Source of the DNA: Nitrososphaerota archaeon
GTDB taxonomy: Archaea; Thermoproteota; Nitrososphaeria; Nitrososphaerales; Gagatemarchaeaceae
Assembly: GCA_027886885.1 (NCBI GenBank)
Contig: JAPCJP010000008.1
Span: forward strand, 1 to 64,000
Direction: 5' to 3'
DNA: 64,000 bases
Part shown: positions 1-64,000 of the stretch, one piece after another
How the letters are laid out: every line of letters begins with the position of its first letter
Numbering within the stretch: position 1 is the first letter of the stretch
Made by a program: the position numbers and the translations under genes
The notes under the pieces: model-generated
What the model saw: the letters and a program-made list of their open reading frames with translations, nothing else
The model's database searches: none
Told to the model about the DNA's origin: nothing

Positions 1-964
1 CTTTTAGTTGCTGCTTCTCCCGGTGCCTTATCGGAAGTTCCATCAACAGTCTTTGGGCCGATTCGGTTTGCTGAAGGTCTATCTGCCCGTGATCCTTTGC
101 GTATCTGATACCGTACGGCGTGATATAGCCCGCTTGGTGAGTGCGATACGGTCCGCCGAATTCGTATCCGATACTAAGACTTTCCTCGATGATGTTTTCC
201 AGAAGCTTGAAGTTGCTGCTGTAGACGACCAAGCTCACTCTCGCATCGCCATGATCCTGAAAAACGTGAAAGTTTCCGTCGCTATCGATTAGCCCCGCGA
301 GCCAGCTCATGAAGAGTGACCTGGATGAGGTAAATTGCTGGGATGCATTCTCGGCGGATGTTAGGATGAATCTGAAGCTGTTCTCCAGCCGCGCCGCAAG
401 CTTCCATTTGTAGCCTTTTCCCTCCTCAAACATCGGGTACTGGTAGACGTGCGAATACTTCTGAAAGAGTTGATTGAAGAGCTCAGCGAAAGCGGGATGA
501 GTGGTGGTGGAACTTACCATCACCGCCGTTCCGCTGACTTGCAAAGCCGTGATGTCTCCATTCTTGAACCCGAGCATGTATGCACGGTCCTCTTCAGTTC
601 CATCGAAGGGAGTGCGCTTGTGCTTCGATCGCGATTCCGCCGAGAGCGTATCCGCCTCAGCCACCGTCCTCGTATGGATTTCGAGAGCCCTGCATAGCCC
701 CCATATCGCCGTGTATGACCTGCCTACCTCCTTCGAGATACGATGAAGCGAGATGCTCTTGCCGTTGTGGAGCCCATCCAGCACCGTCCTGACCTCGACC
801 TTCTTCTCCTCAGTGAGCCATCTGAGGTCGACCCGCTTCGAGTTGGCCAGGAAGTCCAGGACCTTGCTCTCGGATTCGGTATACCCGGGCCTGACTACTC
901 CTGCTTTAACCTGAGCGATATGCTCGTCACCATCACCACCAGATGGATCGCCGTTCAGTTTTGC
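1..964 (-). CDS. LAGLIDADG homing endonuclease, 3' end outside window
   Basis: The minus strand is open from a TGA at 965-967 to the window edge, about 321 codons without a stop. It carries two LAGLIDADG helices roughly 95 residues apart, AYMLGFKNGD (near 540-580) and WLAGLIDSDG (near 290-320), preceded by a basic helix-turn-helix-like N-terminus. This is the layout of a monomeric, free-standing double-motif homing endonuclease. No ATG, GTG or TTG lies near the start of the frame; CTG at 958 is possible, while an ATG at 968 is in another frame and stops after 11 codons in a TGGTGGTGATGGTG tract. The gene is therefore either initiated unusually or frameshifted at its 5' end. It resembles the endonuclease at 6588-7496 in architecture. 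Membership of the family is confident; activity is not. Confidence 0.75.
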
Positions 965-1037
965 TCATAGGATAGGTGGTGCGCGCATCTAACCGCCCAT
1001 CGACGTGCGTATCCAATCTGCTGGGGATGTCTGTCAA

Positions 1038-1430
1038 TCACAAGTTCAGTATCCCGTAAACCACCATTATCACGCCTGAAACCGCGGTGATGGCAAGGTC
1101 CAGCGGCCAGTGGGCCACAATTCTCCCCTGTGGTGGGATATAGACCGTGAGATATCCCAGAAGGAGCACGCCGCCGAGGAAGCGCCTGACGCGTCTGAGC
1201 GCGAGGGGACGAATCCTGCTCCCAGTCTGCAATTCGACCGCCTTGAGGAAACCGTCCTGGAGAAGCCCCGCTCCGACCACCAGAGTCACCGCTGCGACTA
1301 CGATCACTAGCGCGAGACTGACGAACAATTGGGGCACCCAGAAGACGTACGCGACGAGATAGAACCCCCCGAAGATGGACCATAGCCAGCTCATCAGGAA
1401 TACCTGCTTCGCACCCTCGGCTAGCTTCAC
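1038..1430 (-). CDS. Small integral membrane protein, GMC operon
   Basis: A 130-residue protein with about four hydrophobic helices; I do not recognise its family. The GTG at 1430 is preferred because a GAGAGGTGG-like ribosome binding site lies just upstream and because sequence further upstream in the frame belongs to the neighbouring gene. It begins 26 bp after the GMC oxidoreductase stop on the same strand, so it is probably the third gene of that operon. A membrane subunit or quinone-side partner of the oxidoreductase is a reasonable guess, but no heme- or metal-binding signature is evident. Confidence 0.65.
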   Translation of the reverse strand: MKLAEGAKQVFLMSWLWSIFGGFYLVAYVFWVPQLFVSLALVIVVAAVTLVVGAGLLQDGFLKAVELQTGSRIRPLALRRVRRFLGGVLLLGYLTVYIPPQGRIVAHWPLDLAITAVSGVIMVVYGILNL

Positions 1431-1456
1431 TCGACCACCTCTCTCGTGACCCCCAT

Positions 1457-2995
1457 CTAGCTTCCACCGGCGTACTTCGCCCAGCTCTCGCCTATGTGCT
1501 CGCCGAGGCGAGACGCCAGCGCCATGACCGTGAGCTGGGGGTTCACCCCCACGGCGGTCGGGAACACGCTCGCGTCGCAGACGAAAAGGTTCTCGAACCC
1601 GTAGGCCCTCGAGTTCGAGTCCACCACGGCGCGCTTCGGGTCGCCTCCCATCGCGTTGCCTCCCTGGGGGTGGGCGGAGGCGAGGTTGATGTCGAGCGCG
1701 GACACGCCCCTGTGCCTGATCAGGTACATGTCCTCCTCGCCGTGCACGACTGTCTTCTTCTTCTGCGAGGTGATCACGCGCGTGGCGCCCTGCGAGAGCA
1801 GCAACCGGGTTGCGTTCCTCATGCCCTCGACCAGGATCTTGGCGTCCTCGGGCGCCAACTCGTACTCCAGTATCGTCCCCAGCGGGCCCCCGAGCCTCGC
1901 CCGCCCGACGCTCTGGTCGTGGACCATCGCCCCCATCAGGCCGTAGTGCTCGTACCGCGACATCAGCTCCTTGTGGTCGAACCCGAACCCGGGCAGGGGC
2001 AGGGAGAACTGGTACGGCGGGAGCGAGATGGACTCCAGCATGAAGCCGCGCTTTCCCGTCTTGAGCACGCTGAACTCGTAGCAGTGGTACGCCATGGGTA
2101 TCCCCTCGTGCCCTCTCACCTCCTCCGGGAAGTCTCCGATGAGCGCCGCTGACGGGTGGATCGCGACGTTCCTGCCCACGCGCCGGTTGATGTCCAGGCC
2201 GCTCTTCAGGAGCAGCTCCGACGACCCGATCGTGCCTGCGCAGACGACGAAGAGGTCCGCCTTGACGTTGAGCGGGTTGGCCGTACCTGCGCCGCCGTCG
2301 ACCGACGCGCCCACGCCCGTGACCCTGCTGCCCGACCTGGCCAGCTCGAGGGCCCCTGCGTCTGCGTAGATCTTTACGCTCTCTCCGTGGACCCGCTCGA
2401 TGTCGGCGATATACGTCTCCAGCATGCTCTGCTTCGTCCCGTAGTAGCAACCCAGGTGGCAGAGCCCGCACTGCCTGCAGTCCCTGCAGTTCCTCTTGTT
2501 CGGGGCCCCCGCCCACCCGAGCTTCTCGCAGCCATCCTTCAGTATCAGGTTGTTCCTGTTCAGCTCGAACGGCAGGACCTCCGTGACCGAGATTCTTGGC
2601 TCGACCTTCTCAAAGTGCCTCTTCATCGCAGCCGGGTCCACGCCCTCCACCTTGTGGTCGTCTTTCCACCACCCGAGCACAGTGTCGGGGGTCCTGAAGC
2701 AGACCGCATCGTTCACGACAGTGGAGCCTCCCACGCAGGAGCCTTGCGCCACCGCAATCGCGTCCGGGATTGTGAACTGCAGGCCGCAGTTCTTGAAGAG
2801 CATCGGGATCATCTGATCCTCTCGCTGGGTAAAGTCCTGGCGAGGATGGTATCCGCCCTTCTCGAGCAGGACCACCTTGTGCCCCTGCTCGGCCATCTCC
2901 CAGGCGACTATGGCGCCTGCGGCCCCGGAGCCGATCACGCAGACGTCCGTTCGCTCGGTGACGGGTCCAGAGACCTCCCTGCCCGGGATTATCAA
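1457..2995 (-). CDS. GMC oxidoreductase, long-chain alcohol oxidase type
   Basis: A 512-residue FAD-dependent oxidoreductase. The N-terminal dinucleotide-binding motif GSGAAG is at about residues 22-27. A cysteine-rich stretch, CRDCRQCGLCHLGC, matches the CxxC...GC...GxK pattern of fatty-alcohol-oxidase-like GMC proteins. The substrate/FAD end contains HPQGGNAMG and the typical GMC C-terminus with VGVNPQLT. It would oxidise a long-chain or sterol-like alcohol; the acceptor is unknown. TTG at 2995 overlaps the TGA of the upstream gene (2992-2994), indicating translational coupling. The upstream product resembles the N-terminal part missing here, so the pair looks like a split fatty-alcohol oxidase. 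Family assignment is firm, substrate is inference. Confidence 0.85.
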   Translation of the reverse strand: MIIPGREVSGPVTERTDVCVIGSGAAGAIVAWEMAEQGHKVVLLEKGGYHPRQDFTQREDQMIPMLFKNCGLQFTIPDAIAVAQGSCVGGSTVVNDAVCFRTPDTVLGWWKDDHKVEGVDPAAMKRHFEKVEPRISVTEVLPFELNRNNLILKDGCEKLGWAGAPNKRNCRDCRQCGLCHLGCYYGTKQSMLETYIADIERVHGESVKIYADAGALELARSGSRVTGVGASVDGGAGTANPLNVKADLFVVCAGTIGSSELLLKSGLDINRRVGRNVAIHPSAALIGDFPEEVRGHEGIPMAYHCYEFSVLKTGKRGFMLESISLPPYQFSLPLPGFGFDHKELMSRYEHYGLMGAMVHDQSVGRARLGGPLGTILEYELAPEDAKILVEGMRNATRLLLSQGATRVITSQKKKTVVHGEEDMYLIRHRGVSALDINLASAHPQGGNAMGGDPKRAVVDSNSRAYGFENLFVCDASVFPTAVGVNPQLTVMALASRLGEHIGESWAKYAGGS

Positions 2996-3879
2996 CCTGA
3001 GCCCCCCGAAGGGTCTGTCCGTCCTGGGACGGTCGGCCCTGGCCGGTACCACGGAGGCAGTTCCGGGACCATCGGCCCGTTGTAGCCAAACGTCGAGTAT
3101 ACCTGAGCCTTGGTGTAGTACCCGTAGGAGCATGTGAACCTGAGGATTTGGGCCACGCTCAGGAGGAAGATGTTCGATTTCCAGACCTCCATGTATTGCT
3201 CCTTCTCCTCCGGGTCGAGCTCCACGAACCTCTTCCACCGGCCGGTGAAGGCTAACACGAAGAACCTGCTGTCGAAGACGAAGAGCAGCGTGGTTATCGC
3301 GTCGTCGAAGAGGGGCGGTATCTCCTGGAGCAGGTCCTCGACCGACGCGGACGCGTCCACATCGTTCGCGCTCGCCGGGATCGCACCGCCTCTGGGGAAC
3401 TCCGCCTCCGAGAGCGCCCGAAGTATCTTCGCCCTCTCCTTCATCCGCTGGGCGGGCGTGACCCTGAGGCCGGACCTTCCCAGCTCCGTTCCCAGGTAGT
3501 ACCATGCCGGGTACGTCGCGAATATCACGACTGCCGCAACGTCTGTCGTCGCCGACCTCGAGAGACCCAGCGGTAGGCCCGAGTTCAGCATCCAGTCCGT
3601 CCCCCCGTACCAATGGGGGAGCGGCCACGGGAAGTAGATGACGCCGAGGTAGAGGAGGGCGCTGTACGCCCAAAAGAGTGCGACGACCATCGCACCCGCG
3701 GCGATGAGCTCCCTACGGAGCACGCCCCGTGAGAAGACCCGGTCGCCGAATGCGACGGCCAGGTAGTACAGCTTGCCGGCAAGGAACCCAATCAGCAGAA
3801 GGGCGAACGGGTCGAGAAGGAAGCTCAGGGGCCCAGCGCCATCGCTCGTAACGCGCGCCCCGCATATATTACCGTGCAC
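2992..3879 (-). CDS. Membrane protein fused to FAO-type small-subunit domain
   Basis: The N-terminal half has about four membrane helices. The C-terminal half is soluble and resembles the region that precedes the FAD domain in long-chain alcohol oxidases (FDDAITTLLFVFDSRFF, FTGRWKRFVELDPEEKEQY, SYGYYTKAQVYSTFGY). It is translationally coupled to the GMC gene through a TTG/TGA overlap, so the two products probably form one membrane-anchored enzyme. The start is unsettled: GTG at 3879 is the first standard codon, but the apparent TATA element (3863-3872) would lie inside the gene. CTG at 3828, about 39 bp below the TATA centre, fits the promoter better and removes a non-membrane leader of 17 residues. 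Confidence 0.7.
   Translation of the reverse strand: MHGNICGARVTSDGAGPLSFLLDPFALLLIGFLAGKLYYLAVAFGDRVFSRGVLRRELIAAGAMVVALFWAYSALLYLGVIYFPWPLPHWYGGTDWMLNSGLPLGLSRSATTDVAAVVIFATYPAWYYLGTELGRSGLRVTPAQRMKERAKILRALSEAEFPRGGAIPASANDVDASASVEDLLQEIPPLFDDAITTLLFVFDSRFFVLAFTGRWKRFVELDPEEKEQYMEVWKSNIFLLSVAQILRFTCSYGYYTKAQVYSTFGYNGPMVPELPPWYRPGPTVPGRTDPSGGSG
3862..3872. promoter_or_regulatory. Shared TATA element between divergent genes
   Basis: GCATATATTAC is an AT-rich island in GC-rich sequence between the GMC-operon leader gene (minus) and the OGG-like gene (plus). On the plus strand it centres about 37 bp before the ATG at 3904, and on the minus strand a similar distance before CTG 3828. Confidence 0.55.
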
Positions 3880-3903
3880 TCCCAGGCTCGACCGAGCGCT
3901 CCA

Positions 3904-4845
3904 ATGTGGGAATTCAACCTGAACCTGGTCGACGTCCCCTTCGACCTCGGTTACACGCTGGAGAGCGGTCAGGCGTTCCGGTGGGCCCACCGAGACGGCA
4001 CGTGGTATGGCGTGGTCGGCGGTGGCGTCCTCAAGGTGAGGCAGGAGGGTTTCACCCTCTTCTGCGCCTCGAGCTCTGAGCACCTGGGCTCCAGATTTGT
4101 GCACGACTACTTCAGGTTGAACGACGACTTCGGAGCGATAATGGCGTCCATCCCCAAGGATGAGGCGATTACCGAGGCCTTCGAACGCTACCGGGGGCTT
4201 CGACTGATACGGCAGGATGTCTGGGAGTGTCTGGTCTCCTTTGTGATCTCCACGAACACCAACATCCCGCGCATAAGGGGGATGGTCTCCAACCTGTGCG
4301 ACAAGTTCGGGGGCCGAGTGAACTTCGAGAGCCTGGACTACTCGCTCTTTCCCAGCCCCGAGCAACTCGCCTCGGCCACGATCGAGGACCTGTCCGCCTG
4401 CGGGCTGGGCTACCGGGCCCAGTTCGTCAGGGACATCTCCTGGACTGTGGACAGCGGTTTTGTCAACCTCGACGAGCTGCGGCTGCAGGATTATTCCAGG
4501 GCAAAGGAGATACTTCTCGAGCGCGTCCTCGAGAAGAAGACATTTCTCGGCATAGGCCGCAAGGTCGCCGACTGTGTCCTGCTCTTCTCCTGCGATAAGG
4601 ACGAAGCCTTCCCCATCGACGTCTGGATAGCCAGGGTGCTGGAGGAGTCCTATCCACACTTGTTCAGCGCCGACATCATGGCAAAGCTCAACTCCAAAGT
4701 CTCAGGTAGGGGCTCGCTCTCCGACAAGACCTACGACGCAATCTCGGAGGCCGTTCGGTCCCACTTCGGCAAGTATGCGGGGTACGCGCAACAGTATCTA
4801 TTTCACAACGCCAGAAAAGGCAGGAGTGACCGCTCTGGCGTCTGA
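3904..4845 (+). CDS. ogg: 8-oxoguanine DNA glycosylase/lyase, OGG1-like
   Basis: A 313-residue base-excision repair enzyme of the HhH-GPD superfamily. The N-terminus has the OGG_N-like segment YTLESGQAFRW. The helix-hairpin-helix GIGRKVADC places Lys at residue 220, and PIDVW places Asp at 239; this 19-residue spacing equals that of the catalytic Lys249/Asp268 pair of human OGG1. The protein should excise 8-oxoguanine and cut the strand by its lyase activity. ATG 3904 is chosen because the upstream GTG at 3874 lies in the promoter region next to the TATA element. The gene is convergent with the eL13 gene, with one base between them. Confidence 0.88.
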   Translation: MWEFNLNLVDVPFDLGYTLESGQAFRWAHRDGTWYGVVGGGVLKVRQEGFTLFCASSSEHLGSRFVHDYFRLNDDFGAIMASIPKDEAITEAFERYRGLRLIRQDVWECLVSFVISTNTNIPRIRGMVSNLCDKFGGRVNFESLDYSLFPSPEQLASATIEDLSACGLGYRAQFVRDISWTVDSGFVNLDELRLQDYSRAKEILLERVLEKKTFLGIGRKVADCVLLFSCDKDEAFPIDVWIARVLEESYPHLFSADIMAKLNSKVSGRGSLSDKTYDAISEAVRSHFGKYAGYAQQYLFHNARKGRSDRSGV

Positions 4846-4846
4846 T

Positions 4847-5269
4847 TTAAGCTGACTTTTTGGAGCGCTTGGCCGGTGTCTTCGCCGCGGCCTTCTCGGT
4901 CGCCGCTGGCTTGGCTGCCTTCGACTCGGGCACCTTGTACCATCCCTTCAGCTTCTGGACGTTCTCGTCGAGGGTCGTCCTTCTCCTGATGTCTATGGGC
5001 ACGTGGTGCTTCCTTGCTTCAAGGAACCCTAGCCCCACTGATTCGAGCTCCCCGGACGAGTAGCCTTTGGCAGCCCTCTCGCGCATCGAACGGCGGTGCC
5101 TCGCCTCGACCATCGGTCGCGGCGACGGACCCAGGACCGGCTTCTGTGAAACCTTCGGCTCTTCGGTCGACGGTTGCTTCTCAGCCTTGGCCTTTGTCTT
5201 CTTGGGCTTGGCAGTCTTTGCGGATGACTTTTTGGCAGGTGCCTTCTTCTTTGCCGCCTTCTCACTCAT
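4847..5269 (-). CDS. rpl13e: Large ribosomal subunit protein eL13
   Basis: A 140-residue protein. The core (about residues 45-110) carries the eL13 signature GYSSGELESVGLGFLEAR followed by PIDIRRRTTLDENVQKLK. It is flanked by a Lys/Ala/Pro-rich N-terminal tail of about 45 residues and a similar C-terminal tail. eL13 is found in eukaryotes and parts of the TACK archaea, which supports the phylum assignment. The basic tails are longer than in most archaeal homologues and are probably RNA-contacting extensions. The ATG at 5269 lies 32 bp below a TATA element shared with the divergent gene at 5332. Confidence 0.88.
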   Translation of the reverse strand: MSEKAAKKKAPAKKSSAKTAKPKKTKAKAEKQPSTEEPKVSQKPVLGPSPRPMVEARHRRSMRERAAKGYSSGELESVGLGFLEARKHHVPIDIRRRTTLDENVQKLKGWYKVPESKAAKPAATEKAAAKTPAKRSKKSA

Positions 5270-5296
5270 GCTGTTCTGGCACCGCTCTCCCCGTGG

Positions 5297-5306
5297 ACTT
5301 TAAAAG
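5297..5306. promoter_or_regulatory. Bidirectional TATA element
   Basis: ACTTTAAAAG sits between divergent eL13 (ATG 5269) and the E1-like gene (TTG 5332). Its centre is about 30-32 bp from both start codons, so one near-symmetric TATA appears to serve two leaderless transcripts. Confidence 0.6.
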
Positions 5307-5331
5307 CAGTTCCCCCCAAATTCGCCCAACA

Positions 5332-6405
5332 TTGAGCATCGACGACCGCTATTTCGCAAGGCAGCTCGTCCTCGATGGCTTCGGGAGGAGTTCGCAGGAA
5401 CGACTGGCCCGCTCGAAGGTCCTGATAGCGGGCTTGGGGGGTACCGGCAGCCTGATGGCCGTCCACCTCGCTCTGGCCGGCGTCGGTCGGCTCACCTTGG
5501 TGGACAGGGATGTTGTCTCCTTCGAGAACCTCCATCGCCAGCCCATCTACGCGATGGATGACGTGGGCAAGTCCAAGGCCGAGGTCGCAGCCAAGTTTGT
5601 GAGTGACCGCGTTCCCCGATTGAAGGTGGCCTATCGCACCGAGTCCATCGACCAAAGGAACTCCCTCGACCTGCTCGGAAACGCGGACCTGGCCGTCGAC
5701 TGCCTCGACAGCATGGATGGGAGGAGGGCTCTGAACTCCTCTTGCGTGGAGAGGAAAAAACCGTTCGTGCACACCGGGGCGATCGGTTGGGAGGTCTCCG
5801 AGGCTGTCCTTTGGCCCGGGAGGACGGCATGTTTCGAATGCCTGTTCCCTCCCGTCGCCCAAACCCATGGGGAATACGAGGACCTCCCTTCGTGCGACCA
5901 GGTAGGAACCCTCGGCCCTGTAGTTGCGATGGCCGCCTCCCTCGGTGCCACGGACGCGATAAAGGTGCTAGCGACCCAAGAGCGGGTGACCCTCGGCAGG
6001 ATGACCGTCTGGGACGGGAGGTCGGGAGAGATTCATCGTGTCGACATCAAGAGGCGCTCGGATTGCGCAGCCTGTGGAACCCACTCTGCCCGCGCCGTGA
6101 AGAATCCCCAGAGTCAAATCGGCAAAAGCCGAGTCATCGAACTTTGCGGCGGCAGAGAGTATTACGTCACTAACATCCTCTCGCCCGCTCACTTTGCCGA
6201 CGCGGGACGGAGATTCCTCGCCCGAGGCGCAGAGATGAGGGGGGAATCGATAGTCCACATCCGGGTCGGTGAAGTAGAGGTTTCCCTTTTCAGAGCCGGG
6301 GGTGCGGTCGTTAGGGGAGTTCCATCAGCTCGAGAAGCAGCGAAAGTGATCAAGGAGCTTGGGCTCGAGGGCGCTGAGGTCAGGTTCGCGACCGGAAATG
6401 CTTAA
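5332..6405 (+). CDS. ThiF/MoeB/UbaA-family E1-like adenylyltransferase
   Basis: A 357-residue adenylating enzyme that would activate the C-terminus of a ubiquitin-like sulfur carrier or modifier. GLGGTGS (residues 34-40) is the ATP-binding loop, and VDRDVVSFENLHRQ carries the conserved Asp and Arg/Gln residues. CFEC (167-170) and CAAC (245-248) form a zinc site. Cys188 in PSCDQVGTLGP is the candidate catalytic cysteine. About 90 residues beyond the usual MoeB fold form a small C-terminal domain that I do not recognise. No ubiquitin-like gene is adjacent. TTG 5332 is chosen because it lies about 30 bp below the TATA element; open frame further upstream is shadow sequence. Confidence 0.85.
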   Translation: MSIDDRYFARQLVLDGFGRSSQERLARSKVLIAGLGGTGSLMAVHLALAGVGRLTLVDRDVVSFENLHRQPIYAMDDVGKSKAEVAAKFVSDRVPRLKVAYRTESIDQRNSLDLLGNADLAVDCLDSMDGRRALNSSCVERKKPFVHTGAIGWEVSEAVLWPGRTACFECLFPPVAQTHGEYEDLPSCDQVGTLGPVVAMAASLGATDAIKVLATQERVTLGRMTVWDGRSGEIHRVDIKRRSDCAACGTHSARAVKNPQSQIGKSRVIELCGGREYYVTNILSPAHFADAGRRFLARGAEMRGESIVHIRVGEVEVSLFRAGGAVVRGVPSAREAAKVIKELGLEGAEVRFATGNA

Positions 6406-6409
6406 GATA
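6401..6409 (+). promoter_or_regulatory. TATA element for tRNA-Tyr
   Basis: CTTAAGATA begins inside the stop region of the E1-like gene and centres about 27 bp before the mature 5' end of the tRNA at 6432, the usual archaeal spacing. Confidence 0.55.
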
Positions 6410-6454
6410 TGCGCGTCGAGCCTGGTCACGTCCCGCGGTAGCTCAGCCTGGTAG

Positions 6455-6472
6455 ATCCTTCACGGAACCAAA
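6455..6472 (+). other. tRNA-Tyr intron 1, D stem, 18 nt
   Basis: A bulge-helix-bulge can be drawn. Central helix TGGT (6449-6452)/ACCA (6467-6470); 5' bulge AGA (6453-6455); 3' bulge AAA (6471-6473); inner hairpin TCC-TTCAC-GGA. Cutting after the second nucleotide of each bulge joins G6454 to A6473 and restores the D-stem strand GAGC exactly. Without removal the D stem cannot form. Confidence 0.85.
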
Positions 6473-6487
6473 AGCTTCCGGCTGTAG

Positions 6488-6531
6488 CGGTCGGCCATCG
6501 GCTGACCCGTCAGCATACACAGGCCACAGAC
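6488..6531 (+). other. tRNA-Tyr intron 2, position 37/38, 44 nt
   Basis: Bulge-helix-bulge: central helix CTGT (6482-6485)/ACAG (6526-6529); bulges AGC (6486-6488) and ACA (6530-6532); outer helix TCCGG/CCGGA is the anticodon stem; inner helix GGTC/GGCC. Cutting after 6487 and 6531 yields the 7-nt anticodon loop CTGTAGA. Confidence 0.85.
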
Positions 6532-6587
6532 ACCGGAGAGCCGTCGGCTCAAATCCGACCCGCGGGACTTATTCTTCTCAAGCATAT

Positions 6588-7496
6588 TTAGCTCGACTGA
6601 GTATTCCTAGAAGCTTGCTTCTTGAACCATCTGCGGCCGCGCCTTTCATAGTGTCCAAGAAACCACTTGTACCCTTCGGTTGGTTCCAAGTTCATCGAGA
6701 CCCAAATCAAATCCTGTAACTTCGTTCTCTTTGCTGGAATTGAGAAGTTGATGGATGAGCTGAAGAGCATTGCCGCGCCTCGTCCCCGAATTAGCAGATG
6801 CCAGACATCGTGTTTCCTGAAGAACGTTCTACCGCGAATAGTCATTGGCTCTCCTGCCACATGGGTCCTGCGGCGCGATGTCCGCATTCCCAGGGTCGCC
6901 AACAGTCTTTCAATGCAGCTTAGGTAGGCCTCATTGCTATTTGCGATTCCAATGGTAATTCCCCTGAATCGTTCTGCGGCAAAATCAAGGTTGGCGGACA
7001 CATAACCTTCGGCGTCGAAGAAACCCCGAAGAAATGCTTCAGGTGAACTCTCGGCGTAGGGAATCAGCTGTTCGATAGGTTGTTGAAGAAAATCGTACAG
7101 GACCGCGGAATCGTACACCACGCTGTGGAATCCGTGCTCGATCCTTGTAGCCTTGGGTTGTGTCCCCAGAACTTGGGCCACCGATTCATTCAGGAGATTG
7201 GCAAAATCAGGGTCGGCCACATTGAACCTGACCTTCTTGTCTGCTTCACCTGCGGTGCGCCCGTCTCCGAGGTACGCTCCCAACAAGTAAGCAAGGTCGG
7301 GCCTGGGGGTAAGATCCGGAACGTACGCTTCTCGAGTGGGGCGATGCCGCCGCAACCAATACACGTAATCGACTTTGACGCCCAAGATCTCGGCGATTTC
7401 AGAAGCCCGAAGACCCGAGGACCGAAGTTCACTAGCCTTTTGATACAACTTGAGGCGTTGTTCTAGGGTCCCGTGATTGCCATTTTGGCTGGGCAC
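6588..7496 (-). CDS. Free-standing LAGLIDADG homing endonuclease
   Basis: A 302-residue protein. The N-terminal part (about residues 10-52) is a helix-turn-helix-like DNA-binding region (SEIAEILGVKVDYVYWLRR). The two LAGLIDADG helices are YLLGAYLGDG (70-79) and FLRGFFDAEG (155-164), each ending in the acidic catalytic residue, so one chain should form a complete double-strand nuclease. It ends 20 bp from the 3' end of the intron-containing tRNA-Tyr and is convergent with it. GTG 7496 is chosen because a TATA (7516-7525) lies 25 bp upstream. Its composition looks more AT-rich than its neighbours, as expected of a mobile gene. The target site is unknown; the tRNA locus is the obvious candidate. 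Confidence 0.85.
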   Translation of the reverse strand: MPSQNGNHGTLEQRLKLYQKASELRSSGLRASEIAEILGVKVDYVYWLRRHRPTREAYVPDLTPRPDLAYLLGAYLGDGRTAGEADKKVRFNVADPDFANLLNESVAQVLGTQPKATRIEHGFHSVVYDSAVLYDFLQQPIEQLIPYAESSPEAFLRGFFDAEGYVSANLDFAAERFRGITIGIANSNEAYLSCIERLLATLGMRTSRRRTHVAGEPMTIRGRTFFRKHDVWHLLIRGRGAAMLFSSSINFSIPAKRTKLQDLIWVSMNLEPTEGYKWFLGHYERRGRRWFKKQASRNTQSS

Positions 7497-7514
7497 AGAG
7501 AAATAGTCTGATTG

Positions 7515-7525
7515 AGCTTATAATC
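7515..7525 (-). promoter_or_regulatory. TATA element for LAGLIDADG gene
   Basis: Minus-strand GATTATAAGCT centres about 25 bp upstream of the GTG at 7496. Confidence 0.5.
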
Positions 7526-7637
7526 GCCTACTGCGCAATCCCAAATTTATTCCGTGGCATGACTGTATCGAGCCAGAGCCCAAGGGCGTCGGAACGGATT
7601 TTAACCGGAGCCAGGGCTGACGCGGCAATCGAGTTCA

Positions 7638-8504
7638 ATGGCGATTCCAAAGAACCTGACCGTCGGCTTGTTTTCAACGATTCTGGGTTTCGCCATCGCC
7701 CTCGCCAACATGTTCGAGTGGAGCTCGATCCAGAACTCCCTCGGGGGCACCGGGGCCGCCTCCATGGTCCTCGGATTCTACGCGGCCCAGGCGCTCTCAA
7801 CCGGGCTGGTGCTGCTGGGACTCTATGCCATCTACAGGTTCCTTGCCGTCCCCCGAACCCTCGCCGCGGGTGCGACCACCAAGAGCATCGTCGAGGTGCT
7901 TGGGGACGCGCTCACCTCCAACCGCGCGTTCAGAATCGGTTCAGTCGCGGCCCTCCTGTACGGCGTCCTTTACGCCTTCTTCTCCAGCCTGGTCGTGTAC
8001 CAGCCCACCGTCGATTTCGCGCAGGCCTACGGCGCCACCACCACGTCCTGGACCTACATCGTCTGTTGTGGCGACTCGGGGACCGTCCCCAAGCTCATAG
8101 TCTACCTCTCCCCCTCATTGCACCTCGGGCTCCAGTTCGTCCCGCTCTCGCTGCTCTTCCTCTTCCTTGTCCCGGTGCTCGTGGGCTTCAACGTCGCCCT
8201 CAGCGTCTACGCCCTGGGATTGGCCTCGGCGCCCCTCACGGGGAAGTGGCTGGCTGCCTCAGGGGCAATGGTGGGTCTATTCACGGCCTGTCCCACCTGC
8301 GCCGGACTCTTCCTCGCGAGCTCGGTGGGCGGGATAGGGACAACTCTGGCCATCGGTCTCGCGCCCTACCAGATACTGTTCGTGGTGGTGAGCATCCCCG
8401 TCCTCGTGATCGGGCCACTCCTGACAGCGTTCAGCGTCAAACGGTCCTTTGAGGCGAGCTGTCGTCTGCCGACGGCCTCGCTTCCGAGAAACCTGCTTCC
8501 CTGA
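7638..8504 (+). CDS. Polytopic membrane protein, heme-oxidase cluster
   Basis: A 288-residue protein with about seven hydrophobic helices; no named family recognised. Two cysteine motifs stand out: CCGDSG in the loop after the third or fourth helix, and TACPTCAG at the start of a late helix. Paired cysteines facing the membrane would suit metal or thiol chemistry. It is followed by ctaB (85 bp gap) and ctaA on the same strand, suggesting a role in terminal oxidase assembly such as copper delivery. That role is inference from context and cysteines only. A TATA-like GATTTTAACC lies about 39 bp upstream of the ATG. Confidence 0.75.
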   Translation: MAIPKNLTVGLFSTILGFAIALANMFEWSSIQNSLGGTGAASMVLGFYAAQALSTGLVLLGLYAIYRFLAVPRTLAAGATTKSIVEVLGDALTSNRAFRIGSVAALLYGVLYAFFSSLVVYQPTVDFAQAYGATTTSWTYIVCCGDSGTVPKLIVYLSPSLHLGLQFVPLSLLFLFLVPVLVGFNVALSVYALGLASAPLTGKWLAASGAMVGLFTACPTCAGLFLASSVGGIGTTLAIGLAPYQILFVVVSIPVLVIGPLLTAFSVKRSFEASCRLPTASLPRNLLP

Positions 8505-8589
8505 TTATCCGCACCGACTTCGTACTCGACGTTAGAATCGTTTAAATCGGCAACGAATGTCCGCAATTTTCTTACAAGAGGAATATTGA

Positions 8590-9453
8590 GTGAGCCTTAG
8601 GGATTATCTTCGTTTGACCAAGCCGAAGATCTTGCCCCTCCTCATCATCGTGGCTCTTGCCTCGGCGGTGATAGCTGACCGCGGCATTCCTTCCCTCAGG
8701 ATCCTCATCGGGCTCTTCCTCGCCGGGACGCTCGCCTCGGGCGGCGCGCTCGCTCTCAACAGCTACCTAGAGATCGATGTGGATTCGAAGATGAGGCGGA
8801 CGAAGAACAGGCCGCTTCCCGCACATCGGATAGTGCAACCAAACCGTGCCCTCGTCTTCGCAGCATCGCTCCTTGCGGTGGGGCTCGTAATTGCATATTT
8901 TGCGCTGAGCCTGTACGCTACGCTCTTCATCGCGCTGGGGGCGGTGATCTACGTCCCAGTCTACACGCTATGGCTGAAGCCGAGGACGAGCTGGAACATC
9001 GTGCTGGGCGGCTTTGCGGGAAGCTGCTCCGCGCTCGCGGGTTGGTACGCGGTCACGACGGCGAACCCCCTCATCGCGTGGGTGCTGGGAGCGCTCGTCT
9101 TCGTCTGGACCCCTACTCACTTCTGGAGCCTCGCCGTGATAGCGGAGGACGACTACTCTGCCGCCGGTATCCCCATGCTTCCCTCGCTCGTTGGCGGGCA
9201 GAGGGCAGCAAAGTTCATCGTGGCCAACACACTTCTACTCATACCGATTAGCCTGCTCTTCTTCCTCTATCTCTCGGGGACCGGTGAGATCGTTTACCTG
9301 GCGGGCGCATTCATCTTCGACGGGCTGATCCTGGCCACGAACATCAAGCTCCTCCTCGCCCCGACAAAGAGCAACGCCTGGCTCGCTTTCAAGTTCTCGA
9401 GCCCGTATCTTGCCCTTATCTTCGCCCTTGCTTGCGCAGGGGTCCTTGTGTGA
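8590..9453 (+). CDS. ctaB: Heme O synthase (protoheme IX farnesyltransferase)
   Basis: A 287-residue UbiA-superfamily membrane enzyme that adds a farnesyl-type tail to protoheme IX to give heme O. The first prenyl-diphosphate/Mg motif is NSYLEIDVDSKMRRTKNRP, whose N...D..D..M.RT..RP spacing is typical of CtaB/CyoE. The second aspartate region appears as AEDDYSAAGIPMLP. Some nine membrane helices are predicted from hydrophobicity. The GTG start at 8590 is preceded by AAGAGGA. With ctaA directly downstream it implies heme A production for an aa3-type oxidase whose subunits are not in this window. Confidence 0.92.
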   Translation: MSLRDYLRLTKPKILPLLIIVALASAVIADRGIPSLRILIGLFLAGTLASGGALALNSYLEIDVDSKMRRTKNRPLPAHRIVQPNRALVFAASLLAVGLVIAYFALSLYATLFIALGAVIYVPVYTLWLKPRTSWNIVLGGFAGSCSALAGWYAVTTANPLIAWVLGALVFVWTPTHFWSLAVIAEDDYSAAGIPMLPSLVGGQRAAKFIVANTLLLIPISLLFFLYLSGTGEIVYLAGAFIFDGLILATNIKLLLAPTKSNAWLAFKFSSPYLALIFALACAGVLV

Positions 9454-9501
9454 GGGCTCGAAATTGCTAACCAGAGCGCGGTGCGGACAGGTGCAGAACA
9501 A

Positions 9502-9990
9502 ATGAGCGCAGGCAAGTACCTGGTCTATGCCACCATAATCGTCACCTACGTGCTCATCGTTTGGGGCGCCTATCTGACCGCCGGGAACTGGGGAGGTGCC
9601 TGCGGGAACCCCAGCGCGAACGCCGTCAGCAGCGACTGGCCATACTGCAACGGCGGCCTGTCGATCCCCAGTCCTTTCCACACTGCGAGCTACGGTTCTT
9701 TCGTGGAGTACATGCACAGGTTCCTGAGCGTCGTGACCACAGTCGTGCTCGTGGCGACCCTCATCGTGGTCGGTAGGATGAAGCCCAGACCGGTCGCTGT
9801 CTTCAGGGTCCTGTTGCTCTCCTTCCTCATGCTCCTCGTACAGATCGGCCTGGGTAACGTCGTGGTCAACTCCAGCCTGAACCCCATCGTGACCGCCATC
9901 CACCTCGCAAACGCGACCGCCCTCTTCGCTGTGATGATCGTCGCAGGGGTCCTCATGTATCAGAGCGAGAAGCGTACTGCCTCAGGCTAG
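9502..9990 (+). CDS. ctaA: Heme A synthase, half-size archaeal type
   Basis: About 162 residues with four membrane helices, half the size of bacterial CtaA/Cox15, as in other archaea. The conserved histidine in EYMHRF (helix 2) and the one in AIHLANAT (helix 4) should bind heme. The loop motif SDWPYCNGG matches the CtaA WP-C motif. The enzyme would oxidise the heme O methyl group to the formyl of heme A, probably as a homodimer. ATG 9502 is chosen; GTG 9481 is an alternative adding seven residues. It lies 48 bp after ctaB. Confidence 0.88.
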   Translation: MSAGKYLVYATIIVTYVLIVWGAYLTAGNWGGACGNPSANAVSSDWPYCNGGLSIPSPFHTASYGSFVEYMHRFLSVVTTVVLVATLIVVGRMKPRPVAVFRVLLLSFLMLLVQIGLGNVVVNSSLNPIVTAIHLANATALFAVMIVAGVLMYQSEKRTASG

Positions 9991-10051
9991 CCGAAAGCCA
10001 AGCCGCCGCAGGAAGTCCACGCCCATCTATCCTACCTTCGTCGCCGATGCC

Positions 10052-10510
10052 ATGCTCGGAGCCACAGCGCGGAAGCTCAGGGCCCTCGGGTTTGACACCG
10101 AGTACTTCGAACGGGGGTTGGATCCTGAGCTGAAGAAGCTCGCCCGCTCCCGAGGCCGCATCATCCTCACCTCTGACAAGGCGCTCTCCCAGCTCGCCGC
10201 CAGGGAGGGGGTCACGACATTCTTTGTGAACGGCAGGAGCGAGGTCGCCCGCTTTAGGTCCATCGCACTCCAGGCGAGCCTAAACTCGGTCGACCTCGCC
10301 AGGGGCCCCACGCGGTGCACAAGCTGCAACCAGGCCCTGACCCTAGTGGCCAAGGAGAAGATTGGGGACCGAGTACCCTCGTCCATCCTTACGAGGCACA
10401 GGACGTTCTACGAGTGCCCCAGGTGCGGCAAGCTATTCTGGAAGGGCAGCCAGTGGTCAAGGTTACGGAGACTCTCCTACCTACTGCGCCAACCTGTGCC
10501 GAAGCCTTAA
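10052..10510 (+). CDS. Mut7-C-type RNase domain protein with zinc ribbon
   Basis: A protein of 152 residues or more of the Mut7-C (DUF82, PIN-like) family, with an N-terminal PIN-like nuclease fold (FDTEYFERG, GRIILTSDKALS) and a C-terminal zinc ribbon (CTSC and CPRC). The frame is open upstream of the first ATG and encodes FVADAMLG, which contains the first conserved acidic residue of the family, but no ATG, GTG or TTG precedes it; ATC 10025 or CTG 9977 are the nearest possibilities. The true N-terminus is therefore probably upstream of 10052. It follows ctaA closely and precedes a GNAT gene. Confidence 0.8.
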   Translation: MLGATARKLRALGFDTEYFERGLDPELKKLARSRGRIILTSDKALSQLAAREGVTTFFVNGRSEVARFRSIALQASLNSVDLARGPTRCTSCNQALTLVAKEKIGDRVPSSILTRHRTFYECPRCGKLFWKGSQWSRLRRLSYLLRQPVPKP

Positions 10511-10529
10511 CTGGCCCCTGAGGAAGTTC

Positions 10530-11042
10530 GTGGCATTGCCCCCGGCCAAGACGGTAAGCGTGAGAAGGGCTAGACCGAATGATGTCCCGGCGTTGGTTTC
10601 TGTCTTCAGGTCCGTGGCTCGCGAGCGGGTCTACCTCTACACCGAAAAGGTCTCCGGGGACCAGGTCGGACGCATGAAGAAGCGGCTCAAGGACCGCAAG
10701 TCCCTGATAGCCGTCGCCGAGGTGGATGGGAAGGTCGTCGGTTCGCTCGTTCTGGAGCGGGGTCCAGCGGCGAAGTCAGCCCACCTGAGAACTTTGGGCA
10801 TATCGGTGATGAAGGGGTTCAGGGGCATAGGTGCCGGGAGCGCGTTGATGGAATACGCGATCGACTGGGCCAGGGCCAATCACGTCAAGAAGATTACGCT
10901 TGGCGTCTTCTCCTCCAACCCCGCGGCTGTCCGTCTGTACAAGAAATTCGGGTTCGAGCTCGAGGGGCGGCTCAAGAATCAGTTTCTCATCAAGGACGAG
11001 TTCGTCGATGAACTGCTCATGGGCCTTCAGCTCTCACCATGA
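10530..11042 (+). CDS. GNAT N-acetyltransferase
   Basis: A 170-residue acetyltransferase of the GNAT fold. The acetyl-CoA phosphate loop is RGIGAGSAL, followed by the NPAAVRLYKKFGFELEG stretch common to RimI-like and related acyltransferases. The substrate cannot be read from sequence. GTG 10530 follows a TGAGGA ribosome binding site by a few bases; TTG 10536 and GTG 10560 are alternatives. It is only 19 bp after the Mut7-C gene, so the two are probably cotranscribed. Confidence 0.85.
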   Translation: MALPPAKTVSVRRARPNDVPALVSVFRSVARERVYLYTEKVSGDQVGRMKKRLKDRKSLIAVAEVDGKVVGSLVLERGPAAKSAHLRTLGISVMKGFRGIGAGSALMEYAIDWARANHVKKITLGVFSSNPAAVRLYKKFGFELEGRLKNQFLIKDEFVDELLMGLQLSP

Positions 11043-11092
11043 ACATCGAGTCTCAGTGAAGACCCGGCCGCCATGGAGCCTACGACGTGCTG

Positions 11093-11842
11093 CTAATAGT
11101 AGTAAGTGACCGAGAGCGTCGCCGTCTGGGCTGAATCATCGGAGGTCAGCAAGTTTACGGTGACCGTCCCCGGTGCTACAGGAATCACGACCGAGTCCGT
11201 GGTAGAGCCGAACGGCACGAAGAATCCGCTTGCTGGGTAGACGATGCCGACGTAGTCCGGGGAGTTGACGCTCGCGGAGAAGTTGTTGGCCAGCTGGATG
11301 CCCTCGTTGGCAAAGTCGCTCGCCGCGCTCAGGGTGACCACGACGTAGCCCGAGTACTTGGCCGTGAAGGTCGTGACATTGACCTCCCCGGCTGAGCCCG
11401 TCGAAAAGGGCTGTGAGGCGACCTCTTGCGTGCTCTGGGTCAGGTTCAGGTCCTGAGTAAGTGAGGAGATGCTGTTCGATTCCACCTCGACAACACCGGA
11501 TTGTGCGGAAATGGCCGACGACAGTGACGAGATCGTACTGGATTGGGAGGATATCGTCGCCGCCTGGGAGGAGGCTTCCGCGCTCTCGGAGGTGAGGCTT
11601 GCTGACTGAGAGCTGATTGCCTGGGACTGCGAGGACGCGACGCCCGAGAGGGAGGACAATGCGTTCGACTGTGATGAAATGGAGGAACCCTGGGCCGTTA
11701 TCACGGAATCCAGTGACGATACGGTGGACTCCTGGGAAGAGAGGTTGACGTAGAGGTAGCCTAGCCCGGCTGCTAGTATTATGATCACGACCACGAGCGC
11801 AAGGAGCGAACTGCCGCGTCTCTTGGTGCCTTCTGGCGTCAA
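11093..11842 (-). CDS. Membrane-anchored Ser/Gln-rich coiled-coil surface protein
   Basis: A 249-residue protein. A short basic N-terminus (EGTKRRG) precedes one membrane helix, then about 110 residues of Ser-, Gln- and Ala-rich heptad-like repeats built from SSQS and ISSLSS units, then a beta-rich domain of about 100 residues ending in TYYY. It looks like an extracellular stalk with a C-terminal head anchored by its N-terminus. The TTG start at 11842 places a GCTTATCA TATA-like element about 32 bp upstream. I recognise no family for the head domain. Confidence 0.72.
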   Translation of the reverse strand: MTPEGTKRRGSSLLALVVVIIILAAGLGYLYVNLSSQESTVSSLDSVITAQGSSISSQSNALSSLSGVASSQSQAISSQSASLTSESAEASSQAATISSQSSTISSLSSAISAQSGVVEVESNSISSLTQDLNLTQSTQEVASQPFSTGSAGEVNVTTFTAKYSGYVVVTLSAASDFANEGIQLANNFSASVNSPDYVGIVYPASGFFVPFGSTTDSVVIPVAPGTVTVNLLTSDDSAQTATLSVTYYY

Positions 11843-11951
11843 TGGGTCGATAGTTCGTGGTCCGCGTGGCTGATAAGCCTTGCCAACCTGCAGAAACCGT
11901 CTCGCTATGCGAGCGAGGGATGCCCTTACCCAGGTCTCGCAGAGGAATAAG

Positions 11952-11959
11952 GATTTAAC
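11952..11959 (+). promoter_or_regulatory. TATA element for AMMECR1 gene
   Basis: GATTTAAC is centred about 27 bp before ATG 11982 and decides the start against a longer open frame beginning at 11880. Confidence 0.55.
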
Positions 11960-11981
11960 GCTCGACGAGCCCTCCAAACTC

Positions 11982-12584
11982 ATGGCTCTGAGTGACGACG
12001 AAGGTGTCGCCATGGTACGCTTGGCTCGCAGCTCCGTGGACAACTCGGTGAAGGAGTCGGCGACACCAGATGACGAGGAGTGGAACTTCCCCTTTCTAAT
12101 GGATGAGCGGGGGGCTTTCGTGACCATCAAGAAGCTCGATGGCGAGCTACGGGGATGCATAGGCCTCCCCTATCCAACGAAGAGACTTGGGGAGGCGGTG
12201 GTGGAAGCCGCGCTCGCTGCTTCGGCCCGGGACCCCCGTTTTCCCCCGGTCAAGCCCAACGAACTGGACCACCTCCTTGTCGAGGTGAGCGCGTTGACCA
12301 AGCCCGAGGCTCTGACCTATCGCTCGCCCAAGGACCTCCCGGGACTCGTGAGGGTCGGGACCGACGGCCTGATCGTCTCCGGGTCCGGGCAGAGCGGACT
12401 CCTGCTCCCACAGGTTGCCACCGAGTACGGCATGGACTCCCAGGAGTTCCTCTCGCAGGCGTGCGTCAAGGCTGGTCTCATGCCCGACGCCTGGCTCACC
12501 GACAGGCTGACTGTCCAGACGTTCCAAGCGGAGGTCTTCGGCGAAATTTCTCCCAGAGGCGAAGTGAAGCGGGAGCTCGGTTAG
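11982..12584 (+). CDS. AMMECR1-family protein
   Basis: A 200-residue member of the AMMECR1 family, identified by LRGCIGLPYP in the N-terminal half and by the overall length. The family is conserved in archaea and eukaryotes; its biochemical role is not established, and the conserved cysteine suggests an enzyme. ATG 11982 lies about 27 bp below a TATA element (GATTTAAC, 11952-11959), so sequence upstream in the frame is treated as untranslated. The next gene, asnS, starts 72 bp downstream and has a TTTTTAAG element of its own. Confidence 0.85.
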   Translation: MALSDDEGVAMVRLARSSVDNSVKESATPDDEEWNFPFLMDERGAFVTIKKLDGELRGCIGLPYPTKRLGEAVVEAALAASARDPRFPPVKPNELDHLLVEVSALTKPEALTYRSPKDLPGLVRVGTDGLIVSGSGQSGLLLPQVATEYGMDSQEFLSQACVKAGLMPDAWLTDRLTVQTFQAEVFGEISPRGEVKRELG

Positions 12585-12656
12585 GCAGCCTCGACAAGCC
12601 GCAAGACGTTTTTAAGCGCCGAGCCGTCAACTTTCTTCAAGAGAGCTGGAGAATAC

Positions 12657-13964
12657 TTGGCCCTGACCACCCCTCACCGTCTGCACATCAGCCAGATACT
12701 GGGAGACCCCAAGGCGGGAGAGTCCGTCGAGGTCAAGGGGTGGGTGAGGTCGAAGAGCGCGATGGGCGGCCTCGTCTTCGCAACGCTCAGAGACGGGACG
12801 GGCTCCATACAGGTCTCCGCAAAGGGCGGGGTCACGCCAGAGGCCTCCATGGAGGCGATTAGGGGGGTGACCAGGGAGTCCGCAGTCTCGGTCATCGGGG
12901 TCGTGAAGCTCGACTCTAGAGCTCCGGGCGGGGTCGAGGTCTCCGTACGGGGTTTCGAGGTAGTCTCCTTGGCCCAGACCTGGCCCATAACCGAGGCCGC
13001 CGCCAAGTCCGCCTCGTACCTCTACGACGTCCGGCACCTGAGCATCAGGAGCAGGAAGGTGATCTCCGCCATGAAGATCCGGAGCGAGGTGGTGGGCGCT
13101 TGCTTCGATTACATGAGGGAGAGCGGTTTCACGCTGATAAGCGCTCCCAGCTTCGTCCAGGCTGCGGTTGAGGGCGGCTCGACGCTCTTCCCTGTGGAGT
13201 ATTTCGGGAAGAAGGTCTACCTCAGCCAGAGCGCGCAGTTCTACGAAGAGGCTTCCCTGGCAGCCTTGGAGAAGGTGTGGATCTACCAGCCGGCCTTCAG
13301 GGCAGAAAAGTCCAGGACGCCAAAACACCTGACGGAGTTCTGGATGGTCGAGGCCGAGCAGGCGTTCGCCGACCAGTCTGACAACATGAGGCTCCAGGAG
13401 GGATTGCTAGCCTTCGTCGCGGGGCGGGTCGCCGAGAAGCGGAAGGAGGAGCTCAAGATTCTGGGCCGCACGATATTCCCGCCCAGCGTTCCTTTCGACA
13501 GGATCTCCTACGACGAGGTCCGTGACTTTGCCGAGAAACAGGGCCTCCCCTTCGAGTGGGGTGAGGATGTCCCGACGGAGGTGGAGAGGCTCATCTCTCT
13601 CGCCCACGACCAGCCCTTCTTCATCACCGACTACCCTCTCGCTGCGCGCAGCTTCTACCACATGACCTATGCAGACCGACCCAAAGTGACCAAGTCGGCC
13701 GACCTCATAGCGCCGGAAGGGTTTGGAGAACTGGCGACGGGCGGCCAGAGGATCGCCAGCTACGAGATGCTCATGGAGCGCATCAAGAGCCAGGAGCTTC
13801 CGCCAGAGGGCTTCGGCTGGTACCTGGACCTCAGGAAGTATGGGATGCCCGAGCACGCGGGTTTCGGCATGGGCGTGGAGAGGGTCACGCGCTGGCTAGG
13901 AGGGCTCAAGCACATTCGGGCGGCGAGCCTCTTCCCCAGGACGACTACGAGGGTCTCGCCGTAG
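12657..13964 (+). CDS. asnS: Asparaginyl-tRNA synthetase
   Basis: A 435-residue class II aminoacyl-tRNA synthetase that charges tRNA-Asn. The N-terminal OB-fold anticodon-binding domain (about 5-110) contains VKGWVRSKSAMGGLVFATLRD. Motif 2 is FRAEKSRTPKHLTEFWMVEAE-like, where the Trp-Met-Val-Glu form favours AsnRS over AspRS. Motif 3 is the GFGMGVERVTRW region, and the C-terminus is FPRTTTRVSP, without the Asp after FPR that AspRS has. TTG 12657 is the start; TTTTTAAG at about 12608-12615 is the likely promoter. Some archaea make Asn-tRNA only by transamidation, so a dedicated AsnRS is informative. Confidence 0.88.
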   Translation: MALTTPHRLHISQILGDPKAGESVEVKGWVRSKSAMGGLVFATLRDGTGSIQVSAKGGVTPEASMEAIRGVTRESAVSVIGVVKLDSRAPGGVEVSVRGFEVVSLAQTWPITEAAAKSASYLYDVRHLSIRSRKVISAMKIRSEVVGACFDYMRESGFTLISAPSFVQAAVEGGSTLFPVEYFGKKVYLSQSAQFYEEASLAALEKVWIYQPAFRAEKSRTPKHLTEFWMVEAEQAFADQSDNMRLQEGLLAFVAGRVAEKRKEELKILGRTIFPPSVPFDRISYDEVRDFAEKQGLPFEWGEDVPTEVERLISLAHDQPFFITDYPLAARSFYHMTYADRPKVTKSADLIAPEGFGELATGGQRIASYEMLMERIKSQELPPEGFGWYLDLRKYGMPEHAGFGMGVERVTRWLGGLKHIRAASLFPRTTTRVSP

Positions 13965-14045
13965 CCCTAATCGTGGCGTACCTCGCCGCAGAATGCACGG
14001 TATTTTAGCGCCACCCTCTCTTGGCCGCGAGTAAGCCACCGAACG

Positions 14046-14053
14046 CTTAATTA
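14046..14053 (+). promoter_or_regulatory. TATA element for radA
   Basis: CTTAATTA centres about 31 bp before TTG 14080 and only 7 bp before ATG 14056, so it argues for the TTG start. Confidence 0.5.
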
Positions 14054-14055
14054 CG

Positions 14056-15087
14056 ATGCGCCCCGCGGCGAAAATTAACTTGGCAGAAGAAGAGGAGATA
14101 GAAGTAGACGAAGACCTCGATGTGACCACCATCGCTGGCATCGGCGCGGTTACAAAGCAGAAGCTCAACGAAGCGGGGATTTACACCATACTCGACCTGG
14201 CCACGGCAGGACCGGCCGAGATCGCTGACGTGACGGACTGGGACGTAACCAAGTCTGTGGAGGTAAACAACAAGGCCCGGAAGAGGCTCGTGGAGCTCGG
14301 ACGTCTGGGCGCTGACTTTGTCAGCGCCACGGACCTGCTCATACGGAGGAAGAACATCACACGCATAAGCACCGGTTCCAAGAACCTTGACGACCTGCTC
14401 GGAGGGGGCATAGAGACATGGGCCCTGACCGAGTTCTACGGCGAGTTCGGCTCTGGCAAGACCCAGATCTGTCACACGCTCTGCTGCATGGTACAGCAAC
14501 CCATCAGCGAGGGGGGACTTGACGGGGGCGTCGTATACATCGATACCGAGGGGACGTTCAGGCCTGAGCGAATCTCGGAGATAGCCACGGCGAGGGGCTA
14601 CGACGCTGCATCGGTGCTCTCCAGGATAATGGTGGCGAGGGCCTACAACAGCGCACATCAGGAGCTCATCGTGAAGGACCTGGGCAGGATGATCGAGAAG
14701 CACAAGGTCAAGCTGGTGATCGTCGACAGCGCGGTGGCCCACTACAGGGCGGAGTTCCTGGGCAGGGGTACCCTCGCCGAGAGACAGCAACGGCTCAACC
14801 GCTTCATGCATGCTATCCTCAGGACGGCAGAGGTGTACAATGTGGCCATCGTCCTCACCAACCAGGTGCAGGCGGCACCGGACAGTTTCTTTGGCGACCC
14901 CACGAGGGCGACCGGAGGGCACGTGGTGGCTCACACGAGCACCTACAGGCTTTACCTGCGGAAGGCGGGCAAGAACCGCATCGCGCGCATGATAGACAGC
15001 CCGTATCACGCCGAGAGAGACATCGTCTTCATGCTCGACGAGAGGGGCATAGACGACCCGGCAGAGGAAAGCTCGAAACGAAAATGA
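14056..15087 (+). CDS. radA: DNA repair and recombination protein RadA
   Basis: A 343-residue archaeal RecA/Rad51 recombinase. An N-terminal helix-hairpin-helix domain (about 25-85) is followed by the ATPase core with Walker A GEFGSGKT (129-136) and Walker B KLVIVDS; the L2 region NQVQAAPDSFFGDP and GGHVVAHTST are typical. It forms filaments on single-stranded DNA for strand exchange. ATG 14056 lies only a few bases below a TATA-like CTTAATTA (14046-14053), so a leaderless transcript would favour the in-frame TTG at 14080, giving an N-terminus of LAEEEE. A RadB-like paralogue is at 47426-48196. Confidence 0.95.
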   Translation: MRPAAKINLAEEEEIEVDEDLDVTTIAGIGAVTKQKLNEAGIYTILDLATAGPAEIADVTDWDVTKSVEVNNKARKRLVELGRLGADFVSATDLLIRRKNITRISTGSKNLDDLLGGGIETWALTEFYGEFGSGKTQICHTLCCMVQQPISEGGLDGGVVYIDTEGTFRPERISEIATARGYDAASVLSRIMVARAYNSAHQELIVKDLGRMIEKHKVKLVIVDSAVAHYRAEFLGRGTLAERQQRLNRFMHAILRTAEVYNVAIVLTNQVQAAPDSFFGDPTRATGGHVVAHTSTYRLYLRKAGKNRIARMIDSPYHAERDIVFMLDERGIDDPAEESSKRK

Positions 15088-15131
15088 GCGGGTAACGGTT
15101 TAATATCGTCCTTTTCGCGGCGAGAACCCTC

Positions 15132-17906
15132 ATGAATGCGAGAGCGACTCTAGTGTTGTTGCTAGTCGTCTCTTTGGCGATTATCCCGGTCCTTGCCCCC
15201 ACCCTGGTGCGCGCCCAAAGCTCCTCGTCCTACAGCGAGAGGATCGATATCTACACGGCTGGTGTGAACTCCTATTCCGTTATCACAATGGATCAGCTCA
15301 ATCGGACCAGCTCTGCGCTCTCGAGCGCGGAGACGGGTTCTGGCGCCACCGGATACAAGCTGACGGCCCTCAGCGGGCAGAACCAGGTTGCTGACTACCA
15401 GCTCTTCGGCGTGGACGGCTACAACCTCCTTCACATCCCCTTCCTGCCGGCCGAGGGGCTCTTCCTGCAGGTGAACGGGTCCAGTGCCGCTTCCGCGACG
15501 CCGCTCATCTCGTACTTTGACGGGCTCTTCGCAACAAACTTCACTTCGGTCTCTTCTTCGGGTGACTCCTACCTGTTCTACGCATCTGTGAACTTCGACA
15601 CAGTAGCCGCTCCAGTCTTGTTCGAACTCGTCCCCACAAGTCAGGGCGGCTTCTCTCTGGCCTACACCGAGTCGCAGTTCTCCGGCTTCGCGCTGCCCAG
15701 CATCGTCCTCCAGGGGGAGCTTAGCGCGACCAACGGCACCTACACCCACACCATAAGCTTGGGAGATGCCGCGACCGGGGTCCTCAAGTCGAGCGCGGCA
15801 CTCGACTTCCTGCAAGCCGTCAGTCAGAGCAACACCACGATATCTGCGTCGAACTCCTCCGAGAAGAGCCTGGTTGTCGTCCATGCCCTCGATGGGTACG
15901 TCTCCTCCAGTGACAACGGGTCAGTGGTGAGCAACTCCGAGACGGGGATGAGCGGGACATATACCTTGACCGCGACGCCAGGGAAGACAGTGGCCCCGAA
16001 CGTGGTCATCCACGACGAGGCGCCGACGCTTAACGCTTACAGGACGGTCTCCCTCAGCACCGTAGGAGGTTCCCAATACCTGGCCGTAACTATCTTCTTG
16101 GCGAACACGGCCCAGAACGACACGGCGACGGGTCAGGACTCGGTTGTCCAGAACCTGACCGTGGACGACAATTGGTGGCAACAGGATTCGTCACTATTCC
16201 AGCCCGCCAGCAGCAACCAGAACTACTCGAAGGTCATCAGCGCGTTCGGGGGCGGGCGGAACACGACCATGGTGTACTCCCTGAAGGTCGTCACGTCCAA
16301 CCAGTCCCAGTTCACGATACCCGCGACGAAAGTCAGCTATTCCTACACGCTCGGCGGCAAGGTGATTGATGCCCACGCGACCCTTAACGAGGTCAACCTC
16401 CAGCTGAACAACAATCCGGAGCCGGCGCTAAACGTGTACGCCCAGCCGTCGCGCACGGACCTCTCGGGATCGCCAATAGGGACGAACGCGACGCTCGTGA
16501 TAACCGTGGTCAACGACGGTTCCGCTCCCGCGACCAACCTAAAGGTCGCGAACCAGACCCTCACGGACCTGCCGGCCAACGGCGCGTCGCAAACCTTTAC
16601 GGCTACCGTCCCGTTCACCGGGCTCCTTGATGGCTGGTTCAACCAGACCTACACGCTGCAGTGGACCACGCCCAGCCTGCAGAACGAAAATATAACCTCG
16701 AATTCCGTCTCTCTCTTGTACACCCATTCTGCCATGGTGATTCCGTACCTCGAGATCGGCGGGAGCGATACCTTCACAGCGGCCGCGCTCGCTTCCGGTT
16801 CCTTCGACGTGACCTACGGCTTCACCAATGCGGGGACGGCAAGCACGGGCCCAATCACCGGGTCTCAAGTCTTCCCAGCGGGCGTGACTTGTTCGGCACT
16901 GAACACGACCCTCGCCACCTGCAACGGCAATGTCGCGAACATCAATATCACGTCGGTCGCGCCCTCCTCACCCAAGACCTTCGAGCTGCGGGTGAACTTC
17001 ACCCGGGACGACTTCATCGTCAACCCGGCCACGGTCACGGAGGTCTACCGTTCGACCGCTTTACACACTGCAGGTGGGCCCTACATCATCCCGGGAGGTC
17101 TTTCGCTCACAAAGTCCTTCTCCCCAGAGGTGCTCTTCCCCGGCATGTCTGCGATCTCTTCCGTAGGATTCGCCAACCGGGGTTCCCAGACTCTATACAA
17201 CGTCACGGTCTCTTCCACCCCCGACTCCTTCGACACGGTCGCGGCTGGCGCGTCGACCCAGGCCTTCTACGCCAAGGTCCCCCCGCAGCAGAACGAGAGT
17301 TTCCAGTACCCGATTAAGGTGGGAGCGAGCGCCCCAGGCAACCTGAATGGAACGCTGCCGAGCGTGACCATCTACCTAGGCGGACAGAGCCAGGAAGTCT
17401 CTGCCGGAGCGTCGACACTCCTGGTCTACAAGCCGATATCGGCTTCTGTCTCTCTGGGTACGGCCAGCCCGTCGGATGGCCACAACTTCGACATAACCTT
17501 CACCGTCAACAACACGGCTCCTGTCTCGGTCTCCAACGTGACGCTCACCTGGCACCTCCCAAGCGGTCTTTCGTTGGTGGCCGGTGGGACCTCCTCGAAC
17601 GGTGTCGTCAGCCAGTCCTTCCCATCCCTCGGAGCGAACTCTGTCCAGAACCTGACGCTGACGGTGAGAGCCAACATAGGGCTCACCTTCGACACCGCAA
17701 CTGGCAACCGGTTGACCTACGAGTATCAAAACAGCACGATCAACGGAGTGGTTGAATCCCATCAGGTCACGGTAGCAGAGGACCTCACGTCCGGATACCT
17801 GCTACCCATCGTGATCGCAGTGGTCATCGCCCTGGCCGCAGTCTACTATATGCGCCGCAACGTAGCCCCGGTCGTGGCGAGCGCCCCGCCAGCGGCGCCC
17901 CGCTAG
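15132..17906 (+). CDS. Large secreted, membrane-anchored surface glycoprotein
   Basis: A 924-residue protein with an N-terminal signal peptide (residues 1-28, ending VRAQ), a long Ser/Thr/Asn-rich extracellular region and a C-terminal membrane helix (about 890-910) followed by a short basic tail with MRRN. Repeating beta-sandwich segments of the CARDB/DUF11 kind recur (VTVVNDGSAPATNLKV, ITFTVNNTAPVSVSNV). About 25 N-x-S/T sequons are visible, so it is probably heavily N-glycosylated. The topology is like archaeal S-layer-related proteins. It follows radA by 44 bp but has its own AT-rich upstream element (GTTTAATATCG, near 15098-15108). Confidence 0.78.
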   Translation: MNARATLVLLLVVSLAIIPVLAPTLVRAQSSSSYSERIDIYTAGVNSYSVITMDQLNRTSSALSSAETGSGATGYKLTALSGQNQVADYQLFGVDGYNLLHIPFLPAEGLFLQVNGSSAASATPLISYFDGLFATNFTSVSSSGDSYLFYASVNFDTVAAPVLFELVPTSQGGFSLAYTESQFSGFALPSIVLQGELSATNGTYTHTISLGDAATGVLKSSAALDFLQAVSQSNTTISASNSSEKSLVVVHALDGYVSSSDNGSVVSNSETGMSGTYTLTATPGKTVAPNVVIHDEAPTLNAYRTVSLSTVGGSQYLAVTIFLANTAQNDTATGQDSVVQNLTVDDNWWQQDSSLFQPASSNQNYSKVISAFGGGRNTTMVYSLKVVTSNQSQFTIPATKVSYSYTLGGKVIDAHATLNEVNLQLNNNPEPALNVYAQPSRTDLSGSPIGTNATLVITVVNDGSAPATNLKVANQTLTDLPANGASQTFTATVPFTGLLDGWFNQTYTLQWTTPSLQNENITSNSVSLLYTHSAMVIPYLEIGGSDTFTAAALASGSFDVTYGFTNAGTASTGPITGSQVFPAGVTCSALNTTLATCNGNVANINITSVAPSSPKTFELRVNFTRDDFIVNPATVTEVYRSTALHTAGGPYIIPGGLSLTKSFSPEVLFPGMSAISSVGFANRGSQTLYNVTVSSTPDSFDTVAAGASTQAFYAKVPPQQNESFQYPIKVGASAPGNLNGTLPSVTIYLGGQSQEVSAGASTLLVYKPISASVSLGTASPSDGHNFDITFTVNNTAPVSVSNVTLTWHLPSGLSLVAGGTSSNGVVSQSFPSLGANSVQNLTLTVRANIGLTFDTATGNRLTYEYQNSTINGVVESHQVTVAEDLTSGYLLPIVIAVVIALAAVYYMRRNVAPVVASAPPAAPR

Positions 17907-17939
17907 TCGCGCGACGTTCATAATCCTCCTCAGCGTGAG

Positions 17940-18392
17940 ATGGGTTCTATGGAAGAGCGTTCCGCGGGCGCGCTGATATATCGCGAGACCTCGCCATCCC
18001 GGGTCTACCTACTGCTCGAGTACCCGGCAGGCCATTGGGACTTCCCCAAGGGAAACATCGAGGAGGGAGAGGGTCCCCAGGAGACGATGGTCCGAGAAGT
18101 AAGCGAGGAGACGGGCCTAAAGTCGATCCGGGTCGTGGACGGTTTCAGGAACGTGATCGAGTACTACTACAACAGGAACGGAAAACGGGTGCACAAGCAG
18201 GTGATCTTCTTCCTCGCCGAAGCCACGGACCCCGACGAGAGTGTGAAGCTCTCGTTCGAGCACAGACAGTTCGCGTGGAAGCCCTTCGACGAAGCCTTGG
18301 GGATCGTGTCCTACCAGAACTCCAGGCGCCTGCTGCGGGCAGCCGAGCAGGAGCTGGGTCACGGCGGTGGGATCGACCGGTTGAAGTCCTGA
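17940..18392 (+). CDS. Nudix hydrolase, diadenosine tetraphosphatase-like
   Basis: A 150-residue Nudix protein. The Nudix box runs from about residue 39: G-x5-E-x7-REVSEETGL, with all acidic metal ligands present. The segment GALIYRE...YLLLEYPAGHWDFPKG matches bis(5'-nucleosyl)-tetraphosphatase-type (MutT/ApaH-like) members, which hydrolyse Ap4A or related nucleotides. ATG 17940 or 17949 may be used. It is convergent with pyrF, with a 34-bp overlap of the coding ends. Confidence 0.85.
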   Translation: MGSMEERSAGALIYRETSPSRVYLLLEYPAGHWDFPKGNIEEGEGPQETMVREVSEETGLKSIRVVDGFRNVIEYYYNRNGKRVHKQVIFFLAEATDPDESVKLSFEHRQFAWKPFDEALGIVSYQNSRRLLRAAEQELGHGGGIDRLKS

Positions 18393-19093
18393 AGCGTCTT
18401 CAGCGGTTCGGCAGCATCGATGATTGAACGGCCGACGATGGCAAAGTCCGTCCCGGCCTTGACGGCCTTGGCTCCGTCTCCTCCCTGGGTCCCGACGCCG
18501 GGGCTTATGATGAGCCTCTCCCTGCCGATTATCTTCCTGACTTGAGAGATGGTCTCGAGCGACTTTGAGGACACTATCGCACCGTCCACATCCCAGTCCC
18601 TCACCCTCCGAGCGAACTCCAGGTAGAGCGGCTCGCGCTCGACCTTCAGGGAGTACCCTTCTTTGGCTCCGGCGTGGCTCATGTAGACCAGTAGCAGGAC
18701 CCCCTTGCCGAGCTCTCTTGCACGGTGGATTGGCTTTGCCAGCCCATCGTCAAAGCCGGCGAAGGGGTTCGCGATGACGGCGTCCACGCCCTTCGAGAAG
18801 AGCTGCTCCACCGCATCGAGGTTCGTCGATTCGATATCGTTCAGTTTAATGTCCGCTATCAGGGGCAGGGCGTTGTCCGAACAGATGCGCGCCACCTCCG
18901 CAATGCCCTCGAGCCCCCGGGGCAGGAGCAGATGGAAGTTGACCTTGACTCCCGCGACTCCCCCTGAGAGTTTGCTCAGAAGCGCCGCCGCTCTCGCGAG
19001 CCGCGTGTCGGTTGGCCCTGTGACGTCAAGGGCGAGAACTATGCGGCTTGCGTGGCTCTGCGAGGAGGCGATCAGGGAGTCCCTGAATCGCAT
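18359..19093 (-). CDS. pyrF: Orotidine 5'-phosphate decarboxylase
   Basis: A 244-residue TIM-barrel enzyme that converts OMP to UMP, the last step of de novo pyrimidine synthesis. The catalytic Lys-Asp-Lys-Asp array appears as ALDV and ADIKLNDIEST; the phosphate-binding end is IISPGVG...FAIVGRSII. The ATG at 19093 overlaps the last base of the upstream gene's TGA, showing tight coupling. Two pyrimidine genes (pyrF here, pyrG at 52320) occur in the window but not together. Confidence 0.93.
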   Translation of the reverse strand: MRFRDSLIASSQSHASRIVLALDVTGPTDTRLARAAALLSKLSGGVAGVKVNFHLLLPRGLEGIAEVARICSDNALPLIADIKLNDIESTNLDAVEQLFSKGVDAVIANPFAGFDDGLAKPIHRARELGKGVLLLVYMSHAGAKEGYSLKVEREPLYLEFARRVRDWDVDGAIVSSKSLETISQVRKIIGRERLIISPGVGTQGGDGAKAVKAGTDFAIVGRSIIDAAEPLKTLQDFNRSIPPP

Positions 19094-19776
19094 CAGAACT
19101 CCACCAGCGGATGTTTCTCCGCCAGTTTGATGACCTTCACATAGTAGAACCCGTGCTCGTCCGCCCTCTTGCTGAAGCCGGTATCAGCCAGATTGGTGGG
19201 CGAGTACTTTACGAACCCGGCCGACGGCTCCTCCTTTATTCGGGCGTAGAAGAACAGCGAGGCTTCCTCGTAGTCGTCCAGTCGGGCGAAGGAGCCGATT
19301 ATCCAGCTCGTCCCGTTCTTGAAGCTGTAGAGCGGGAGCGGAGGCTCCTCGTAGAGCATCTTGTAGGTGGCCAGCTTCACGAGGCTCGGAAGGTCGGCCA
19401 CCTCTGCCGCCAAGAACTTTTGATGGAAATCCTTCTTGTGCTCCAGGATCCTCGGGAGCTTCAGCACGTGGATTATCGGCGAGTAGATGTAGCTGGGGAC
19501 CGAAGTGGACTCTACTAGCTGGACTTCCTCATTCTCACCCGAGTTCTTGTAGGAGAGGAACTCGCCCCCCTTCTCAGCCTCGAAATAGTAGAATATGGGC
19601 ACGCCCATGAAAAGGTCGTTCTGCACCGAGAGCCTGACCTTCTCCCCGTGCTTTGACATGAATATCGGGAGCTGGGCCCTCTCGAGGGCGCAGGCGAGCC
19701 TGCCTAGGTCTAGGAGGCCGCTAAGCTGCACAAAGCAACCCCCGATGATTCTCCTCTGCTCTTTCTTGGCAGGCAA
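19093..19776 (-). CDS. Conserved hypothetical protein coupled to pyrF
   Basis: A 227-residue mixed alpha/beta protein that I do not recognise. It lacks membrane helices and a signal peptide and is rich in aromatic residues (IFYYFEAEKGG, SLFFYARIKEE). No catalytic motif stands out. Its stop overlaps the pyrF ATG by one base, so it is translated with pyrF and could act near pyrimidine metabolism, though co-location alone is weak evidence. Confidence 0.6.
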   Translation of the reverse strand: MPAKKEQRRIIGGCFVQLSGLLDLGRLACALERAQLPIFMSKHGEKVRLSVQNDLFMGVPIFYYFEAEKGGEFLSYKNSGENEEVQLVESTSVPSYIYSPIIHVLKLPRILEHKKDFHQKFLAAEVADLPSLVKLATYKMLYEEPPLPLYSFKNGTSWIIGSFARLDDYEEASLFFYARIKEEPSAGFVKYSPTNLADTGFSKRADEHGFYYVKVIKLAEKHPLVEF

Positions 19777-19863
19777 GCGTTTGGGCCCGTCGATTCTCCG
19801 ATTTATGAAGCTTCTTACCCAAAAAGCAGAAATCGGGGTATCGGGGGTCGCCCGCGATAGCCG

Positions 19864-20268
19864 GTGCCCCCTTCTATTAGGACCGATGACCTGCTGCAGG
19901 AGCTCGACAGTCTCTCCCGAGCACTCGAGACCATCGTGGGGGCTCTCCCGGGGACCCCCCGGACCGAGTCCGATGTCTGGTCGGTCTACGCTGGGCTCGA
20001 AAAGGTGGTGGCGGTCCTCAAGTTCAGGTTGAAGCAGGAGAGTCCGGGGGTGTTCAGGGAGCTCCCGAAGTCCGCCGTCCCGGTCTCCTTGCTCCCCCCT
20101 GCCCTAGAGGCGGTGAAGGAAGGACGGTCCATGCTAGAGTCGAAGGAGTTCCCGGAGGCTCTCGAATCGCTCAGGGTCGGCAGGGATAATCTCAGGGCCT
20201 ATCTATCGGAACAGCGGAAGGCTCGCGCCAGGGTCAAACGACGGTCAGCTGCTAGGCCTTCTTCCTAG
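19864..20268 (+). CDS. Small helical hypothetical protein
   Basis: A 134-residue, mostly helical protein with leucine-rich amphipathic segments (LQELDSLSRALETIVGAL, KVVAVLKFRLKQE) and a basic C-terminus (RARVKRRSAARPSS). It resembles a helical bundle or TPR-like scaffold; I can assign no family. GTG 19864 is the first start. Its 3' end overlaps that of the convergent eL22-like gene by 17 bp. Confidence 0.55.
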   Translation: MPPSIRTDDLLQELDSLSRALETIVGALPGTPRTESDVWSVYAGLEKVVAVLKFRLKQESPGVFRELPKSAVPVSLLPPALEAVKEGRSMLESKEFPEALESLRVGRDNLRAYLSEQRKARARVKRRSAARPSS

Positions 20269-20743
20269 ACTTGCGCGGCTGCTTGCTCGTGGGCGCTTGC
20301 TTTAGAGCTCCTTCTTCCTTGACGGCTTCCTTTGTCTCCGCGACAGCGGCTTCCTTCGCATCGTTCGCCTTTTCGGTGGTCTCGGCCTCCTTTGCCTGCT
20401 CGGGGGTCGACTCCTCCGCCTCCTCCTTTTCCTCCCGCTTCGCCTTGGTCGCCTCGCGCTTCTTCTCCTCTTCCTTCTCCTCCTTGTCCTGGTCGCTCTC
20501 CAGGTAGATCATGGTGAGGTCAGTCCCATCGACGAGGATCTTGTAGTCCTGCCTCTGGTCCTTCATGAGCAGGAAGCGCTTGATGTAGGTCTTCACGTGG
20601 CGCGGCTTGACCGCCTTGCGTACGGAATCGTCATCGATCTCGAGCCCGTCACCGCTCGACTTTGGTTTGACCCCGATTCGCGGCTCCAGGAACTCAGCGA
20701 GTTCCTCCCCGTTATCCTTGAACTCGCCCAGCGCTATCTTCAT
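20252..20743 (-). CDS. Putative ribosomal protein eL22-like with acidic/basic tail
   Basis: 163 residues. The first 80 resemble eL22: ELAEFLEPRIGV aligns with the eL22 FEQFLQERIKV segment, and RHVKTYIKRFLLMKDQ with RYLKYLTKKYLKKNNL, followed by a closing strand DLTMIYLE. The remaining half is a low-complexity Lys/Glu/Ala tail ending KSRKKA. Start ATG 20743 is favoured over GTG/ATG codons near 20788 because a TATA (CGTTATAATCT, 20766-20776) lies 28 bp upstream of it. The match is by eye and short, so it is tentative; another small RNA-binding protein is possible. Confidence 0.5.
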   Translation of the reverse strand: MKIALGEFKDNGEELAEFLEPRIGVKPKSSGDGLEIDDDSVRKAVKPRHVKTYIKRFLLMKDQRQDYKILVDGTDLTMIYLESDQDKEEKEEEKKREATKAKREEKEEAEESTPEQAKEAETTEKANDAKEAAVAETKEAVKEEGALKQAPTSKQPRKSRKKA

Positions 20744-20765
20744 TCTGGACCCCCACCCGGACGAG

Positions 20766-20776
20766 AGATTATAACG
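20766..20776 (-). promoter_or_regulatory. TATA element for eL22-like gene
   Basis: Minus-strand CGTTATAATCT centres 28 bp before ATG 20743 and decides that start. Confidence 0.55.
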
Positions 20777-20803
20777 GTTTACGGTCATCCGTGGGGAAGC
20801 AAG

Positions 20804-21190
20804 TCACGGTCGGATCCGCACCAGACCGTCTTCGACGAGGACCTTGTAGGACTTGAGCCTCATCCTGGCGTCGCCCTTGCACACCCCCGTCTCGAGGTCA
20901 TACTCGATGCCATGCCAGGGGCAGGCGAGGTTGAGCCTGGACCGCGAGACCGTCTGGCGCCGTAGCCCGCCCTCGGCGACCCTGCACTGGGTATTCCCTA
21001 CGAGATTGCCTTCGGCCACCGGCCCGCCCTGATGCGGGCAGGAGTTCCTGTAGGCGTACACCTTTTCCCCTTGCCTTATCAGTCCTATAGTCGTGCCTTC
21101 GACTTCGACCAGCAAAGCTCCGTGGCGAAACTCGCTCAGCTTCGCCACGGTCCTCCAACCTGTTCCGTCTTCGCCGCCCAAAGGGCTCAC
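20804..21190 (-). CDS. Rieske [2Fe-2S] ferredoxin-like protein
   Basis: 128 residues. The Rieske cluster ligands are clear: CPHQGGPVAEG (Cys-x-His) and CPWHGIEYDLETG (Cys-x2-His), 40-odd residues apart with an insertion (VGNTQCRVAEGGLRRQ region) that is longer than usual. There is no membrane anchor, so it is a soluble, dioxygenase-ferredoxin-like electron carrier. GTG 21190 abuts the stop of the upstream amidohydrolase, so both belong to one operon. No oxygenase is nearby, and its redox partner is unknown. Confidence 0.85.
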   Translation of the reverse strand: MSPLGGEDGTGWRTVAKLSEFRHGALLVEVEGTTIGLIRQGEKVYAYRNSCPHQGGPVAEGNLVGNTQCRVAEGGLRRQTVSRSRLNLACPWHGIEYDLETGVCKGDARMRLKSYKVLVEDGLVRIRP

Positions 21191-22318
21191 CTAGCTCAGC
21201 CTGAACGCTCGAGCTGCGTTCTCGCCAAGTATCTTCCGCTTCGCGGTCTCAGAGAGGAAGGGCAGGTCGTAGATGGCGCTTGGCGCGTCAAAGTCCCAAT
21301 GGGGGTAGTCGCTCGCGTAGACGAGCCGGTTCTCATAGTCGAACATGTTCAGGAAGTTCTTGAGGGCGAACTTGTTCGCGCTCTCAAGGGGCTGGGTGGT
21401 ATAGTAGAACTCGTTCATGTAGGCGCTGGGAAACTTGTTCAAGAGGGGAGCTTCGAAGCTCCTCTTCACGTACTCGTCGTCCATCCTCTGCATGAGCCAA
21501 GGGATGTATGTCACCCCTCCCTCCATGAAGATGAACTTGAGTCTGGGAAACCTCACAGGGACGCCCCCCAGCACTATGCTGGTGAGCTGCCTGGCTATGG
21601 TTATCGGGAAGGAGAGGACGTGATTCTCCAGGAAGGTCTCCAGCCCAAACCCGATGGGGAGCCAGCTCTTGTTCCTGCTCTTTCCGTCGTCCCCGGGGTT
21701 GTCGCCGTGGACGCAGATCGGTAGGCCCTTCCGCTGTGCCGCGTCGTAGATCGGGTTCCAATCGTCGCTGCTCGGGTTCGTGAGCGTGACCGTCGATATC
21801 AGCACCCCGGAGAATATCTTCTCGCTACCCAGGTCGTCGATGAGCTCGGCGGCCTTGTCCGGCGCGGTCGTCGCCGCGTAGATCACGGTCACGAACCTGT
21901 CGTGCAGGTGCCCGAAGGTGTCCGCCATGTAGTGCGCGTAGCCCTTTCCCACCTCGACCTCGAAGTCCGGGTTGCGCGGGTCCGTCGCCATCTCGAGCAT
22001 GGGGTCTGGGATGACCACCGGTCTTGTGATCCCGATCTCCTGAAGGCGGACCGAGAATGTGTCGACTATCTCCTCAGGGCCCATGGGAAGGGGGTAGGAG
22101 ACCTCCGGCCGCATGACCCTCTTGCCGATTATCCTCTTGTACTTCGGGGTGATCCGCTTGGCGTCCTTGGCGCGCAGCGCGCTCCGGTACTCGGGCTTGA
22201 CATAGTCGACGAATTGGCTGTACGCTTCCCTCTGGTGGCAGTCGGCATCCACCACCAACATGTCGTAGAGGCCGCGGTCCTCCGCCTGCTTTACAGCGTT
22301 GTCCAGGCCTCCCCTCAT
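21191..22318 (-). CDS. Amidohydrolase-2 family metal-dependent hydrolase/decarboxylase
   Basis: A 375-residue TIM-barrel amidohydrolase (PF04909 type). The N-terminal metal motif is VDADCHQRE, and ICVHGDNPGD, FIFMEGGVTYIPW and YASDYPHWD supply further ligands and the late Asp. Relatives include ACMSD-like decarboxylases acting on carboxylated aromatics or muconates, as well as hydrolases, so the substrate is uncertain. ATG 22318 is taken; TTG 22351, 26 bp below TATA element 22373-22381, would add eleven residues and fits a leaderless transcript. It is followed immediately by a Rieske protein gene. Confidence 0.8.
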   Translation of the reverse strand: MRGGLDNAVKQAEDRGLYDMLVVDADCHQREAYSQFVDYVKPEYRSALRAKDAKRITPKYKRIIGKRVMRPEVSYPLPMGPEEIVDTFSVRLQEIGITRPVVIPDPMLEMATDPRNPDFEVEVGKGYAHYMADTFGHLHDRFVTVIYAATTAPDKAAELIDDLGSEKIFSGVLISTVTLTNPSSDDWNPIYDAAQRKGLPICVHGDNPGDDGKSRNKSWLPIGFGLETFLENHVLSFPITIARQLTSIVLGGVPVRFPRLKFIFMEGGVTYIPWLMQRMDDEYVKRSFEAPLLNKFPSAYMNEFYYTTQPLESANKFALKNFLNMFDYENRLVYASDYPHWDFDAPSAIYDLPFLSETAKRKILGENAARAFRLS

Positions 22319-22372
22319 GCGACGACGTGCCGTCTCGCCCTGAGCCTTCAACGGGCTGAACGCGGCGCCGCG

Positions 22373-22381
22373 ATTATTTAA
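22373..22381 (-). promoter_or_regulatory. TATA element for amidohydrolase-Rieske operon
   Basis: Minus-strand TTAAATAAT centres 26 bp before in-frame TTG 22351 and 59 bp before ATG 22318. Confidence 0.5.
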
Positions 22382-22460
22382 CGTGTTCACGGAGCTGTCT
22401 CCGACGAGCTCTTGTCCGGGGTCTGAATCCTTAATATCCGGACGGAGGCCGCGCAGCCAC

Positions 22461-23255
22461 ATGGACTGCCCCGAGCCTTCCTGCCAGACTCCAGAGTACC
22501 CATACTCCCCCGGAGAGAGAATGGGCTCAGCCGCTGCAGAGACGGTGCAACGCATGGAGGACCCCTTCGGATACACGCTGGCCAAGCATACCCCTGGTGA
22601 ACAGTTCGGGGTCAGGGTGGCGGTCAGGGCCTTCCTGAGCGGCGCCGCGCCCGTGCAGGAGCGGCACAAGGCGGCAGGATGGTTGGAGCGGCACCTGGGC
22701 GAGCACGAGCACGAGGTCGAGGCTGTGGTGCCATCGGAATTCCTCGTGAGGGTTCAGCGGTTCCTCAGAGCGGCCCGAATCGATGACGTCCTGATGGTTT
22801 CCGTGAACGACGTCCCAGTGGAGCGTGCCGACGATAAGGCGGCCCCCGTGAAGGACAACCTCGATTCCATGGTCTCAGAGGGCATCGCCAGCCTATCGTC
22901 CTCGAAGAGGGTTGATTCTATCGTGATCGAGGCATTCGGCTCCAACGACCAGTTCGAGGTTCAGATGCAGCTGCAGTTCAGGCCGGTCCACCCGAGGAAG
23001 GCTCCCGGATTGATGCTCTACATCTGGGCTCTCCCCCATGAACTCGTGAGGAGGAACGACGAATCGGAGTTCTTCTACGAGGACCGCATCAATGAGGTGA
23101 TCGCAGACAAGGCCGCGATCCAGAGGCTGGAGGCCGACTCGAGAGCACGGATGGAGACGACCGCCTCTCTCTTCGAGGCCTATCTCATGCAGCAGTTTCC
23201 CGTGGAGAGGACGTCCCACGAAATAGATGTCGACCTGCACGACATCACGGTCTAG
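22461..23255 (+). CDS. Conserved hypothetical protein
   Basis: A 264-residue soluble alpha/beta protein of no family I recognise. It is rich in charged residues, with a segment PGEQFGVRVAVRAFLSGAAP near the start and a central stretch DSIVIEAFGSNDQFEVQMQL. ATG 22461 is chosen because CTTAATAT (22430-22437) centres about 27 bp upstream; the frame is also open further upstream. It is convergent with the cis-prenyltransferase gene, with a 4-bp gap. Confidence 0.6.
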   Translation: MDCPEPSCQTPEYPYSPGERMGSAAAETVQRMEDPFGYTLAKHTPGEQFGVRVAVRAFLSGAAPVQERHKAAGWLERHLGEHEHEVEAVVPSEFLVRVQRFLRAARIDDVLMVSVNDVPVERADDKAAPVKDNLDSMVSEGIASLSSSKRVDSIVIEAFGSNDQFEVQMQLQFRPVHPRKAPGLMLYIWALPHELVRRNDESEFFYEDRINEVIADKAAIQRLEADSRARMETTASLFEAYLMQQFPVERTSHEIDVDLHDITV

Positions 23256-23259
23256 AGCA

Positions 23260-24042
23260 CTACCTGCCGAACCGTCGCTGCCGCTTCTGATATGTCCTGA
23301 CCGCCCTAAGCAGGTCTATCTTTCTAAATGCGGGTAGGTACACGTCCAGAAAGATGAGCTCGCTGTAGGCGCTCTGCCATAGGAGGAATCCGCTCATCCT
23401 CTCCTCCCCAGATGTCCGGATGATTACGTCGGGCTCGGGGTTGGGCAGGTACGCCGTATAGAGGCGATTGGCGATGGTCTCCTCCTCGATCGACTCTGGC
23501 TCGATCTTGCCCTGTTTGACGTCCTGGGCTATGGACCTCACGACGTCCGTTATTTCCGCCCGTCCGCCGTAGGCCAACCCTATGTTGAGATAATGGCCGT
23601 CGAAGGATGCCGTCTTCGCTTCTACCTCGCGGAGGGTCGCGAGGAGGGACTCCGGCAGGAACTCCACCTTCCCTATTCCCTTGACGCGCACGCGATATCT
23701 GTAGATGCGGTCGTCTGTGAGAAGTTTCCGCAAGCGCTCCTCGATCAGCTTGAGGAGCTCCTGGACCTCCTCGGGGCTTCGCTTCAGGTTCTCTGTCGAG
23801 AGGGCGTAGAGCGTGATCGACCTTATCCCGAGGTCGTGGCACCAATCCAACAGGTTCTCGACAACATCAGCCCCGTAGGCGTGCCCGGCCTCCACCGAGT
23901 AGTTTCGGTTCTGAGCCCACCTCCTGTTCCCGTCGAGGATTATGGCGATGTGCTCGGGAATCTTGCCCTTTCGGACCTGCGCCGTCAGCCTGTTCTCGTA
24001 GATGCGATACGCTCCCGTCGCCCTGAGCACCGTGCCAAGCAC
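23260..24042 (-). CDS. uppS: Cis-prenyltransferase (UPP synthase family)
   Basis: A 260-residue Z-prenyltransferase that condenses IPP with an allylic diphosphate to long-chain polyprenyl diphosphate, the glycan lipid carrier precursor. The pyrophosphate-binding motif IILDGNRRWA and the C-terminal signature DVIIRTSGEERMSGFLLWQS, followed by SELIF, are intact. It acts at the membrane surface. In archaea the product feeds N-glycosylation, consistent with the sequon-rich surface protein at 15132 and the membrane glycosyltransferase at 43183. It lies 7 bp after the DUF373 gene in the same operon. Confidence 0.92.
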   Translation of the reverse strand: MLGTVLRATGAYRIYENRLTAQVRKGKIPEHIAIILDGNRRWAQNRNYSVEAGHAYGADVVENLLDWCHDLGIRSITLYALSTENLKRSPEEVQELLKLIEERLRKLLTDDRIYRYRVRVKGIGKVEFLPESLLATLREVEAKTASFDGHYLNIGLAYGGRAEITDVVRSIAQDVKQGKIEPESIEEETIANRLYTAYLPNPEPDVIIRTSGEERMSGFLLWQSAYSELIFLDVYLPAFRKIDLLRAVRTYQKRQRRFGR

Positions 24043-24049
24043 ACTGAGC

Positions 24050-25189
24050 TCACTCCTTGAGCGGCGAAGTCCTGCTCCTGATGCGTGGGTAGACCGCGGT
24101 GACGACTGCGAACACCGCGGCCAGCCCCACGAGGACGTATGAGACCAAGAAGACCGTGCTGCTCTGGTCCGAGAGCACCAGAGCGAATTGGTCCATGGGG
24201 AAGTAGAGGAGCCCCAGAAGGACTATGAGCACGCCGTCGCGCCAAGCCCTCGCGCTGCCCCTGGCCACGTGGGCGAGCAGCGCCCCAATGAGGTAAATGG
24301 CAAACGACGCCCAGACGAGGTCGATTGCACCCTCAAGGTAGTAGCCTATGAGGTTCGGGCCAACCTGAAGAAACGCCGCCGCGCTCGCCGCGACCCTGGC
24401 CACGCCGTTGGGGTCCTCCTTCACCATGAAACTGTAACCGCTGGACTGCCCGACGATGAAGATGAGGCTCCCGGCGATGGTCGAGAAGAGCCGGACATAC
24501 CCGTAGGGGCGAGAGCTGATTAGGTTCTGCCAGTAGGCGGAGAAGAGGCTGTCGAGACTGAATCCCCTGATGAGGAAGGCAGTTCCCAGGATGAGAAGGA
24601 TGGCTATCCCCGCCTCAAAGGCGAGGCCGAACGCGATCAAGACGCCGACGAAGAGCAGTATCACGCCGGGCACTCCAACCACGAAGCGGGAATAGCGCGG
24701 GTCGTTTACGAGCATCTTCAGGTACCTGCCCAGCACAAGGTACGTCTCCTCGACGGTCCTGCTGTGCTTGACGACGATCCTGACCACGGACACGATGGGT
24801 TTCATGGACTGGATGATAGGGAGGATCTGCTCGTCCTCCACACCGTCGCTGACCAGCACAATCCCAGAAAAGGCGTCCCTCGTCAGGACGCTCTCGACCT
24901 CCCTCCGTATCTTCCTGTCCGCGTCGAGGCCGCTGTTTGGGACCCCACAGACAGCTGCGACCTCGCAACTCTCCCCCCTCGCTACGAGTCTATCGCGCTC
25001 CCGAACCGCGGCGAACAGGGCGTTCGCGTCAGCTTCCTCGGGGTCGGAGATGGCGAGCTGGGTGGCCGCCGAGACGACCTGGTCTCTCCCGAAGACTGGC
25101 GAGCGGACCTGCGTCTTGCTCTCTAGGTCGCCGTCTCTGTCGACGCAAAGAATGAGCAGTTTCCCGCCCTGGGCTGACATCTTTTGCAC
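24050..25189 (-). CDS. DUF373 family membrane protein
   Basis: 379 residues: a soluble N-terminal domain (about 1-150) with the DUF373 pattern CVDRDGDLESKT...SPVFGRD and AISDPEEADANALF, then about seven membrane helices. The family is archaeal and of unknown function. GTG 25189 and ATG 25180 are both in frame; a CTTAAG element near 25208-25214 lies about 30 bp above them. It sits immediately upstream of uppS, so a role in polyprenyl-lipid handling is possible but unproven. Confidence 0.8.
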   Translation of the reverse strand: MQKMSAQGGKLLILCVDRDGDLESKTQVRSPVFGRDQVVSAATQLAISDPEEADANALFAAVRERDRLVARGESCEVAAVCGVPNSGLDADRKIRREVESVLTRDAFSGIVLVSDGVEDEQILPIIQSMKPIVSVVRIVVKHSRTVEETYLVLGRYLKMLVNDPRYSRFVVGVPGVILLFVGVLIAFGLAFEAGIAILLILGTAFLIRGFSLDSLFSAYWQNLISSRPYGYVRLFSTIAGSLIFIVGQSSGYSFMVKEDPNGVARVAASAAAFLQVGPNLIGYYLEGAIDLVWASFAIYLIGALLAHVARGSARAWRDGVLIVLLGLLYFPMDQFALVLSDQSSTVFLVSYVLVGLAAVFAVVTAVYPRIRSRTSPLKE

Positions 25190-25219
25190 TTATTCCACGT
25201 CTATCTACTTAAGCGCTCC

Positions 25220-25231
25220 CTCACGCGTGAG
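25220..25231. promoter_or_regulatory. 12-bp palindrome between divergent genes, candidate operator
   Basis: CTCACGCGTGAG is perfectly self-complementary. It lies in the 95-bp gap between DUF373 (minus) and the acyl-CoA ligase (plus), just upstream of the minus-strand CTTAAG element. Its position suits a repressor or activator of either gene; no regulator is adjacent. Confidence 0.4.
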
Positions 25232-25284
25232 AAATTCGGGAAGGTCTTCGTCACACAGACAGAGATAAAGCGAAGCGCCCGGCA

Positions 25285-26982
25285 ATGCCAAAAAGCGTGG
25301 AAGCCACCCAATCTCCAGGGATGTCTCTGCGGAAGGGGTCCCCGGCGGAGATCGGTGTGATTCCCAAGGCGCTACATTCGGTCGTTGAGGACTCGGCTAG
25401 ACTGTATCCATCCAAGGTCTGCCTCTCGTATCAGGGGCGGAGCTTCACCTATGGTCAGCTCGACGACCTCGCCTCTCGCTTCGCCTCGGCCCTGATCTCG
25501 AGGGGTCTCCGCAAGGGTGACCGCGTAGGGATTTTCAGCCCCAACACCCCACAGTTCGTGATGGCCTACTTCGGGACCCTCAAGGCCGGGGGAGCGGTGG
25601 TGCCCTGCAGCCCGATATACAAGGAGAAAGAACTCGAGTATCAGCTTCGAGACTCAGGAGCCTCCTTCGTGGTGGCAGCAAACGATGTTGTCAAGGGCAA
25701 CGACCTCTTCGCCAGCCTGGAAGCCTGTCGAGGTCGCCTGGGGCTCAAGGGTATCATCGCGGCCAGCGTCACCGATTACCTTCCCGGTTTCAAGCGCCCC
25801 CTGGCGGGCCTCGCCGGGTTCAAGAACGTAAAGCGCAGGGACACCCTCTCCTTCGTGGAGCTCGTCGGAGAGAGTCGCCCCCTCGCCGCCCCTACCCCCA
25901 TCGACCCCACCACCGATGTCGCCCTGCTCCAGTATACTGGGGGGACGACAGGCGTCTCAAAGGGAGCCATGCTCTCCCACGCAAACCTGTACCTCAACGC
26001 GGTCGCGGCTTCGATGCAGCTCCCGCTCCGTTTCAATGACATCGCCCTCGCGGTCCTCCCTCTGTTCCACATCTACGGGATGACCACGGCGATGAACGGG
26101 CCCTTCTACGTCGGAGCGAGGATTATCCTTCTGCCCCGCTTCGACGCCGAGACCGTGATGAAGACCATCGAGAAGTACAGGGTCACGAGCTACTGTGGGG
26201 TCCCCGCGATGTACATCGCCATCAACAACAACCCGAAGCAGTCGAAGTACGACCTTCGCTCGGTGCGGAGTTGTATCTCGGGCGGCGCTCCCCTTCCCGT
26301 CGTCGTAAGGAAGAGGTTCATCGAGATAACCGGCGCCGCGCTCGTCGAGGGGTATGGACTGACAGAGGCGAGCCCCGTCACCCATTGCAACCCCATCGGA
26401 GAGGGTTCCCTGGTGAGGGAAGGCTCGATCGGCATGCCAATCAGCGGTACCGAAGCCGCGGTGGTCGACATGGACGACCCCAAGAAAATACTCCCCATCG
26501 GCCAGGAGGGCGAGCTCATCGTGAAGGGACCCCAGGTCATGCTGGGCTACTGGAACCGGAAGGAGGAGAGCGACAACGTGCTCAAGGACGGCTGGCTCTT
26601 GACCGGCGATGTGGCAAGGATGGACGAGGACGGCTACTTCTTCATCGTCGACAGGAAGAAGGACATGATCGACGTGGGCGGCTTCAAGGTCTACCCACGG
26701 GAGGTCGAAGAGCTTCTCTTCACACACCCATTGGTCAAGGACGCCGCGGTGGTCGGTACGCCCGACGAGAAGAGGGGCGAGGCCGTGAAGGCGTTCGTCG
26801 TACTAAAGCCCGAGGGCAAGGGCAAGGTGACGGAGGCAGATGTCATCGAGTACTGCCGGAAGAACATCTCCACATACAAGGCCCCGAGGACTGTGGTGTT
26901 CGTCGACGACCTGCCGAAGACGCTGGTGGGGAAGGTCCTCCGAAGGCAGCTCCGCGGCGAGAGCCCTACACCAGTTCGATGA
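25285..26982 (+). CDS. fadD: Long-chain acyl-CoA synthetase (AMP-forming)
   Basis: A 565-residue ANL-superfamily ligase activating a carboxylic acid to its CoA thioester via an acyl-adenylate. The P-loop-like motif is YTGGTTGVSKGAM; further motifs are VEGYGLTEASPVTHCN, LTGDVARMDEDGYFFIVDRKKDMI and the C-terminal KTLVGKVLRR with the adenylation Lys. Length and motifs fit medium/long-chain fatty acyl-CoA ligases. It converges on the thiolase gene with a 17-bp overlap. It should feed the acyl-CoA dehydrogenase at 36856. Confidence 0.9.
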   Translation: MPKSVEATQSPGMSLRKGSPAEIGVIPKALHSVVEDSARLYPSKVCLSYQGRSFTYGQLDDLASRFASALISRGLRKGDRVGIFSPNTPQFVMAYFGTLKAGGAVVPCSPIYKEKELEYQLRDSGASFVVAANDVVKGNDLFASLEACRGRLGLKGIIAASVTDYLPGFKRPLAGLAGFKNVKRRDTLSFVELVGESRPLAAPTPIDPTTDVALLQYTGGTTGVSKGAMLSHANLYLNAVAASMQLPLRFNDIALAVLPLFHIYGMTTAMNGPFYVGARIILLPRFDAETVMKTIEKYRVTSYCGVPAMYIAINNNPKQSKYDLRSVRSCISGGAPLPVVVRKRFIEITGAALVEGYGLTEASPVTHCNPIGEGSLVREGSIGMPISGTEAAVVDMDDPKKILPIGQEGELIVKGPQVMLGYWNRKEESDNVLKDGWLLTGDVARMDEDGYFFIVDRKKDMIDVGGFKVYPREVEELLFTHPLVKDAAVVGTPDEKRGEAVKAFVVLKPEGKGKVTEADVIEYCRKNISTYKAPRTVVFVDDLPKTLVGKVLRRQLRGESPTPVR

Positions 26983-28147
26983 TCATGGCGACGGCGTTCC
27001 CGCCGCCGATGCAGAGCGTGACCAGGCCCGTCTTCTTGCCCCGGTGCTTGAGGGCGTAGATCATGGTCGTAAGCACCCGGGCGCCGCTGCATCCTATGGG
27101 GTGCCCCAGGGCCACGGCCCCTCCGTTCACGTTGAACCTTTCCGGTGGTACGCCCAGTTGTTCCCGTACCACCAACGACGCGGTCGCGTAGGCCTCGTTG
27201 TGCTCCACGAGGTCGAAGTCCTCGATTTTAGTCCCCGTCTTCTTCAACAAGGTCCTCACTGTGGGAATAGGAGCCTCCATGACGTCCTTGGGGTCCGTCC
27301 CGCCCGTGTGGTAGGCGATTATCCTCGCCAGCGGCTCTCTGTCCATCTTTTCTGCCCTTTCCTCGGAGGTCACGACGAGGGCAGACCCCCCGTCGCTCAG
27401 TTGCGACGAGTTCCCAGACGTCAGGATACCGTGATGCTTGAACGCCGAGTTTAGGGCAGCGAGCTTCTCCACGGTGGTGTCCTCACGGATGCACTCGTCC
27501 GTGTCGAAGACCGACCGCTCACCTTTCTCATTCTCCACTTCGACGCCGACTATCTCGTCTTTGAACCAGCCCTCCCTGCGCGCTCGAGCCGCCCTCATGT
27601 GGCTCTCGTAGGCGTACTCATCTGCCATGGCCCTGGTCACATGGTACTTCTCAGCCACCCACTCTCCCGTCATCCCCATGTGGTAGCCCTCGTAGGCGTC
27701 CGACAGTCCGTCCCTGACCATCCCGTCGAGTAAGGCCGTATCCCCATACTTGTGCCCCCATCGCATGTCCTTGGCCAGGTAGGGCGCGTTGCTCATGCTC
27801 TCCATCCCGCCCGCGACCACGAGCTCGGCATCTTCCGCCTTGATCGCCTGGGCAGCCAATATGACTGATTTCAACCCCGAGCCGCACACCTTGTTCACCG
27901 TGAACGAGCCGATGCTCGCCGGGACCCCCGAATAGATGGCGACCTGCCTGGCAGGGTTCTGCCCCTCCCCGGCCATTATCGCGTTGCCCATTATCACTTC
28001 CTCCACATCTTCCGGGACGGTCCCTGCTCTTACTATTGCCTCCCTCGCTGCGACCTCACCCAGTCTGACCGCCTGGGTTCCAGCGAGGCTCTTGCCGAAC
28101 TTGCCGATGGCCGTTCTGCAGGCCGAAAGGATAACCGGTTGCACCAA
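26966..28147 (-). CDS. atoB: Acetyl-CoA C-acetyltransferase (thiolase)
   Basis: A 393-residue canonical thiolase. The nucleophilic Cys is in NKVCGSGLKSV (about residue 90), the catalytic His in ALGHPIGCSG, and the second Cys in CIGGGNAVA, so all three catalytic positions are intact, in contrast to the thiolase-like genes at 31815 and 32980. It either cleaves 3-ketoacyl-CoA in beta-oxidation or condenses two acetyl-CoA. The start is TTG 28147 or GTG 28144, 33 bp below a TATA element shared with the divergent transporter gene. Confidence 0.92.
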   Translation of the reverse strand: MVQPVILSACRTAIGKFGKSLAGTQAVRLGEVAAREAIVRAGTVPEDVEEVIMGNAIMAGEGQNPARQVAIYSGVPASIGSFTVNKVCGSGLKSVILAAQAIKAEDAELVVAGGMESMSNAPYLAKDMRWGHKYGDTALLDGMVRDGLSDAYEGYHMGMTGEWVAEKYHVTRAMADEYAYESHMRAARARREGWFKDEIVGVEVENEKGERSVFDTDECIREDTTVEKLAALNSAFKHHGILTSGNSSQLSDGGSALVVTSEERAEKMDREPLARIIAYHTGGTDPKDVMEAPIPTVRTLLKKTGTKIEDFDLVEHNEAYATASLVVREQLGVPPERFNVNGGAVALGHPIGCSGARVLTTMIYALKHRGKKTGLVTLCIGGGNAVAMIIELV

Positions 28148-28175
28148 TGTCTTTCGCCTGGCCTCGAATCCACCG

Positions 28176-28183
28176 GTTTATAC
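28176..28183. promoter_or_regulatory. Bidirectional TATA element
   Basis: GTTTATAC lies midway between divergent thiolase (28147) and S-component gene (28214), about 33-34 bp from each start codon. Confidence 0.55.
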
Positions 28184-28213
28184 GGCGAACGGGTTAATCC
28201 CAGGAATTGAGTC

Positions 28214-28837
28214 GTGCCCTCGTCCATCGACGAAGAAGCGGCGCGCTCCTTAAACAATGGCTGGATGAGCCATCCAGGTGTGCCGTCTATCCCTCTTTCC
28301 CGCACGAGGAAGGTAGCGGTGGTCTCGGTCTTCAGTGCCCTCGCGATCACGACGGACTATGCCATGTTCCCCCTCGCGAACATCAAGCTCATGGACTCCA
28401 TAGTCTTCGTGTCCGCTCTTGCCTTCGGGCTCCCGGTCGGCGTCGCCGTGGGGCTGATAACATGGTTGGTCTACGGTACCGTTAACCCGCTCGGCCCCGA
28501 CAGCGGACCTTTCCTGCTCCTTCTCATGGGTTCAGAGGCTGTCTACGCCGCCGTCGGGTACGGGGCCCGGCGGCTCATGGGCCACGACGGGTCTGCGCTC
28601 CCCGTAAGGAGCCTGCTCTGGGGGTCGCTCGGACTCATCGCCGCCTTCCTCTATGACTTTAACACGATAGTCACGCCTGCCCTCTTCATCGGGGAACCGG
28701 TCGGCGTCGCGCTGGCATCGTTGCTCCCGGCCGCGCCCTTCATGGTCGCCCACGAGCTCAGCGACTTTGTCTTCTTCGCGTTAGCAGCCCCTGCGCTCTA
28801 TGCTGCCATCAGAAGGGTCACGAGGTTCGGGGTCTGA
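28214..28837 (+). CDS. ECF-type transporter S component-like membrane protein
   Basis: A 207-residue protein with a basic cytosolic N-terminus and about six membrane helices (VAVVSVFSALAITTDYAM; GVAVGLITWLVYGTVNPLGP). The size, helix count and N-terminal pattern resemble substrate-binding S components of energy-coupling-factor vitamin transporters. The EcfA/EcfT energising subunits are not in the window. The substrate is not evident. GTG 28214 is the start. The 3' end overlaps that of the DUF35 gene by 20 bp. Confidence 0.65.
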   Translation: MPSSIDEEAARSLNNGWMSHPGVPSIPLSRTRKVAVVSVFSALAITTDYAMFPLANIKLMDSIVFVSALAFGLPVGVAVGLITWLVYGTVNPLGPDSGPFLLLLMGSEAVYAAVGYGARRLMGHDGSALPVRSLLWGSLGLIAAFLYDFNTIVTPALFIGEPVGVALASLLPAAPFMVAHELSDFVFFALAAPALYAAIRRVTRFGV

Positions 28838-29288
28838 GATCGCGCTCGAAGAACTCGATATCGAGTATCGAGCCAGTCCTCTTGCGCTTCGGCTTGAAGC
28901 GAGGCCTCACGCTGCTCCCGACCCTCACCCCATCGGCTACCCTGTGAACAAGGCCGCCTGTCACGCCCTCGAAGGTGATGTAGGCAAACGCAACGGGCTC
29001 TCCCAGTCTCTCTCCACCCTGCCCGAACTGGGTCTTGGTCAGAGCAGCGACCTTCCCAGCACTCCGGACGAGGACGGACCTCTCGACGCCTCCGTAGCAC
29101 TTGATACAGTAGATTCTCAGGGGCAGGGAAGCCTCCTTGCAGTTCGCGCAGTAGCCTGCCTGTATCTTGCCCTGCGCCAGTCCCCTAAGGAACCTCTCGC
29201 CCGCTACGCCTGCGGTGTACTCGTAGTGGAGCGGGATGCTGCCAGTCCACTGCCTTATGCCCTCGACGGAGTCGATTCGCTCCTCCAC
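28818..29288 (-). CDS. DUF35 OB-fold protein with rubredoxin-like zinc ribbon (B)
   Basis: 156 residues. An N-terminal helix is followed by a zinc ribbon with CANC and CIKC pairs (about 45-70) and a C-terminal OB fold (GKVAALTKTQFGQGGE...VAFAYITFEGVTGG). DUF35 proteins are obligate partners of thiolase-like enzymes. It is the last gene of the operon starting at 34113 and lies 6 bp after a second DUF35 gene. With two thiolase-like genes upstream, each DUF35 protein probably pairs with one or both of them. Confidence 0.88.
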   Translation of the reverse strand: MEERIDSVEGIRQWTGSIPLHYEYTAGVAGERFLRGLAQGKIQAGYCANCKEASLPLRIYCIKCYGGVERSVLVRSAGKVAALTKTQFGQGGERLGEPVAFAYITFEGVTGGLVHRVADGVRVGSSVRPRFKPKRKRTGSILDIEFFERDLRPRTS

Positions 29289-29294
29289 CCAAGG

Positions 29295-29810
29295 TCACTC
29301 CTTTCTTCTCGGCCTGAAGTACACGATGTCCGTGATCGCTCCCTCCCTGTCTTGTTGGCTCTTCCAGACAGCCTCGACCTCCATGCTGACCCGGACCTTC
29401 TCAGGTGCCACCTCTCCGAGGAGGTGGAGGATTCCCATCATCGGCGAACCCCCGGCTATCTCAATGACCGCCACGATGATAGGCTGATCTCGCCTGCTGG
29501 CGTCGGAGTTCACGTAGCTGACTGAGTATGTCACCACCTTGCCCCTGTCCTCCAACCTAACCCAGGAAGAGGTGGCCCTGAAGCATTGCTCGCAGTACAT
29601 CCTCGGCGGGACGAGGGTCCTCTCGCAGCCGTTGCATCTTCTCCCCCATATCTCACCCTCCTTCAGTCCTGCCAGGTACTTCCCTGTGGCGACCCCAGAG
29701 CTCCACGCGTAGCTCAGGGACGTGTGGTAAGTGGTCATGAGGTACCTTTCCCTACGCAGGTCCTCGGGTGTTATCTCCGTCCCCTCGTACTTGGCTATCT
29801 TGGAGCTCAA
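29295..29810 (-). CDS. DUF35 OB-fold protein with rubredoxin-like zinc ribbon (A)
   Basis: 171 residues, paralogous to the following gene. The zinc ribbon is CNGCERTLVPPRMYCEQC (about 58-75); the OB fold contains GKVVTYSVSYVNSD and IIVAVIEIAGGSPMMG. The TTG at 29810 lies about 30 bp below a TATA element, so the DUF35 pair can be transcribed independently of acetoacetyl-CoA synthetase 45 bp upstream. DUF35 subunits bind acyl-CoA and organise thiolase-fold partners, as in archaeal thiolase/HMG-CoA synthase and steroid aldolase complexes (established knowledge). Confidence 0.88.
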   Translation of the reverse strand: MSSKIAKYEGTEITPEDLRRERYLMTTYHTSLSYAWSSGVATGKYLAGLKEGEIWGRRCNGCERTLVPPRMYCEQCFRATSSWVRLEDRGKVVTYSVSYVNSDASRRDQPIIVAVIEIAGGSPMMGILHLLGEVAPEKVRVSMEVEAVWKSQQDREGAITDIVYFRPRRKE

Positions 29811-29835
29811 GTCGGCCTCGCTCGGAACCCCCCGA

Positions 29836-29845
29836 GATATAAATT
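29836..29845 (-). promoter_or_regulatory. Internal TATA element before DUF35 pair
   Basis: Minus-strand ATTTATATCT centres about 30 bp before TTG 29810, between acetoacetyl-CoA synthetase and the DUF35 genes. Confidence 0.5.
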
Positions 29846-29855
29846 CGGGGAACGT

Positions 29856-31766
29856 CTACCTTCGCACTCCGCGGGCGAACTCGATGAAGAAGCTCATGGA
29901 GTCGGGGTTCTTCAGCGACCCCGGGCTGAAGACCCTCGCGGGGTCGGCTCCCAGGAGTATCCTTCGGACAGGCACCTCGAGCTTCTTCCCGCTGAGCGTG
30001 CGGGGGACCTCGGCCACGGCGATTATCTCGTCCGGAACCAATTTGGGCGAGAGCTCGTTCCGTATCCTAGTCTTCACCTCATCCTTGAGCGCTTGATCCA
30101 GGATGGCGTCTCCCCTCAGTACGACGAAGAGGGGCATGTAAGACCTGCCGCCCAAAAACTCCATGTCTACGACGAGACTGTCGGCGATCTGGGGGAGGGA
30201 CTCGACCACGCGGTACATCTCGCTCGTCCCCATCCTGATCCCCATCCTCTTGATGGTCGCGTCAGACCTGCCGTATATGACGCAGCTTCCATCCCTCCCG
30301 ATCTTGATCCAGTCTCCATGCCTCCAGACCCCTGGAAATAGGCTGAAGTACGCCTCCCTGTATTTCTCGCCTGTGTCGTCTCCCCACAGGTAGAGCGGCA
30401 TCGAGGGCATAGGTTGCGTTAGGACGAGCTCCCCCATTTCGTCGACCACTGACCTGCCCATCTCGTCATAGGCCATCACGCTAGCCCCGAGGTACCTGCA
30501 CTGCATCTCCCCCTCCTTCACGGGGAGGGTCGGGCACCCTCCCACGAACGCCGTGCAGAGGTCCGTACCCCCGCTCAGAGAGGCTAGCCAGACGTCCTTC
30601 TTGACCTTGGAGTAGACCCAGCGAAAGCCGTCCGCGGAAAGCGCCGACCCCGTAGAACCTATCCCTCGCAGGGCCTCCAGCTTGAACCTGGTTCTCGGCT
30701 CGGCCCCCTCCTTCAAGGACGCGGCGACGAAGGCCGCATTGGCACCCAAGAATGTCATCTCTGTCTTCTCCGCAAGGTCCCAGAGCCCGTATGCGTCGGG
30801 ATAGAAGGGGTCCCCATCGTAGAGGATTATGGAGGACCCGAGGAGTAGAGAGCCCACGAGGTAGTTCCACATCATCCAGCCCGTCGAGGTGTACCAGAAC
30901 ATCCTGTCCCTCGGCTTGATGTCATTGTGGAGGGAGAGCGTCTTGAGCTGCTCGAGAAGGACTCCGCCGTGACCGTGCACTATGGGTTTCGGGAGCCCGG
31001 TGGTCCCGGACGAGTAGACTATCCAGAGCGGATGGTCGAACGGCAGCGGCTCGTAACGGGGCGCCTTCGGGGACCTGACGAGGTCGTTCCACTGCAGCAC
31101 CCCCCTCCCGCTCAGCCCTGTCTCTCCGACAACCACGGTCTTCTCGATACCGGGCACAGATTGTAGAAGCTGGTCGATGACGTCCCTCTTGGGGCGCCAC
31201 TTGCCGCGGTACTGATAGCCGTCCGCCGTTATCAGCACCTTGGGCGTGATCTGTTTGAAACGGTCGATGGCGCTCTGGCTACCGAAGTCGGGCGCGCAGC
31301 TCGACCAGATCGCCCCGATGCTCGCGCACGCCAGCATAGCGATCACGGTCTCGGGCACGTTCGGAAGATAAGCGGCCACGCGATCGCCCTTCCGGACCCC
31401 CAGCTCTTCGAGGGAGCCGGCGAGGGCCCCCACTCTGCCCTCGAGCTCGGCCCATGTGACCCTGCGCATCTCGCCCGACTCCACCCTCGAGATGATGGCT
31501 GGGTCCTCTGCCAGCCGCTCCCTGAAGACATGCTGGGCATAGTTCACCTCGGCCCCCGGGAACCACTTCGCTCCGGGCATCCTGCGGTTTTCAAGGGGCT
31601 TGACATAGGGCGCGCTCGCCTCGACGCGGAAGTACCTCCAGATCGATTCCCAGAAGTCCTCGAGCTCGGTCACCGACCACTTCCAGAGGTCCTCGTAGCC
31701 GCTGGCGCTGAGGCCGTTGTTCTCCGCGATCCAGCGCTGATACGCGGTGATGTTCGACTTTTCCAC
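29856..31766 (-). CDS. acsA-like: Acetoacetyl-CoA synthetase (acetoacetate-CoA ligase)
   Basis: A 636-residue ANL ligase of the acetoacetyl-CoA synthetase subfamily. Features are the N-terminal ACS domain (ITAYQRWIAENNGL), P-loop VYSSGTTGLPKPIVHGHGG, the CAPDFGSQSAIDRFKQI stretch typical of AACS, GDWIKIGRDGSCVIYGRSDATI, and the C-terminal TLSGKKLEVPVRRIL with the adenylation Lys. Unlike acetyl-CoA synthetase it has the AACS-type W.S..P.FG region. The substrate is acetoacetate or another short keto- or hydroxy-acid. GTG 31766 starts 48 bp after the thiolase-like gene. Confidence 0.88.
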   Translation of the reverse strand: MEKSNITAYQRWIAENNGLSASGYEDLWKWSVTELEDFWESIWRYFRVEASAPYVKPLENRRMPGAKWFPGAEVNYAQHVFRERLAEDPAIISRVESGEMRRVTWAELEGRVGALAGSLEELGVRKGDRVAAYLPNVPETVIAMLACASIGAIWSSCAPDFGSQSAIDRFKQITPKVLITADGYQYRGKWRPKRDVIDQLLQSVPGIEKTVVVGETGLSGRGVLQWNDLVRSPKAPRYEPLPFDHPLWIVYSSGTTGLPKPIVHGHGGVLLEQLKTLSLHNDIKPRDRMFWYTSTGWMMWNYLVGSLLLGSSIILYDGDPFYPDAYGLWDLAEKTEMTFLGANAAFVAASLKEGAEPRTRFKLEALRGIGSTGSALSADGFRWVYSKVKKDVWLASLSGGTDLCTAFVGGCPTLPVKEGEMQCRYLGASVMAYDEMGRSVVDEMGELVLTQPMPSMPLYLWGDDTGEKYREAYFSLFPGVWRHGDWIKIGRDGSCVIYGRSDATIKRMGIRMGTSEMYRVVESLPQIADSLVVDMEFLGGRSYMPLFVVLRGDAILDQALKDEVKTRIRNELSPKLVPDEIIAVAEVPRTLSGKKLEVPVRRILLGADPARVFSPGSLKNPDSMSFFIEFARGVRR

Positions 31767-31814
31767 GGTTTCCGCAGATGGCTCCCAGAGGGTCTTCGTC
31801 GTTGCGCGTCACTC

Positions 31815-32969
31815 CTACCTCTTCATCGTCAGGACGGTCCCCACTTGCATTAAGTCTCCCCAGCCGTTCGTCACTGCTCGTTCAGCGTTCTGTACCTGCC
31901 TCTTGCCTGCCTCGCCCCTCAACTGCCAGAAGAGCTCACAGACCTTCATCATCCCGGCAGCTGCGATCGGATTTCCTACCCCCAGGAGCCCCCCAGACGG
32001 GTTGATGGGGAACTCGCCGTTCCTCTGGGTCACCCCGTCCCTGGTGAGCTTTGCGGCCTCGCCCTTCCCGCAGAGCAAAAGTCCTTCCATATGGTGCAGC
32101 TCCTTGTAGTCGAAGGGGTCGTAGACCTCGGCAAAATCGAGCTGCTTCCTGGGGTTTTCTATCTTCGCCATCTTGTAGGCCATCTTCGCTGCGCTCTCTA
32201 GGTAGGCAGGGTAACACAGTTCCCGGTTGGTCCAGTATTGGCTGTCGACGTTCCATCCGACTCCGTCGATCCAGACGGGGTCGTCGGTGTACTTGCGCGC
32301 CACCTCCTCGGAGACGAGGACCGCAGCCGCAGCCCCGTCGGAGGGAGGCGAGACGTCCAACCGCTTCACCGGCCAGACCATCTTCTCGCTCTTCATCACG
32401 TCATCCACCGTGATCTTTGCCGCTATCTGGGCGCAGGGATGGTCCAGGGCGTTCATCTTGTTCTTCACGGCGACGAGGGCGATATCTTCCTCTGTCACGT
32501 TGTGGACGTGCATGTATCTCCTCATCTCGAGGGCGAATATCCAGAGAAGGGTCACCCCGAGAGGCCTCTCCGTGGTGTGGTCGAAGATGGACCAGAAGGC
32601 GTATTGGGGGTGGGGGTGCAGCGGCGACATCTTCTCTTCGGCGACGACCAGGCAAGAGTCGAAGAGCCCCGATGCGACGTGCCACCAACCTCCGATTGGG
32701 GTGAAGACGCCCGTCCCTCCCCCCACGTAGACGCGGCTGTTCGGTTTCCCTAGTCCGCCCGCCCCCTCGAGGAGGTACTCGCCCTTCATGTGGACCCCGT
32801 CGAACATGTCTGGAGCCGTGCCTAGGACCACCGACTCGACGTCCTTGAACGTCATGCCCGCTGCATCTAGAGCCATCTTCGACGCCTCGTACGAGAGCTC
32901 TCTCCCGGTCTCGAGCATCCTCCTCCGGAAGAGCGTCATCCCCGCACCAATCACCGCGACCCTTCTCAT
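31815..32969 (-). CDS. Thiolase-like (SCP-x type) protein lacking catalytic Cys and His (B)
   Basis: A 384-residue protein with the thiolase fold (AVIGAGMTLF, CLVVAEEKMS, NPSGGLLGVGNPIAAAG). At the nucleophile position, where thiolases have Cys in a CASG context, it has GGGTG (residues 83-87), and the catalytic GHP motif is GNP (Asn333). It therefore cannot act by the normal thiolase mechanism. VYDPFDYKE supplies tyrosines near the active site. Loss of Cys and His with a DUF35 partner is the pattern of Ltp2-type CoA-ester retro-aldolases. ATG 32969 is chosen because GAGGTG lies 6 bp upstream; it follows its paralogue directly. Confidence 0.85.
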   Translation of the reverse strand: MRRVAVIGAGMTLFRRRMLETGRELSYEASKMALDAAGMTFKDVESVVLGTAPDMFDGVHMKGEYLLEGAGGLGKPNSRVYVGGGTGVFTPIGGWWHVASGLFDSCLVVAEEKMSPLHPHPQYAFWSIFDHTTERPLGVTLLWIFALEMRRYMHVHNVTEEDIALVAVKNKMNALDHPCAQIAAKITVDDVMKSEKMVWPVKRLDVSPPSDGAAAAVLVSEEVARKYTDDPVWIDGVGWNVDSQYWTNRELCYPAYLESAAKMAYKMAKIENPRKQLDFAEVYDPFDYKELHHMEGLLLCGKGEAAKLTRDGVTQRNGEFPINPSGGLLGVGNPIAAAGMMKVCELFWQLRGEAGKRQVQNAERAVTNGWGDLMQVGTVLTMKR

Positions 32970-32979
32970 GGTCACCACC

Positions 32980-34113
32980 TCACCGCGAGAGTATCGCGAC
33001 TCCCCCTGTTCCGGTCGGGATTCCTCTCCAGGACTGGACCAGCGCCTTCTTGGCCCCCTTCACTTGGATGCTTCCCGCTTCACCCCTGAGTTGTAACGCG
33101 CACTCGAGCAGCCTGTGAAGGGCCGAAGCCTCCACGAGGTTGCCCACCCCAAGGGAGCCTCCGCTGGGGTTCAAGGCCGTACGCTTGCCTGAGAGGATAC
33201 GCCTTGCGGCCGCCTTGGTCCCTGCCAAAGACAGAAGATGTTGGAGCAGCTTGTAGGAATAGGTGTCGTCCAGCTCCAGGATGTCAAAATCCTCCAGGTC
33301 TCCCTTGAACCCCGCTCGCCGGACCGCATCGGAGTAGGATCGTTGCGCATATCCCGAGACGGACATTTCCCCTCCCTCTATCCAGGGTAACGAGGAGTTC
33401 CATGCGACCCCATCTATGCCCACCGAGTCGCGCTTGTTCTTCTTCGCCCAGGCCTCGGAAGCGAGGACGAGGACTATCCCAGCCTCGGCGAACTCCGCTT
33501 TGTCTGCGACCCGCAGCGGGCTGGAGAGTATCTCGGAGGACTCCACATCCGCTTCGGAGAACTTTCCGCCATAGCTTGCCCTCGGGTTGCGCAGCGCGCT
33601 GGCCTTTCCCCTGACCACCGCCCGGTTCACATCCTTCAACGAAAACCCGCTGGTCCTGAGGAACGCGTCCATCTCCAGCCCTGCCAAGGTGTCACTGGTT
33701 GCTCCGAGAGGTCGGAGGAGCGAGGGTTCCTGTGCCATGACTTCGACGGCGTTCTTGTCGAGTACGTCAGCCGCCTTGCTATGGGCCTCCAGCACAACGA
33801 CCTCCGCTAACCCAGACAGGATGTGCATGACGGCGGTCCCAAGCCCAGTGACCGCGTCTGCCGGAATCGTGCAGAGGGGCCGCCCCGCCGCTCCTATCTG
33901 GTCCGGGACCATCTCATCGGTAATGCTCCATCCTTCCCAAAGGTCCTCGGTGCAGCAGATGAACGACCCCACGTCCCTCCGGGGGTTCACCGACGCGTCG
34001 TCGTAGGCCTTCGAGGCCGCCTGGAACATCAACTCCCGGGTGGAGAGGTCAGACACGACCGGCCTGAAACCCTCATAGCCGACCCCGATTATCTCGACCC
34101 GACCTGTTTTCAA
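32980..34113 (-). CDS. Thiolase-like (SCP-x type) protein lacking catalytic Cys and His (A)
   Basis: 377 residues, paralogous to the next gene but more divergent. The region equivalent to the nucleophile reads IPADAVTGLG (about 83-92) without Cys, and the GHP motif is GNL (Asn325). The C-terminal NPSGGSLGVG and RGEAGSIQVKGAKKAL segments align well with the paralogue. It may be a structural or regulatory half of a heteromer, or an enzyme with different chemistry. TTG 34113 is chosen, about 34 bp below a CTTTATTGG element (34144-34152). First gene of the operon leading to AACS and two DUF35 genes. Confidence 0.82.
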   Translation of the reverse strand: MKTGRVEIIGVGYEGFRPVVSDLSTRELMFQAASKAYDDASVNPRRDVGSFICCTEDLWEGWSITDEMVPDQIGAAGRPLCTIPADAVTGLGTAVMHILSGLAEVVVLEAHSKAADVLDKNAVEVMAQEPSLLRPLGATSDTLAGLEMDAFLRTSGFSLKDVNRAVVRGKASALRNPRASYGGKFSEADVESSEILSSPLRVADKAEFAEAGIVLVLASEAWAKKNKRDSVGIDGVAWNSSLPWIEGGEMSVSGYAQRSYSDAVRRAGFKGDLEDFDILELDDTYSYKLLQHLLSLAGTKAAARRILSGKRTALNPSGGSLGVGNLVEASALHRLLECALQLRGEAGSIQVKGAKKALVQSWRGIPTGTGGVAILSR

Positions 34114-34197
34114 GAGGACGATGGTGCTGCGGCCGGCCTTCTCCAATAAAGCTTCTGAAACCTTCCGGTGGTTTGCAGACCGGAGAAACGCCTCCCT

Positions 34198-34205
34198 GTT
34201 TAAAT
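34198..34205 (+). promoter_or_regulatory. TATA element for LLM-UbiA-CPBP operon
   Basis: GTTTAAAT centres 27 bp before ATG 34229 and rules out the longer open frame that begins at 34121. Confidence 0.6.
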
Positions 34206-34228
34206 CCCGAACCGTGGGGCGGCGCTTC

Positions 34229-35221
34229 ATGACCTCCCGCCTCGCTCTGGGATTCAACCCCGTGATCCCCGTGAAGGACGCTATCGCCGTCGGCCAGAAG
34301 GCGGAGGCGATGGGCTACGAGTCGCTGTGGTTCCACGAGAGCCTCTACCAGAGGGACGTGGTCACCTATCTCTCGTCGATCCTTCTCTCCACCTCGCGAA
34401 TCAAGGTCGCTTCGGGCGTGTTGAACACCTTCACCAGGCACCCGATCACGGTCGCGGCCACCTTCGCCTCCCTGAGCGAGCTGTCCGGAGGAAGAGCGAT
34501 TCTGGGTCTGGGGCTGGGCAGTTTCCCCACCGTCCCGAAGATAGGCTACAGGATCTTCCCTGTCTCTGAGACGAGGCCCCTCAAGAGGATCAGCGAGTTC
34601 ATCCGGATAGTGAACGGGTTCTGGGGGGGAGAGAGTCTCTCGTTCAAGGGTGAGTTCTTCACCGCAGAGAACGTGAAGTACGAGGGGAAGCTGGAACACC
34701 GGGTCCCCCTCTATCTGGCATCTCTGTCGCCTAAGACGCTGGCCTTCGCCGGACGCCACGCAGACGGAGCGATACTCTCGCCCGCACTAAGCACCGTCAA
34801 GGCCACGGAGAGGATGGTCGAGCAGGTTCGGAAGGGCGAGCGGAGGCGAGGCACTCCCGTCGATAGGGTCTCCTACCTGCTGACATCAGTGGACGACGAT
34901 GAGTCGAAGGCCAAGGAAGTGATTCGCAACTTCTATTTTTTCCTCTACCAACTCTCCGACGTGATCAAGCCCGAGGTCCTCGTCGAGTATGGGGTTCAGC
35001 TCGAGGAGCTCGAGCGGTTCAGGGCGGCCTGGAAGAAGGGGGATTCCGAGGGTGCAAAGAAATTGGTCCCCGACGCTGCGATCGAGACCCTGGCCATCGC
35101 AGGAACTCCCGCGCAGGCGAGGGCCCGCATCGAAGAGTACCGCAGGGCGGGGATTGACCTTCCGGTCCTCATGCCCATTGGAAACGTTAATTATGCCATC
35201 GAGGCGCTGGCGCCCGATTAA
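34229..35221 (+). CDS. LLM-class flavin-dependent oxidoreductase (F420- or FMN-dependent)
   Basis: A 330-residue TIM-barrel oxidoreductase of the luciferase-like monooxygenase superfamily. Characteristic stretches are LGFNPVIPVKDAIAVGQKAE, the GYESLWFHES segment, KVASGVLNTFTRHP and ILGLGLGSF. Archaeal members commonly use F420, for example methylene-tetrahydromethanopterin reductase; the actual substrate is not predictable. The start ATG 34229 follows a clear TATA by 27 bp. Its stop and the UbiA ATG are separated by one base, so the two are cotranscribed, hinting at quinone or isoprenoid metabolism. Confidence 0.85.
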   Translation: MTSRLALGFNPVIPVKDAIAVGQKAEAMGYESLWFHESLYQRDVVTYLSSILLSTSRIKVASGVLNTFTRHPITVAATFASLSELSGGRAILGLGLGSFPTVPKIGYRIFPVSETRPLKRISEFIRIVNGFWGGESLSFKGEFFTAENVKYEGKLEHRVPLYLASLSPKTLAFAGRHADGAILSPALSTVKATERMVEQVRKGERRRGTPVDRVSYLLTSVDDDESKAKEVIRNFYFFLYQLSDVIKPEVLVEYGVQLEELERFRAAWKKGDSEGAKKLVPDAAIETLAIAGTPAQARARIEEYRRAGIDLPVLMPIGNVNYAIEALAPD

Positions 35222-35222
35222 T

Positions 35223-36146
35223 ATGGCCGATCGCTCTCTGGGAGGGCGCTTCGGACTCTTCTTCAGGTTTGCAAGAGTCCAATTTCTCCCCCTCGTGCTA
35301 GCACCCATCCTTGTGGGAACGGCGAGCGCGTGGCATCTCTCGAGGTCCATCAACCCCCAGTTGTTCTTGTTACTCCTGGCGGGAGCGGCCTGCCTCCAGA
35401 TCGCCTCAAATTCCATCGATGACGTCTACGACTTCCTGAATGGGGTGGATAGGGTCTCCGAGACCATGTTTCCAAAGGAGTTTCCAGGATGGAAACCCAT
35501 CCCGCGGGGCCTGATGTCCGTGAGCCAGGGGCTCTCCATATCTCTCGTGTTCTACTCCCTGAGCCTAGCCATAGGGCTCTACCTTGCGGTGACCGTGGGC
35601 TGGATTGCCCTTGCCATCGCGATTCCGGGCGTCCTCCTCAGTTACTTCTATGTGGCTCCCCCTCTCAAGCTCGACTACAGGGGCCTCGGGCTCGGCGAGG
35701 TCGCGATATTCCTGGGCTTTGGTCCGTTGCCCGTCCTCGGAGCGTTCTACGTGCTGACCGGGACCCTGTCGTGGTTCGCCTTGCTTGCGTCCATCCCCTC
35801 AGGTTTGCTCACGGTGGACGTGCTGCTAAATCACGACATGATATTCTACGACGCCTACAAAGCGGCCGCAAAGAAGTCGATGACCGTCGTTCTCGGACGT
35901 GTCCGGACCGAGTCTCTGACCTTTGGACTCTCCGTGGTGCCGTACCTCTTCGTCGCTGGGTTGGTCCTCGCACGCGCAATCCCGTTCACGTGTCTCCTCG
36001 TCCTGGTCGCTCTGCCGTTCGTGGTCCGAGGCAACCTCCCAGCCAGGACAGAGAGGCCCATGCCTGAATACGGCTCCCGGACCCGGAGGGCCTTCTTCCA
36101 TTCGGTCGTCTTCAGCCTGCTCCTTGCGGTCGGGCTATTCCTCTGA
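35223..36146 (+). CDS. UbiA-family prenyltransferase, MenA-like
   Basis: A 307-residue membrane enzyme with about eight helices. The first prenyl-diphosphate motif is SNSIDDVYDFLNGVD, and the second aspartate motif lies in LLNHDMIFYDAYKAA. The N.xxDxxDxxxGxD form resembles 1,4-dihydroxy-2-naphthoate prenyltransferase (MenA) more than CtaB or geranylgeranylglyceryl-phosphate enzymes. It may attach the side chain of the quinone used by the ETF oxidoreductase at 41091. Its TGA overlaps the next gene's ATG. Confidence 0.82.
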   Translation: MADRSLGGRFGLFFRFARVQFLPLVLAPILVGTASAWHLSRSINPQLFLLLLAGAACLQIASNSIDDVYDFLNGVDRVSETMFPKEFPGWKPIPRGLMSVSQGLSISLVFYSLSLAIGLYLAVTVGWIALAIAIPGVLLSYFYVAPPLKLDYRGLGLGEVAIFLGFGPLPVLGAFYVLTGTLSWFALLASIPSGLLTVDVLLNHDMIFYDAYKAAAKKSMTVVLGRVRTESLTFGLSVVPYLFVAGLVLARAIPFTCLLVLVALPFVVRGNLPARTERPMPEYGSRTRRAFFHSVVFSLLLAVGLFL

Positions 36147-36775
36147 TGTCCGCCCTCGCTCATGGACGCGGGCGGCTGTTTGTCGCCTTCCTCGTCGTCC
36201 TCGCCTCGATGGCGCTCATGTTCACGGTCCCCAAGACGGACTTCATCGCAGCTGCGTTCGTCTCGACCGGGACCATGGCCCTCGCCGCCTATTACGTCAC
36301 AGGTTTCAAGGGTCTATTCCGTCCGTCCGTCAAGACGATGGCCATCGGCCTGCTGAGCGCTGGGGTCCTTTATGCCATCTTCTACGCCGGGAACCAGGGG
36401 ATATCCCAAATTCATCCACTGGGAATCTCGCAGTCGAGCGAGAGCCCGATTTACGCCCTCATAGCCTCCCCCGCCAACCCTCTCTATGTCCAGGTCGCCA
36501 TCCTGGCCTTCGACGCTGTGGGATACGAGACCTTCTTCAGAGGCTTGCTCCAGAAGAGGCTGCAACCCAAGGCCGGATTGGGCAGCGTCTTCCTCATCGC
36601 CCTGGTCGATGCCGGCATCCACGTGATCACCCTGAACCCCCTGTGGGTCGTCACCACCTTCATCGCAGACGCGGTCTGGGGGCTCACCTACTTCTATTCC
36701 AAGGACATGACATCCAACGTCACCAGCCACTTCGTGTGGGACCTGTTCATCTTCGTCCTGCTCCCCATAAAATAG
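36146..36775 (+). CDS. CPBP-family membrane protein with variant motifs
   Basis: A 209-residue protein with about six membrane helices, related to CPBP/Abi intramembrane proteases. The usual EExxxR motif is YETFFRG (first Glu replaced by Tyr), the FxxxH motif is DAGIH, and the last motif is HFVWD. The single Glu, Arg, two His and Asp are retained, so metal binding may persist. Many archaeal CPBP proteins act in lipid or prenyl-protein processing; here it shares an operon with UbiA. Function is uncertain. Confidence 0.75.
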   Translation: MSALAHGRGRLFVAFLVVLASMALMFTVPKTDFIAAAFVSTGTMALAAYYVTGFKGLFRPSVKTMAIGLLSAGVLYAIFYAGNQGISQIHPLGISQSSESPIYALIASPANPLYVQVAILAFDAVGYETFFRGLLQKRLQPKAGLGSVFLIALVDAGIHVITLNPLWVVTTFIADAVWGLTYFYSKDMTSNVTSHFVWDLFIFVLLPIK

Positions 36776-36855
36776 GACTCAGACCAGGACCCTCCTCAAG
36801 CCTTTAATCCCATGGGGCTTTCGAGCGGCTCAGGTGCCATGGGGGTGGGACTTGC

Positions 36856-38022
36856 TTGAAGCTGCTGCGAGCCGAGCACAAGCGTCTCCTGAAAGCACTA
36901 TACGGCGCCGAAGGTGAGGACTATGGCCGCGTGCTCGAGGCTATCTCGCTCCTACTCGAGACCTCTGTGCTCCCCCACTCCAAGGAATTCGACGAGGCCG
37001 CAGGTGGAATCGCTCCGGGTAGGAGGGCGCTCTTCGACCAGGGTATCTGCAGGCTCGCATTTCCTTCGGCTGAAGGGACCTCGCTCCCCTTCGGGGTCTA
37101 TGCCATGGCGATGGAGCTGGTCGCCTCGGCCGACGCCCCCACGGCGATGAGCATCGGGATCCACAACACGGTCGCCGAGGGCGTCTTCCGGTTCGGGAAC
37201 GACGACCAACGGAAGAGGGTCTTCACGGACTTGGTCGAAGGCAGGAGGCTCGGTGCCTTTGCTCTCACGGAGCCGAGCTCGGGTTCGGACGCCAGGGCCA
37301 TGAAGACCACCGCCGTCAAGAACGGGTCAAACTACACGCTCGACGGTTCCAAGATGTTCATCACGAACGCCGGGGACGCGGACATCTACCTGGTCTTCGC
37401 CGCGAGCGCCAAGGGCCACAGCGCATTCATAGTCGACAAGTCCACGCCGGGCCTCTCGGTCGGGAAAGACATCCCGAAGCTCGGCATGAGGGGCTCCCGG
37501 ACGGCGGAGGTCCGGTTCAGCGATTGTTCGGTCCCAGCGGGGAACCTCGTTGGCAAGGAAGGGGAGGCGTTCGAGTATGTCAAGTTCCTCCTGAGCGGGA
37601 GCAGGATCGTCATGGGCTCGATCTGTGTGGGGATCGCCCTGACCGCATATCGCAAGGCGCTCGAGTACAGCAAGCAGAGGTCCCTCTTCAACGGTGAGCT
37701 ATCAGAGCTCCAGATGACCCGGGAGAAGATCGCGGATATGCGTACGGAGCTTAGCTCCTCCAGACTCCTCTGCGCCTATGCCTCCCGCCTCAAGGACGCG
37801 GGGGTGGACTTCTCTTCCGAAGCGGCGCAGGCGAAGGTAGCTGCGACGGAGAGCGCGGTGAGAGTTTGCGACCGGGCCATCCAATTGTTCGGAGGGTACG
37901 GTTACACCGACCCGGACGTCCACCGACACTGGAGAGATGCCCGCCTGCTGACCATAGGGGAGGGGGCATCGGAGGTACTGAGAATGCTTATCGCAGGAAA
38001 AGAACTGGCCGAGACTCGATAG
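36856..38022 (+). CDS. Acyl-CoA dehydrogenase
   Basis: A 388-residue FAD enzyme that oxidises acyl-CoA to 2-enoyl-CoA and passes electrons to ETF. The FAD and substrate motifs FALTEPSSGSDARAM and KMFITNAGDADIYLV are intact. The C-terminal helix carries LLTIGEGASEVLRMLIAG, with the Glu that commonly serves as catalytic base in short-chain and related dehydrogenases. TTG 36856 is preceded by GGGGGTGGGA. It is directly followed by etfB and etfA, so the electron acceptor is encoded in the same operon. Confidence 0.92.
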   Translation: MKLLRAEHKRLLKALYGAEGEDYGRVLEAISLLLETSVLPHSKEFDEAAGGIAPGRRALFDQGICRLAFPSAEGTSLPFGVYAMAMELVASADAPTAMSIGIHNTVAEGVFRFGNDDQRKRVFTDLVEGRRLGAFALTEPSSGSDARAMKTTAVKNGSNYTLDGSKMFITNAGDADIYLVFAASAKGHSAFIVDKSTPGLSVGKDIPKLGMRGSRTAEVRFSDCSVPAGNLVGKEGEAFEYVKFLLSGSRIVMGSICVGIALTAYRKALEYSKQRSLFNGELSELQMTREKIADMRTELSSSRLLCAYASRLKDAGVDFSSEAAQAKVAATESAVRVCDRAIQLFGGYGYTDPDVHRHWRDARLLTIGEGASEVLRMLIAGKELAETR

Positions 38023-38024
38023 CC

Positions 38025-38819
38025 ATGAGCGGCAAAGCGCCTTTGAGAATAATCGTCTGTCTCAAGCACGCCGTTGACGAGTCGGAGCTCAGAGTCGACG
38101 CTTCGGGCCACCCGATTCTCCAAGGCGCCCAAGCGCGCATGAGCGCGTTCGACCGAAACGCCGTGGAGGAGGGCGTTAGCATCAAAGAGAAGGCCGGGGG
38201 TACCGTGACCGCCCTGAGCTTGGGGACCGAGGACGTCAGGAAGAGCATCAAGGAAGCGCTCGCGATGGGTTGCGACAGGGCCATACTCGTCAACTCGTCA
38301 AAGTACCTTGACGCGTTGGCAACATCATACTACCTTGCCAGGGCCGTCCAAAGGGCCGCCCCCTACGACCTTATGATCTGCTCTGAGGGCGCCTCTGACA
38401 CCTACGATGGTCTCGTCGGCCCTATGCTGGCACAGTGGCTTGACCTTCCATTCATGGGTTACGTGAGGAGGACAGAGCTCCGTGGCGACGGGAGCCTTCA
38501 GTGCGAACTTGCCATGGAAGAGAGCGTCGAGGTCGTGGAGGCTAGGTTCCCCTCGGTGATATCAGTGGTGAGCGAGATCAACTCGCCAAGATATCCCACC
38601 CTACTGCAGATAATGCAAGCCTCGAAGAAGCCTATCGAGGAGTTTCCCTTGGACTCGCTCGCTCCCGGACCGGGGGAGGCGGCTGCCCCGGAGGCAGCGG
38701 TCAGGGTTCTGGACACCACAGCACAATCCATGAGCAGGAAGAAGATACTCTTCGAGGGCTCGCCGGAGGAATCGGCCTCGAAGCTCCTCGAAGCGCTGAA
38801 GAGCGAGGGGGTCCTCTAG
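38025..38819 (+). CDS. etfB: Electron transfer flavoprotein, beta subunit
   Basis: 264 residues. The N-terminus IIVCLKHAVDESELRVD, the DRNAVEEG segment and the C-terminal half with SVISVVSEINSPRYPTLLQI are typical of EtfB, which binds AMP and forms the docking face. It carries electrons from acyl-CoA dehydrogenase to the membrane oxidoreductase. ATG 38025 lies 2 bp after the dehydrogenase stop; upstream sequence in the same frame is a shadow of that gene. The C-terminal tail (about 215-264) is longer than in many homologues. Confidence 0.92.
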   Translation: MSGKAPLRIIVCLKHAVDESELRVDASGHPILQGAQARMSAFDRNAVEEGVSIKEKAGGTVTALSLGTEDVRKSIKEALAMGCDRAILVNSSKYLDALATSYYLARAVQRAAPYDLMICSEGASDTYDGLVGPMLAQWLDLPFMGYVRRTELRGDGSLQCELAMEESVEVVEARFPSVISVVSEINSPRYPTLLQIMQASKKPIEEFPLDSLAPGPGEAAAPEAAVRVLDTTAQSMSRKKILFEGSPEESASKLLEALKSEGVL

Positions 38820-38821
38820 AT

Positions 38822-39742
38822 ATGCGGTCTGTCCTGGCGTTCTCGGAGAGCCCAGCTTTGGCTGCAGAGGTCGCTGCGGGAGCCGCAACGATCTGCGAGT
38901 CGCTGGGAGGAGGATTCGCGGTCATCGCCGTGAGCTCAGAGACGCCTTCCCCCTCGAACTTCGAGGCGGTCGCCGACGCCATAGTAGAAGTGGCGAAGAG
39001 AGAAGGGGCGCAGGTCGTCCTATTGGGAGCGACCAGGCTCGGGAGGCAGGTCGCGGCCAGGATCGCAGTGAAGACCAGTCAGGGGGTGCTGAGCGACGTC
39101 AGGGACCTCCGGGTAGAGTCGTCCGGGGGTGCGGCCGCTATGCTCACCGGGGTGAGGCCGGTCTTCGCTGGAAAGTTCAACGCGAAGGTCGCTTCCGTCC
39201 TGCCGTGCGTCGCCACGATACCTTCTGGCGCCTATGCACCCCAAGGGGCGAGCGCTTCTTCCACCCAGCCCCCGGCGACCGTCGAGATAGCCATGGGACC
39301 CAAGGCGCCAGAGAGGGTGAAGCACATCGAGACGAGGCCCAAGCCGAAGAACACGGTCGACCTGAAATCAGCAGAGGTGATCGTCTCCGCCGGAAGGGGC
39401 TTCAAGAACAAGGAAGACCTTGTGCTCGTTGAGAATCTCGCCGAGGCCCTGGGCGGAGTCGTCGGAGCCTCCAGGCCGCTCTCCTCGGACTTGGGTTGGC
39501 TCGGTGAGGAGCGCCATATAGGTCTGACCGGCATATACGTCCGCCCCTCCCTCTACATAGCGGTGGGCATCTCTGGGCAGCTGCAGCACGTCGCCGGCAT
39601 CAAGGACTCCAAGATAATCGTGGCCATCAACAAGGACAAACAGGCGCCTATCTTCCAGGTCGCAGACTACGGGATTGTGGGGGACCTCTACCTGGTCGTG
39701 CCGGCCCTCCTGAAGGCCATCGAGACCCAGAAGGCGAGTTAG
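38822..39742 (+). CDS. etfA: Electron transfer flavoprotein, alpha subunit
   Basis: 306 residues. The C-terminal FAD-binding domain is diagnostic: [50 protein letters not shown] and [15 protein letters not shown]. The N-terminal domain (1-180) pairs with EtfB. Only one FAD and AMP site appears, with no sign of the second flavin signature in EtfB needed for confident bifurcation, so a conventional electron carrier is more likely. It lies 2 bp after etfB. Confidence 0.93.
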
Positions 39743-39745
39743 TGC

Positions 39746-40570
39746 TTGCCGACGATAATCGACTCCCACGCCCACTGCTCGAACAGGCGGGATGACGCTC
39801 TCATCCCCTACGCGAAAAAGAACGGCTTGCGCTATGACCTTTCCGAGCTCCTAACCAAGATGAGGTCCAACGGCGTGGAAGCAGGCTTGCTGCTCAGCCC
39901 TCCCCTCGACGACGGCTCACCCCTCCCCAATCAGGCGGTCATGGACCTTTGCGAGCAGAGCGGAGGTTTGCTCTTCCCCGTGTTGACCGTGGAGCCCAGC
40001 CGCGAAGCCGTCTCCTTGGCCCTGGCCCTGGCGAAGAGCCACTCAAACTCGGTAAAGGGCTTCAAGGTGAGGTTGGGCTATCTCCCCGTATTCGCCGACG
40101 ACCCCGTCTTCGACCCTCTCTACGACCACGCCATCCAGGAGGACCTCCCTGTCCTCTTCCACGCCGGCGACACGGCCACGAGTTCGGGGAGCCTGGTCCA
40201 TGCCCATCCCCTGACCCTCGACAGGCTGGCGAACAGAAGGAGCGACCTCAAGATAGTCGTGTGCCACATGGGCAATCCCTGGATAATGGACACGGCAGAG
40301 CTCGTGTACAAACACGCGAACGTCTACGCCGACCTCTCGGGCTTGGTGGCCGGAGACAGCCGCTACGTCAAGGAGTACATCGACTACCTGGCTGCAAAGA
40401 TCAGCGACGCGGTCTACTTTGCGGGTGGCGCAGAGAAGTTACTCTTCGGGACTGACTACCCAGTCCAGACCCACGAGAACTCGCTCGAACTGGTCCGCCG
40501 CATTAAGGTAGAGAGAGCCGACGCCGACAGGATTCTTGGAAGCAATGCGAAGAGGCTGTTCGCCCTTTGA
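39746..40570 (+). CDS. Amidohydrolase-2/TatD-like metal-dependent hydrolase
   Basis: A 274-residue TIM-barrel hydrolase. The N-terminal metal motif is IIDSHAHCS, VLFHAGDT and IVVCHMGNPW give further histidines, and LLFGTDYPVQTHENS gives the late Asp. It is smaller than the amidohydrolase at 21191 and not a close relative. The substrate is unknown; placement after etfA suggests acyl or carboxylate catabolism. TTG 39746 starts 3 bp after etfA, and its TGA overlaps the next gene's TTG. Confidence 0.82.
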   Translation: MPTIIDSHAHCSNRRDDALIPYAKKNGLRYDLSELLTKMRSNGVEAGLLLSPPLDDGSPLPNQAVMDLCEQSGGLLFPVLTVEPSREAVSLALALAKSHSNSVKGFKVRLGYLPVFADDPVFDPLYDHAIQEDLPVLFHAGDTATSSGSLVHAHPLTLDRLANRRSDLKIVVCHMGNPWIMDTAELVYKHANVYADLSGLVAGDSRYVKEYIDYLAAKISDAVYFAGGAEKLLFGTDYPVQTHENSLELVRRIKVERADADRILGSNAKRLFAL

Positions 40571-41082
40571 CCCAAGCGCCCGTCGAGGATATGGAGCTGG
40601 TCACCGTGCCAAAGTCGGAGCGGTCCCAGCTGGAGTTCATCCTCGACGAGAGTTTCGAGGGCCTGTACCTATGGCACTCCAGAAGGACTCTCCACAACAT
40701 CGAGCTTGTCCGCGCCCTCCGGTCCAGCGGCCGATTCCTGGGTCTCTCTATGGTCAAGATGGTCGCGGAGGGTTCGGGATACGTCTACTACGTCGCAGTT
40801 CCGTTGCAGTCTAGGCGGAAGGGCCTGGGTGGCAAGTTGCTCGACGACGCGCTCGCACACTTCGACGAGCTCCATGCCTCGGAGGTCTTCGCGAGTGTCG
40901 GGGAAGATAACGTAGAGTCCAACGCACTCTTCTCCTCCAGAGGTTTCGAGCGGACGAACAGGGCCGAGATAGCCAAGCGCCACGGCCAGATACGCACCAT
41001 CAACATGTACCGGGAGATGATGGTCGTGTACGGCGAGATCCTGCTACGGAAGGAGCTAAGGCCGGACGTTCCCACCCTGTAA
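40567..41082 (+). CDS. GNAT N-acetyltransferase
   Basis: 171 residues. The acetyl-CoA-binding loop is RRKGLGGKLLDDAL, preceded by the strand YVYYVAVPLQ; SVGEDNVESNALFSSRGFERT is the usual alpha4/beta5 region. The substrate is unknown. TTG 40567 overlaps the stop of the hydrolase gene, so it is the last gene of the acyl-CoA dehydrogenase-ETF operon. It is convergent with the ETF oxidoreductase gene. Confidence 0.82.
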   Translation: MTQAPVEDMELVTVPKSERSQLEFILDESFEGLYLWHSRRTLHNIELVRALRSSGRFLGLSMVKMVAEGSGYVYYVAVPLQSRRKGLGGKLLDDALAHFDELHASEVFASVGEDNVESNALFSSRGFERTNRAEIAKRHGQIRTINMYREMMVVYGEILLRKELRPDVPTL

Positions 41083-41090
41083 CCGACCAC

Positions 41091-43127
41091 TCACGCCGGC
41101 CGCTCCGGTATGTTCTCGGCCACAATCTCGGCGATGTCCTTCACGGAGAGGGAACCGTCCCCGATGTCCTTTGCCGCGTCCTCGAACATCGTCACGCAGA
41201 ACGGGCAACCCACCGCCAAAGTCTTCGCACCGGTCTGGAGCGCCTCCTCCACCCTGATGGCGCCGATCTTCTTTTTCTCGGGGACCTGATACCAGACGTT
41301 GGCGCCCCCGCCCCCGCAGCAGAAGCTGTTCTCCTTGTTCCGTTTCATCTCGACCAGCTCCAGACCCCCGCTCCGGAGGACCTGCCTCGGGGCCTCGAAG
41401 ACGCCGTTGATCCTCCCGAGGTTGCAGGGGTCGTGGAAGGTCACCTTGGTCTCCGGTGCCTCTTGATCCGCTCCCCTCTGCCTAACCCTGCCTTCGATGA
41501 CCAACTGACTGATGAGCTGCGAGTGGTGTATCACCCGGAAATCCCCTCCGAGCTCTGGGTATTCGTTGAGGAAGGTGTTGAAACAGTGGGCGCAGTGCAC
41601 GATCACCTTCCTCACCCCCGTGGCCTTGATGGTCTCGATGTTCCTGAGGGCGAGTTCCTGGAACCTCCCCTCCTCCCCCATCCTCCTGACCGGTTCGCCC
41701 GTGCATACCTCGTCGTTGCCCAGGATGGCGAAGCTCACCTCCGCTTCCTGGAGGACCTTGATGACCGCCTGGGTGATCTTCCTCGACCTCGGGTCGTAGG
41801 ACCCCTGGCAACCTACCCAGTAGAGGTACTCCGCGCCCGGGTTCTCCTTCAGTGTCGGGACCTTCTGCTCCAAGAGCCAGGTCTGCCTCTCGCCCTGAGG
41901 TAGCCCGAAGGGGTTGTTCGCCCTCCCAATGTTCTCCAGGAACTGCCGCTTCATCGGGTCGAGCTTGTTCTCCGCCACCAGCGTTCGCCGAAAGTCGACG
42001 ATGTAGTCTACCTGGTTGATGAGGACGGGGCAGGCCTTCACGCACGCGTTGCAGGTCGTGCACGACCAGAGCTCGTCCTCTCTCAGAGCTCCCATCCCAA
42101 AGACGTCTCCCGACCTGTCGTCTCTCAGGGCGGTCCCCAGGTCCTGGACGACGACGCGGGGCGAGAGGTCCCTGCCCGCCGCGTATGCGGGGCAGACCTC
42201 CTGGCACCTGCCGCAGTTGGTGCAAGAATCCAGAGCGAGGAGCTGCAGAGGACCAAAATTGGCGATTGACTTCACAGGGGCCGGAACCTGCGCCTCAGGG
42301 TCCTGTATCATCTTGGACAGGCTGAACGGGGTGTTAAGCCTTCCCATCGGTTTCTCGGGAGCAACCGCCACATTGGTGCCAGAAGTGAAGACGTGGACGA
42401 GCTTGGTGTAGGGTACCGCTGCAATCAAAGCCATCACCGAGAACATGTGAGCCCACCAGAACCCCTGATAGGCGACCTGGGCCTGAGAGGCCGTGAGCGC
42501 ACCGCCGATCCCCCTCCACAACAAATCCCCCACTGGAGAGAAAGCGACCCACTGGTCGTCGCCCGGTACGGCGACGAACCTCAACGCCTCGAGAGCGAAG
42601 CCCGAAATACCGATCCAGACCAGGGCCCCGAGCACAACGTAGTCGTCCCAGACGCTCGTCCGCTGGGGAAGCTTCCTTGCGAACCGGCGATAGAGCCCGA
42701 TCCCCAGCCCGACCACGAACGCCAATCCCAGTGTGTCCCCGAGGAACTCGAGCGCCAGATAGAAACCGCCGTGGATGAAGTTCCCGGCTCCGAAGATGGG
42801 AAAGATGTCGCTCTGGAGGAAGATCAGGGTTGTGTAAGCAAGGAGCATCAGGAACCCGTAGAATATGGCCGCGTGCATGAAGCCGCCCGAGCTCTTGCGG
42901 AGTACCTTCCTCTCTCCCAGCCCAAACTCGGTGAACCTCTTCATCTTGACACTCAGGTCGCTGGTGACCAGCCTTAGGAACTGAGGTACTCCGATGCCAT
43001 AGTTCCTCAGGTGTCTCTGGAGGCCGTAGAGCAGCACGAGCCCGCAGACGAAGAAGGTGGCATACATCACGACCGGCGCGTACCAGGGAAGGAAGAGGTA
43101 GCTGGCGCGGACCGGCTGGTCGGTCAT
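41091..43127 (-). CDS. Membrane ETF:quinone oxidoreductase, cytochrome b/Fe-S/CCG fusion (EMO/FadF-like)
   Basis: A 678-residue protein. The N-terminal third has about six membrane helices with NarI-like histidines (FMHAAIFYG, HGGFYLALEF, WWAHMFSV) for heme b. Two [4Fe-4S] motifs follow, CTNCGRCQEVCP (about 302-313) and CTTCNACVKACP (about 354-365). Two CCG domains complete it, the second with CCGGGGANVW and GCPFCVTMF. This is the architecture of the FadF-like ETF:(mena)quinone oxidoreductase (EMO). It should take electrons from EtfAB into the quinone pool. ATG 43127 is chosen because a CTTTAACC TATA lies 30 bp upstream; GTG 43142 is too close to it. Confidence 0.88.
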   Translation of the reverse strand: MTDQPVRASYLFLPWYAPVVMYATFFVCGLVLLYGLQRHLRNYGIGVPQFLRLVTSDLSVKMKRFTEFGLGERKVLRKSSGGFMHAAIFYGFLMLLAYTTLIFLQSDIFPIFGAGNFIHGGFYLALEFLGDTLGLAFVVGLGIGLYRRFARKLPQRTSVWDDYVVLGALVWIGISGFALEALRFVAVPGDDQWVAFSPVGDLLWRGIGGALTASQAQVAYQGFWWAHMFSVMALIAAVPYTKLVHVFTSGTNVAVAPEKPMGRLNTPFSLSKMIQDPEAQVPAPVKSIANFGPLQLLALDSCTNCGRCQEVCPAYAAGRDLSPRVVVQDLGTALRDDRSGDVFGMGALREDELWSCTTCNACVKACPVLINQVDYIVDFRRTLVAENKLDPMKRQFLENIGRANNPFGLPQGERQTWLLEQKVPTLKENPGAEYLYWVGCQGSYDPRSRKITQAVIKVLQEAEVSFAILGNDEVCTGEPVRRMGEEGRFQELALRNIETIKATGVRKVIVHCAHCFNTFLNEYPELGGDFRVIHHSQLISQLVIEGRVRQRGADQEAPETKVTFHDPCNLGRINGVFEAPRQVLRSGGLELVEMKRNKENSFCCGGGGANVWYQVPEKKKIGAIRVEEALQTGAKTLAVGCPFCVTMFEDAAKDIGDGSLSVKDIAEIVAENIPERPA

Positions 43128-43152
43128 CCTCTTCGCCGTCACAAGTTCTCTC

Positions 43153-43160
43153 GGTTAAAG
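43153..43160 (-). promoter_or_regulatory. TATA element for ETF oxidoreductase gene
   Basis: Minus-strand CTTTAACC centres about 30 bp before ATG 43127. Confidence 0.5.
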
Positions 43161-43182
43161 GGTTACGTCGTCCCAGGGTCTC

Positions 43183-44511
43183 TCATAGCCCTTGGCCGGC
43201 GTCCATCTCCCTGGTCCTCGGAGCGAGCCACTCGTTCTCCAGGGTCACCTGTCTTGGCAGCTCGCTCTCCAGCTTCGGCAGTAGCCGCGGTTTCAGCAAC
43301 CCGTCGTAGATGAGGAACTTTCCTACCCAGAGAGACCTTGCCACAGCGAGCGCCTGGATCGGAGAGTCCCAAACCGGTCCGAACTGGAGAGGAGTGGGAA
43401 GGTTGACCCCGAACGCGAGGAGGGGTCCCGAGAAGCCGTAGACTATGACCAGAGCGTTGACGATCTCGAATGCGAGGAACTCCCAATATCTCCTGGACAG
43501 AGGGGCGACGACGAAGAACGGGAGGAGAATGAGGTTCATCTGCGGGGTGAACACGTAGGTGGAGAACAGATACGCGAAGGTGAAGAGGGACGAGACCTTG
43601 ACGCTGAGCATCGCCCTCTCCCTTCTGGTAGCCGCCCGTCGCTTCTCCCTCCTGTAGGCCAAGACGATGGCGAAAGAAAGCAGGGCGAACGAGGCGGGGA
43701 AGATGTAGTGCCGGAGAGGCGACTCGTTATTGAGGAACCCTAGCATCCAAGAGCCTTCGATGTACCAGTTGGCCTCGTAGGACCAGAACGACGTCCAGAG
43801 GCTGCTGTTGGCGACCATGAAGGGCAGGTTGATCGCGAGATAGGTGCCGAGCGCGGCCGCGGCGAACGAAATCTTCTGTCTCCAGCCGTCGGCGGTAAGG
43901 AGGAGCCCGAACGCGGGGGCAGCAGTCACGAGGCTTGAGCCCGCGGAAGCTCCGAAGAGGAAGCCGCTGCCCCACCTCGACCCCTGCAGGTAGGTCCTGA
44001 GCCCGAGGGTGGCAAGAAAGACGCCTATGATGTACCAGTTCAGGAGTACCATGAAGAGGAACGAGGGGGTCGCGACGAAGAACAGCATGACCCTCTTGTT
44101 GCCCCGCCTTACCCCCAGGATATCGCAGACCTTGAGGAGCTCCCTGATCAAGAGCGTCGTGGGCAGGGAGAGGAAGGCCGCGGTGTAGACGTAGTAGTTG
44201 TACACCAGTCCAGCCCCCGGAAAGAGCGGAAGGGAGGAGCCGAGGACTCCCATGGCGTAGATGAACAGGCCGGTAAGTGGGGGGTACTCGACGAACGTGT
44301 TGACGTAGGGGATGTTCTGGGGGGAGAACGGAATCTGAGACGAGTCGAGCCGGTTCTGGAAGACGTCGATGACGTCGCTGTAGATGTGCCCGCCCCCGTA
44401 GGGGATGTGAAGCCAGAATCCGAGCGCATACAAGCCTGCAGCGACCACAGGCAATAGGAGCGCCTTCCGCAAGGTCCCGACGGGGACCTCGCCGAGCTTC
44501 GCCGGCCACAT
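43183..44511 (-). CDS. Polytopic membrane glycosyltransferase, GT-C type (DUF2029/GT87-like)
   Basis: A 442-residue protein with at least ten hydrophobic helices. An early extracytoplasmic loop, YSDVIDVFQNRL then PYVNTFVEYPPLTGLFIY, resembles the acidic catalytic loop of GT-C transferases that use polyprenyl-phosphate sugars. An internal loop is very basic (YRREKRRAATRRERAM). It probably mannosylates or glycosylates lipid-linked glycans or lipids at the outer membrane face. An ATTATC element about 28 bp before ATG 44511 looks like its own TATA. Confidence 0.75.
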   Translation of the reverse strand: MWPAKLGEVPVGTLRKALLLPVVAAGLYALGFWLHIPYGGGHIYSDVIDVFQNRLDSSQIPFSPQNIPYVNTFVEYPPLTGLFIYAMGVLGSSLPLFPGAGLVYNYYVYTAAFLSLPTTLLIRELLKVCDILGVRRGNKRVMLFFVATPSFLFMVLLNWYIIGVFLATLGLRTYLQGSRWGSGFLFGASAGSSLVTAAPAFGLLLTADGWRQKISFAAAALGTYLAINLPFMVANSSLWTSFWSYEANWYIEGSWMLGFLNNESPLRHYIFPASFALLSFAIVLAYRREKRRAATRRERAMLSVKVSSLFTFAYLFSTYVFTPQMNLILLPFFVVAPLSRRYWEFLAFEIVNALVIVYGFSGPLLAFGVNLPTPLQFGPVWDSPIQALAVARSLWVGKFLIYDGLLKPRLLPKLESELPRQVTLENEWLAPRTREMDAGQGL

Positions 44512-44595
44512 GACCTGACAATGGGCAAGAGCCGGTGATAATCCTACGTTCTAGAACGACCGGGATGCGACTGTACTAGATTTAGCACGCAGAAT

Positions 44596-46590
44596 TCAGC
44601 GCTGGTCCGATGCCTCAAGGGATTCGGCTCCTTGTACACTCTTCCTTGAGTCATCTCCCTTCGAATTGTCCCTCTTCCGTACCACCTTGCCGCCACCTGC
44701 CGGGAGGGCCCTAAGGACATCGTCCACCGATGCGCCCGCGAGCTCCTGGGGGAAATACTTCTTCAGCTCAAAGAGCACCTTCTTCGCCGTGTCCGACGCC
44801 TTTTCGCGGTGGGGGACCAGGGTCACGTGGGCCCGGGATAGTTTCATGATGGCCTCCTCTGGGCCCGAGACCACCCTCCCCGATGCGTCTACCCCCACGG
44901 AGACCTCAACCGGGTTCCTGGTCACGAAGTTCTTCGCCCCTCTTATGGAGAAAGAGCCCTTGGCGAGGTACTCGCCGCTGGGGGCGGAGGCGCTCACCTG
45001 CCCGGGGTCGACCCAGTAGGAATCAGCGGAGCCGAGTCCCGTCTTCCAGGCGCTGCTGAACGCCGCTGTGGCCTGTCCGACCTGGCGCACCTCGGCGGGT
45101 GTCTGCGCTCCGTTGCCCCCCTTGAGGATGAAGAAGGGCGACCCGAACAGGTCAGCATGATAGACCACATCCCGGTCGTCGGCGTACCTCTTGAGGAGGA
45201 TCGAGTTCGACTGCGCATCCCTCCCCCCGATGGCCAGCTTTCCCTCGGTCGTGTAGAACCATCTGAACTTCTCGTACCAGTCCCTTTTCCCCCGAGCGAC
45301 CACCCGGACCTTCGACTCCGTCAGGGCGTTCCTCCCCTTCTCTTTGGCTAGACGGGAGACCATCTGTCTCTCAGCCTCCCTTATGCGCAGGACCTCGGCC
45401 TCGTTCCTCTTGGCCCCGTCGTAGAGGCGGGATGAGACCGACGCGCTCGACTGGTTCTCCTGCGTCCGGTCCCTGGTCTCTACCTCGACCTTCAACTTGG
45501 CGAGTAGCTCCTCTATCTCCTCCTTGGATGACGCCGCCTTGACCTGAGCCGCCAGCGTCCTCAGTTCCGAGGCACCGGCTGTGAGCTCCTCCATTTGCTC
45601 CCTGAGCCTCTTGATCGTGACCTCGAGTTCCCTCGCCCTCTGGTCCTCGGAGACCCCCTCGACCTTGGAGGTCTCCTCTCGGTTGAGGAGCAGGGGCGTG
45701 AAGACCCTGTCCATCAGCTCGCCGAGCGTTGCGCTCCGCTCCAGGACATCACCGCCTGGACCGGGAGCGACTGATATGAGCTCGACCTCCCCGTTCCTTC
45801 TCACGAGCGAGGGCGACGGCGTGTCGAGGCCGGCGATAATCTCTCTTACCGCTGAGACGATCTCTTGCGCCTTCTGCGGGGTCACCTCGGAACTGGGCTG
45901 GTCCTGTGCCAGGGACACCCGCGCGAGTATCTCGTCCACATACTTCCTTGGAAGTGAGATCCCTCGACCGAGAGCCCTCCCCGCGGTCTTTTCCTTGGCG
46001 AAGGTCGCCACGAGCGATTCCTCGGTCACTTGGTCGGGGGAACTTCTCGTCTGTGGGGGAGGCGCGTACAGCCTTCCCTTGACCGTCTGCCTCGCTCCCC
46101 TGTGGGACTCCCTGAGCGCGAGGATCACCCGACCGCCTCCCTCCGTGAGCACGATGTTGCCGGGAGGTATGAGTTCGAGTATGAGCTCTCTCTCGTCCTC
46201 CTTGCCAGAGAAGCGGAACCTCATCACCCTGTCCAGGTCTTGCTGAGCCACGCTCACGAGCTTGCGCCTCAGAAGCTCTCCCCTGAGGGAAGTGGTGAAT
46301 TGGGCGGTCACGGTGTACCCGGGGGTCGTGGTAAGCCAGGCGCCGTACTTGGGTGATAGGACCAGGTCTGACTCTGACCCCGTCCCCTCTCCCTCCAGAC
46401 CGGCCGACTTTTTCAGCCGGAGGATCTGTGATTCACCAAGCCCATGGATGTTAGAGACATAGCTGCCGACGAGCGAGGAGAGCTCCTTGACCGCAACCCG
46501 TATCTCTAGACCTGATACGGTGGGGACGGAGGCCGACCTGTCGCCGGAAACGGCAGGGCCCTTCCCAGGATCCTCGTTGCTCATCGGCAT
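44596..46590 (-). CDS. rqcH: aRqcH/NFACT family ribosome-associated quality-control protein
   Basis: A 664-residue archaeal homologue of Rqc2/NEMF/RqcH, which binds stalled large subunits. NFACT-N (about 25-250) contains LILELIPPGNIVLTE. A long coiled coil (about 320-410) follows, then NFACT-R with RDWYEKFRWFYTTEGKLA and GRDAQSNSILLKRY. The C-terminus is Lys-rich. The archaeal family may tail nascent chains with alanine. A GTTATAATT element about 32 bp upstream supports the ATG at 46590 (MPMSNED). Confidence 0.92.
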   Translation of the reverse strand: MPMSNEDPGKGPAVSGDRSASVPTVSGLEIRVAVKELSSLVGSYVSNIHGLGESQILRLKKSAGLEGEGTGSESDLVLSPKYGAWLTTTPGYTVTAQFTTSLRGELLRRKLVSVAQQDLDRVMRFRFSGKEDERELILELIPPGNIVLTEGGGRVILALRESHRGARQTVKGRLYAPPPQTRSSPDQVTEESLVATFAKEKTAGRALGRGISLPRKYVDEILARVSLAQDQPSSEVTPQKAQEIVSAVREIIAGLDTPSPSLVRRNGEVELISVAPGPGGDVLERSATLGELMDRVFTPLLLNREETSKVEGVSEDQRARELEVTIKRLREQMEELTAGASELRTLAAQVKAASSKEEIEELLAKLKVEVETRDRTQENQSSASVSSRLYDGAKRNEAEVLRIREAERQMVSRLAKEKGRNALTESKVRVVARGKRDWYEKFRWFYTTEGKLAIGGRDAQSNSILLKRYADDRDVVYHADLFGSPFFILKGGNGAQTPAEVRQVGQATAAFSSAWKTGLGSADSYWVDPGQVSASAPSGEYLAKGSFSIRGAKNFVTRNPVEVSVGVDASGRVVSGPEEAIMKLSRAHVTLVPHREKASDTAKKVLFELKKYFPQELAGASVDDVLRALPAGGGKVVRKRDNSKGDDSRKSVQGAESLEASDQR

Positions 46591-46727
46591 CGACTCCGAG
46601 TACGGTCCTCGCGGCGCGAATTATAACCTATCTCGGGCCCTAACCTTTTATTAGGCTTGAGAGGCGGGTCTCCAAAGGAGCCCCGATGGTTTTGCAACGG
46701 TTTTGCCCTGGAGGCGTCTGAGACCGT

Positions 46728-47015
46728 TTGCAGTTTTCAATCTTCGACCGGATCTACTGGCTCAGGGCCGGCCTGGGACTGGTCACAGGCCTGGCCGTCG
46801 ACTTCCTGTTCGGCAAGGACTACACCAGCGGCCTATTGTTCGGAGCAGTCGTCTTCATGGCATCCTACTACCTCGTGAAGGCGAGATGGGGCTCCAAGGT
46901 GACGCCCGCGGAGGTCAAGAAGCTCTACTACACGTCAATCGGCAGTTACGTCATGATCTTTCTGTTCGTCTGGATCTTGGCCTTTACGGTACAGTTGAAC
47001 TCGCTGAATCTTTAA
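46728..47015 (+). CDS. Small membrane protein, three helices
   Basis: A 95-residue protein with two adjacent helices (LRAGLGLVTGLAVDFLFG; GLLFGAVVFMASYYLV) and one C-terminal helix (VMIFLFVWILAFTVQL), with a charged loop between (WGSKVTPAEVKKLYY). I do not recognise a family. TTG 46728 is preceded at distance by GGAGGCG. A CTTTTATTAGG element at about 46645-46655 may be the promoter, giving a leader of roughly 50 nt. The end overlaps the convergent gene by 32 bp. Confidence 0.62.
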   Translation: MQFSIFDRIYWLRAGLGLVTGLAVDFLFGKDYTSGLLFGAVVFMASYYLVKARWGSKVTPAEVKKLYYTSIGSYVMIFLFVWILAFTVQLNSLNL

Positions 47016-47364
47016 CCTCGACTGGAACCTCTTTCGGGACTTCCTTTCCCGCCTCCCTGGTCTTCTTGGCCCATTTGGAGATCGTCTGCATGTATCCTTT
47101 GTCCATGTCATCGACGGTCTGGGACTTTGGGATCCTCTCTGTCGCCCGGAGGAGCTTTTCTCGGTCAGCCATCCTGTCTGCCTTGTTCTCCATGACGTGG
47201 ATGATCCCATTGAGCGCGAGCGTCGCGCCGCGGCCGTATTCGGAAGAAACGTTGGGGGTGAGCAGGTTCAACCTTTGTTTTGCCTCGTCCGCATGGCCCT
47301 CGGCCACGATGTCAACAATCGCGTCTATCTCTTCCTTCAACATACTGCTAGAAAGCATAAACAC
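46984..47364 (-). CDS. Small helical hypothetical protein
   Basis: 126 residues, soluble and mainly helical (LKEEIDAIVDIVAEGHADEA; LALNGIIHVMENKADRMADR), ending in a Glu/Val/Pro-rich tail. The alternating helices look TPR- or bundle-like; no family is recognised. GTG 47364 and ATG 47358 are in frame, and CATTTATTC at 47384-47392 centres about 24-30 bp upstream of them. It follows the RadB-like gene by 61 bp. Confidence 0.58.
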   Translation of the reverse strand: MFMLSSSMLKEEIDAIVDIVAEGHADEAKQRLNLLTPNVSSEYGRGATLALNGIIHVMENKADRMADREKLLRATERIPKSQTVDDMDKGYMQTISKWAKKTREAGKEVPKEVPVEVKDSASSTVP

Positions 47365-47425
47365 ATCACCCAGCGAAAACGGAGAATAAATGCTTGATGG
47401 GGAATAATCGCCGCTTTTGCCCGGG

Positions 47426-48196
47426 TCACTCTAGGCCCGCGGACGTGATGGCCGCGTCCGCTGTCCTGTTCTCCCTTCCGAGGAGGGTCGCCCTGACCTT
47501 CCCGTCGTTCCTTTCCAGGCGGACCACCTTCTGCACCGAGCGGCTCATGGTCTCCCCGCCGATCGCTACCTCCCTGTAGGCGGCACCGATTACCAATCCG
47601 GGCACGGCCGCGACCCGGTTGGTGAGGACCAAAGCCCTGTCGTGCGCCATCGCATCCCAGTTCAGCCTGTTCAGGTAGGTGGCCAGCGCCGCTTGCCGCC
47701 GTGGAGCCATCGTCGCTCCCCCCAACTCCAGCGTGAAGTTCTTGGTGACGGTGTCCACCACTACCATCTTACATCCCTCGAGCTTCCGCCCGCTCCTCAG
47801 GGCCTCCAGCTGCTGTGCCGTCGTCTCTGCACGGAAGACAAAGACCCGCGAGAGGACACGGTCGGCGTCGAGACCTCGGGCCTCGGCCATCTTCGACAGT
47901 CTCTCGGGCCTGAATGTCCCCTCCGTGTCGACGAAGGCGGCGGAGAAGCCCTTTGAAGCGGGGGAGAGCGTCGCCTGCATCGCGGCCTGGGTCTTGCCAC
48001 TGTTGCTCGCGCCGAAGATCTCCACGCTCTCGCCCGTCTTGAAGCCGCCCCCGAGGAGACGGTCAAGACCCTCGGAGCCGGACGAGAAGACGGTCCTATG
48101 CCTGGCGAGGTCGAGTGCGTATTTCAGGCTCATGGAGCCCGATTCATCTGGGTTGGTCGCCTCAGCCGGACCAGCCTCCGGCCTGTTGCCTGTCAC
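47426..48196 (-). CDS. radB-like: RadB-like RecA-family ATPase
   Basis: A 256-residue RecA-core protein without the helix-hairpin-helix domain of RadA. Walker A is GASNSGKT, Walker B MVVVDT, and SAAFVDTEGTFRPERL is shared with RadA. The L2-equivalent GLVIGAAYREVAIGG and the short length fit RadB-type mediators or RadA paralogues that modulate RadA filaments. GTG 48196 is the longest start, and ATG 48133 (MSLKYALDLARH) would still retain the whole ATPase core. Confidence 0.82.
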   Translation of the reverse strand: MTGNRPEAGPAEATNPDESGSMSLKYALDLARHRTVFSSGSEGLDRLLGGGFKTGESVEIFGASNSGKTQAAMQATLSPASKGFSAAFVDTEGTFRPERLSKMAEARGLDADRVLSRVFVFRAETTAQQLEALRSGRKLEGCKMVVVDTVTKNFTLELGGATMAPRRQAALATYLNRLNWDAMAHDRALVLTNRVAAVPGLVIGAAYREVAIGGETMSRSVQKVVRLERNDGKVRATLLGRENRTADAAITSAGLE

Positions 48197-48351
48197 TTGC
48201 GACCGGCTTTCGGTTCGCCCCTCTCTTTAGCTTTGGCAACCCTCCTGGGCCTTTCCCTCCGCCACTGGGCCGGCGGCTCCGATATTATCGGCTTCATATC
48301 AACGGCAAGAACATTTTTAACCCGATGCCGGGCCCGCACGATAGCTCTGAA

Positions 48352-48603
48352 GTGAATTCGCCAGCACAGCAGTCGTCGAAGAAACCGTTGTCCGTCCTGC
48401 AAAAAGCGATAAACAAGTCCGCTTGGGTTCGTTTGAAGAATGAGATAGAGTACAAGGGCAAGGTCTCGAACGTCGACCCTTACATGAACGTGATACTTGT
48501 TGACGCAGAGGAATACGAGAATGGCAAGCTCTCTGCGAATTATGGGAAGGTCGTGATAAGGGGGAACAACGTCCTCTACATCCGACTCGAATCGTCCCTC
48601 TAA
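48352..48603 (+). CDS. Sm-like (LSm) RNA-binding protein
   Basis: 83 residues, matching archaeal Sm proteins. Sm1 is the segment around WVRLKNEIEYKGKVSNVDPYMN, where VDPYMNVIL is diagnostic, and Sm2 is KVVIRGNNVLYIRLE. It forms a ring that binds U-rich RNA. GTG 48352 is chosen because the TATA-like CATTTTTAAC (48311-48320) lies about 37 bp upstream; ATG 48325 would sit only 9 bp below it and adds a non-conserved leader. The AdoMet synthetase gene starts 8 bp after its stop. Confidence 0.88.
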   Translation: MNSPAQQSSKKPLSVLQKAINKSAWVRLKNEIEYKGKVSNVDPYMNVILVDAEEYENGKLSANYGKVVIRGNNVLYIRLESSL

Positions 48604-48611
48604 TCGGTGAA

Positions 48612-49829
48612 TTGACTGGTTTGGCTCGCGCGTTACACGTCGAGAAACTTTCTGACAACGTCTCTGACCTTGAGGTCGAGATAGTCGAGAGGAAGGGCAT
48701 CGGGCACCCCGACAGCATCATCGACGGGGCTTGCGAGGCTGTCTCCATAGCTCTCTCCAAGTACTACCTCGACGAATTCGATGTCATCTTCCACCACAAC
48801 GTGGACAAGGGCCTCCTCGTGGGGGGGCGGTCTGAGGCAGCCTTCGGGGGAGGCCGCGTCCTCGACCCCATATACATCCTGGTGGCCGGCCGGGCTACCG
48901 ACAAGATCACGATCGGAGGAAAGGTCCACAAGGTCCCGGTCGAAGCGATCTCGAAGGGTGCCATCGAAGATTACATCAGGTCGACCATGCGCTTCCTCGA
49001 CCCCAAGAAACACGTCCGCTTGGAGACGATGATCCGGGAAGGCTCTCCCGACCTCATCTCTGTCTTTCTAAGGAAGAAGGCGATGCCTGTGGCCAATGAC
49101 ACGTCCGTCGGCGTAGGTTTCGCTCCTCTCTCAGGGACCGAGCAGGCCGTCCTCGGCATCGAACGCATGCTCAACTCGCCCAAGTACAAGAAAAAGTATC
49201 CGGAGGTCGGGGAGGACGTCAAGGTCATGGGCATGCGGGTGAAGGGCAAGCTCAACATAACGGTCGCGGCCGCCATGGTCGGAAAAATGATACCCGATGC
49301 TAGCCACTACAACAGCGTCATGGGCGATGTGAGGAACTCTGTGGAGGACCTCCTCGCAAAGACGCCCTACGAGACAGCGCTGAGGCTGAACAGCGGCGAC
49401 GACCGACGGCGGGGCAGTTACTATCTCACGGTCACGGGCACGTCGGCGGAGCAGGGGGATGACGGCAACACGGGCAGGGGCAACAGAGTGAACGGGGTCA
49501 TCTCTCCCATGCGCCAGTATTCCATGGAGGCCACCGCGGGGAAGAACCCGGTGAACCACACGGGGAAGCTCTTCAACGCCCTCGCGATAATAACGGCCGA
49601 AAGGATAGTAAACGAGGTCAAGGGCGTCAGAGAGGCATACGTCAGGATCCTGAGCAGGATCGGGAGTCCCATAGACGAGCCTCAGATCGCGAGCGCCGCC
49701 GTCTCCCTGGAGAAGGGTCGCACGCTCTCCCAGGTCGACTCGGAGGTACGGTCGATTCTCGACGAGTCTCTCGGCGATATAAGAGACGTCACGAAGCTGA
49801 TTCTCGAGCAGAAGATCGTCCTCTTCTGA
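48612..49829 (+). CDS. mat: S-adenosylmethionine synthetase, archaeal type
   Basis: A 405-residue enzyme that makes AdoMet from methionine and ATP. It belongs to the archaeal MAT family: EIVERKGIGHPDSIIDGACE, FHHNVDKGLLVGGRSE, the GDDGNTGRGNRVNGVISPMR region and GKNPVNHTGKLFN are all conserved. TTG 48612 follows GGTGA; TTG 48621 is an alternative. It is cotranscribed with the Sm gene, and its 3' end overlaps that of RIO2 by 41 bp. Confidence 0.93.
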   Translation: MTGLARALHVEKLSDNVSDLEVEIVERKGIGHPDSIIDGACEAVSIALSKYYLDEFDVIFHHNVDKGLLVGGRSEAAFGGGRVLDPIYILVAGRATDKITIGGKVHKVPVEAISKGAIEDYIRSTMRFLDPKKHVRLETMIREGSPDLISVFLRKKAMPVANDTSVGVGFAPLSGTEQAVLGIERMLNSPKYKKKYPEVGEDVKVMGMRVKGKLNITVAAAMVGKMIPDASHYNSVMGDVRNSVEDLLAKTPYETALRLNSGDDRRRGSYYLTVTGTSAEQGDDGNTGRGNRVNGVISPMRQYSMEATAGKNPVNHTGKLFNALAIITAERIVNEVKGVREAYVRILSRIGSPIDEPQIASAAVSLEKGRTLSQVDSEVRSILDESLGDIRDVTKLILEQKIVLF

Positions 49830-50640
49830 CCTTCGACCCCGATGGGGATTCACTCTCTCCGCGAACGTAGGCGAGCGTCTTCTCGAGGTCGCTGGTGACT
49901 CCGTAGGCCCTGGTGAAGAACTTCAGCACCGAGGAGGTGTCCCGCAACAAGAGCTCCCTCGCGTTGGGATGCTCTGGGCTGACCCACTGGGGCCAGTCGA
50001 TGAGCCAGACCCTTGTGCCCTCGGTCAGGATGTTGTACTCGCTCAGGTCGCCGTGTATCATCCCTGCCTTGACGTAGGCGTCCCTCTCTGTCTCGATTAT
50101 CATCCCGAGTATCTCCTCGGGAGATGCCAGCTCGGGCCGGGTCGCCAGCCTCACTCCCGGGAGCTCGCCGAGAAGGAGCGTGTGCCTGTCCTGGTCGACG
50201 GCTTCGGCCACGTTCGGCGTGAACGGGCGGAGCCTCCGGAGGGCCGCGAACTCGTGTTTCGAGGCGTTGTAGTTGCTGGAGACCCAACTGTGGGTCTCGC
50301 TCGTGGAGGAGGCGCGCTTCCTCTTCACATCCCTGAAGCTGCTCCTCCCCAGCCTGAAGAACTTCAGGGCGTAGAGCTCGCTCTTCGCCGAGAGAACCTC
50401 GTACACGTCTGACTCCTTTCCCTTGGCGATGAGCTTTCCCAACGATATGGCCCTGTCGACATCGGCGTAGTGCTTCAGGGCGAGCAGGTCCAGCGCGGTC
50501 GTGTAGATGAGGTAGTTGTCGCCGTTTGAGCCGATCAGCCTCCTCTTGTTGAGCTCGTTGAGCGCGAACTTCACGCGGTCCCTTGGAAGGCGGCTGAGCT
50601 TGCTGACCGCTTCGATGTCGGTGCTCCTTCCCCCGAACAT
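49789..50640 (-). CDS. rio2: RIO2-family serine/threonine kinase
   Basis: At least 283 residues. An N-terminal winged helix (VSKLSRLPRDRVKFALNELN) is followed by the RIO kinase fold: IAKGKESDVYEVL (ATP loop), ALKFFRLG (Lys), GMIHGDLSEYNIL (catalytic loop) and VWLIDWPQWV (metal Asp). RIO2 acts in small-subunit maturation. The frame stays open upstream to 50751, and the extra 28 residues after CTG 50724 (AAGLIKQLKTEEWQALRGLE) look like the missing first helices of the winged domain, yet no ATG, GTG or TTG exists there. The real start is thus probably CTG 50724 or a frameshifted ATG near 50733. Confidence 0.9.
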   Translation of the reverse strand: MFGGRSTDIEAVSKLSRLPRDRVKFALNELNKRRLIGSNGDNYLIYTTALDLLALKHYADVDRAISLGKLIAKGKESDVYEVLSAKSELYALKFFRLGRSSFRDVKRKRASSTSETHSWVSSNYNASKHEFAALRRLRPFTPNVAEAVDQDRHTLLLGELPGVRLATRPELASPEEILGMIIETERDAYVKAGMIHGDLSEYNILTEGTRVWLIDWPQWVSPEHPNARELLLRDTSSVLKFFTRAYGVTSDLEKTLAYVRGESESPSGSKVRRGRSSARESAS

Positions 50641-50751
50641 CGCTCTCTCGAGGCCTCTCAGGGCTTGCCATTCCTCGGTCTTGAGCTGCTTGATAAGGCC
50701 GGCTGCTACGTCAACGGTCGACAGAGCGCATCTTCCGGTTGGGTCGGGGTT

Positions 50752-51330
50752 CTAGACTCTTGAATCTTTCACTGGGAAGCCTAGCCGCTTGAACGAGGGC
50801 CGCGCTGCCCTTATGATCAACAGCGCAGGGAAGATCCAGAAGAGGTCGGCTAGCGTCGCCAAGTCCGGCAGCGCCAGGTAGAATCCGCTGGCCAGGTTTG
50901 TGGGGCTACCATAGCCGAACAACCCGTAGGAGTAGAAGAGACCGTCAGAGATGAGGAATGCAAAGGTCTCGAAGATTGTGGCGACGACCATCGAAGCGAC
51001 GAGCCATCGTCCACCCTTATGGGCGCCCCAGGCCACGATGAAGATCTCGGGGACGCGGGCCCAGACAAGCCCAAAGGGGTAGATCGGCGAACCTCCCGCT
51101 TTGGTGTTGATGTTGTACAACTCCCCTATGAACGAGCCTATCCCGGTCGCCGTCGCGGCGGTCCAGTTGTCGGCTAGGACGGCGAGCGCCAAGTAGATCG
51201 CCGGGGACCAGGTTATCTCGAATACCGGGGGCGGAATAGGAATCGAAAGTATCGTGCCCAGTGCGATCACAGCCGCGAATACGGAAGCTAGAGCGAGCTT
51301 CACGCTCTTCGTGGGTCCAGAGAACGGCAA
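50752..51330 (-). CDS. ECF transporter S component, probable thiamine or precursor uptake
   Basis: A 192-residue protein with about six membrane helices and an N-terminus (KSVKLALASVFAAVIALGTI) like S components of ECF vitamin transporters. Conserved-looking loops include IPPPVFEITWSPAIYLALAV and NINTKAGGSPIYPFGLVWAR. It is divergent from a ThiN-domain regulator and shares its promoter, so thiamine, HMP or thiazole is the likely cargo (inference). TTG 51330 lies 27 bp below the CTTATAAG TATA. EcfA and EcfT genes are not in the window. Confidence 0.75.
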   Translation of the reverse strand: MPFSGPTKSVKLALASVFAAVIALGTILSIPIPPPVFEITWSPAIYLALAVLADNWTAATATGIGSFIGELYNINTKAGGSPIYPFGLVWARVPEIFIVAWGAHKGGRWLVASMVVATIFETFAFLISDGLFYSYGLFGYGSPTNLASGFYLALPDLATLADLFWIFPALLIIRAARPSFKRLGFPVKDSRV

Positions 51331-51353
51331 CAGCCACGCCGGCCGGAAACTCG

Positions 51354-51379
51354 CTTATAAGTAACTACACAAGTGACTT
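51354..51379. promoter_or_regulatory. Divergent TATA with tandem AAGTNACT operator
   Basis: The palindromic TATA CTTATAAG (51354-51361) serves both genes. Overlapping and following it are two direct copies of AAGTNACT (51359-51366 and 51371-51378), 12 bp apart, the second extended to the inverted repeat AAGT-G-ACTT. This is a plausible site for the ThiN regulator encoded at 51385. Confidence 0.55.
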
Positions 51380-51384
51380 ATGAC

Positions 51385-52323
51385 GTGCACCCCCCTTGCG
51401 AGATGATGACCGATTCCTTTCTACCCTCGATGCGGAAGATGGTGGCGCTCAAGTTGAGGGACCAAGGGTTCTCCCAGGGGAGGATCGCCTCGATGCTCGG
51501 GGTCACCCAGGCCTCGGTCAGCCTCTACCTCAAACGCGGGGGCCGTCGTCAGCGGGCCTTGGACGCGCTCGGCGTCTCCTCCGACGAGGCAGAGCTCTAC
51601 GCGTCGCTCCTGGCTGAGGACCTGAAGAAAGACCCCGTCTATGCCGTCAACACTCTGTACTCCATCTGGTCCGACATCCTGGGCCGAGGGGCGATGTGCT
51701 CGACCCACCGCTCCCAGTACCCGATCCTCGCCAAGTGCGACATGTGCATGAGCGTCTTTCCGGGCAGGGCGGCTGGGTCGGAGGGAGGCGCTATAGAGCA
51801 GGTGGCGGAGGCGGTCAGGACGATCGAGGGGTCGTCGATTTTCGTGAAGGTCATGCCTGAGGTATCGGTGAACATCGCCTACGCCGGACCAAACGCTTCC
51901 TCCGTCCGCGAGGTCGTGGCGGTGCCCGGAAGGATCGTCAGGGTAAGAGGCATGCCGCGCTCCTTCATGCGCCCCGAGTTCGGCGCGTCCACGCACCTGG
52001 CGGGGATATTGCTGGCTGTGAAGAGCCGGGACCCTTCGGTAAGGGGCGCCATGAACCTGCGCTACGACTTGAAGATGGAACGCGCCCTCGCCAGCCAAGG
52101 CATACGACACGTCACTCTTGACACGTCGCAGGGGGATCGGACCGACGCCGACTTGCTGGCAAGCCTGGACGAAAAACTCAGGGACGCGCCTGGCCCCATC
52201 GAGGCGGTCGTGGACAGGGGAGGACCGGGCATCGAACCTGGGCTCTATCTCTTCGCTGGTGACGCATCGAGGGTCGCGCAGATCGGGCTCCGTCTCGCCC
52301 GGGCCTACGTCGGCGAAGGCTAG
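51385..52323 (+). CDS. thiR: HTH-ThiN transcriptional regulator, ThiR type
   Basis: 312 residues. The N-terminal helix-turn-helix (MVALKLRDQGFSQGRIASML followed by TQASVSLYL) binds DNA. A middle Cys-containing segment (CSTH...CDMCMSVFPG) follows. The C-terminal ThiN domain (about 140-312) includes FVKVMPEVSVNIAYAGPNA and GATHLAGILLAV-like sequence; ThiN senses thiamine phosphates. Archaeal HTH-ThiN proteins are known thiamine-pathway repressors. GTG 51385 matches the expected transcription start 27 bp below the TATA; GTG 51373 would lie in the operator, and ATG 51403 is also possible. Confidence 0.85.
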   Translation: MHPPCEMMTDSFLPSMRKMVALKLRDQGFSQGRIASMLGVTQASVSLYLKRGGRRQRALDALGVSSDEAELYASLLAEDLKKDPVYAVNTLYSIWSDILGRGAMCSTHRSQYPILAKCDMCMSVFPGRAAGSEGGAIEQVAEAVRTIEGSSIFVKVMPEVSVNIAYAGPNASSVREVVAVPGRIVRVRGMPRSFMRPEFGASTHLAGILLAVKSRDPSVRGAMNLRYDLKMERALASQGIRHVTLDTSQGDRTDADLLASLDEKLRDAPGPIEAVVDRGGPGIEPGLYLFAGDASRVAQIGLRLARAYVGEG

Positions 52324-53999
52324 GCTGGGACCCGGACCTTCTGGCGCCCGTTGCCCTTGGCAGCCCTGAGGAAGGCGGAGAAGATCGGTTCCGGAGCCTC
52401 AGGCCTGCTCAGATACTCGGGGTGATACTGGGTCCCCATGAAGAACGGGTGGTCCCTGATCTCCAATATTTCGGCCCTCCTTCCGCCGTCGCTGAAAGCT
52501 GAGAAGTGCAGCCCGGCTTCCTCTAGCCGTTCCATGTAGCTCTGGTTGAGCTCGAACCTGTGGCGGTGCCGTCCCCGTATCGTCGTCCTACCGTAGATAT
52601 CGTAGGCTAGGCTCGGCCTCTGGATTGAGATGTCGTGCCCGCCAAGCCTCATCGTCCCGCCGAGGTCGGAGATCGTCCTCTGCTCAGGGAGCAGGTCGAT
52701 GACCGGGTCGGGTGTCACGAGGTCGATCTCCGTCGAGTTCGCCTTCTTCAATCCCAGGACGTTCCGAGCGAACGATACTATGGAGAGCTGGAAACCGAAG
52801 CAGAGACCCAGGAGAGGGACCCCGTTCTCCCTCGCGAAGTTCGCGGCGGCGATCTTACCCTCCGTCCCCCTCTTCCCGTATCCCTGAGGTAGCACGATTC
52901 CGTCCACGGATTTGAGGACGCCCAGCTTGGACTGCCCTGCCTCGAAGTCTTCGGACTCTATCCATCTCACGCGGAGGCCCACCCCGTTGGCAGCTGCCGC
53001 ATGCTGGAGCGCTTGATTGACGCTCACGTAGGCGTCATTTAGGGTCACGTACTTGCCCACCATGGCGACCGTGACGACTTTGGAGGACGCTCCGAACCTG
53101 GCGGCGACCCTTCTCCAGGAGGAGAGGTCGGTCTTCGCTCCCCGGAGCTGGAGCTGGGCAGATATGGGGGCCAAGACCCCCTCGTCGTACAGGGCCTCTG
53201 GCACCTCGTAGATGGAGGCGAGGTCCGCGTTGGAGACCACGCTGGAGATGGGTACGCTCGTGAAGAGGGCGATCTTCTCCGCCGCGTCTTTGGAGAGCCG
53301 CCTGCTGCTCCTCACGATGACCATGTCCGGCTGGATGCCGATGCGCCTCAGCTCTTGGACGCTGTGCTGGGTCGGCTTGGTCTTCATCTCGCCGACGACA
53401 TCCAGCTGCGGCGCCAGTGTCACGTGCACGAAGAACGTGCTCGCGACCCCGTCCTCGAGCCTCATCTGCCTGAACGCCTCGATGAACGGCTGGCTCTCTA
53501 TGTCTCCCACCGTTCCACCGCACTCCACTACCAGCACGTCCGCGCCGGAGTCTGCTGCAAGCTGGCGTATCCTCCTCTTGATCTCGTCTGTGATGTGGGG
53601 GATTATCTGGACGCACTTGCCCAGATATTTGCCCCTGCGTTCGTCCTCGATGACCTTGCGGTAGACCTGTCCCGTGGTGATGTTGTTCGCTTTGCTGAGG
53701 TCCTCATTGAGAAAACGTTCGTAGGTCCCGATGTCCATGTCCGTCTCACCTCCGTCATCCGTGACGAAGACCTCGCCGTGGGCGATGGGGTTCATGGTGC
53801 CGGCGTCGAAGTTGAGGTATGGGTCCACCTTGATGCAGGTGACCTTGAGGCTGGAGAGCTGCAGCAGTTTCGCAAGGGACGATGTGGTGATTCCCTTGCC
53901 GAGACCAGACATCACGCCGCCCGTGACGAAAACATACTTTGGACCCTTTGAAACGCGCTCCTTCCCTTGAAAAACCCTTGAGGACCTCGACGAAGGCAA
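52320..53999 (-). CDS. pyrG: CTP synthase
   Basis: A 559-residue amidotransferase that makes CTP from UTP and glutamine. The synthase domain starts at KYVFVTGGVMSGLGKGITTSS; GGTVGDIESQPFIEA and KTKPTQHSVQELR are standard. In the glutaminase domain the nucleophile lies in LLGLCFGFQ (Cys at about 397) and the His-Glu dyad in QYHPEYLSRP. Two active-site segments deviate: the usual PGGFG is PQGYG and CLGMQ is CFGFQ. TTG 53999 lies 26 bp below a CTAAAATA TATA (54021-54028). Its 3' end overlaps the regulator gene by 4 bp. Confidence 0.93.
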   Translation of the reverse strand: MPSSRSSRVFQGKERVSKGPKYVFVTGGVMSGLGKGITTSSLAKLLQLSSLKVTCIKVDPYLNFDAGTMNPIAHGEVFVTDDGGETDMDIGTYERFLNEDLSKANNITTGQVYRKVIEDERRGKYLGKCVQIIPHITDEIKRRIRQLAADSGADVLVVECGGTVGDIESQPFIEAFRQMRLEDGVASTFFVHVTLAPQLDVVGEMKTKPTQHSVQELRRIGIQPDMVIVRSSRRLSKDAAEKIALFTSVPISSVVSNADLASIYEVPEALYDEGVLAPISAQLQLRGAKTDLSSWRRVAARFGASSKVVTVAMVGKYVTLNDAYVSVNQALQHAAAANGVGLRVRWIESEDFEAGQSKLGVLKSVDGIVLPQGYGKRGTEGKIAAANFARENGVPLLGLCFGFQLSIVSFARNVLGLKKANSTEIDLVTPDPVIDLLPEQRTISDLGGTMRLGGHDISIQRPSLAYDIYGRTTIRGRHRHRFELNQSYMERLEEAGLHFSAFSDGGRRAEILEIRDHPFFMGTQYHPEYLSRPEAPEPIFSAFLRAAKGNGRQKVRVPA

Positions 54000-54020
54000 G
54001 GTCTAAGGATGAAACTACAT

Positions 54021-54028
54021 CTATTTTA
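54021..54028 (-). promoter_or_regulatory. TATA element for pyrG
   Basis: Minus-strand CTAAAATA centres about 26 bp before TTG 53999. Confidence 0.5.
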
Positions 54029-54116
54029 GCGTACGGGCGAATCCCTCCTCTTTCCCGCGGTTTTCCCATTCCTAGGCCGAGGAATTAAATACGCTTGCCG
54101 GATATTACCTGCGTCC

Positions 54117-55139
54117 TTGAAGTACGTCAACCTAGGAAACTCTGGCCTGCTGGTCTCCCAGTTCTGTATCGGCGGATGGCAGCTTCCGGGGTCCGGGTCG
54201 GTCGACGAATCAGGGGTCGAGTCCGTGGACGTCGAAGACCTGAAGAGGGTTTTGAAAAAGGCCGTCGACTACGGCGTCAACTTCATCGATACGGCGAACC
54301 GCTACCACGGGAGGATGTCCCCCACGGACCTCGTGCATGCAGGGGGTTCTGAGAGGGTGATCGGCCAGGTCCTGAAGGGGTTCGAGCGGGAATACTTTGT
54401 GATCGCCACCAAGGTAAGCGCAAGGATGAGCCCCTGGCCCAATGGTGAAGGTCTGTCGCGGAAGCACATGATGTGGCAGATCAGGGAGTCGCTAAAGCGG
54501 CTGGAGATGGACTACGTCGACCTCTATCAGCTCCATTCCCCAGACCCACTGACCCCGAAGCTCGAGACGCTCAAGACCCTGGACAACCTGGTCAAGAATG
54601 GCTGGGTGCGGTATGTCGGGGAGAGCAACTACCCCACGGAAGAGATTCAGGAGTTCATGCAGCTCGCCGAAGACCATGACCTGGAAGGTTTCGTCTCGAT
54701 GCAGGAGCTCTACAATCTTCTCGAAAGGGGCGTGGAAGCCAAGCTCCCCCTGGCGAAGGGATACAAGATGGCCCTCCTCGCCTACAGCCCACTCGCACAG
54801 GGGATTCTGGCGGGCAAGTACATGGCGGGTGTTCAGAAAGGCGACCGAGCGTCTTACGCAGAGGACCCGAGGCGGTTCTCGGACGCTGGGGTTCTAAAGG
54901 TCCTTCCCGAACTGGAGATACTCGCAAAGGAAGAGAGCATCACGCTTTCTCAGCTTTCGTTGGCATGGATGCTAAAAAAGCAGGAGACCTTCGGAGTGAC
55001 CATAATCCCAGTTGTCGGCATCACACGATTGAGCCACCTTGAGGACGACGTGGGGGCTCTGGAGGTTAATCTGGATAGCACCGTCGAAGAGAGGATGGAC
55101 GAGCTCGTTTCGAATGTGACTTTCGCCCCTCCCGCCTGA
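54117..55139 (+). CDS. Aldo/keto reductase
   Basis: A 340-residue NAD(P)H-dependent TIM-barrel reductase. The tetrad is visible as FIDTANRYHG (Asp, Tyr), FVIATKVSAR (Lys) and LYQLHSPDP (His); the NADP-binding end contains IIPVVGITRLSHLEDD. Length and the N-terminal MKYVNLGNSGLLVSQFCIGG fit the AKR family related to voltage-gated K+-channel beta subunits and YajO. TTG 54117 lies about 30 bp below ATTAAATA (54084-54091). The substrate is unknown. It is convergent with the VOC gene. Confidence 0.9.
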   Translation: MKYVNLGNSGLLVSQFCIGGWQLPGSGSVDESGVESVDVEDLKRVLKKAVDYGVNFIDTANRYHGRMSPTDLVHAGGSERVIGQVLKGFEREYFVIATKVSARMSPWPNGEGLSRKHMMWQIRESLKRLEMDYVDLYQLHSPDPLTPKLETLKTLDNLVKNGWVRYVGESNYPTEEIQEFMQLAEDHDLEGFVSMQELYNLLERGVEAKLPLAKGYKMALLAYSPLAQGILAGKYMAGVQKGDRASYAEDPRRFSDAGVLKVLPELEILAKEESITLSQLSLAWMLKKQETFGVTIIPVVGITRLSHLEDDVGALEVNLDSTVEERMDELVSNVTFAPPA

Positions 55140-55143
55140 GGGT

Positions 55144-55548
55144 CTAGGTGCTTCGCGCATTCTTCCGCGTCTTCGCCGGCCTCATTTTTTCGCCGAGCTC
55201 GATCCAATTCCCATCGGGGTCCTTGATGTAAGCGAGTCGCCAGCTTCCCTCTTCGAATGGCGCCATGGCTCCTCTCTGCCGTTTCGTGAGCCCGGCGTAC
55301 GTTCGATTCAGGTCGTCGACCTGGAACGCCAGATGGTCCAACCCCGAGCTTCCGCCCTGCGCATATCCCTCCGGGTACCAGTTGAGCTCGAGGATCTGCG
55401 ATGATCCCTTGGTCTTCAGCCACGCGACCTTTCCGCCCGTCTCCTTGATCTCGGTCTTGAATAGAAGCTGCATGCCTAACTCGGCTGTGTAAAAGCGGAT
55501 CGCTCGTTCTAGGTCTGCAACGTGGATTCCCGTGTAGATGAACTTCAT
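55144..55548 (-). CDS. VOC-family glyoxalase/dioxygenase-like protein
   Basis: 134 residues with two beta-alpha-beta-beta-beta modules. FIYTGIHVADLERAIRFYTAEL opens the first, with metal-ligand His in GIHV; GLDHLAFQVDDLN (His) and IKDPDGNWIELGEK (Glu) form the second. It is closest in pattern to lactoylglutathione lyase-like proteins, although archaea rarely use glutathione, so the real thiol or substrate is unknown. A basic tail, KTRKNARST, ends the protein. Confidence 0.85.
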   Translation of the reverse strand: MKFIYTGIHVADLERAIRFYTAELGMQLLFKTEIKETGGKVAWLKTKGSSQILELNWYPEGYAQGGSSGLDHLAFQVDDLNRTYAGLTKRQRGAMAPFEEGSWRLAYIKDPDGNWIELGEKMRPAKTRKNARST

Positions 55549-55618
55549 GGATGCCCGGTGACCTGGAAGTGCAAGATAACCATGGCTGTTTCAACGATTT
55601 GAGAGGGAGGGAATTACC

Positions 55619-56638
55619 TTACGCCTTGCTCCTCCGTCGGTGCAGCGTGTCATCCTCGAACACGTAGGTCGGCAGCGCCAGGTCGCTTATGTCGACGAAG
55701 GTCTTGGCTATCCTTTCGAGCATGCTCAGGAAGTCGACTGTGGTCCTCGTCGAGAGACCCGTAGGCTGAGCGATCCTCCTCGAGAGCTCGTTCACCTTCC
55801 TCTCCATGGTCTCCACCTCAAGGTAGTCCCTTCTGCTCCGCCGCGATTTCCTGCTCAGGAACATCCTGATCGAGACATCCTCCATCCGTTCCAGGAGCTC
55901 GAAGGCCTCCCGCGCCTCGTTCATCTTCGCCAGCTCTGGCAGGTCCTTCGTCATCCTCGCGAACTCGCTCACTGTGTCCCCCAGGCTCTCCAGCGCCGTG
56001 GCGAGGACGCGGTAGTCGAGGCACTCCACAGGCGTGAGGTCGTATCTCTCCGCGAGCGCCGGGTCTATGGTCGCGGTCCTGATGGCGCGCACCAGGAGGA
56101 AATACAGCCGGTCCACCTCGTCATCCCTTTCCACGATGAGCGAGAGCATTTTCTCGTCGGCGTTGGCCAGGGCCTCACCTGTGTCCCTGATCATGCCCTG
56201 CGTCAGGCTGCTCATCCTCCTCACGATCTTCTCTGGGTCCAATGCGGATGGCTCGGGGAGGAACTGTAGCGTCATGCTCTTGGAGTCCTCGTCCATTATC
56301 TCGAGCCCCACCAACCTACGGATCAGCGTCTTCATCCTCTCCCTGTCCTCCCGGCTGATCATCTGTTTTCCTTGGATCTTGATGGAGTCGCTGCCGATGA
56401 GGTAGGCTCCCGTGACGTCGTTGACCAGGTGAGCCTGGCTCTCGTTTGGGTACTCTATGAGGACCGTCTTGGCTTGCTCTTCCTTCCCCGACATCGGGGT
56501 CACCATGAGCCGCCGGGGGCCCATCTCCTCGACCAATACAGACGTCCCCTTCGCTATCCCGTTCCTCTGGGCCCAGCCTTTGGGGAGCGATATGAGGACC
56601 GTACCTCCGCCCATCTCGAGCACCTTCCTCGTGTCCAT
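55619..56638 (-). CDS. phoU: AbrB-PhoU phosphate-signalling regulator
   Basis: 339 residues. The N-terminal SpoVT-AbrB DNA-binding domain (about 5-50) reads EMGGGTVLISLPKGWAQRNG, the archaeal PhoU form. Two PhoU helical repeats follow (about 110-330), with acidic metal-binding stretches such as VERDDEVDRLYFLL and LGDTVSEFARM. It probably senses phosphate status and controls transcription. The ATG at 56638 lies directly next to a perfect inverted repeat and 26 bp below the TATA, so autoregulation is likely. No Pst or Pit transporter is in the window. Confidence 0.88.
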   Translation of the reverse strand: MDTRKVLEMGGGTVLISLPKGWAQRNGIAKGTSVLVEEMGPRRLMVTPMSGKEEQAKTVLIEYPNESQAHLVNDVTGAYLIGSDSIKIQGKQMISREDRERMKTLIRRLVGLEIMDEDSKSMTLQFLPEPSALDPEKIVRRMSSLTQGMIRDTGEALANADEKMLSLIVERDDEVDRLYFLLVRAIRTATIDPALAERYDLTPVECLDYRVLATALESLGDTVSEFARMTKDLPELAKMNEAREAFELLERMEDVSIRMFLSRKSRRSRRDYLEVETMERKVNELSRRIAQPTGLSTRTTVDFLSMLERIAKTFVDISDLALPTYVFEDDTLHRRRSKA

Positions 56639-56639
56639 G

Positions 56640-56657
56640 GAGAACTATAGAGTTCTC
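56640..56657. promoter_or_regulatory. Palindromic operator GAGAACT-N4-AGTTCTC
   Basis: A perfect 7-bp inverted repeat separated by ATAG, placed between the TATA element and the phoU ATG, where the transcription start should be. Binding there would block initiation; the AbrB-domain protein encoded next to it is the obvious candidate ligand. Confidence 0.65.
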
Positions 56658-56670
56658 TATATTATTTATA
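56657..56670. promoter_or_regulatory. AT-rich core promoter, possibly bidirectional
   Basis: TATATTATTTATAG, nearly symmetric, centres about 26 bp from the phoU ATG on the minus strand and about 57 bp from ATG 56720 on the plus strand. Confidence 0.6.
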
Positions 56671-56719
56671 GATTATCTTGATATGCCAGTCGCCGTGGAC
56701 TGCGTCAGTTTCTGCTCAC

Positions 56720-57523
56720 ATGGCCGATAAACAAAAGATACCGCCCGCCTCCAAGGTAGCGATAATCGCGATAACCGCGGTCCTCTACACCATCGCCAAG
56801 GCGGCTACCGCCTACATCCATACACCGTGGGGGGTGGGGGAACTCCTGATCGGTATCTTTGTGCCTGCCTTCTTCGCGGTCGTATCGGATACCTGGTCCG
56901 CGGCGATCGGTGCGGGTCTGGGGACCTTCCTTGGCGACACCTTTTTTCTGACGGCGACCGGCTCGACGAATCCGGCCCTCAGCCTCATTGCGGGTGTCCC
57001 TGCCAACTTCGTCGCCTTCCTGCTCTTCGGATGGTTCGTGAAGAAGTACGCCACCTGGGGCGGGTTCGTCGCCGCGACCGTGTCGTTCGTCACTTTGGGC
57101 AACCTCATTGCGGGAGCTTCGATCGTCTTCTTCGGGGCGGACGTCTTCACCGCCGTGGGGCCACTCGTCGCTGCCTACCCTGCCGCTGCACTGGTATTCG
57201 GTTTCACCGCCTTTTGGAGCCTGACCATGGTCCCGTTCATCCTCGTGGTAGTGCCAATCCTGGTCGAGGCTGTGAGGCCGCTCAAGGGTCGGACAACCAT
57301 AGTCACCTTCTTCCCGGACTGGACGAGCAGGCCCGCCCGCACGCCGCTCTTCGTCTCTCTCTTCCTCGCTCTCGCGGCAATCGTGATAATCTTGCTCTAC
57401 CTGCCCGGTGTGACTGGGCTCGCCGGATACCCTGTGGCCGCGGACGAAGCGGCGCTCGGGGTCATAGGAGCCCTGATAGTGGTCCCGGTCACGGGCTGGG
57501 CGCTCCTGAGCCGCAGGGTCTGA
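56720..57523 (+). CDS. ECF S component-like membrane protein linked to pantoate kinase
   Basis: A 267-residue protein with about eight membrane helices. The N-terminus KVAIIAITAVLYTIAKAATA and the stretch IGAGLGTFLGDTFFLTATGS resemble S components of ECF transporters, with an extra helical pair at the C-terminus. It ends one base before the pantoate kinase ATG, so the two are cotranscribed. A CoA precursor such as pantoate or pantothenate is a reasonable cargo guess. ATG 56720 is chosen; TTG 56678 is in frame but would overlap the promoter. Confidence 0.68.
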   Translation: MADKQKIPPASKVAIIAITAVLYTIAKAATAYIHTPWGVGELLIGIFVPAFFAVVSDTWSAAIGAGLGTFLGDTFFLTATGSTNPALSLIAGVPANFVAFLLFGWFVKKYATWGGFVAATVSFVTLGNLIAGASIVFFGADVFTAVGPLVAAYPAAALVFGFTAFWSLTMVPFILVVVPILVEAVRPLKGRTTIVTFFPDWTSRPARTPLFVSLFLALAAIVIILLYLPGVTGLAGYPVAADEAALGVIGALIVVPVTGWALLSRRV

Positions 57524-57524
57524 C

Positions 57525-58445
57525 ATGGAAGTTTCAGCAGAGGCATTCGCCCCAGCGGCAATCTCGAACTTCTTCACCATTCACGATGCCGGCCTGTCCT
57601 TGGACCCCCCGGACCTCGCGCACGTGGGTGCCACTGGAGGAGGCTACATGCTCTCCAAGGGCGTCCGAAGCAGGGCACAGAGAGGCCGGTCTCTCAACGG
57701 GAGCATCTCGGTGGTTGTGAACGGGGACCCGAAGTATGATGCCAGGACGACGAGACGCGCAATCGAGCTCCTCTTGGCGGTGACCAAGAGGGAATATCCG
57801 GGAGTAGAGGTAGCCCAGACGGTCGAGGTGCCGATCGGGGAAGGGTTCGGCGCCAGCGCGGCCTCTGCCCTCTCCGGGGTGATGGCGGTTGCATCCTTTC
57901 TCCAGATTCAAAAGCCCATCGTCGAGCTCGCCTTCTACGCGCACTCCGCCGACATTCTGTGCAGGACCGGACTGGGGACGGTGTCCGTGATCTACAACCG
58001 GGGAGGAGCAGGGGTCATAACAAGTGCAGGAGGTCCGGGGATCGCCGAGGTGAAGAACGTGCCAGTGCCCAGGGGGCTCCGCGTGGTGACCGCGTCTCTT
58101 GCACCATACGACAAAGCCCTGGTCTTGTCATCCCCCAGCATGAAGGAAAAGGTGAACCGGCTCGGGGACGAAGCGCTCGCAAGGGCTTCCGACTACACCA
58201 TCGAGGGCCTTGTGAAGGCGGGCGAGGTATTCTCCGAGAGCCTCGGTCTCGAGTCCCCTGCGGTCCGGCACCTGGTGAGATTAGCGAGGGAACACGGCGC
58301 CATGGGTGCGAGCCAGAACATGGTCGGGCACGCGATCCACGCGCTCGTATTCGAGGAGGACGTACCATCTGTGGCCGGCGCGCTGGAGCGGGATTCCCTC
58401 TCCCCACGGGTCGCGGTCTATGACTTTGGCTCGGCCGCCCGCTAG
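57525..58445 (+). CDS. pok: Pantoate kinase (GHMP family)
   Basis: A 306-residue archaeal GHMP kinase that phosphorylates pantoate in the archaea-specific CoA pathway. The ATP-binding motif is VPIGEGFGASAASALSG; the N-terminus FAPAAISNFFTIHD replaces the usual GHMP start; the C-terminal HGAMGASQNMVGHAIHAL is typical of the PoK (COG1829) family. The partner phosphopantothenate synthetase is not in the window. Its stop overlaps that of the convergent peptidase by 4 bp. Confidence 0.9.
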   Translation: MEVSAEAFAPAAISNFFTIHDAGLSLDPPDLAHVGATGGGYMLSKGVRSRAQRGRSLNGSISVVVNGDPKYDARTTRRAIELLLAVTKREYPGVEVAQTVEVPIGEGFGASAASALSGVMAVASFLQIQKPIVELAFYAHSADILCRTGLGTVSVIYNRGGAGVITSAGGPGIAEVKNVPVPRGLRVVTASLAPYDKALVLSSPSMKEKVNRLGDEALARASDYTIEGLVKAGEVFSESLGLESPAVRHLVRLAREHGAMGASQNMVGHAIHALVFEEDVPSVAGALERDSLSPRVAVYDFGSAAR

Positions 58446-59479
58446 AGGATCAGCAGTTCTCTGTCGTACTTCGTCAGGACCTCCACGTCGTTTCCCACGA
58501 ACAGTGTGTCCTCGATCCTTATGCCGTAGTCTCCGGGGATGTAGATCCCCGGCTCGACCGTGACCACGTCGCCCGTCTGGAGCGTGTCCTCGCTCTTGCC
58601 GCCGAGCGAGGGGGATTCGTGGATGTCAATCCCGACCCCGTGGCCCGTCCCATGGGTGAAGAAGCCGTCGAGCCTATGCCCCTTCAGTATTGCCTTTACG
58701 GCAAGGTGGATATCTCTCCCCGATTCTCCTCGCCTGACCATCTTGACACCGTGCCTCTCCGCTTCGAGGACGGCCTCGTAGCCGTCCCTTTGCTCCTTTC
58801 TCACCCTTCCAACCGCGTAGGTACGGGTGCAGTCAGAGCAGTAACCCCTGTAGCGGAAGAAGATGTCTGCGACTATCATGTCGCCGCTCCGCACCTTCCT
58901 TTTGGTGAGCTCGGCGTGCGGATACGCAGAGTTCTCTCCGGAGCCGATGATTATCGGGCTCAGCGAGCCCTCCGCCGCTAGGGGTGAGAGGTCATCCAGC
59001 GTCGCTTGCTTCATCACTTCAGCGGCGATCTCGAGCTCCGTCAATCCGGGCCTTATCGTCTTCTCCAGCATCTCGTATATCTTGTCGATTCTCTCGCTCG
59101 CCCCGCGGATCAACGAGAGCTCCTCGCTGTCCTTCTTCCTCCGAGCCTGGATGAAGGGACCCGTGTCCACTGTACCCCTCACTTGCCCGTCCTTACTGTC
59201 GATGAGGGTCCTACCCTTTGCAAGGAGCCTCTTGACCGCCTTGACCTGGTCAGACCGTACAGGGGCAGTGACCACTTCGGCTTCATGGCTGCTCCCGGTC
59301 GCCCTCTTCTCCTCCATGACGGAGGTCACCAGCACGGTTGCGTCGGGCCTCACGATTCCCCACCCACCTCCCCAGAAGCCGGTAAGGTAGTACAGGTTCT
59401 TCGGGTCTGCGACGACCACGTTGTCGAATCCGGACGCGAGCAATAGAAGCCTCTCGCGCCTCTGCTTGAAGACGCTCAA
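58442..59479 (-). CDS. pepQ: Xaa-Pro dipeptidase/aminopeptidase (M24B)
   Basis: A 345-residue pita-bread metallopeptidase. The metal ligands are all present: Asp in VADIFFRYRG, Asp in CSDCTRTYAVG, His in THGTGHGVGIDIHE, Glu in TVEPGIYIPG and Glu in IRIEDTLFVG. It should cleave dipeptides or N-terminal residues before proline in the cytoplasm. The ATG at 59479 lies 27 bp below the minus-strand CATATAAG TATA (59503-59510). Confidence 0.92.
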   Translation of the reverse strand: MSVFKQRRERLLLLASGFDNVVVADPKNLYYLTGFWGGGWGIVRPDATVLVTSVMEEKRATGSSHEAEVVTAPVRSDQVKAVKRLLAKGRTLIDSKDGQVRGTVDTGPFIQARRKKDSEELSLIRGASERIDKIYEMLEKTIRPGLTELEIAAEVMKQATLDDLSPLAAEGSLSPIIIGSGENSAYPHAELTKRKVRSGDMIVADIFFRYRGYCSDCTRTYAVGRVRKEQRDGYEAVLEAERHGVKMVRRGESGRDIHLAVKAILKGHRLDGFFTHGTGHGVGIDIHESPSLGGKSEDTLQTGDVVTVEPGIYIPGDYGIRIEDTLFVGNDVEVLTKYDRELLIL

Positions 59480-59502
59480 CGCAGGACCGGTGCCCTCCTC
59501 CG

Positions 59503-59510
59503 CTTATATG
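59503..59510 (-). promoter_or_regulatory. TATA element for pepQ
   Basis: Minus-strand CATATAAG centres 27 bp before ATG 59479. Confidence 0.55.
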
Positions 59511-59596
59511 GTTGAAAGACGAGCGAAATCCTGCCGTGTGTCAGAGGACTCCCGGCCCGATGCGGGTCGTCAAAGAGCGCGCGGCTGCTTCATCAT

Positions 59597-59604
59597 GCTT
59601 ATAT
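59597..59604 (+). promoter_or_regulatory. TATA element for smc-scpA-scpB
   Basis: GCTTATAT centres about 41 bp before ATG 59642, leaving a short leader with GGAGC near the start. Nothing else is evident in the 59511-59596 gap. Confidence 0.5.
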
Positions 59605-59641
59605 CGCAACCATTCGGTGGAAATGTCAACGGAGCTTCGAG

Positions 59642-62600
59642 ATGGGTTATATCCGCAAGCTGGAGGTCAAAGGGTTCAAGTCTTTTGGGCCCAAGACGCT
59701 CACCATAACCTTCGAGCAGGGGCTCAACGTCGTCACCGGTCCCAACGGAAGCGGCAAGTCCAACATCGCAGACGCCATCTTGTTCGCTCTCGGCGAGAAC
59801 TCGCCCAGGGTCCTCAGGGCGGCGCAGGGCAGACTCTCGGGCCTTCTCTACGACCCCAAACGAGAGGTCGAGGTCGAGACGGGCGAACGCGAGGGGTCAC
59901 CCGGTGAGTCCTACTCCGAGGAGAAGCCGAACAGCTGCCGCTCCACCATACAGTTCGATAACGCCGATAGGAAGATCCCCGTAGACACCGACCTCGTCAC
60001 CGTCTCGAGGGAGCTCAGGGAGAACGGCGAGAACGTCTATTCGTTGAACGGAAAGAAGACCACCAAGAGCATCATCGCAGACCTCCTCGACGTCTCCGGG
60101 CTATCCCCCAGCGGGCTGAACATAATCCCCCAGGGAGCGGCGACCAGGGTCGCGGACCAGACCCCCGACGAGAAGAGGAAGATGATAGAGGAGGTCGTGG
60201 GCATCTCAAAGTTCGACGAGAAGAAGAACGAGGCCCTGAAGCAGCTTTCCCAGGCAGATAACAAGCTCCAGATAGAACTCGCGCGCACCGGCGAGATGAA
60301 GAGCCAGCTCGAGCGGCTGGAAGAGCAGCGGAACGACCTGGTCAGGTACTGGCAGCTGGAGGGACAGGTAGCCTGGCTCAAAGCCGTCCAGACTTCGCGC
60401 AAGGTGAACGACTTCCGGGAGAAGGTGAACTCCACCCGGAAGCAGCAGGAGGAGATGTTGCTCAAGCTCGAGGAGGTGCGGAGGAGGCGGGACGCATACT
60501 CCGGGAGGATAATCGCCACCACCCAGGAGAAGGACAAGTTCATCCTCGAGATCGTTCAGGGCGGGGGGGAAGGGCCGACCCACATGCAGATGGAGAGGGA
60601 GTCCAAGAAGTTCAGGTTCGACCAATTGTCACAGGAGCTCCAGCAGCGTGAGGAGAGCATCCGCCGTCTGGAGGCCGAGAGCATCCCGAACCTAAGGGTC
60701 ATCCTGACCGAGAGGAGGAAGCAGGTGAACTCCTCGACCTCCACCGTGGACGACGTGGCTGCGAACGAGGACAAGCTGGAGTCGAGACGCAAGGACGTCT
60801 CCGCCCAGTTAGACGAAGTCAGGGACGCGGAGGAGCTGCTCCGAACCACCGTGGAGAAGAAGAGGAAGCAGAACGACCGGGTCAGGGAGAAGATAGAGCA
60901 GCTCGGCCAGGAGCTCGCCCCGCTGGAGGTCGAGCTGAACTCCGTCCTTGCCAACCTCAGCGTCGAGACCAAGAGGCTCGAAGAGCTCGACGGGAGGGTC
61001 AAGAACTTCGGGCAGCTCATCGAGCGCCTCGATTCCAATACCACGCAGTTGTTCGAACTGCAGGCCAGGGCGACCCAGGAGCTTAACGAGATAGACCAGT
61101 CGCTCTCCCAGGCGGAAAAGCGCAGAGGAGCCATAGGCCAGAGCGTCGATGTCGCAGCCAAGGTCCTTGAGAGGGCCAGCAGCGAGGTCGCGCTTGCGAC
61201 AGTCAAGAAGGAGGTCACCGACGAGATATCCGGAGACCGCGTGGGTCACGCCCGTCTGAAGAAGCTGTGCGAGGAGGGAGGGGTTCCGGGCTACATCGGG
61301 GTGCTCAACCAGGTCGTGGGCTATCCGCCTCAATACGCAAGGGCGTGCGCCGCCGTGCTCGACAGGTGGATGAATGCCTTCGTGGTGGAGGACGTCCGCT
61401 CCATGACGGCGATGATAAAGGCGGGCAAGCGGCTCAACATAAAGTCGTTCGCGATTATTCCCCTCTCCGAGGTCAACGAGACGAACTCGACAGGGGTGGA
61501 AAAGTCGACGGGCGTCGTGGGTCCTCTCTCCTCGGTGCTAAAGTCTGACAGGCAGTATCGCGGTCTAGTGAACTTCGTGGCCGGCGACACCGTGCTCGTC
61601 GAATCTGAGGCCATAGCCTACGTCCTGGCATCGGAGGGGTACAGGACGGTGACGACAACGGGAGAAGTATTCGAGCTGGGCGGTAGGGCCTTCGCCTATG
61701 GGCTTCACGACATGCTGTCGAACATCCTGCAGGGTCTAGAGGATATCGAGGACGTGGGTGAGGTCGAGGCGGCGGTGGCGGCTCTCAGGGCTGCCATAGA
61801 CAAGAGGAAGGCGATGCTGGACGGGCTGGACGTCGAAGCCAGGTCTGCAAGCAAGGACCGCGTGAAGAAGATTGCCTCGGTGGCCGCGCTTCGCGCTGAG
61901 GCGGACACGGTCTCGAGGCTCTCAAAGAGATACAGGACCATGTTCCGTCTCCAGAGACAGGACAGGGACAACCAGCAGAGGACGGTGGACAGGCTGACGA
62001 GGAGACAGGCGAACCTCGGCGGGAAGAAGCTGGCGATCTCCCAGGAGCTTGCGTCTCTCGACGCCGACCTCAAAGAGGCAGAGTCCCTCGAGCTCGACAA
62101 GCTGCTTGTGGAGCTCGAACTGGCTCGCAACGATTTCACGCTTCAGGTCAACCAGCTAAGCTCGAGGCTCTCGGAGGTCCATCTCTCGCTGACCAGGGAG
62201 AGGGCCAACCTAGAACAGATGCTCCTCCCGAACTTCGAGAGGGTGAGAGTGGACCTCGAGTCGTCGGAGCTAAAGTACGAGGAGGACCGGATCTTCGTCC
62301 ACAACGGACGGAGGGAGGTCAACGAGCTCTCCAAGAGGCTTGCGGAGCTCGACCTGCAGCTCCAGAAGGTCCTGGAGTCATCCACAAACAGCCAGCCAGT
62401 CATCGACGAGTTCAACACGAAAATCCGCAGGCTAGAGGAGGAAAGGGACGCGGCCAACCGGTCGGCCATGAACACCGAGAAGGAACTCTTCTCCCTTCAG
62501 CAGGCGGAGTCATCCACCCTGGAGAGGGTGGACCAGCTCCTGAGCCAGCTCCACATGTACGGCTACGACGATGTCCTCGAGATATTCGACGGGAGCGAGC

Positions 62601-63244
62601 AGCTCCTCTCGCAGGTCGAGTTCGAGTACGAGACGCTTGGCAGAGCCGTGAACAAGGCCGCCGAGCGCGACTACTCGGCGGTCTACGACAACTATCGCCA
62701 CCTCTCCGAGAGGATCAACGAGCTGGAGAGGGAAAGGACCTCCATAGTCCGCTTCATCGAGAACATAGACGCCGAGAAGAACAAGGTCTTCATGACGGCG
62801 TTCGAGACCATCAACAGGGAGTTCGCAGAAACCTTCAAGCGCCTCACGGGAGGTGAGGGTAGGCTGGAGCTCGAGGACAGCGAGCAGGTCTTCTCCGGAG
62901 GCATCTACCTCATGGGGAGCTTCAGGGGCAAGCCGGCGTGGGAGTCGTCCTCGATGTCAGGGGGAGAAAAGTCGGTGACCGCGGTCTCGCTCATCCTGGC
63001 CATACAGAAGGTGAACCCGCACCCGTTCTACCTCTTCGACGAGATCGACCAGAACCTGGACCAGGCGAACTCCCTCAGCCTCGCGGCGTTCTTCCGGGAG
63101 AGGTCGAGCCAGGCCCAGATACTCGTGGTGTCGCTCAAGGACACCATGGTCGCCCAGAGCAACGTCGCCTACGGGGTATACAGCATCGGCGGCATCTCGA
63201 GGATAGTCCGTTCCAAGCTGGAGGTCCAGGTCAAGAGTGGTTGA
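59642..63244 (+). CDS. smc: Chromosome segregation ATPase SMC
   Basis: A 1200-residue SMC protein of full length. The N-terminal head has Walker A GPNGSGKSN (33-41). Long coiled coils flank a hinge (about 535-690, including GYIGVLNQVVGYPPQYA). The C-terminal head carries the ABC signature SSMSGGEKS (about 1103-1111) and Walker B FYLFDEIDQNLD (about 1128-1139). It forms the condensin ring with ScpA and ScpB, whose genes follow directly. Insertion of about 20 residues after the Walker A region (EREGSPGESYSEEKPN) is common in archaeal SMCs. Confidence 0.96.
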   Translation: MGYIRKLEVKGFKSFGPKTLTITFEQGLNVVTGPNGSGKSNIADAILFALGENSPRVLRAAQGRLSGLLYDPKREVEVETGEREGSPGESYSEEKPNSCRSTIQFDNADRKIPVDTDLVTVSRELRENGENVYSLNGKKTTKSIIADLLDVSGLSPSGLNIIPQGAATRVADQTPDEKRKMIEEVVGISKFDEKKNEALKQLSQADNKLQIELARTGEMKSQLERLEEQRNDLVRYWQLEGQVAWLKAVQTSRKVNDFREKVNSTRKQQEEMLLKLEEVRRRRDAYSGRIIATTQEKDKFILEIVQGGGEGPTHMQMERESKKFRFDQLSQELQQREESIRRLEAESIPNLRVILTERRKQVNSSTSTVDDVAANEDKLESRRKDVSAQLDEVRDAEELLRTTVEKKRKQNDRVREKIEQLGQELAPLEVELNSVLANLSVETKRLEELDGRVKNFGQLIERLDSNTTQLFELQARATQELNEIDQSLSQAEKRRGAIGQSVDVAAKVLERASSEVALATVKKEVTDEISGDRVGHARLKKLCEEGGVPGYIGVLNQVVGYPPQYARACAAVLDRWMNAFVVEDVRSMTAMIKAGKRLNIKSFAIIPLSEVNETNSTGVEKSTGVVGPLSSVLKSDRQYRGLVNFVAGDTVLVESEAIAYVLASEGYRTVTTTGEVFELGGRAFAYGLHDMLSNILQGLEDIEDVGEVEAAVAALRAAIDKRKAMLDGLDVEARSASKDRVKKIASVAALRAEADTVSRLSKRYRTMFRLQRQDRDNQQRTVDRLTRRQANLGGKKLAISQELASLDADLKEAESLELDKLLVELELARNDFTLQVNQLSSRLSEVHLSLTRERANLEQMLLPNFERVRVDLESSELKYEEDRIFVHNGRREVNELSKRLAELDLQLQKVLESSTNSQPVIDEFNTKIRRLEEERDAANRSAMNTEKELFSLQQAESSTLERVDQLLSQLHMYGYDDVLEIFDGSEQLLSQVEFEYETLGRAVNKAAERDYSAVYDNYRHLSERINELERERTSIVRFIENIDAEKNKVFMTAFETINREFAETFKRLTGGEGRLELEDSEQVFSGGIYLMGSFRGKPAWESSSMSGGEKSVTAVSLILAIQKVNPHPFYLFDEIDQNLDQANSLSLAAFFRERSSQAQILVVSLKDTMVAQSNVAYGVYSIGGISRIVRSKLEVQVKSG

Positions 63245-63890
63245 GGAAGAGTCCTTCGCAAGGCCGCCCCTGAACATGCTCATCGACCCGAGGGCAGCGA
63301 AGCGGACGAGCCCCTGGGAGATTCACCTCTCTGAGCTGCTCGACCTCTTCCTCGAGGCGATAACAAAGTCCGAGATCCTCGACCTCAGGGTCGCAGGCAC
63401 GGCAGCCCTCACCTCGGCTACCATCTACAGGTTCAAGGTCGAATCCCTCTTCCTCTTCGAGAGGCTGCAGCGTGAGAGGCGCATGGTCGACGCGACCGAG
63501 CCCCCGCAGATCGTCGTCATGCCCTTCAGGTACGAGATCTACTCGACCACGGTCGAGGAGCTCTTCGACTCCCTGGCTCGCATGCTCGAGGACATAGTGG
63601 TCGACGAGCGGGAGGAGAGCACGGTCTCGTCAGCCCTGCTAGATAGCACGCCGCCGCCGAACCCGGAGGAGTACCTCATCACGATACTATCGAACCTCCA
63701 GGCTTTCAAGGGCATCTTGCGAGAGAGGATAGGCGGGCTCGGGAGGATAAAGCTCTCCGACCTTATCCGGGAGATGTCCCTGCTAGAGGCCGCAAGGACC
63801 TTCATCCTGCTGCTCTTCTCCGCGAGCAACGGAGAGGTCATACTCGAGCAAGAAGGGGAGAACGACCTCCTCGTAATCTTGGTGGGGTGA
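63237..63890 (+). CDS. scpA: Condensin kleisin subunit ScpA
   Basis: A 217-residue archaeal kleisin. The N-terminal helix (SPWEIHLSELLDLFLEAI) would bind the SMC neck, and the C-terminal winged helix (RIKLSDLIREMSLLEAARTFILLL) binds the SMC head. GTG 63237 overlaps the smc stop by 8 bp, so it is translationally coupled. The sequence VILEQEGENDLLV is the usual ScpA C-terminal strand. Confidence 0.9.
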   Translation: MVEEESFARPPLNMLIDPRAAKRTSPWEIHLSELLDLFLEAITKSEILDLRVAGTAALTSATIYRFKVESLFLFERLQRERRMVDATEPPQIVVMPFRYEIYSTTVEELFDSLARMLEDIVVDEREESTVSSALLDSTPPPNPEEYLITILSNLQAFKGILRERIGGLGRIKLSDLIREMSLLEAARTFILLLFSASNGEVILEQEGENDLLVILVG

Positions 63891-63894
63891 GCTC

Positions 63895-64000
63895 TTGAGC
63901 GAGCAGGCCGGTGCGGCCAAGGACGTACGTGCAAGGATAGAGGCAGCGCTATACTCCTCGGGGCGAGCCCTCGACGCGGACCAGCTAGCTGGCGCTGCGG
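63895..64000 (+). CDS. scpB: Condensin subunit ScpB, 5' part only
   Basis: The frame from TTG 63895 runs to the window edge (35 codons). RARIEAALYSSGRALDADQLAG matches the N-terminal winged-helix start of ScpB (IEA-LY-SG---L pattern). It follows scpA by 4 bp and completes the condensin operon. Identification rests on a short segment plus context. Confidence 0.8.
   Translation, partial: MSEQAGAAKDVRARIEAALYSSGRALDADQLAGAA

Follow-up and report, generated by a model that had tools for sequence, protein, structure and literature searches.

Positions 6432-6567 of the 64,000-nt stretch of DNA analysed here (the window) raise the question of whether a locus that ordinary tRNA scans pass over encodes a functional tRNA-Tyr(GUA), and what its two introns might do in the precursor.

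Structure, copy number and processing genes

The initial annotation had proposed a 74-nt tRNA-Tyr with a C1-G72 pair, interrupted inside the D stem and again after the anticodon, and had expected ordinary tRNA scans to miss the gene. The boundaries of its three exons and two introns were confirmed to the base (Table 1). Excision of the 18-nt and 44-nt introns yielded CCCGCGGTAGCTCAGCCTGGTAGAGCTTCCGGCTGTAGACCGGAGAGCCGTCGGCTCAAATCCGACCCGCGGGA, 74 nt, in which every stem is paired, the anticodon is GTA, and the acceptor end carries C1-G72 and A73; the joined exons thus form a standard tRNA with a consistent identity. An intron-aware dynamic-programming aligner, custom-written for the present analysis and permitting introns anywhere, recovered the identical junctions at 22/23 and 37/38, in agreement with the annotated borders. 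ARAGORN reported 0 tRNAs over the whole window, and Rfam, searched at the gathering and at a permissive threshold, gave no match at the tRNA-Tyr locus. These results indicated that ordinary scans do miss this gene, as had been anticipated. RNAfold placed the spliced tRNA in a non-cloverleaf structure (D-loop CAGCC paired with GGCUG), which was set aside as an effect of folding the tRNA without its modifications.

Table 1 Features of the tRNA-Tyr(GUA) locus, in window coordinates
Feature	Coordinates	Strand	Basis
Putative BRE/TATA promoter element around GCTTAAGATATGCGC, ~25-30 nt 5' of the tRNA	6396-6412	+	alignment of family loci
Exon 1 of tRNA-Tyr(GUA), positions 1-22	6432-6454	+	sequence and intron-aware alignment
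D-loop UGGU, 5' strand of BHB-1 central helix, also within the segment that pairs with the 37/38 intron block	6449-6452	+	
Intron 1, 18 nt, D-stem position 22/23	6455-6472	+	relaxed BHB; covariation over 32 distinct homologous introns; 35/38 sampled family members
Intron 1 ACCA, 3' strand of BHB-1 central helix	6467-6470	+	covariation
Exon 2, positions 23-37, anticodon GTA at 6484-6486	6473-6487	+	sequence and intron-aware alignment
Intron 2, 44 nt, canonical position 37/38	6488-6531	+	complete BHB
P1 hairpin in intron 2, 8 bp, loop AUC	6489-6507	+	folding; homologous introns
CAGC in intron 2, reverse complement of exon GCUG 6481-6484 (tRNA positions 31-34); candidate 3' guide strand beside U35	6511-6514	+	
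UACaCAGGC in intron 2, with complementarity to D-loop GCCUGGUA 6446-6453 and A6519 bulged out	6516-6524	+	precursor MFE; compensatory changes
ACA, 15 nt from C6511, also within BHB-2 3' strand ACAG 6526-6529	6526-6528	+	conserved spacing
Exon 3, positions 38-73	6532-6567	+	sequence and intron-aware alignment

At the site of the putative promoter element, a GAAA.GCTTAAGAAAT-like block lies at an equal distance from the gene in most aligned Gagatemarchaeaceae loci. Three members of the genus (L180, L181 and L184) carry a different AT-rich box there, of the TTATAT/TTAAAT type.

The window belongs to contig C98 of a 2.16-Mb, 122-contig archaeal metagenome-assembled genome (MAG) that is 73% complete. 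Among the compared loci, the closest named record is Candidatus Gagatemarchaeum stordalenia (PLUF01000038.1, L059/L178), a member of the same genus, which places the organism in the Gagatemarchaeaceae. The Gagatemarchaeaceae, formerly thaumarchaeal group I.1c, are known from acidic soils (PMC10640624). The genome encodes both a heteromeric splicing endonuclease and an RtcB ligase (E 2e-171). Of the two endonuclease paralogues, one resembles the catalytic-type chain of the Aeropyrum pernix enzyme (3p1z_B, E 1e-43) and retains the conserved Tyr, His and Lys; the second, of the structural type, is a weaker match to archaeal endonucleases and lacks the His. A two-gene heteromeric endonuclease has been reported for Thaumarchaeota, where it accompanies non-canonical introns (PMC3218864, PMC4090602).

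A second, intact tRNA-Tyr gene, which the initial annotation had named as the finding that would speak against this copy, was sought by whole-gene BLAST, by spliced-exon BLAST and with the Rfam tRNA model, and none was found in the 73%-complete MAG. Nearly all relatives that matched the 37/38 pattern, complete single-contig genomes included, likewise gave one match. A locus that ARAGORN called tRNA-Tyr (L011, G000:C82:2110-2201) was rejected as a second copy: it has G1-C72 and U73 and belongs to another isotype, probably an intron-bearing tRNA-Thr(UGU).

The window very probably holds a functional, single tRNA-Tyr(GUA) gene that would give one precursor with two bulge-helix-bulge (BHB) introns, to be cut by an (alpha-beta)2 endonuclease and joined by RtcB, with intron 2 serving as a clamp or switch. 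Counted against this explanation are the single outer pair of the first BHB motif, the 73% completeness of the MAG, which makes a further tRNA-Tyr copy conceivable, and the fact that folding energy does not favor the clamp in the window precursor after intron 1 is taken out.

The intron at position 22/23

Both introns are bordered by two 3-nt bulges flanking a 4-bp helix, the arrangement that defines a BHB motif, and the outer helix is minimal for intron 1. In BHB-1 the 5' bulge is A6453 G6454/A6455 and the 3' bulge A6471 A6472/A6473 (slash, cut site). The central helix joins D-loop UGGU to ACCA of the intron, the inner helix joins UCC (6456-6458) to GGA (6464-6466), and the outer helix is a lone C6448-G6474 pair, so that BHB-1 is classed as a relaxed BHB. 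Both hand-drawn BHB motifs of the initial annotation are therefore present, the first with one outer pair instead of a full outer helix. A6455 and A6473 are identical and the junction could be shifted by one base with the product unchanged; the BHB register sets it at 22/23. Intron 1 splits the D stem, so its removal is needed before the tRNA core can form, which bears out the earlier view that the D stem depends on this excision.

When intron 1 was shuffled, a 4-bp central helix arose in 7.1% of the shuffles, and both that helix and a 3-bp inner helix in 0.08%. As a sequence-based test of BHB-1, covariation across relatives is stronger than shuffling. The tRNA-Tyr genes of relatives yielded 40 distinct 22/23 introns, and the covariation set consisted of the 32 distinct versions with a length of 15 nt or more, each cut back to the register of the pairs and scored over eight BHB and hairpin pairs. 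In this set 96.9% of the pair cells were paired, compared to a shuffle mean of 84.7%, and 31 two-sided changes were counted, compared to a shuffle mean of 8.1 (reached in 0 of 500 shuffles). Sliding the register by 1-3 bases destroyed the fit. L180 and L181 have C20 in place of U20 and retain the helix by way of a G in the intron. Every 22/23 intron compared has an outer helix of just one pair, and all are thus relaxed BHBs.

The comparison of introns in relatives, which the initial annotation had recommended, located a 22/23 intron in 35 of the 38 sampled Gagatemarchaeaceae tRNA-Tyr genes and gave the strong covariation described above. The three remaining genes (G007, of the same genus, G024 and G035) lack the intron precisely and have intact exons. 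Lengths in the family range from 13 to 29 nt and 18 nt is typical; the idea that the 18-nt intron is among the smallest splicing substrates was not upheld, as 13-nt introns occupy the same position of the same gene in relatives. Position 22/23 was listed among the known non-canonical intron positions in a 2014 review (PMC4090602). The 22/23 intron of tRNA-Tyr is not unusual; it is of a known type and ordinary for the family. It shares 3-nt bulges, a 4-bp central helix, the short 22/23 intron and the heteromeric endonuclease with the non-canonical BHB introns of Crenarchaeota and Thaumarchaeota (PMC4090602), but here it interrupts tRNA-Tyr of an uncultured soil family, the Gagatemarchaeaceae, and has an outer helix of one pair.

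The 37/38 intron, its pairing with the D-loop and its possible roles

The 37/38 intron, which the initial annotation had treated as ordinary, is the more interesting part of the gene. In BHB-2, CUGU (6482-6485) pairs with ACAG, flanked by 3-nt bulges with cuts at 6487/6488 and 6531/6532; as its outer helix is the full anticodon stem and its inner helix has 4 bp, this BHB is complete. Shuffles of intron 2 contained the central helix and a 4-bp inner helix in 0.03% of cases. Across 158 homologous introns P1 is variable in sequence and has a mean of 7.6 bp and a mean z of -2.7. The 3' half of the intron is kept from Nitrososphaeria to Brockarchaeota and some Bathyarchaeota in the order P1, then CAGCC-UACCAGGC-NN-ACA. 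UACCAGGC is the reverse complement of D-loop G15-A21, as CAGCC is of G30-G34.

The D-loop and the intron change together. Where nucleotide 17 of the D-loop is U, its intron partner is A in 21 of 22 distinct sequences, and C17 faces G in 134 of 142. Similarly, C at nucleotide 20 is matched by G in 10 of 11 and U by A or G in 149 of 153. L262 and L263, which have A15 with a U partner, lie outside this count. Such changes recur within family f1, within f13 and f22 (each with both states) and between families, indicating that the covariation does not reflect one inherited event. The counts were made on hand-defined columns because RNAalifold, run on 165 precursor segments, chose an invariant exon-exon pairing, as RNAfold had. 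A local GCCU/AGGC hairpin was considered as the cause of the conserved block and rejected: species with U17 have AAGC, which breaks the hairpin and restores the D-loop pair, so that pairing with the D-loop is the better reading.

The minimum free energy structure of the unspliced window precursor contained P1, CAGC paired with GCUG, and UAC-a-CAGGC paired with GCCUGGUA (z -3.9). When intron 1 was removed in silico, the D-loop pair probability was 0.01 for the window, compared to a mean of 0.53 over 158 homologues; energy alone therefore does not settle the clamp. On comparative sequence evidence, the pairing between the D-loop and the 37/38 intron is well supported. The conserved pairing element and its guide-like spacing appear to be previously undescribed.

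The genes and motifs suggest that the two-subunit (alpha-beta)2 endonuclease would cut both introns and that RtcB would ligate the exons. Intron 1 would fold by its own hairpin and by the 4-bp helix with D-loop UGGU, holding G18 and G19. Intron 2, which is old and structured, would pair with the D-loop (GCCUGGUA with UAC-a-CAGGC) and with G31-G34 (GCUG with CAGC), leaving U35-A36 unpaired. The D-loop UGGU would then be claimed by both BHB-1 and the clamp, and C32-U35 and the ACA by both BHB-2 and the clamp. As the clamp and the BHB helices share bases and are mutually exclusive, the precursor would have to rearrange from a clamped to a splicing-competent fold. A plausible order would be clamping (perhaps with modification) first, followed by removal of introns 1 and 2 as the D-loop is freed.

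Three other accounts of the locus were weighed. A pseudogene, or a chance assembly of tRNA-like pieces that gives no spliced product, would agree with the silence of standard tRNA finders, but it is very improbable, given exons that add up perfectly and are conserved, compensatory changes in the introns, a promoter-like block that is likewise conserved, and a single copy. The pairing of the D-loop with the intron could instead be a folding chaperone or a splicing-order device only, blocking docking of the D-loop with the T-loop until the endonuclease acts and having no guide role. This is quite plausible, if somewhat short of probable: the covariation backs the pairing, and competition with the BHB-1 and BHB-2 helices could time the cuts, yet a chaperone leaves unexplained why an ACA that does not depend on the BHB strand stays at a constant 14-15 nt. 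Counted from the C opposite G34, the base immediately 5' of U35, the ACA is found at 14 or 15 nt in 157 of 167 distinct introns, compared to 2.4% of shuffles. The ACA coincides with the BHB strand in ~60% of introns; in the remainder that strand is located 2-28 nt downstream and the spacing of the ACA is unchanged, as in Nitrososphaeraceae, Nitrosocaldus, L142 and L163.

This spacing corresponds to that of archaeal H/ACA guides, in which the ACA is 14-16 nt from the target (PMC7991803); in the window it is 15 nt from the target uridine. Pseudouridine is known at position 35 of tRNA-Tyr, where aPus7 forms it or, as in Sulfolobus and Aeropyrum, an H/ACA guide directs its formation (PMC6313347). 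The canonical pre-tRNA-Tyr intron of Nitrososphaeria and some Bathyarchaeota might accordingly be a built-in, H/ACA-like guide for U35, a tentative and on balance doubtful reading in which the D-loop and UACCAGGC would form the lower stem, CAGCC the 3' guide strand on GGCUG, and the ACA the box. Cbf5, which the genome encodes, would convert U35 of its own precursor, or after excision that of another tRNA-Tyr, to pseudouridine, and here the pairing would be resolved before both BHB introns are cut; this would add to the preferred explanation. A lower stem followed by ACA is indeed supplied in cis by the covarying D-loop and intron, which differs from a free-standing guide. Pairing is confined to the 3' side of the target (CAGC with GCUG), however, with no 5' guide strand, and the window P1 is an uninterrupted 8 bp with a 3-nt loop and has neither kink-turn nor K-loop. 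As kink-turn and 5' guide arm are both absent, the 37/38 intron was not assigned to H/ACA. The gap between P1 and CAG (usually 4 nt, range 1-15) and the overlap of the ACA with the BHB strand in many introns also argue against a guide. TruD/aPus7, found in 53 of 61 genomes including the present one, could make the pseudouridine at position 35 here, and the notion that a general lack of aPus7 accounts for the element is unsupported. No TruD/aPus7 was found in eight Nitrososphaerales genomes (G049, G053, G055, G057, G059, G060, G061 and G067), several of them more than 90% complete, and four of these (G053, G055, G057 and G061) keep the 37/38 element, which favors a guide. No box C/D arrangement with a guide beside box D was seen in 133 distinct introns inspected.

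The candidate element shares its target nucleotide and an ACA at 14-16 nt with the Psi35 H/ACA guide of Sulfolobus and Aeropyrum (PMC6313347, PMC7991803), but lies inside the target's own intron and is without a kink-turn and a 5' guide strand. It also recalls the box C/D intron of pre-tRNA-Trp in Haloferax and other Euryarchaeota (PMC11408192), where a tRNA intron guides modification of its own tRNA; here the tRNA is tRNA-Tyr, the element is of the ACA type and pairs with the D-loop, and the guide function is putative. If true, the guide would be an ACA counterpart of that intron. The deep conservation of the 37/38 element suggests that there is a reason for its retention, and the intron may help to modify or fold its own tRNA. 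Cultured ammonia-oxidising archaea share the element, which makes the idea directly testable there.

Intron number and gene neighborhood in relatives

Among 232 parsed tRNA-Tyr loci, which include duplicates of some genomes, 66 have one intron, 89 two, 64 three, 11 four and 2 five. An extra T-loop intron is present in 30 of the 38 family genes and is absent from the window and from genus members G001 and G002. Clear cases of four BHB introns are seen at 22/23, 37/38, 53/54 and 59/60 in L237, L280, L281, L283 and L284, and at 30/31, 37/38, 53/54 and 59/60 in L154 and L218. Five BHB introns (9/10, 30/31, 37/38, 53/54 and 59/60) are found in L287 (G055:C63) and L261 (G104:C185), which belong to different families; two T-arm introns of L261 were placed by eye because the parser positions were wrong. 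In the five-intron genes the T-loop is a 6-nt exon, TTCAAA.

According to reviews, archaeal tRNA genes have at most three introns each (PMC8450103, PMC4033280), and a literature search of incomplete coverage returned no report of archaeal tRNA genes with four or five. The multiple-intron tRNA genes of Thermoproteales, with at most three (PMC4033280, PMC8450103), are alike in having several BHB introns per gene; the window gene has two, whereas relatives of the same class have four or five. Nitrososphaeria tRNA-Tyr is an intron hot spot (1-5 introns in this sample), and the presence and precise absence of an intron within one genus make it well suited to following how introns are gained and lost in nature.

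Beside the tRNA gene, and not within an intron, a protein with a LAGLIDADG_3 domain is encoded at 6588-7496 (-), and homologues lie near tRNA-Tyr in L178, L182, L204 and L205. An 8-oxoguanine glycosylase gene, at 3874-4845 (+) in the window, stays no more than a few kb away from tRNA-Tyr in much of the family.
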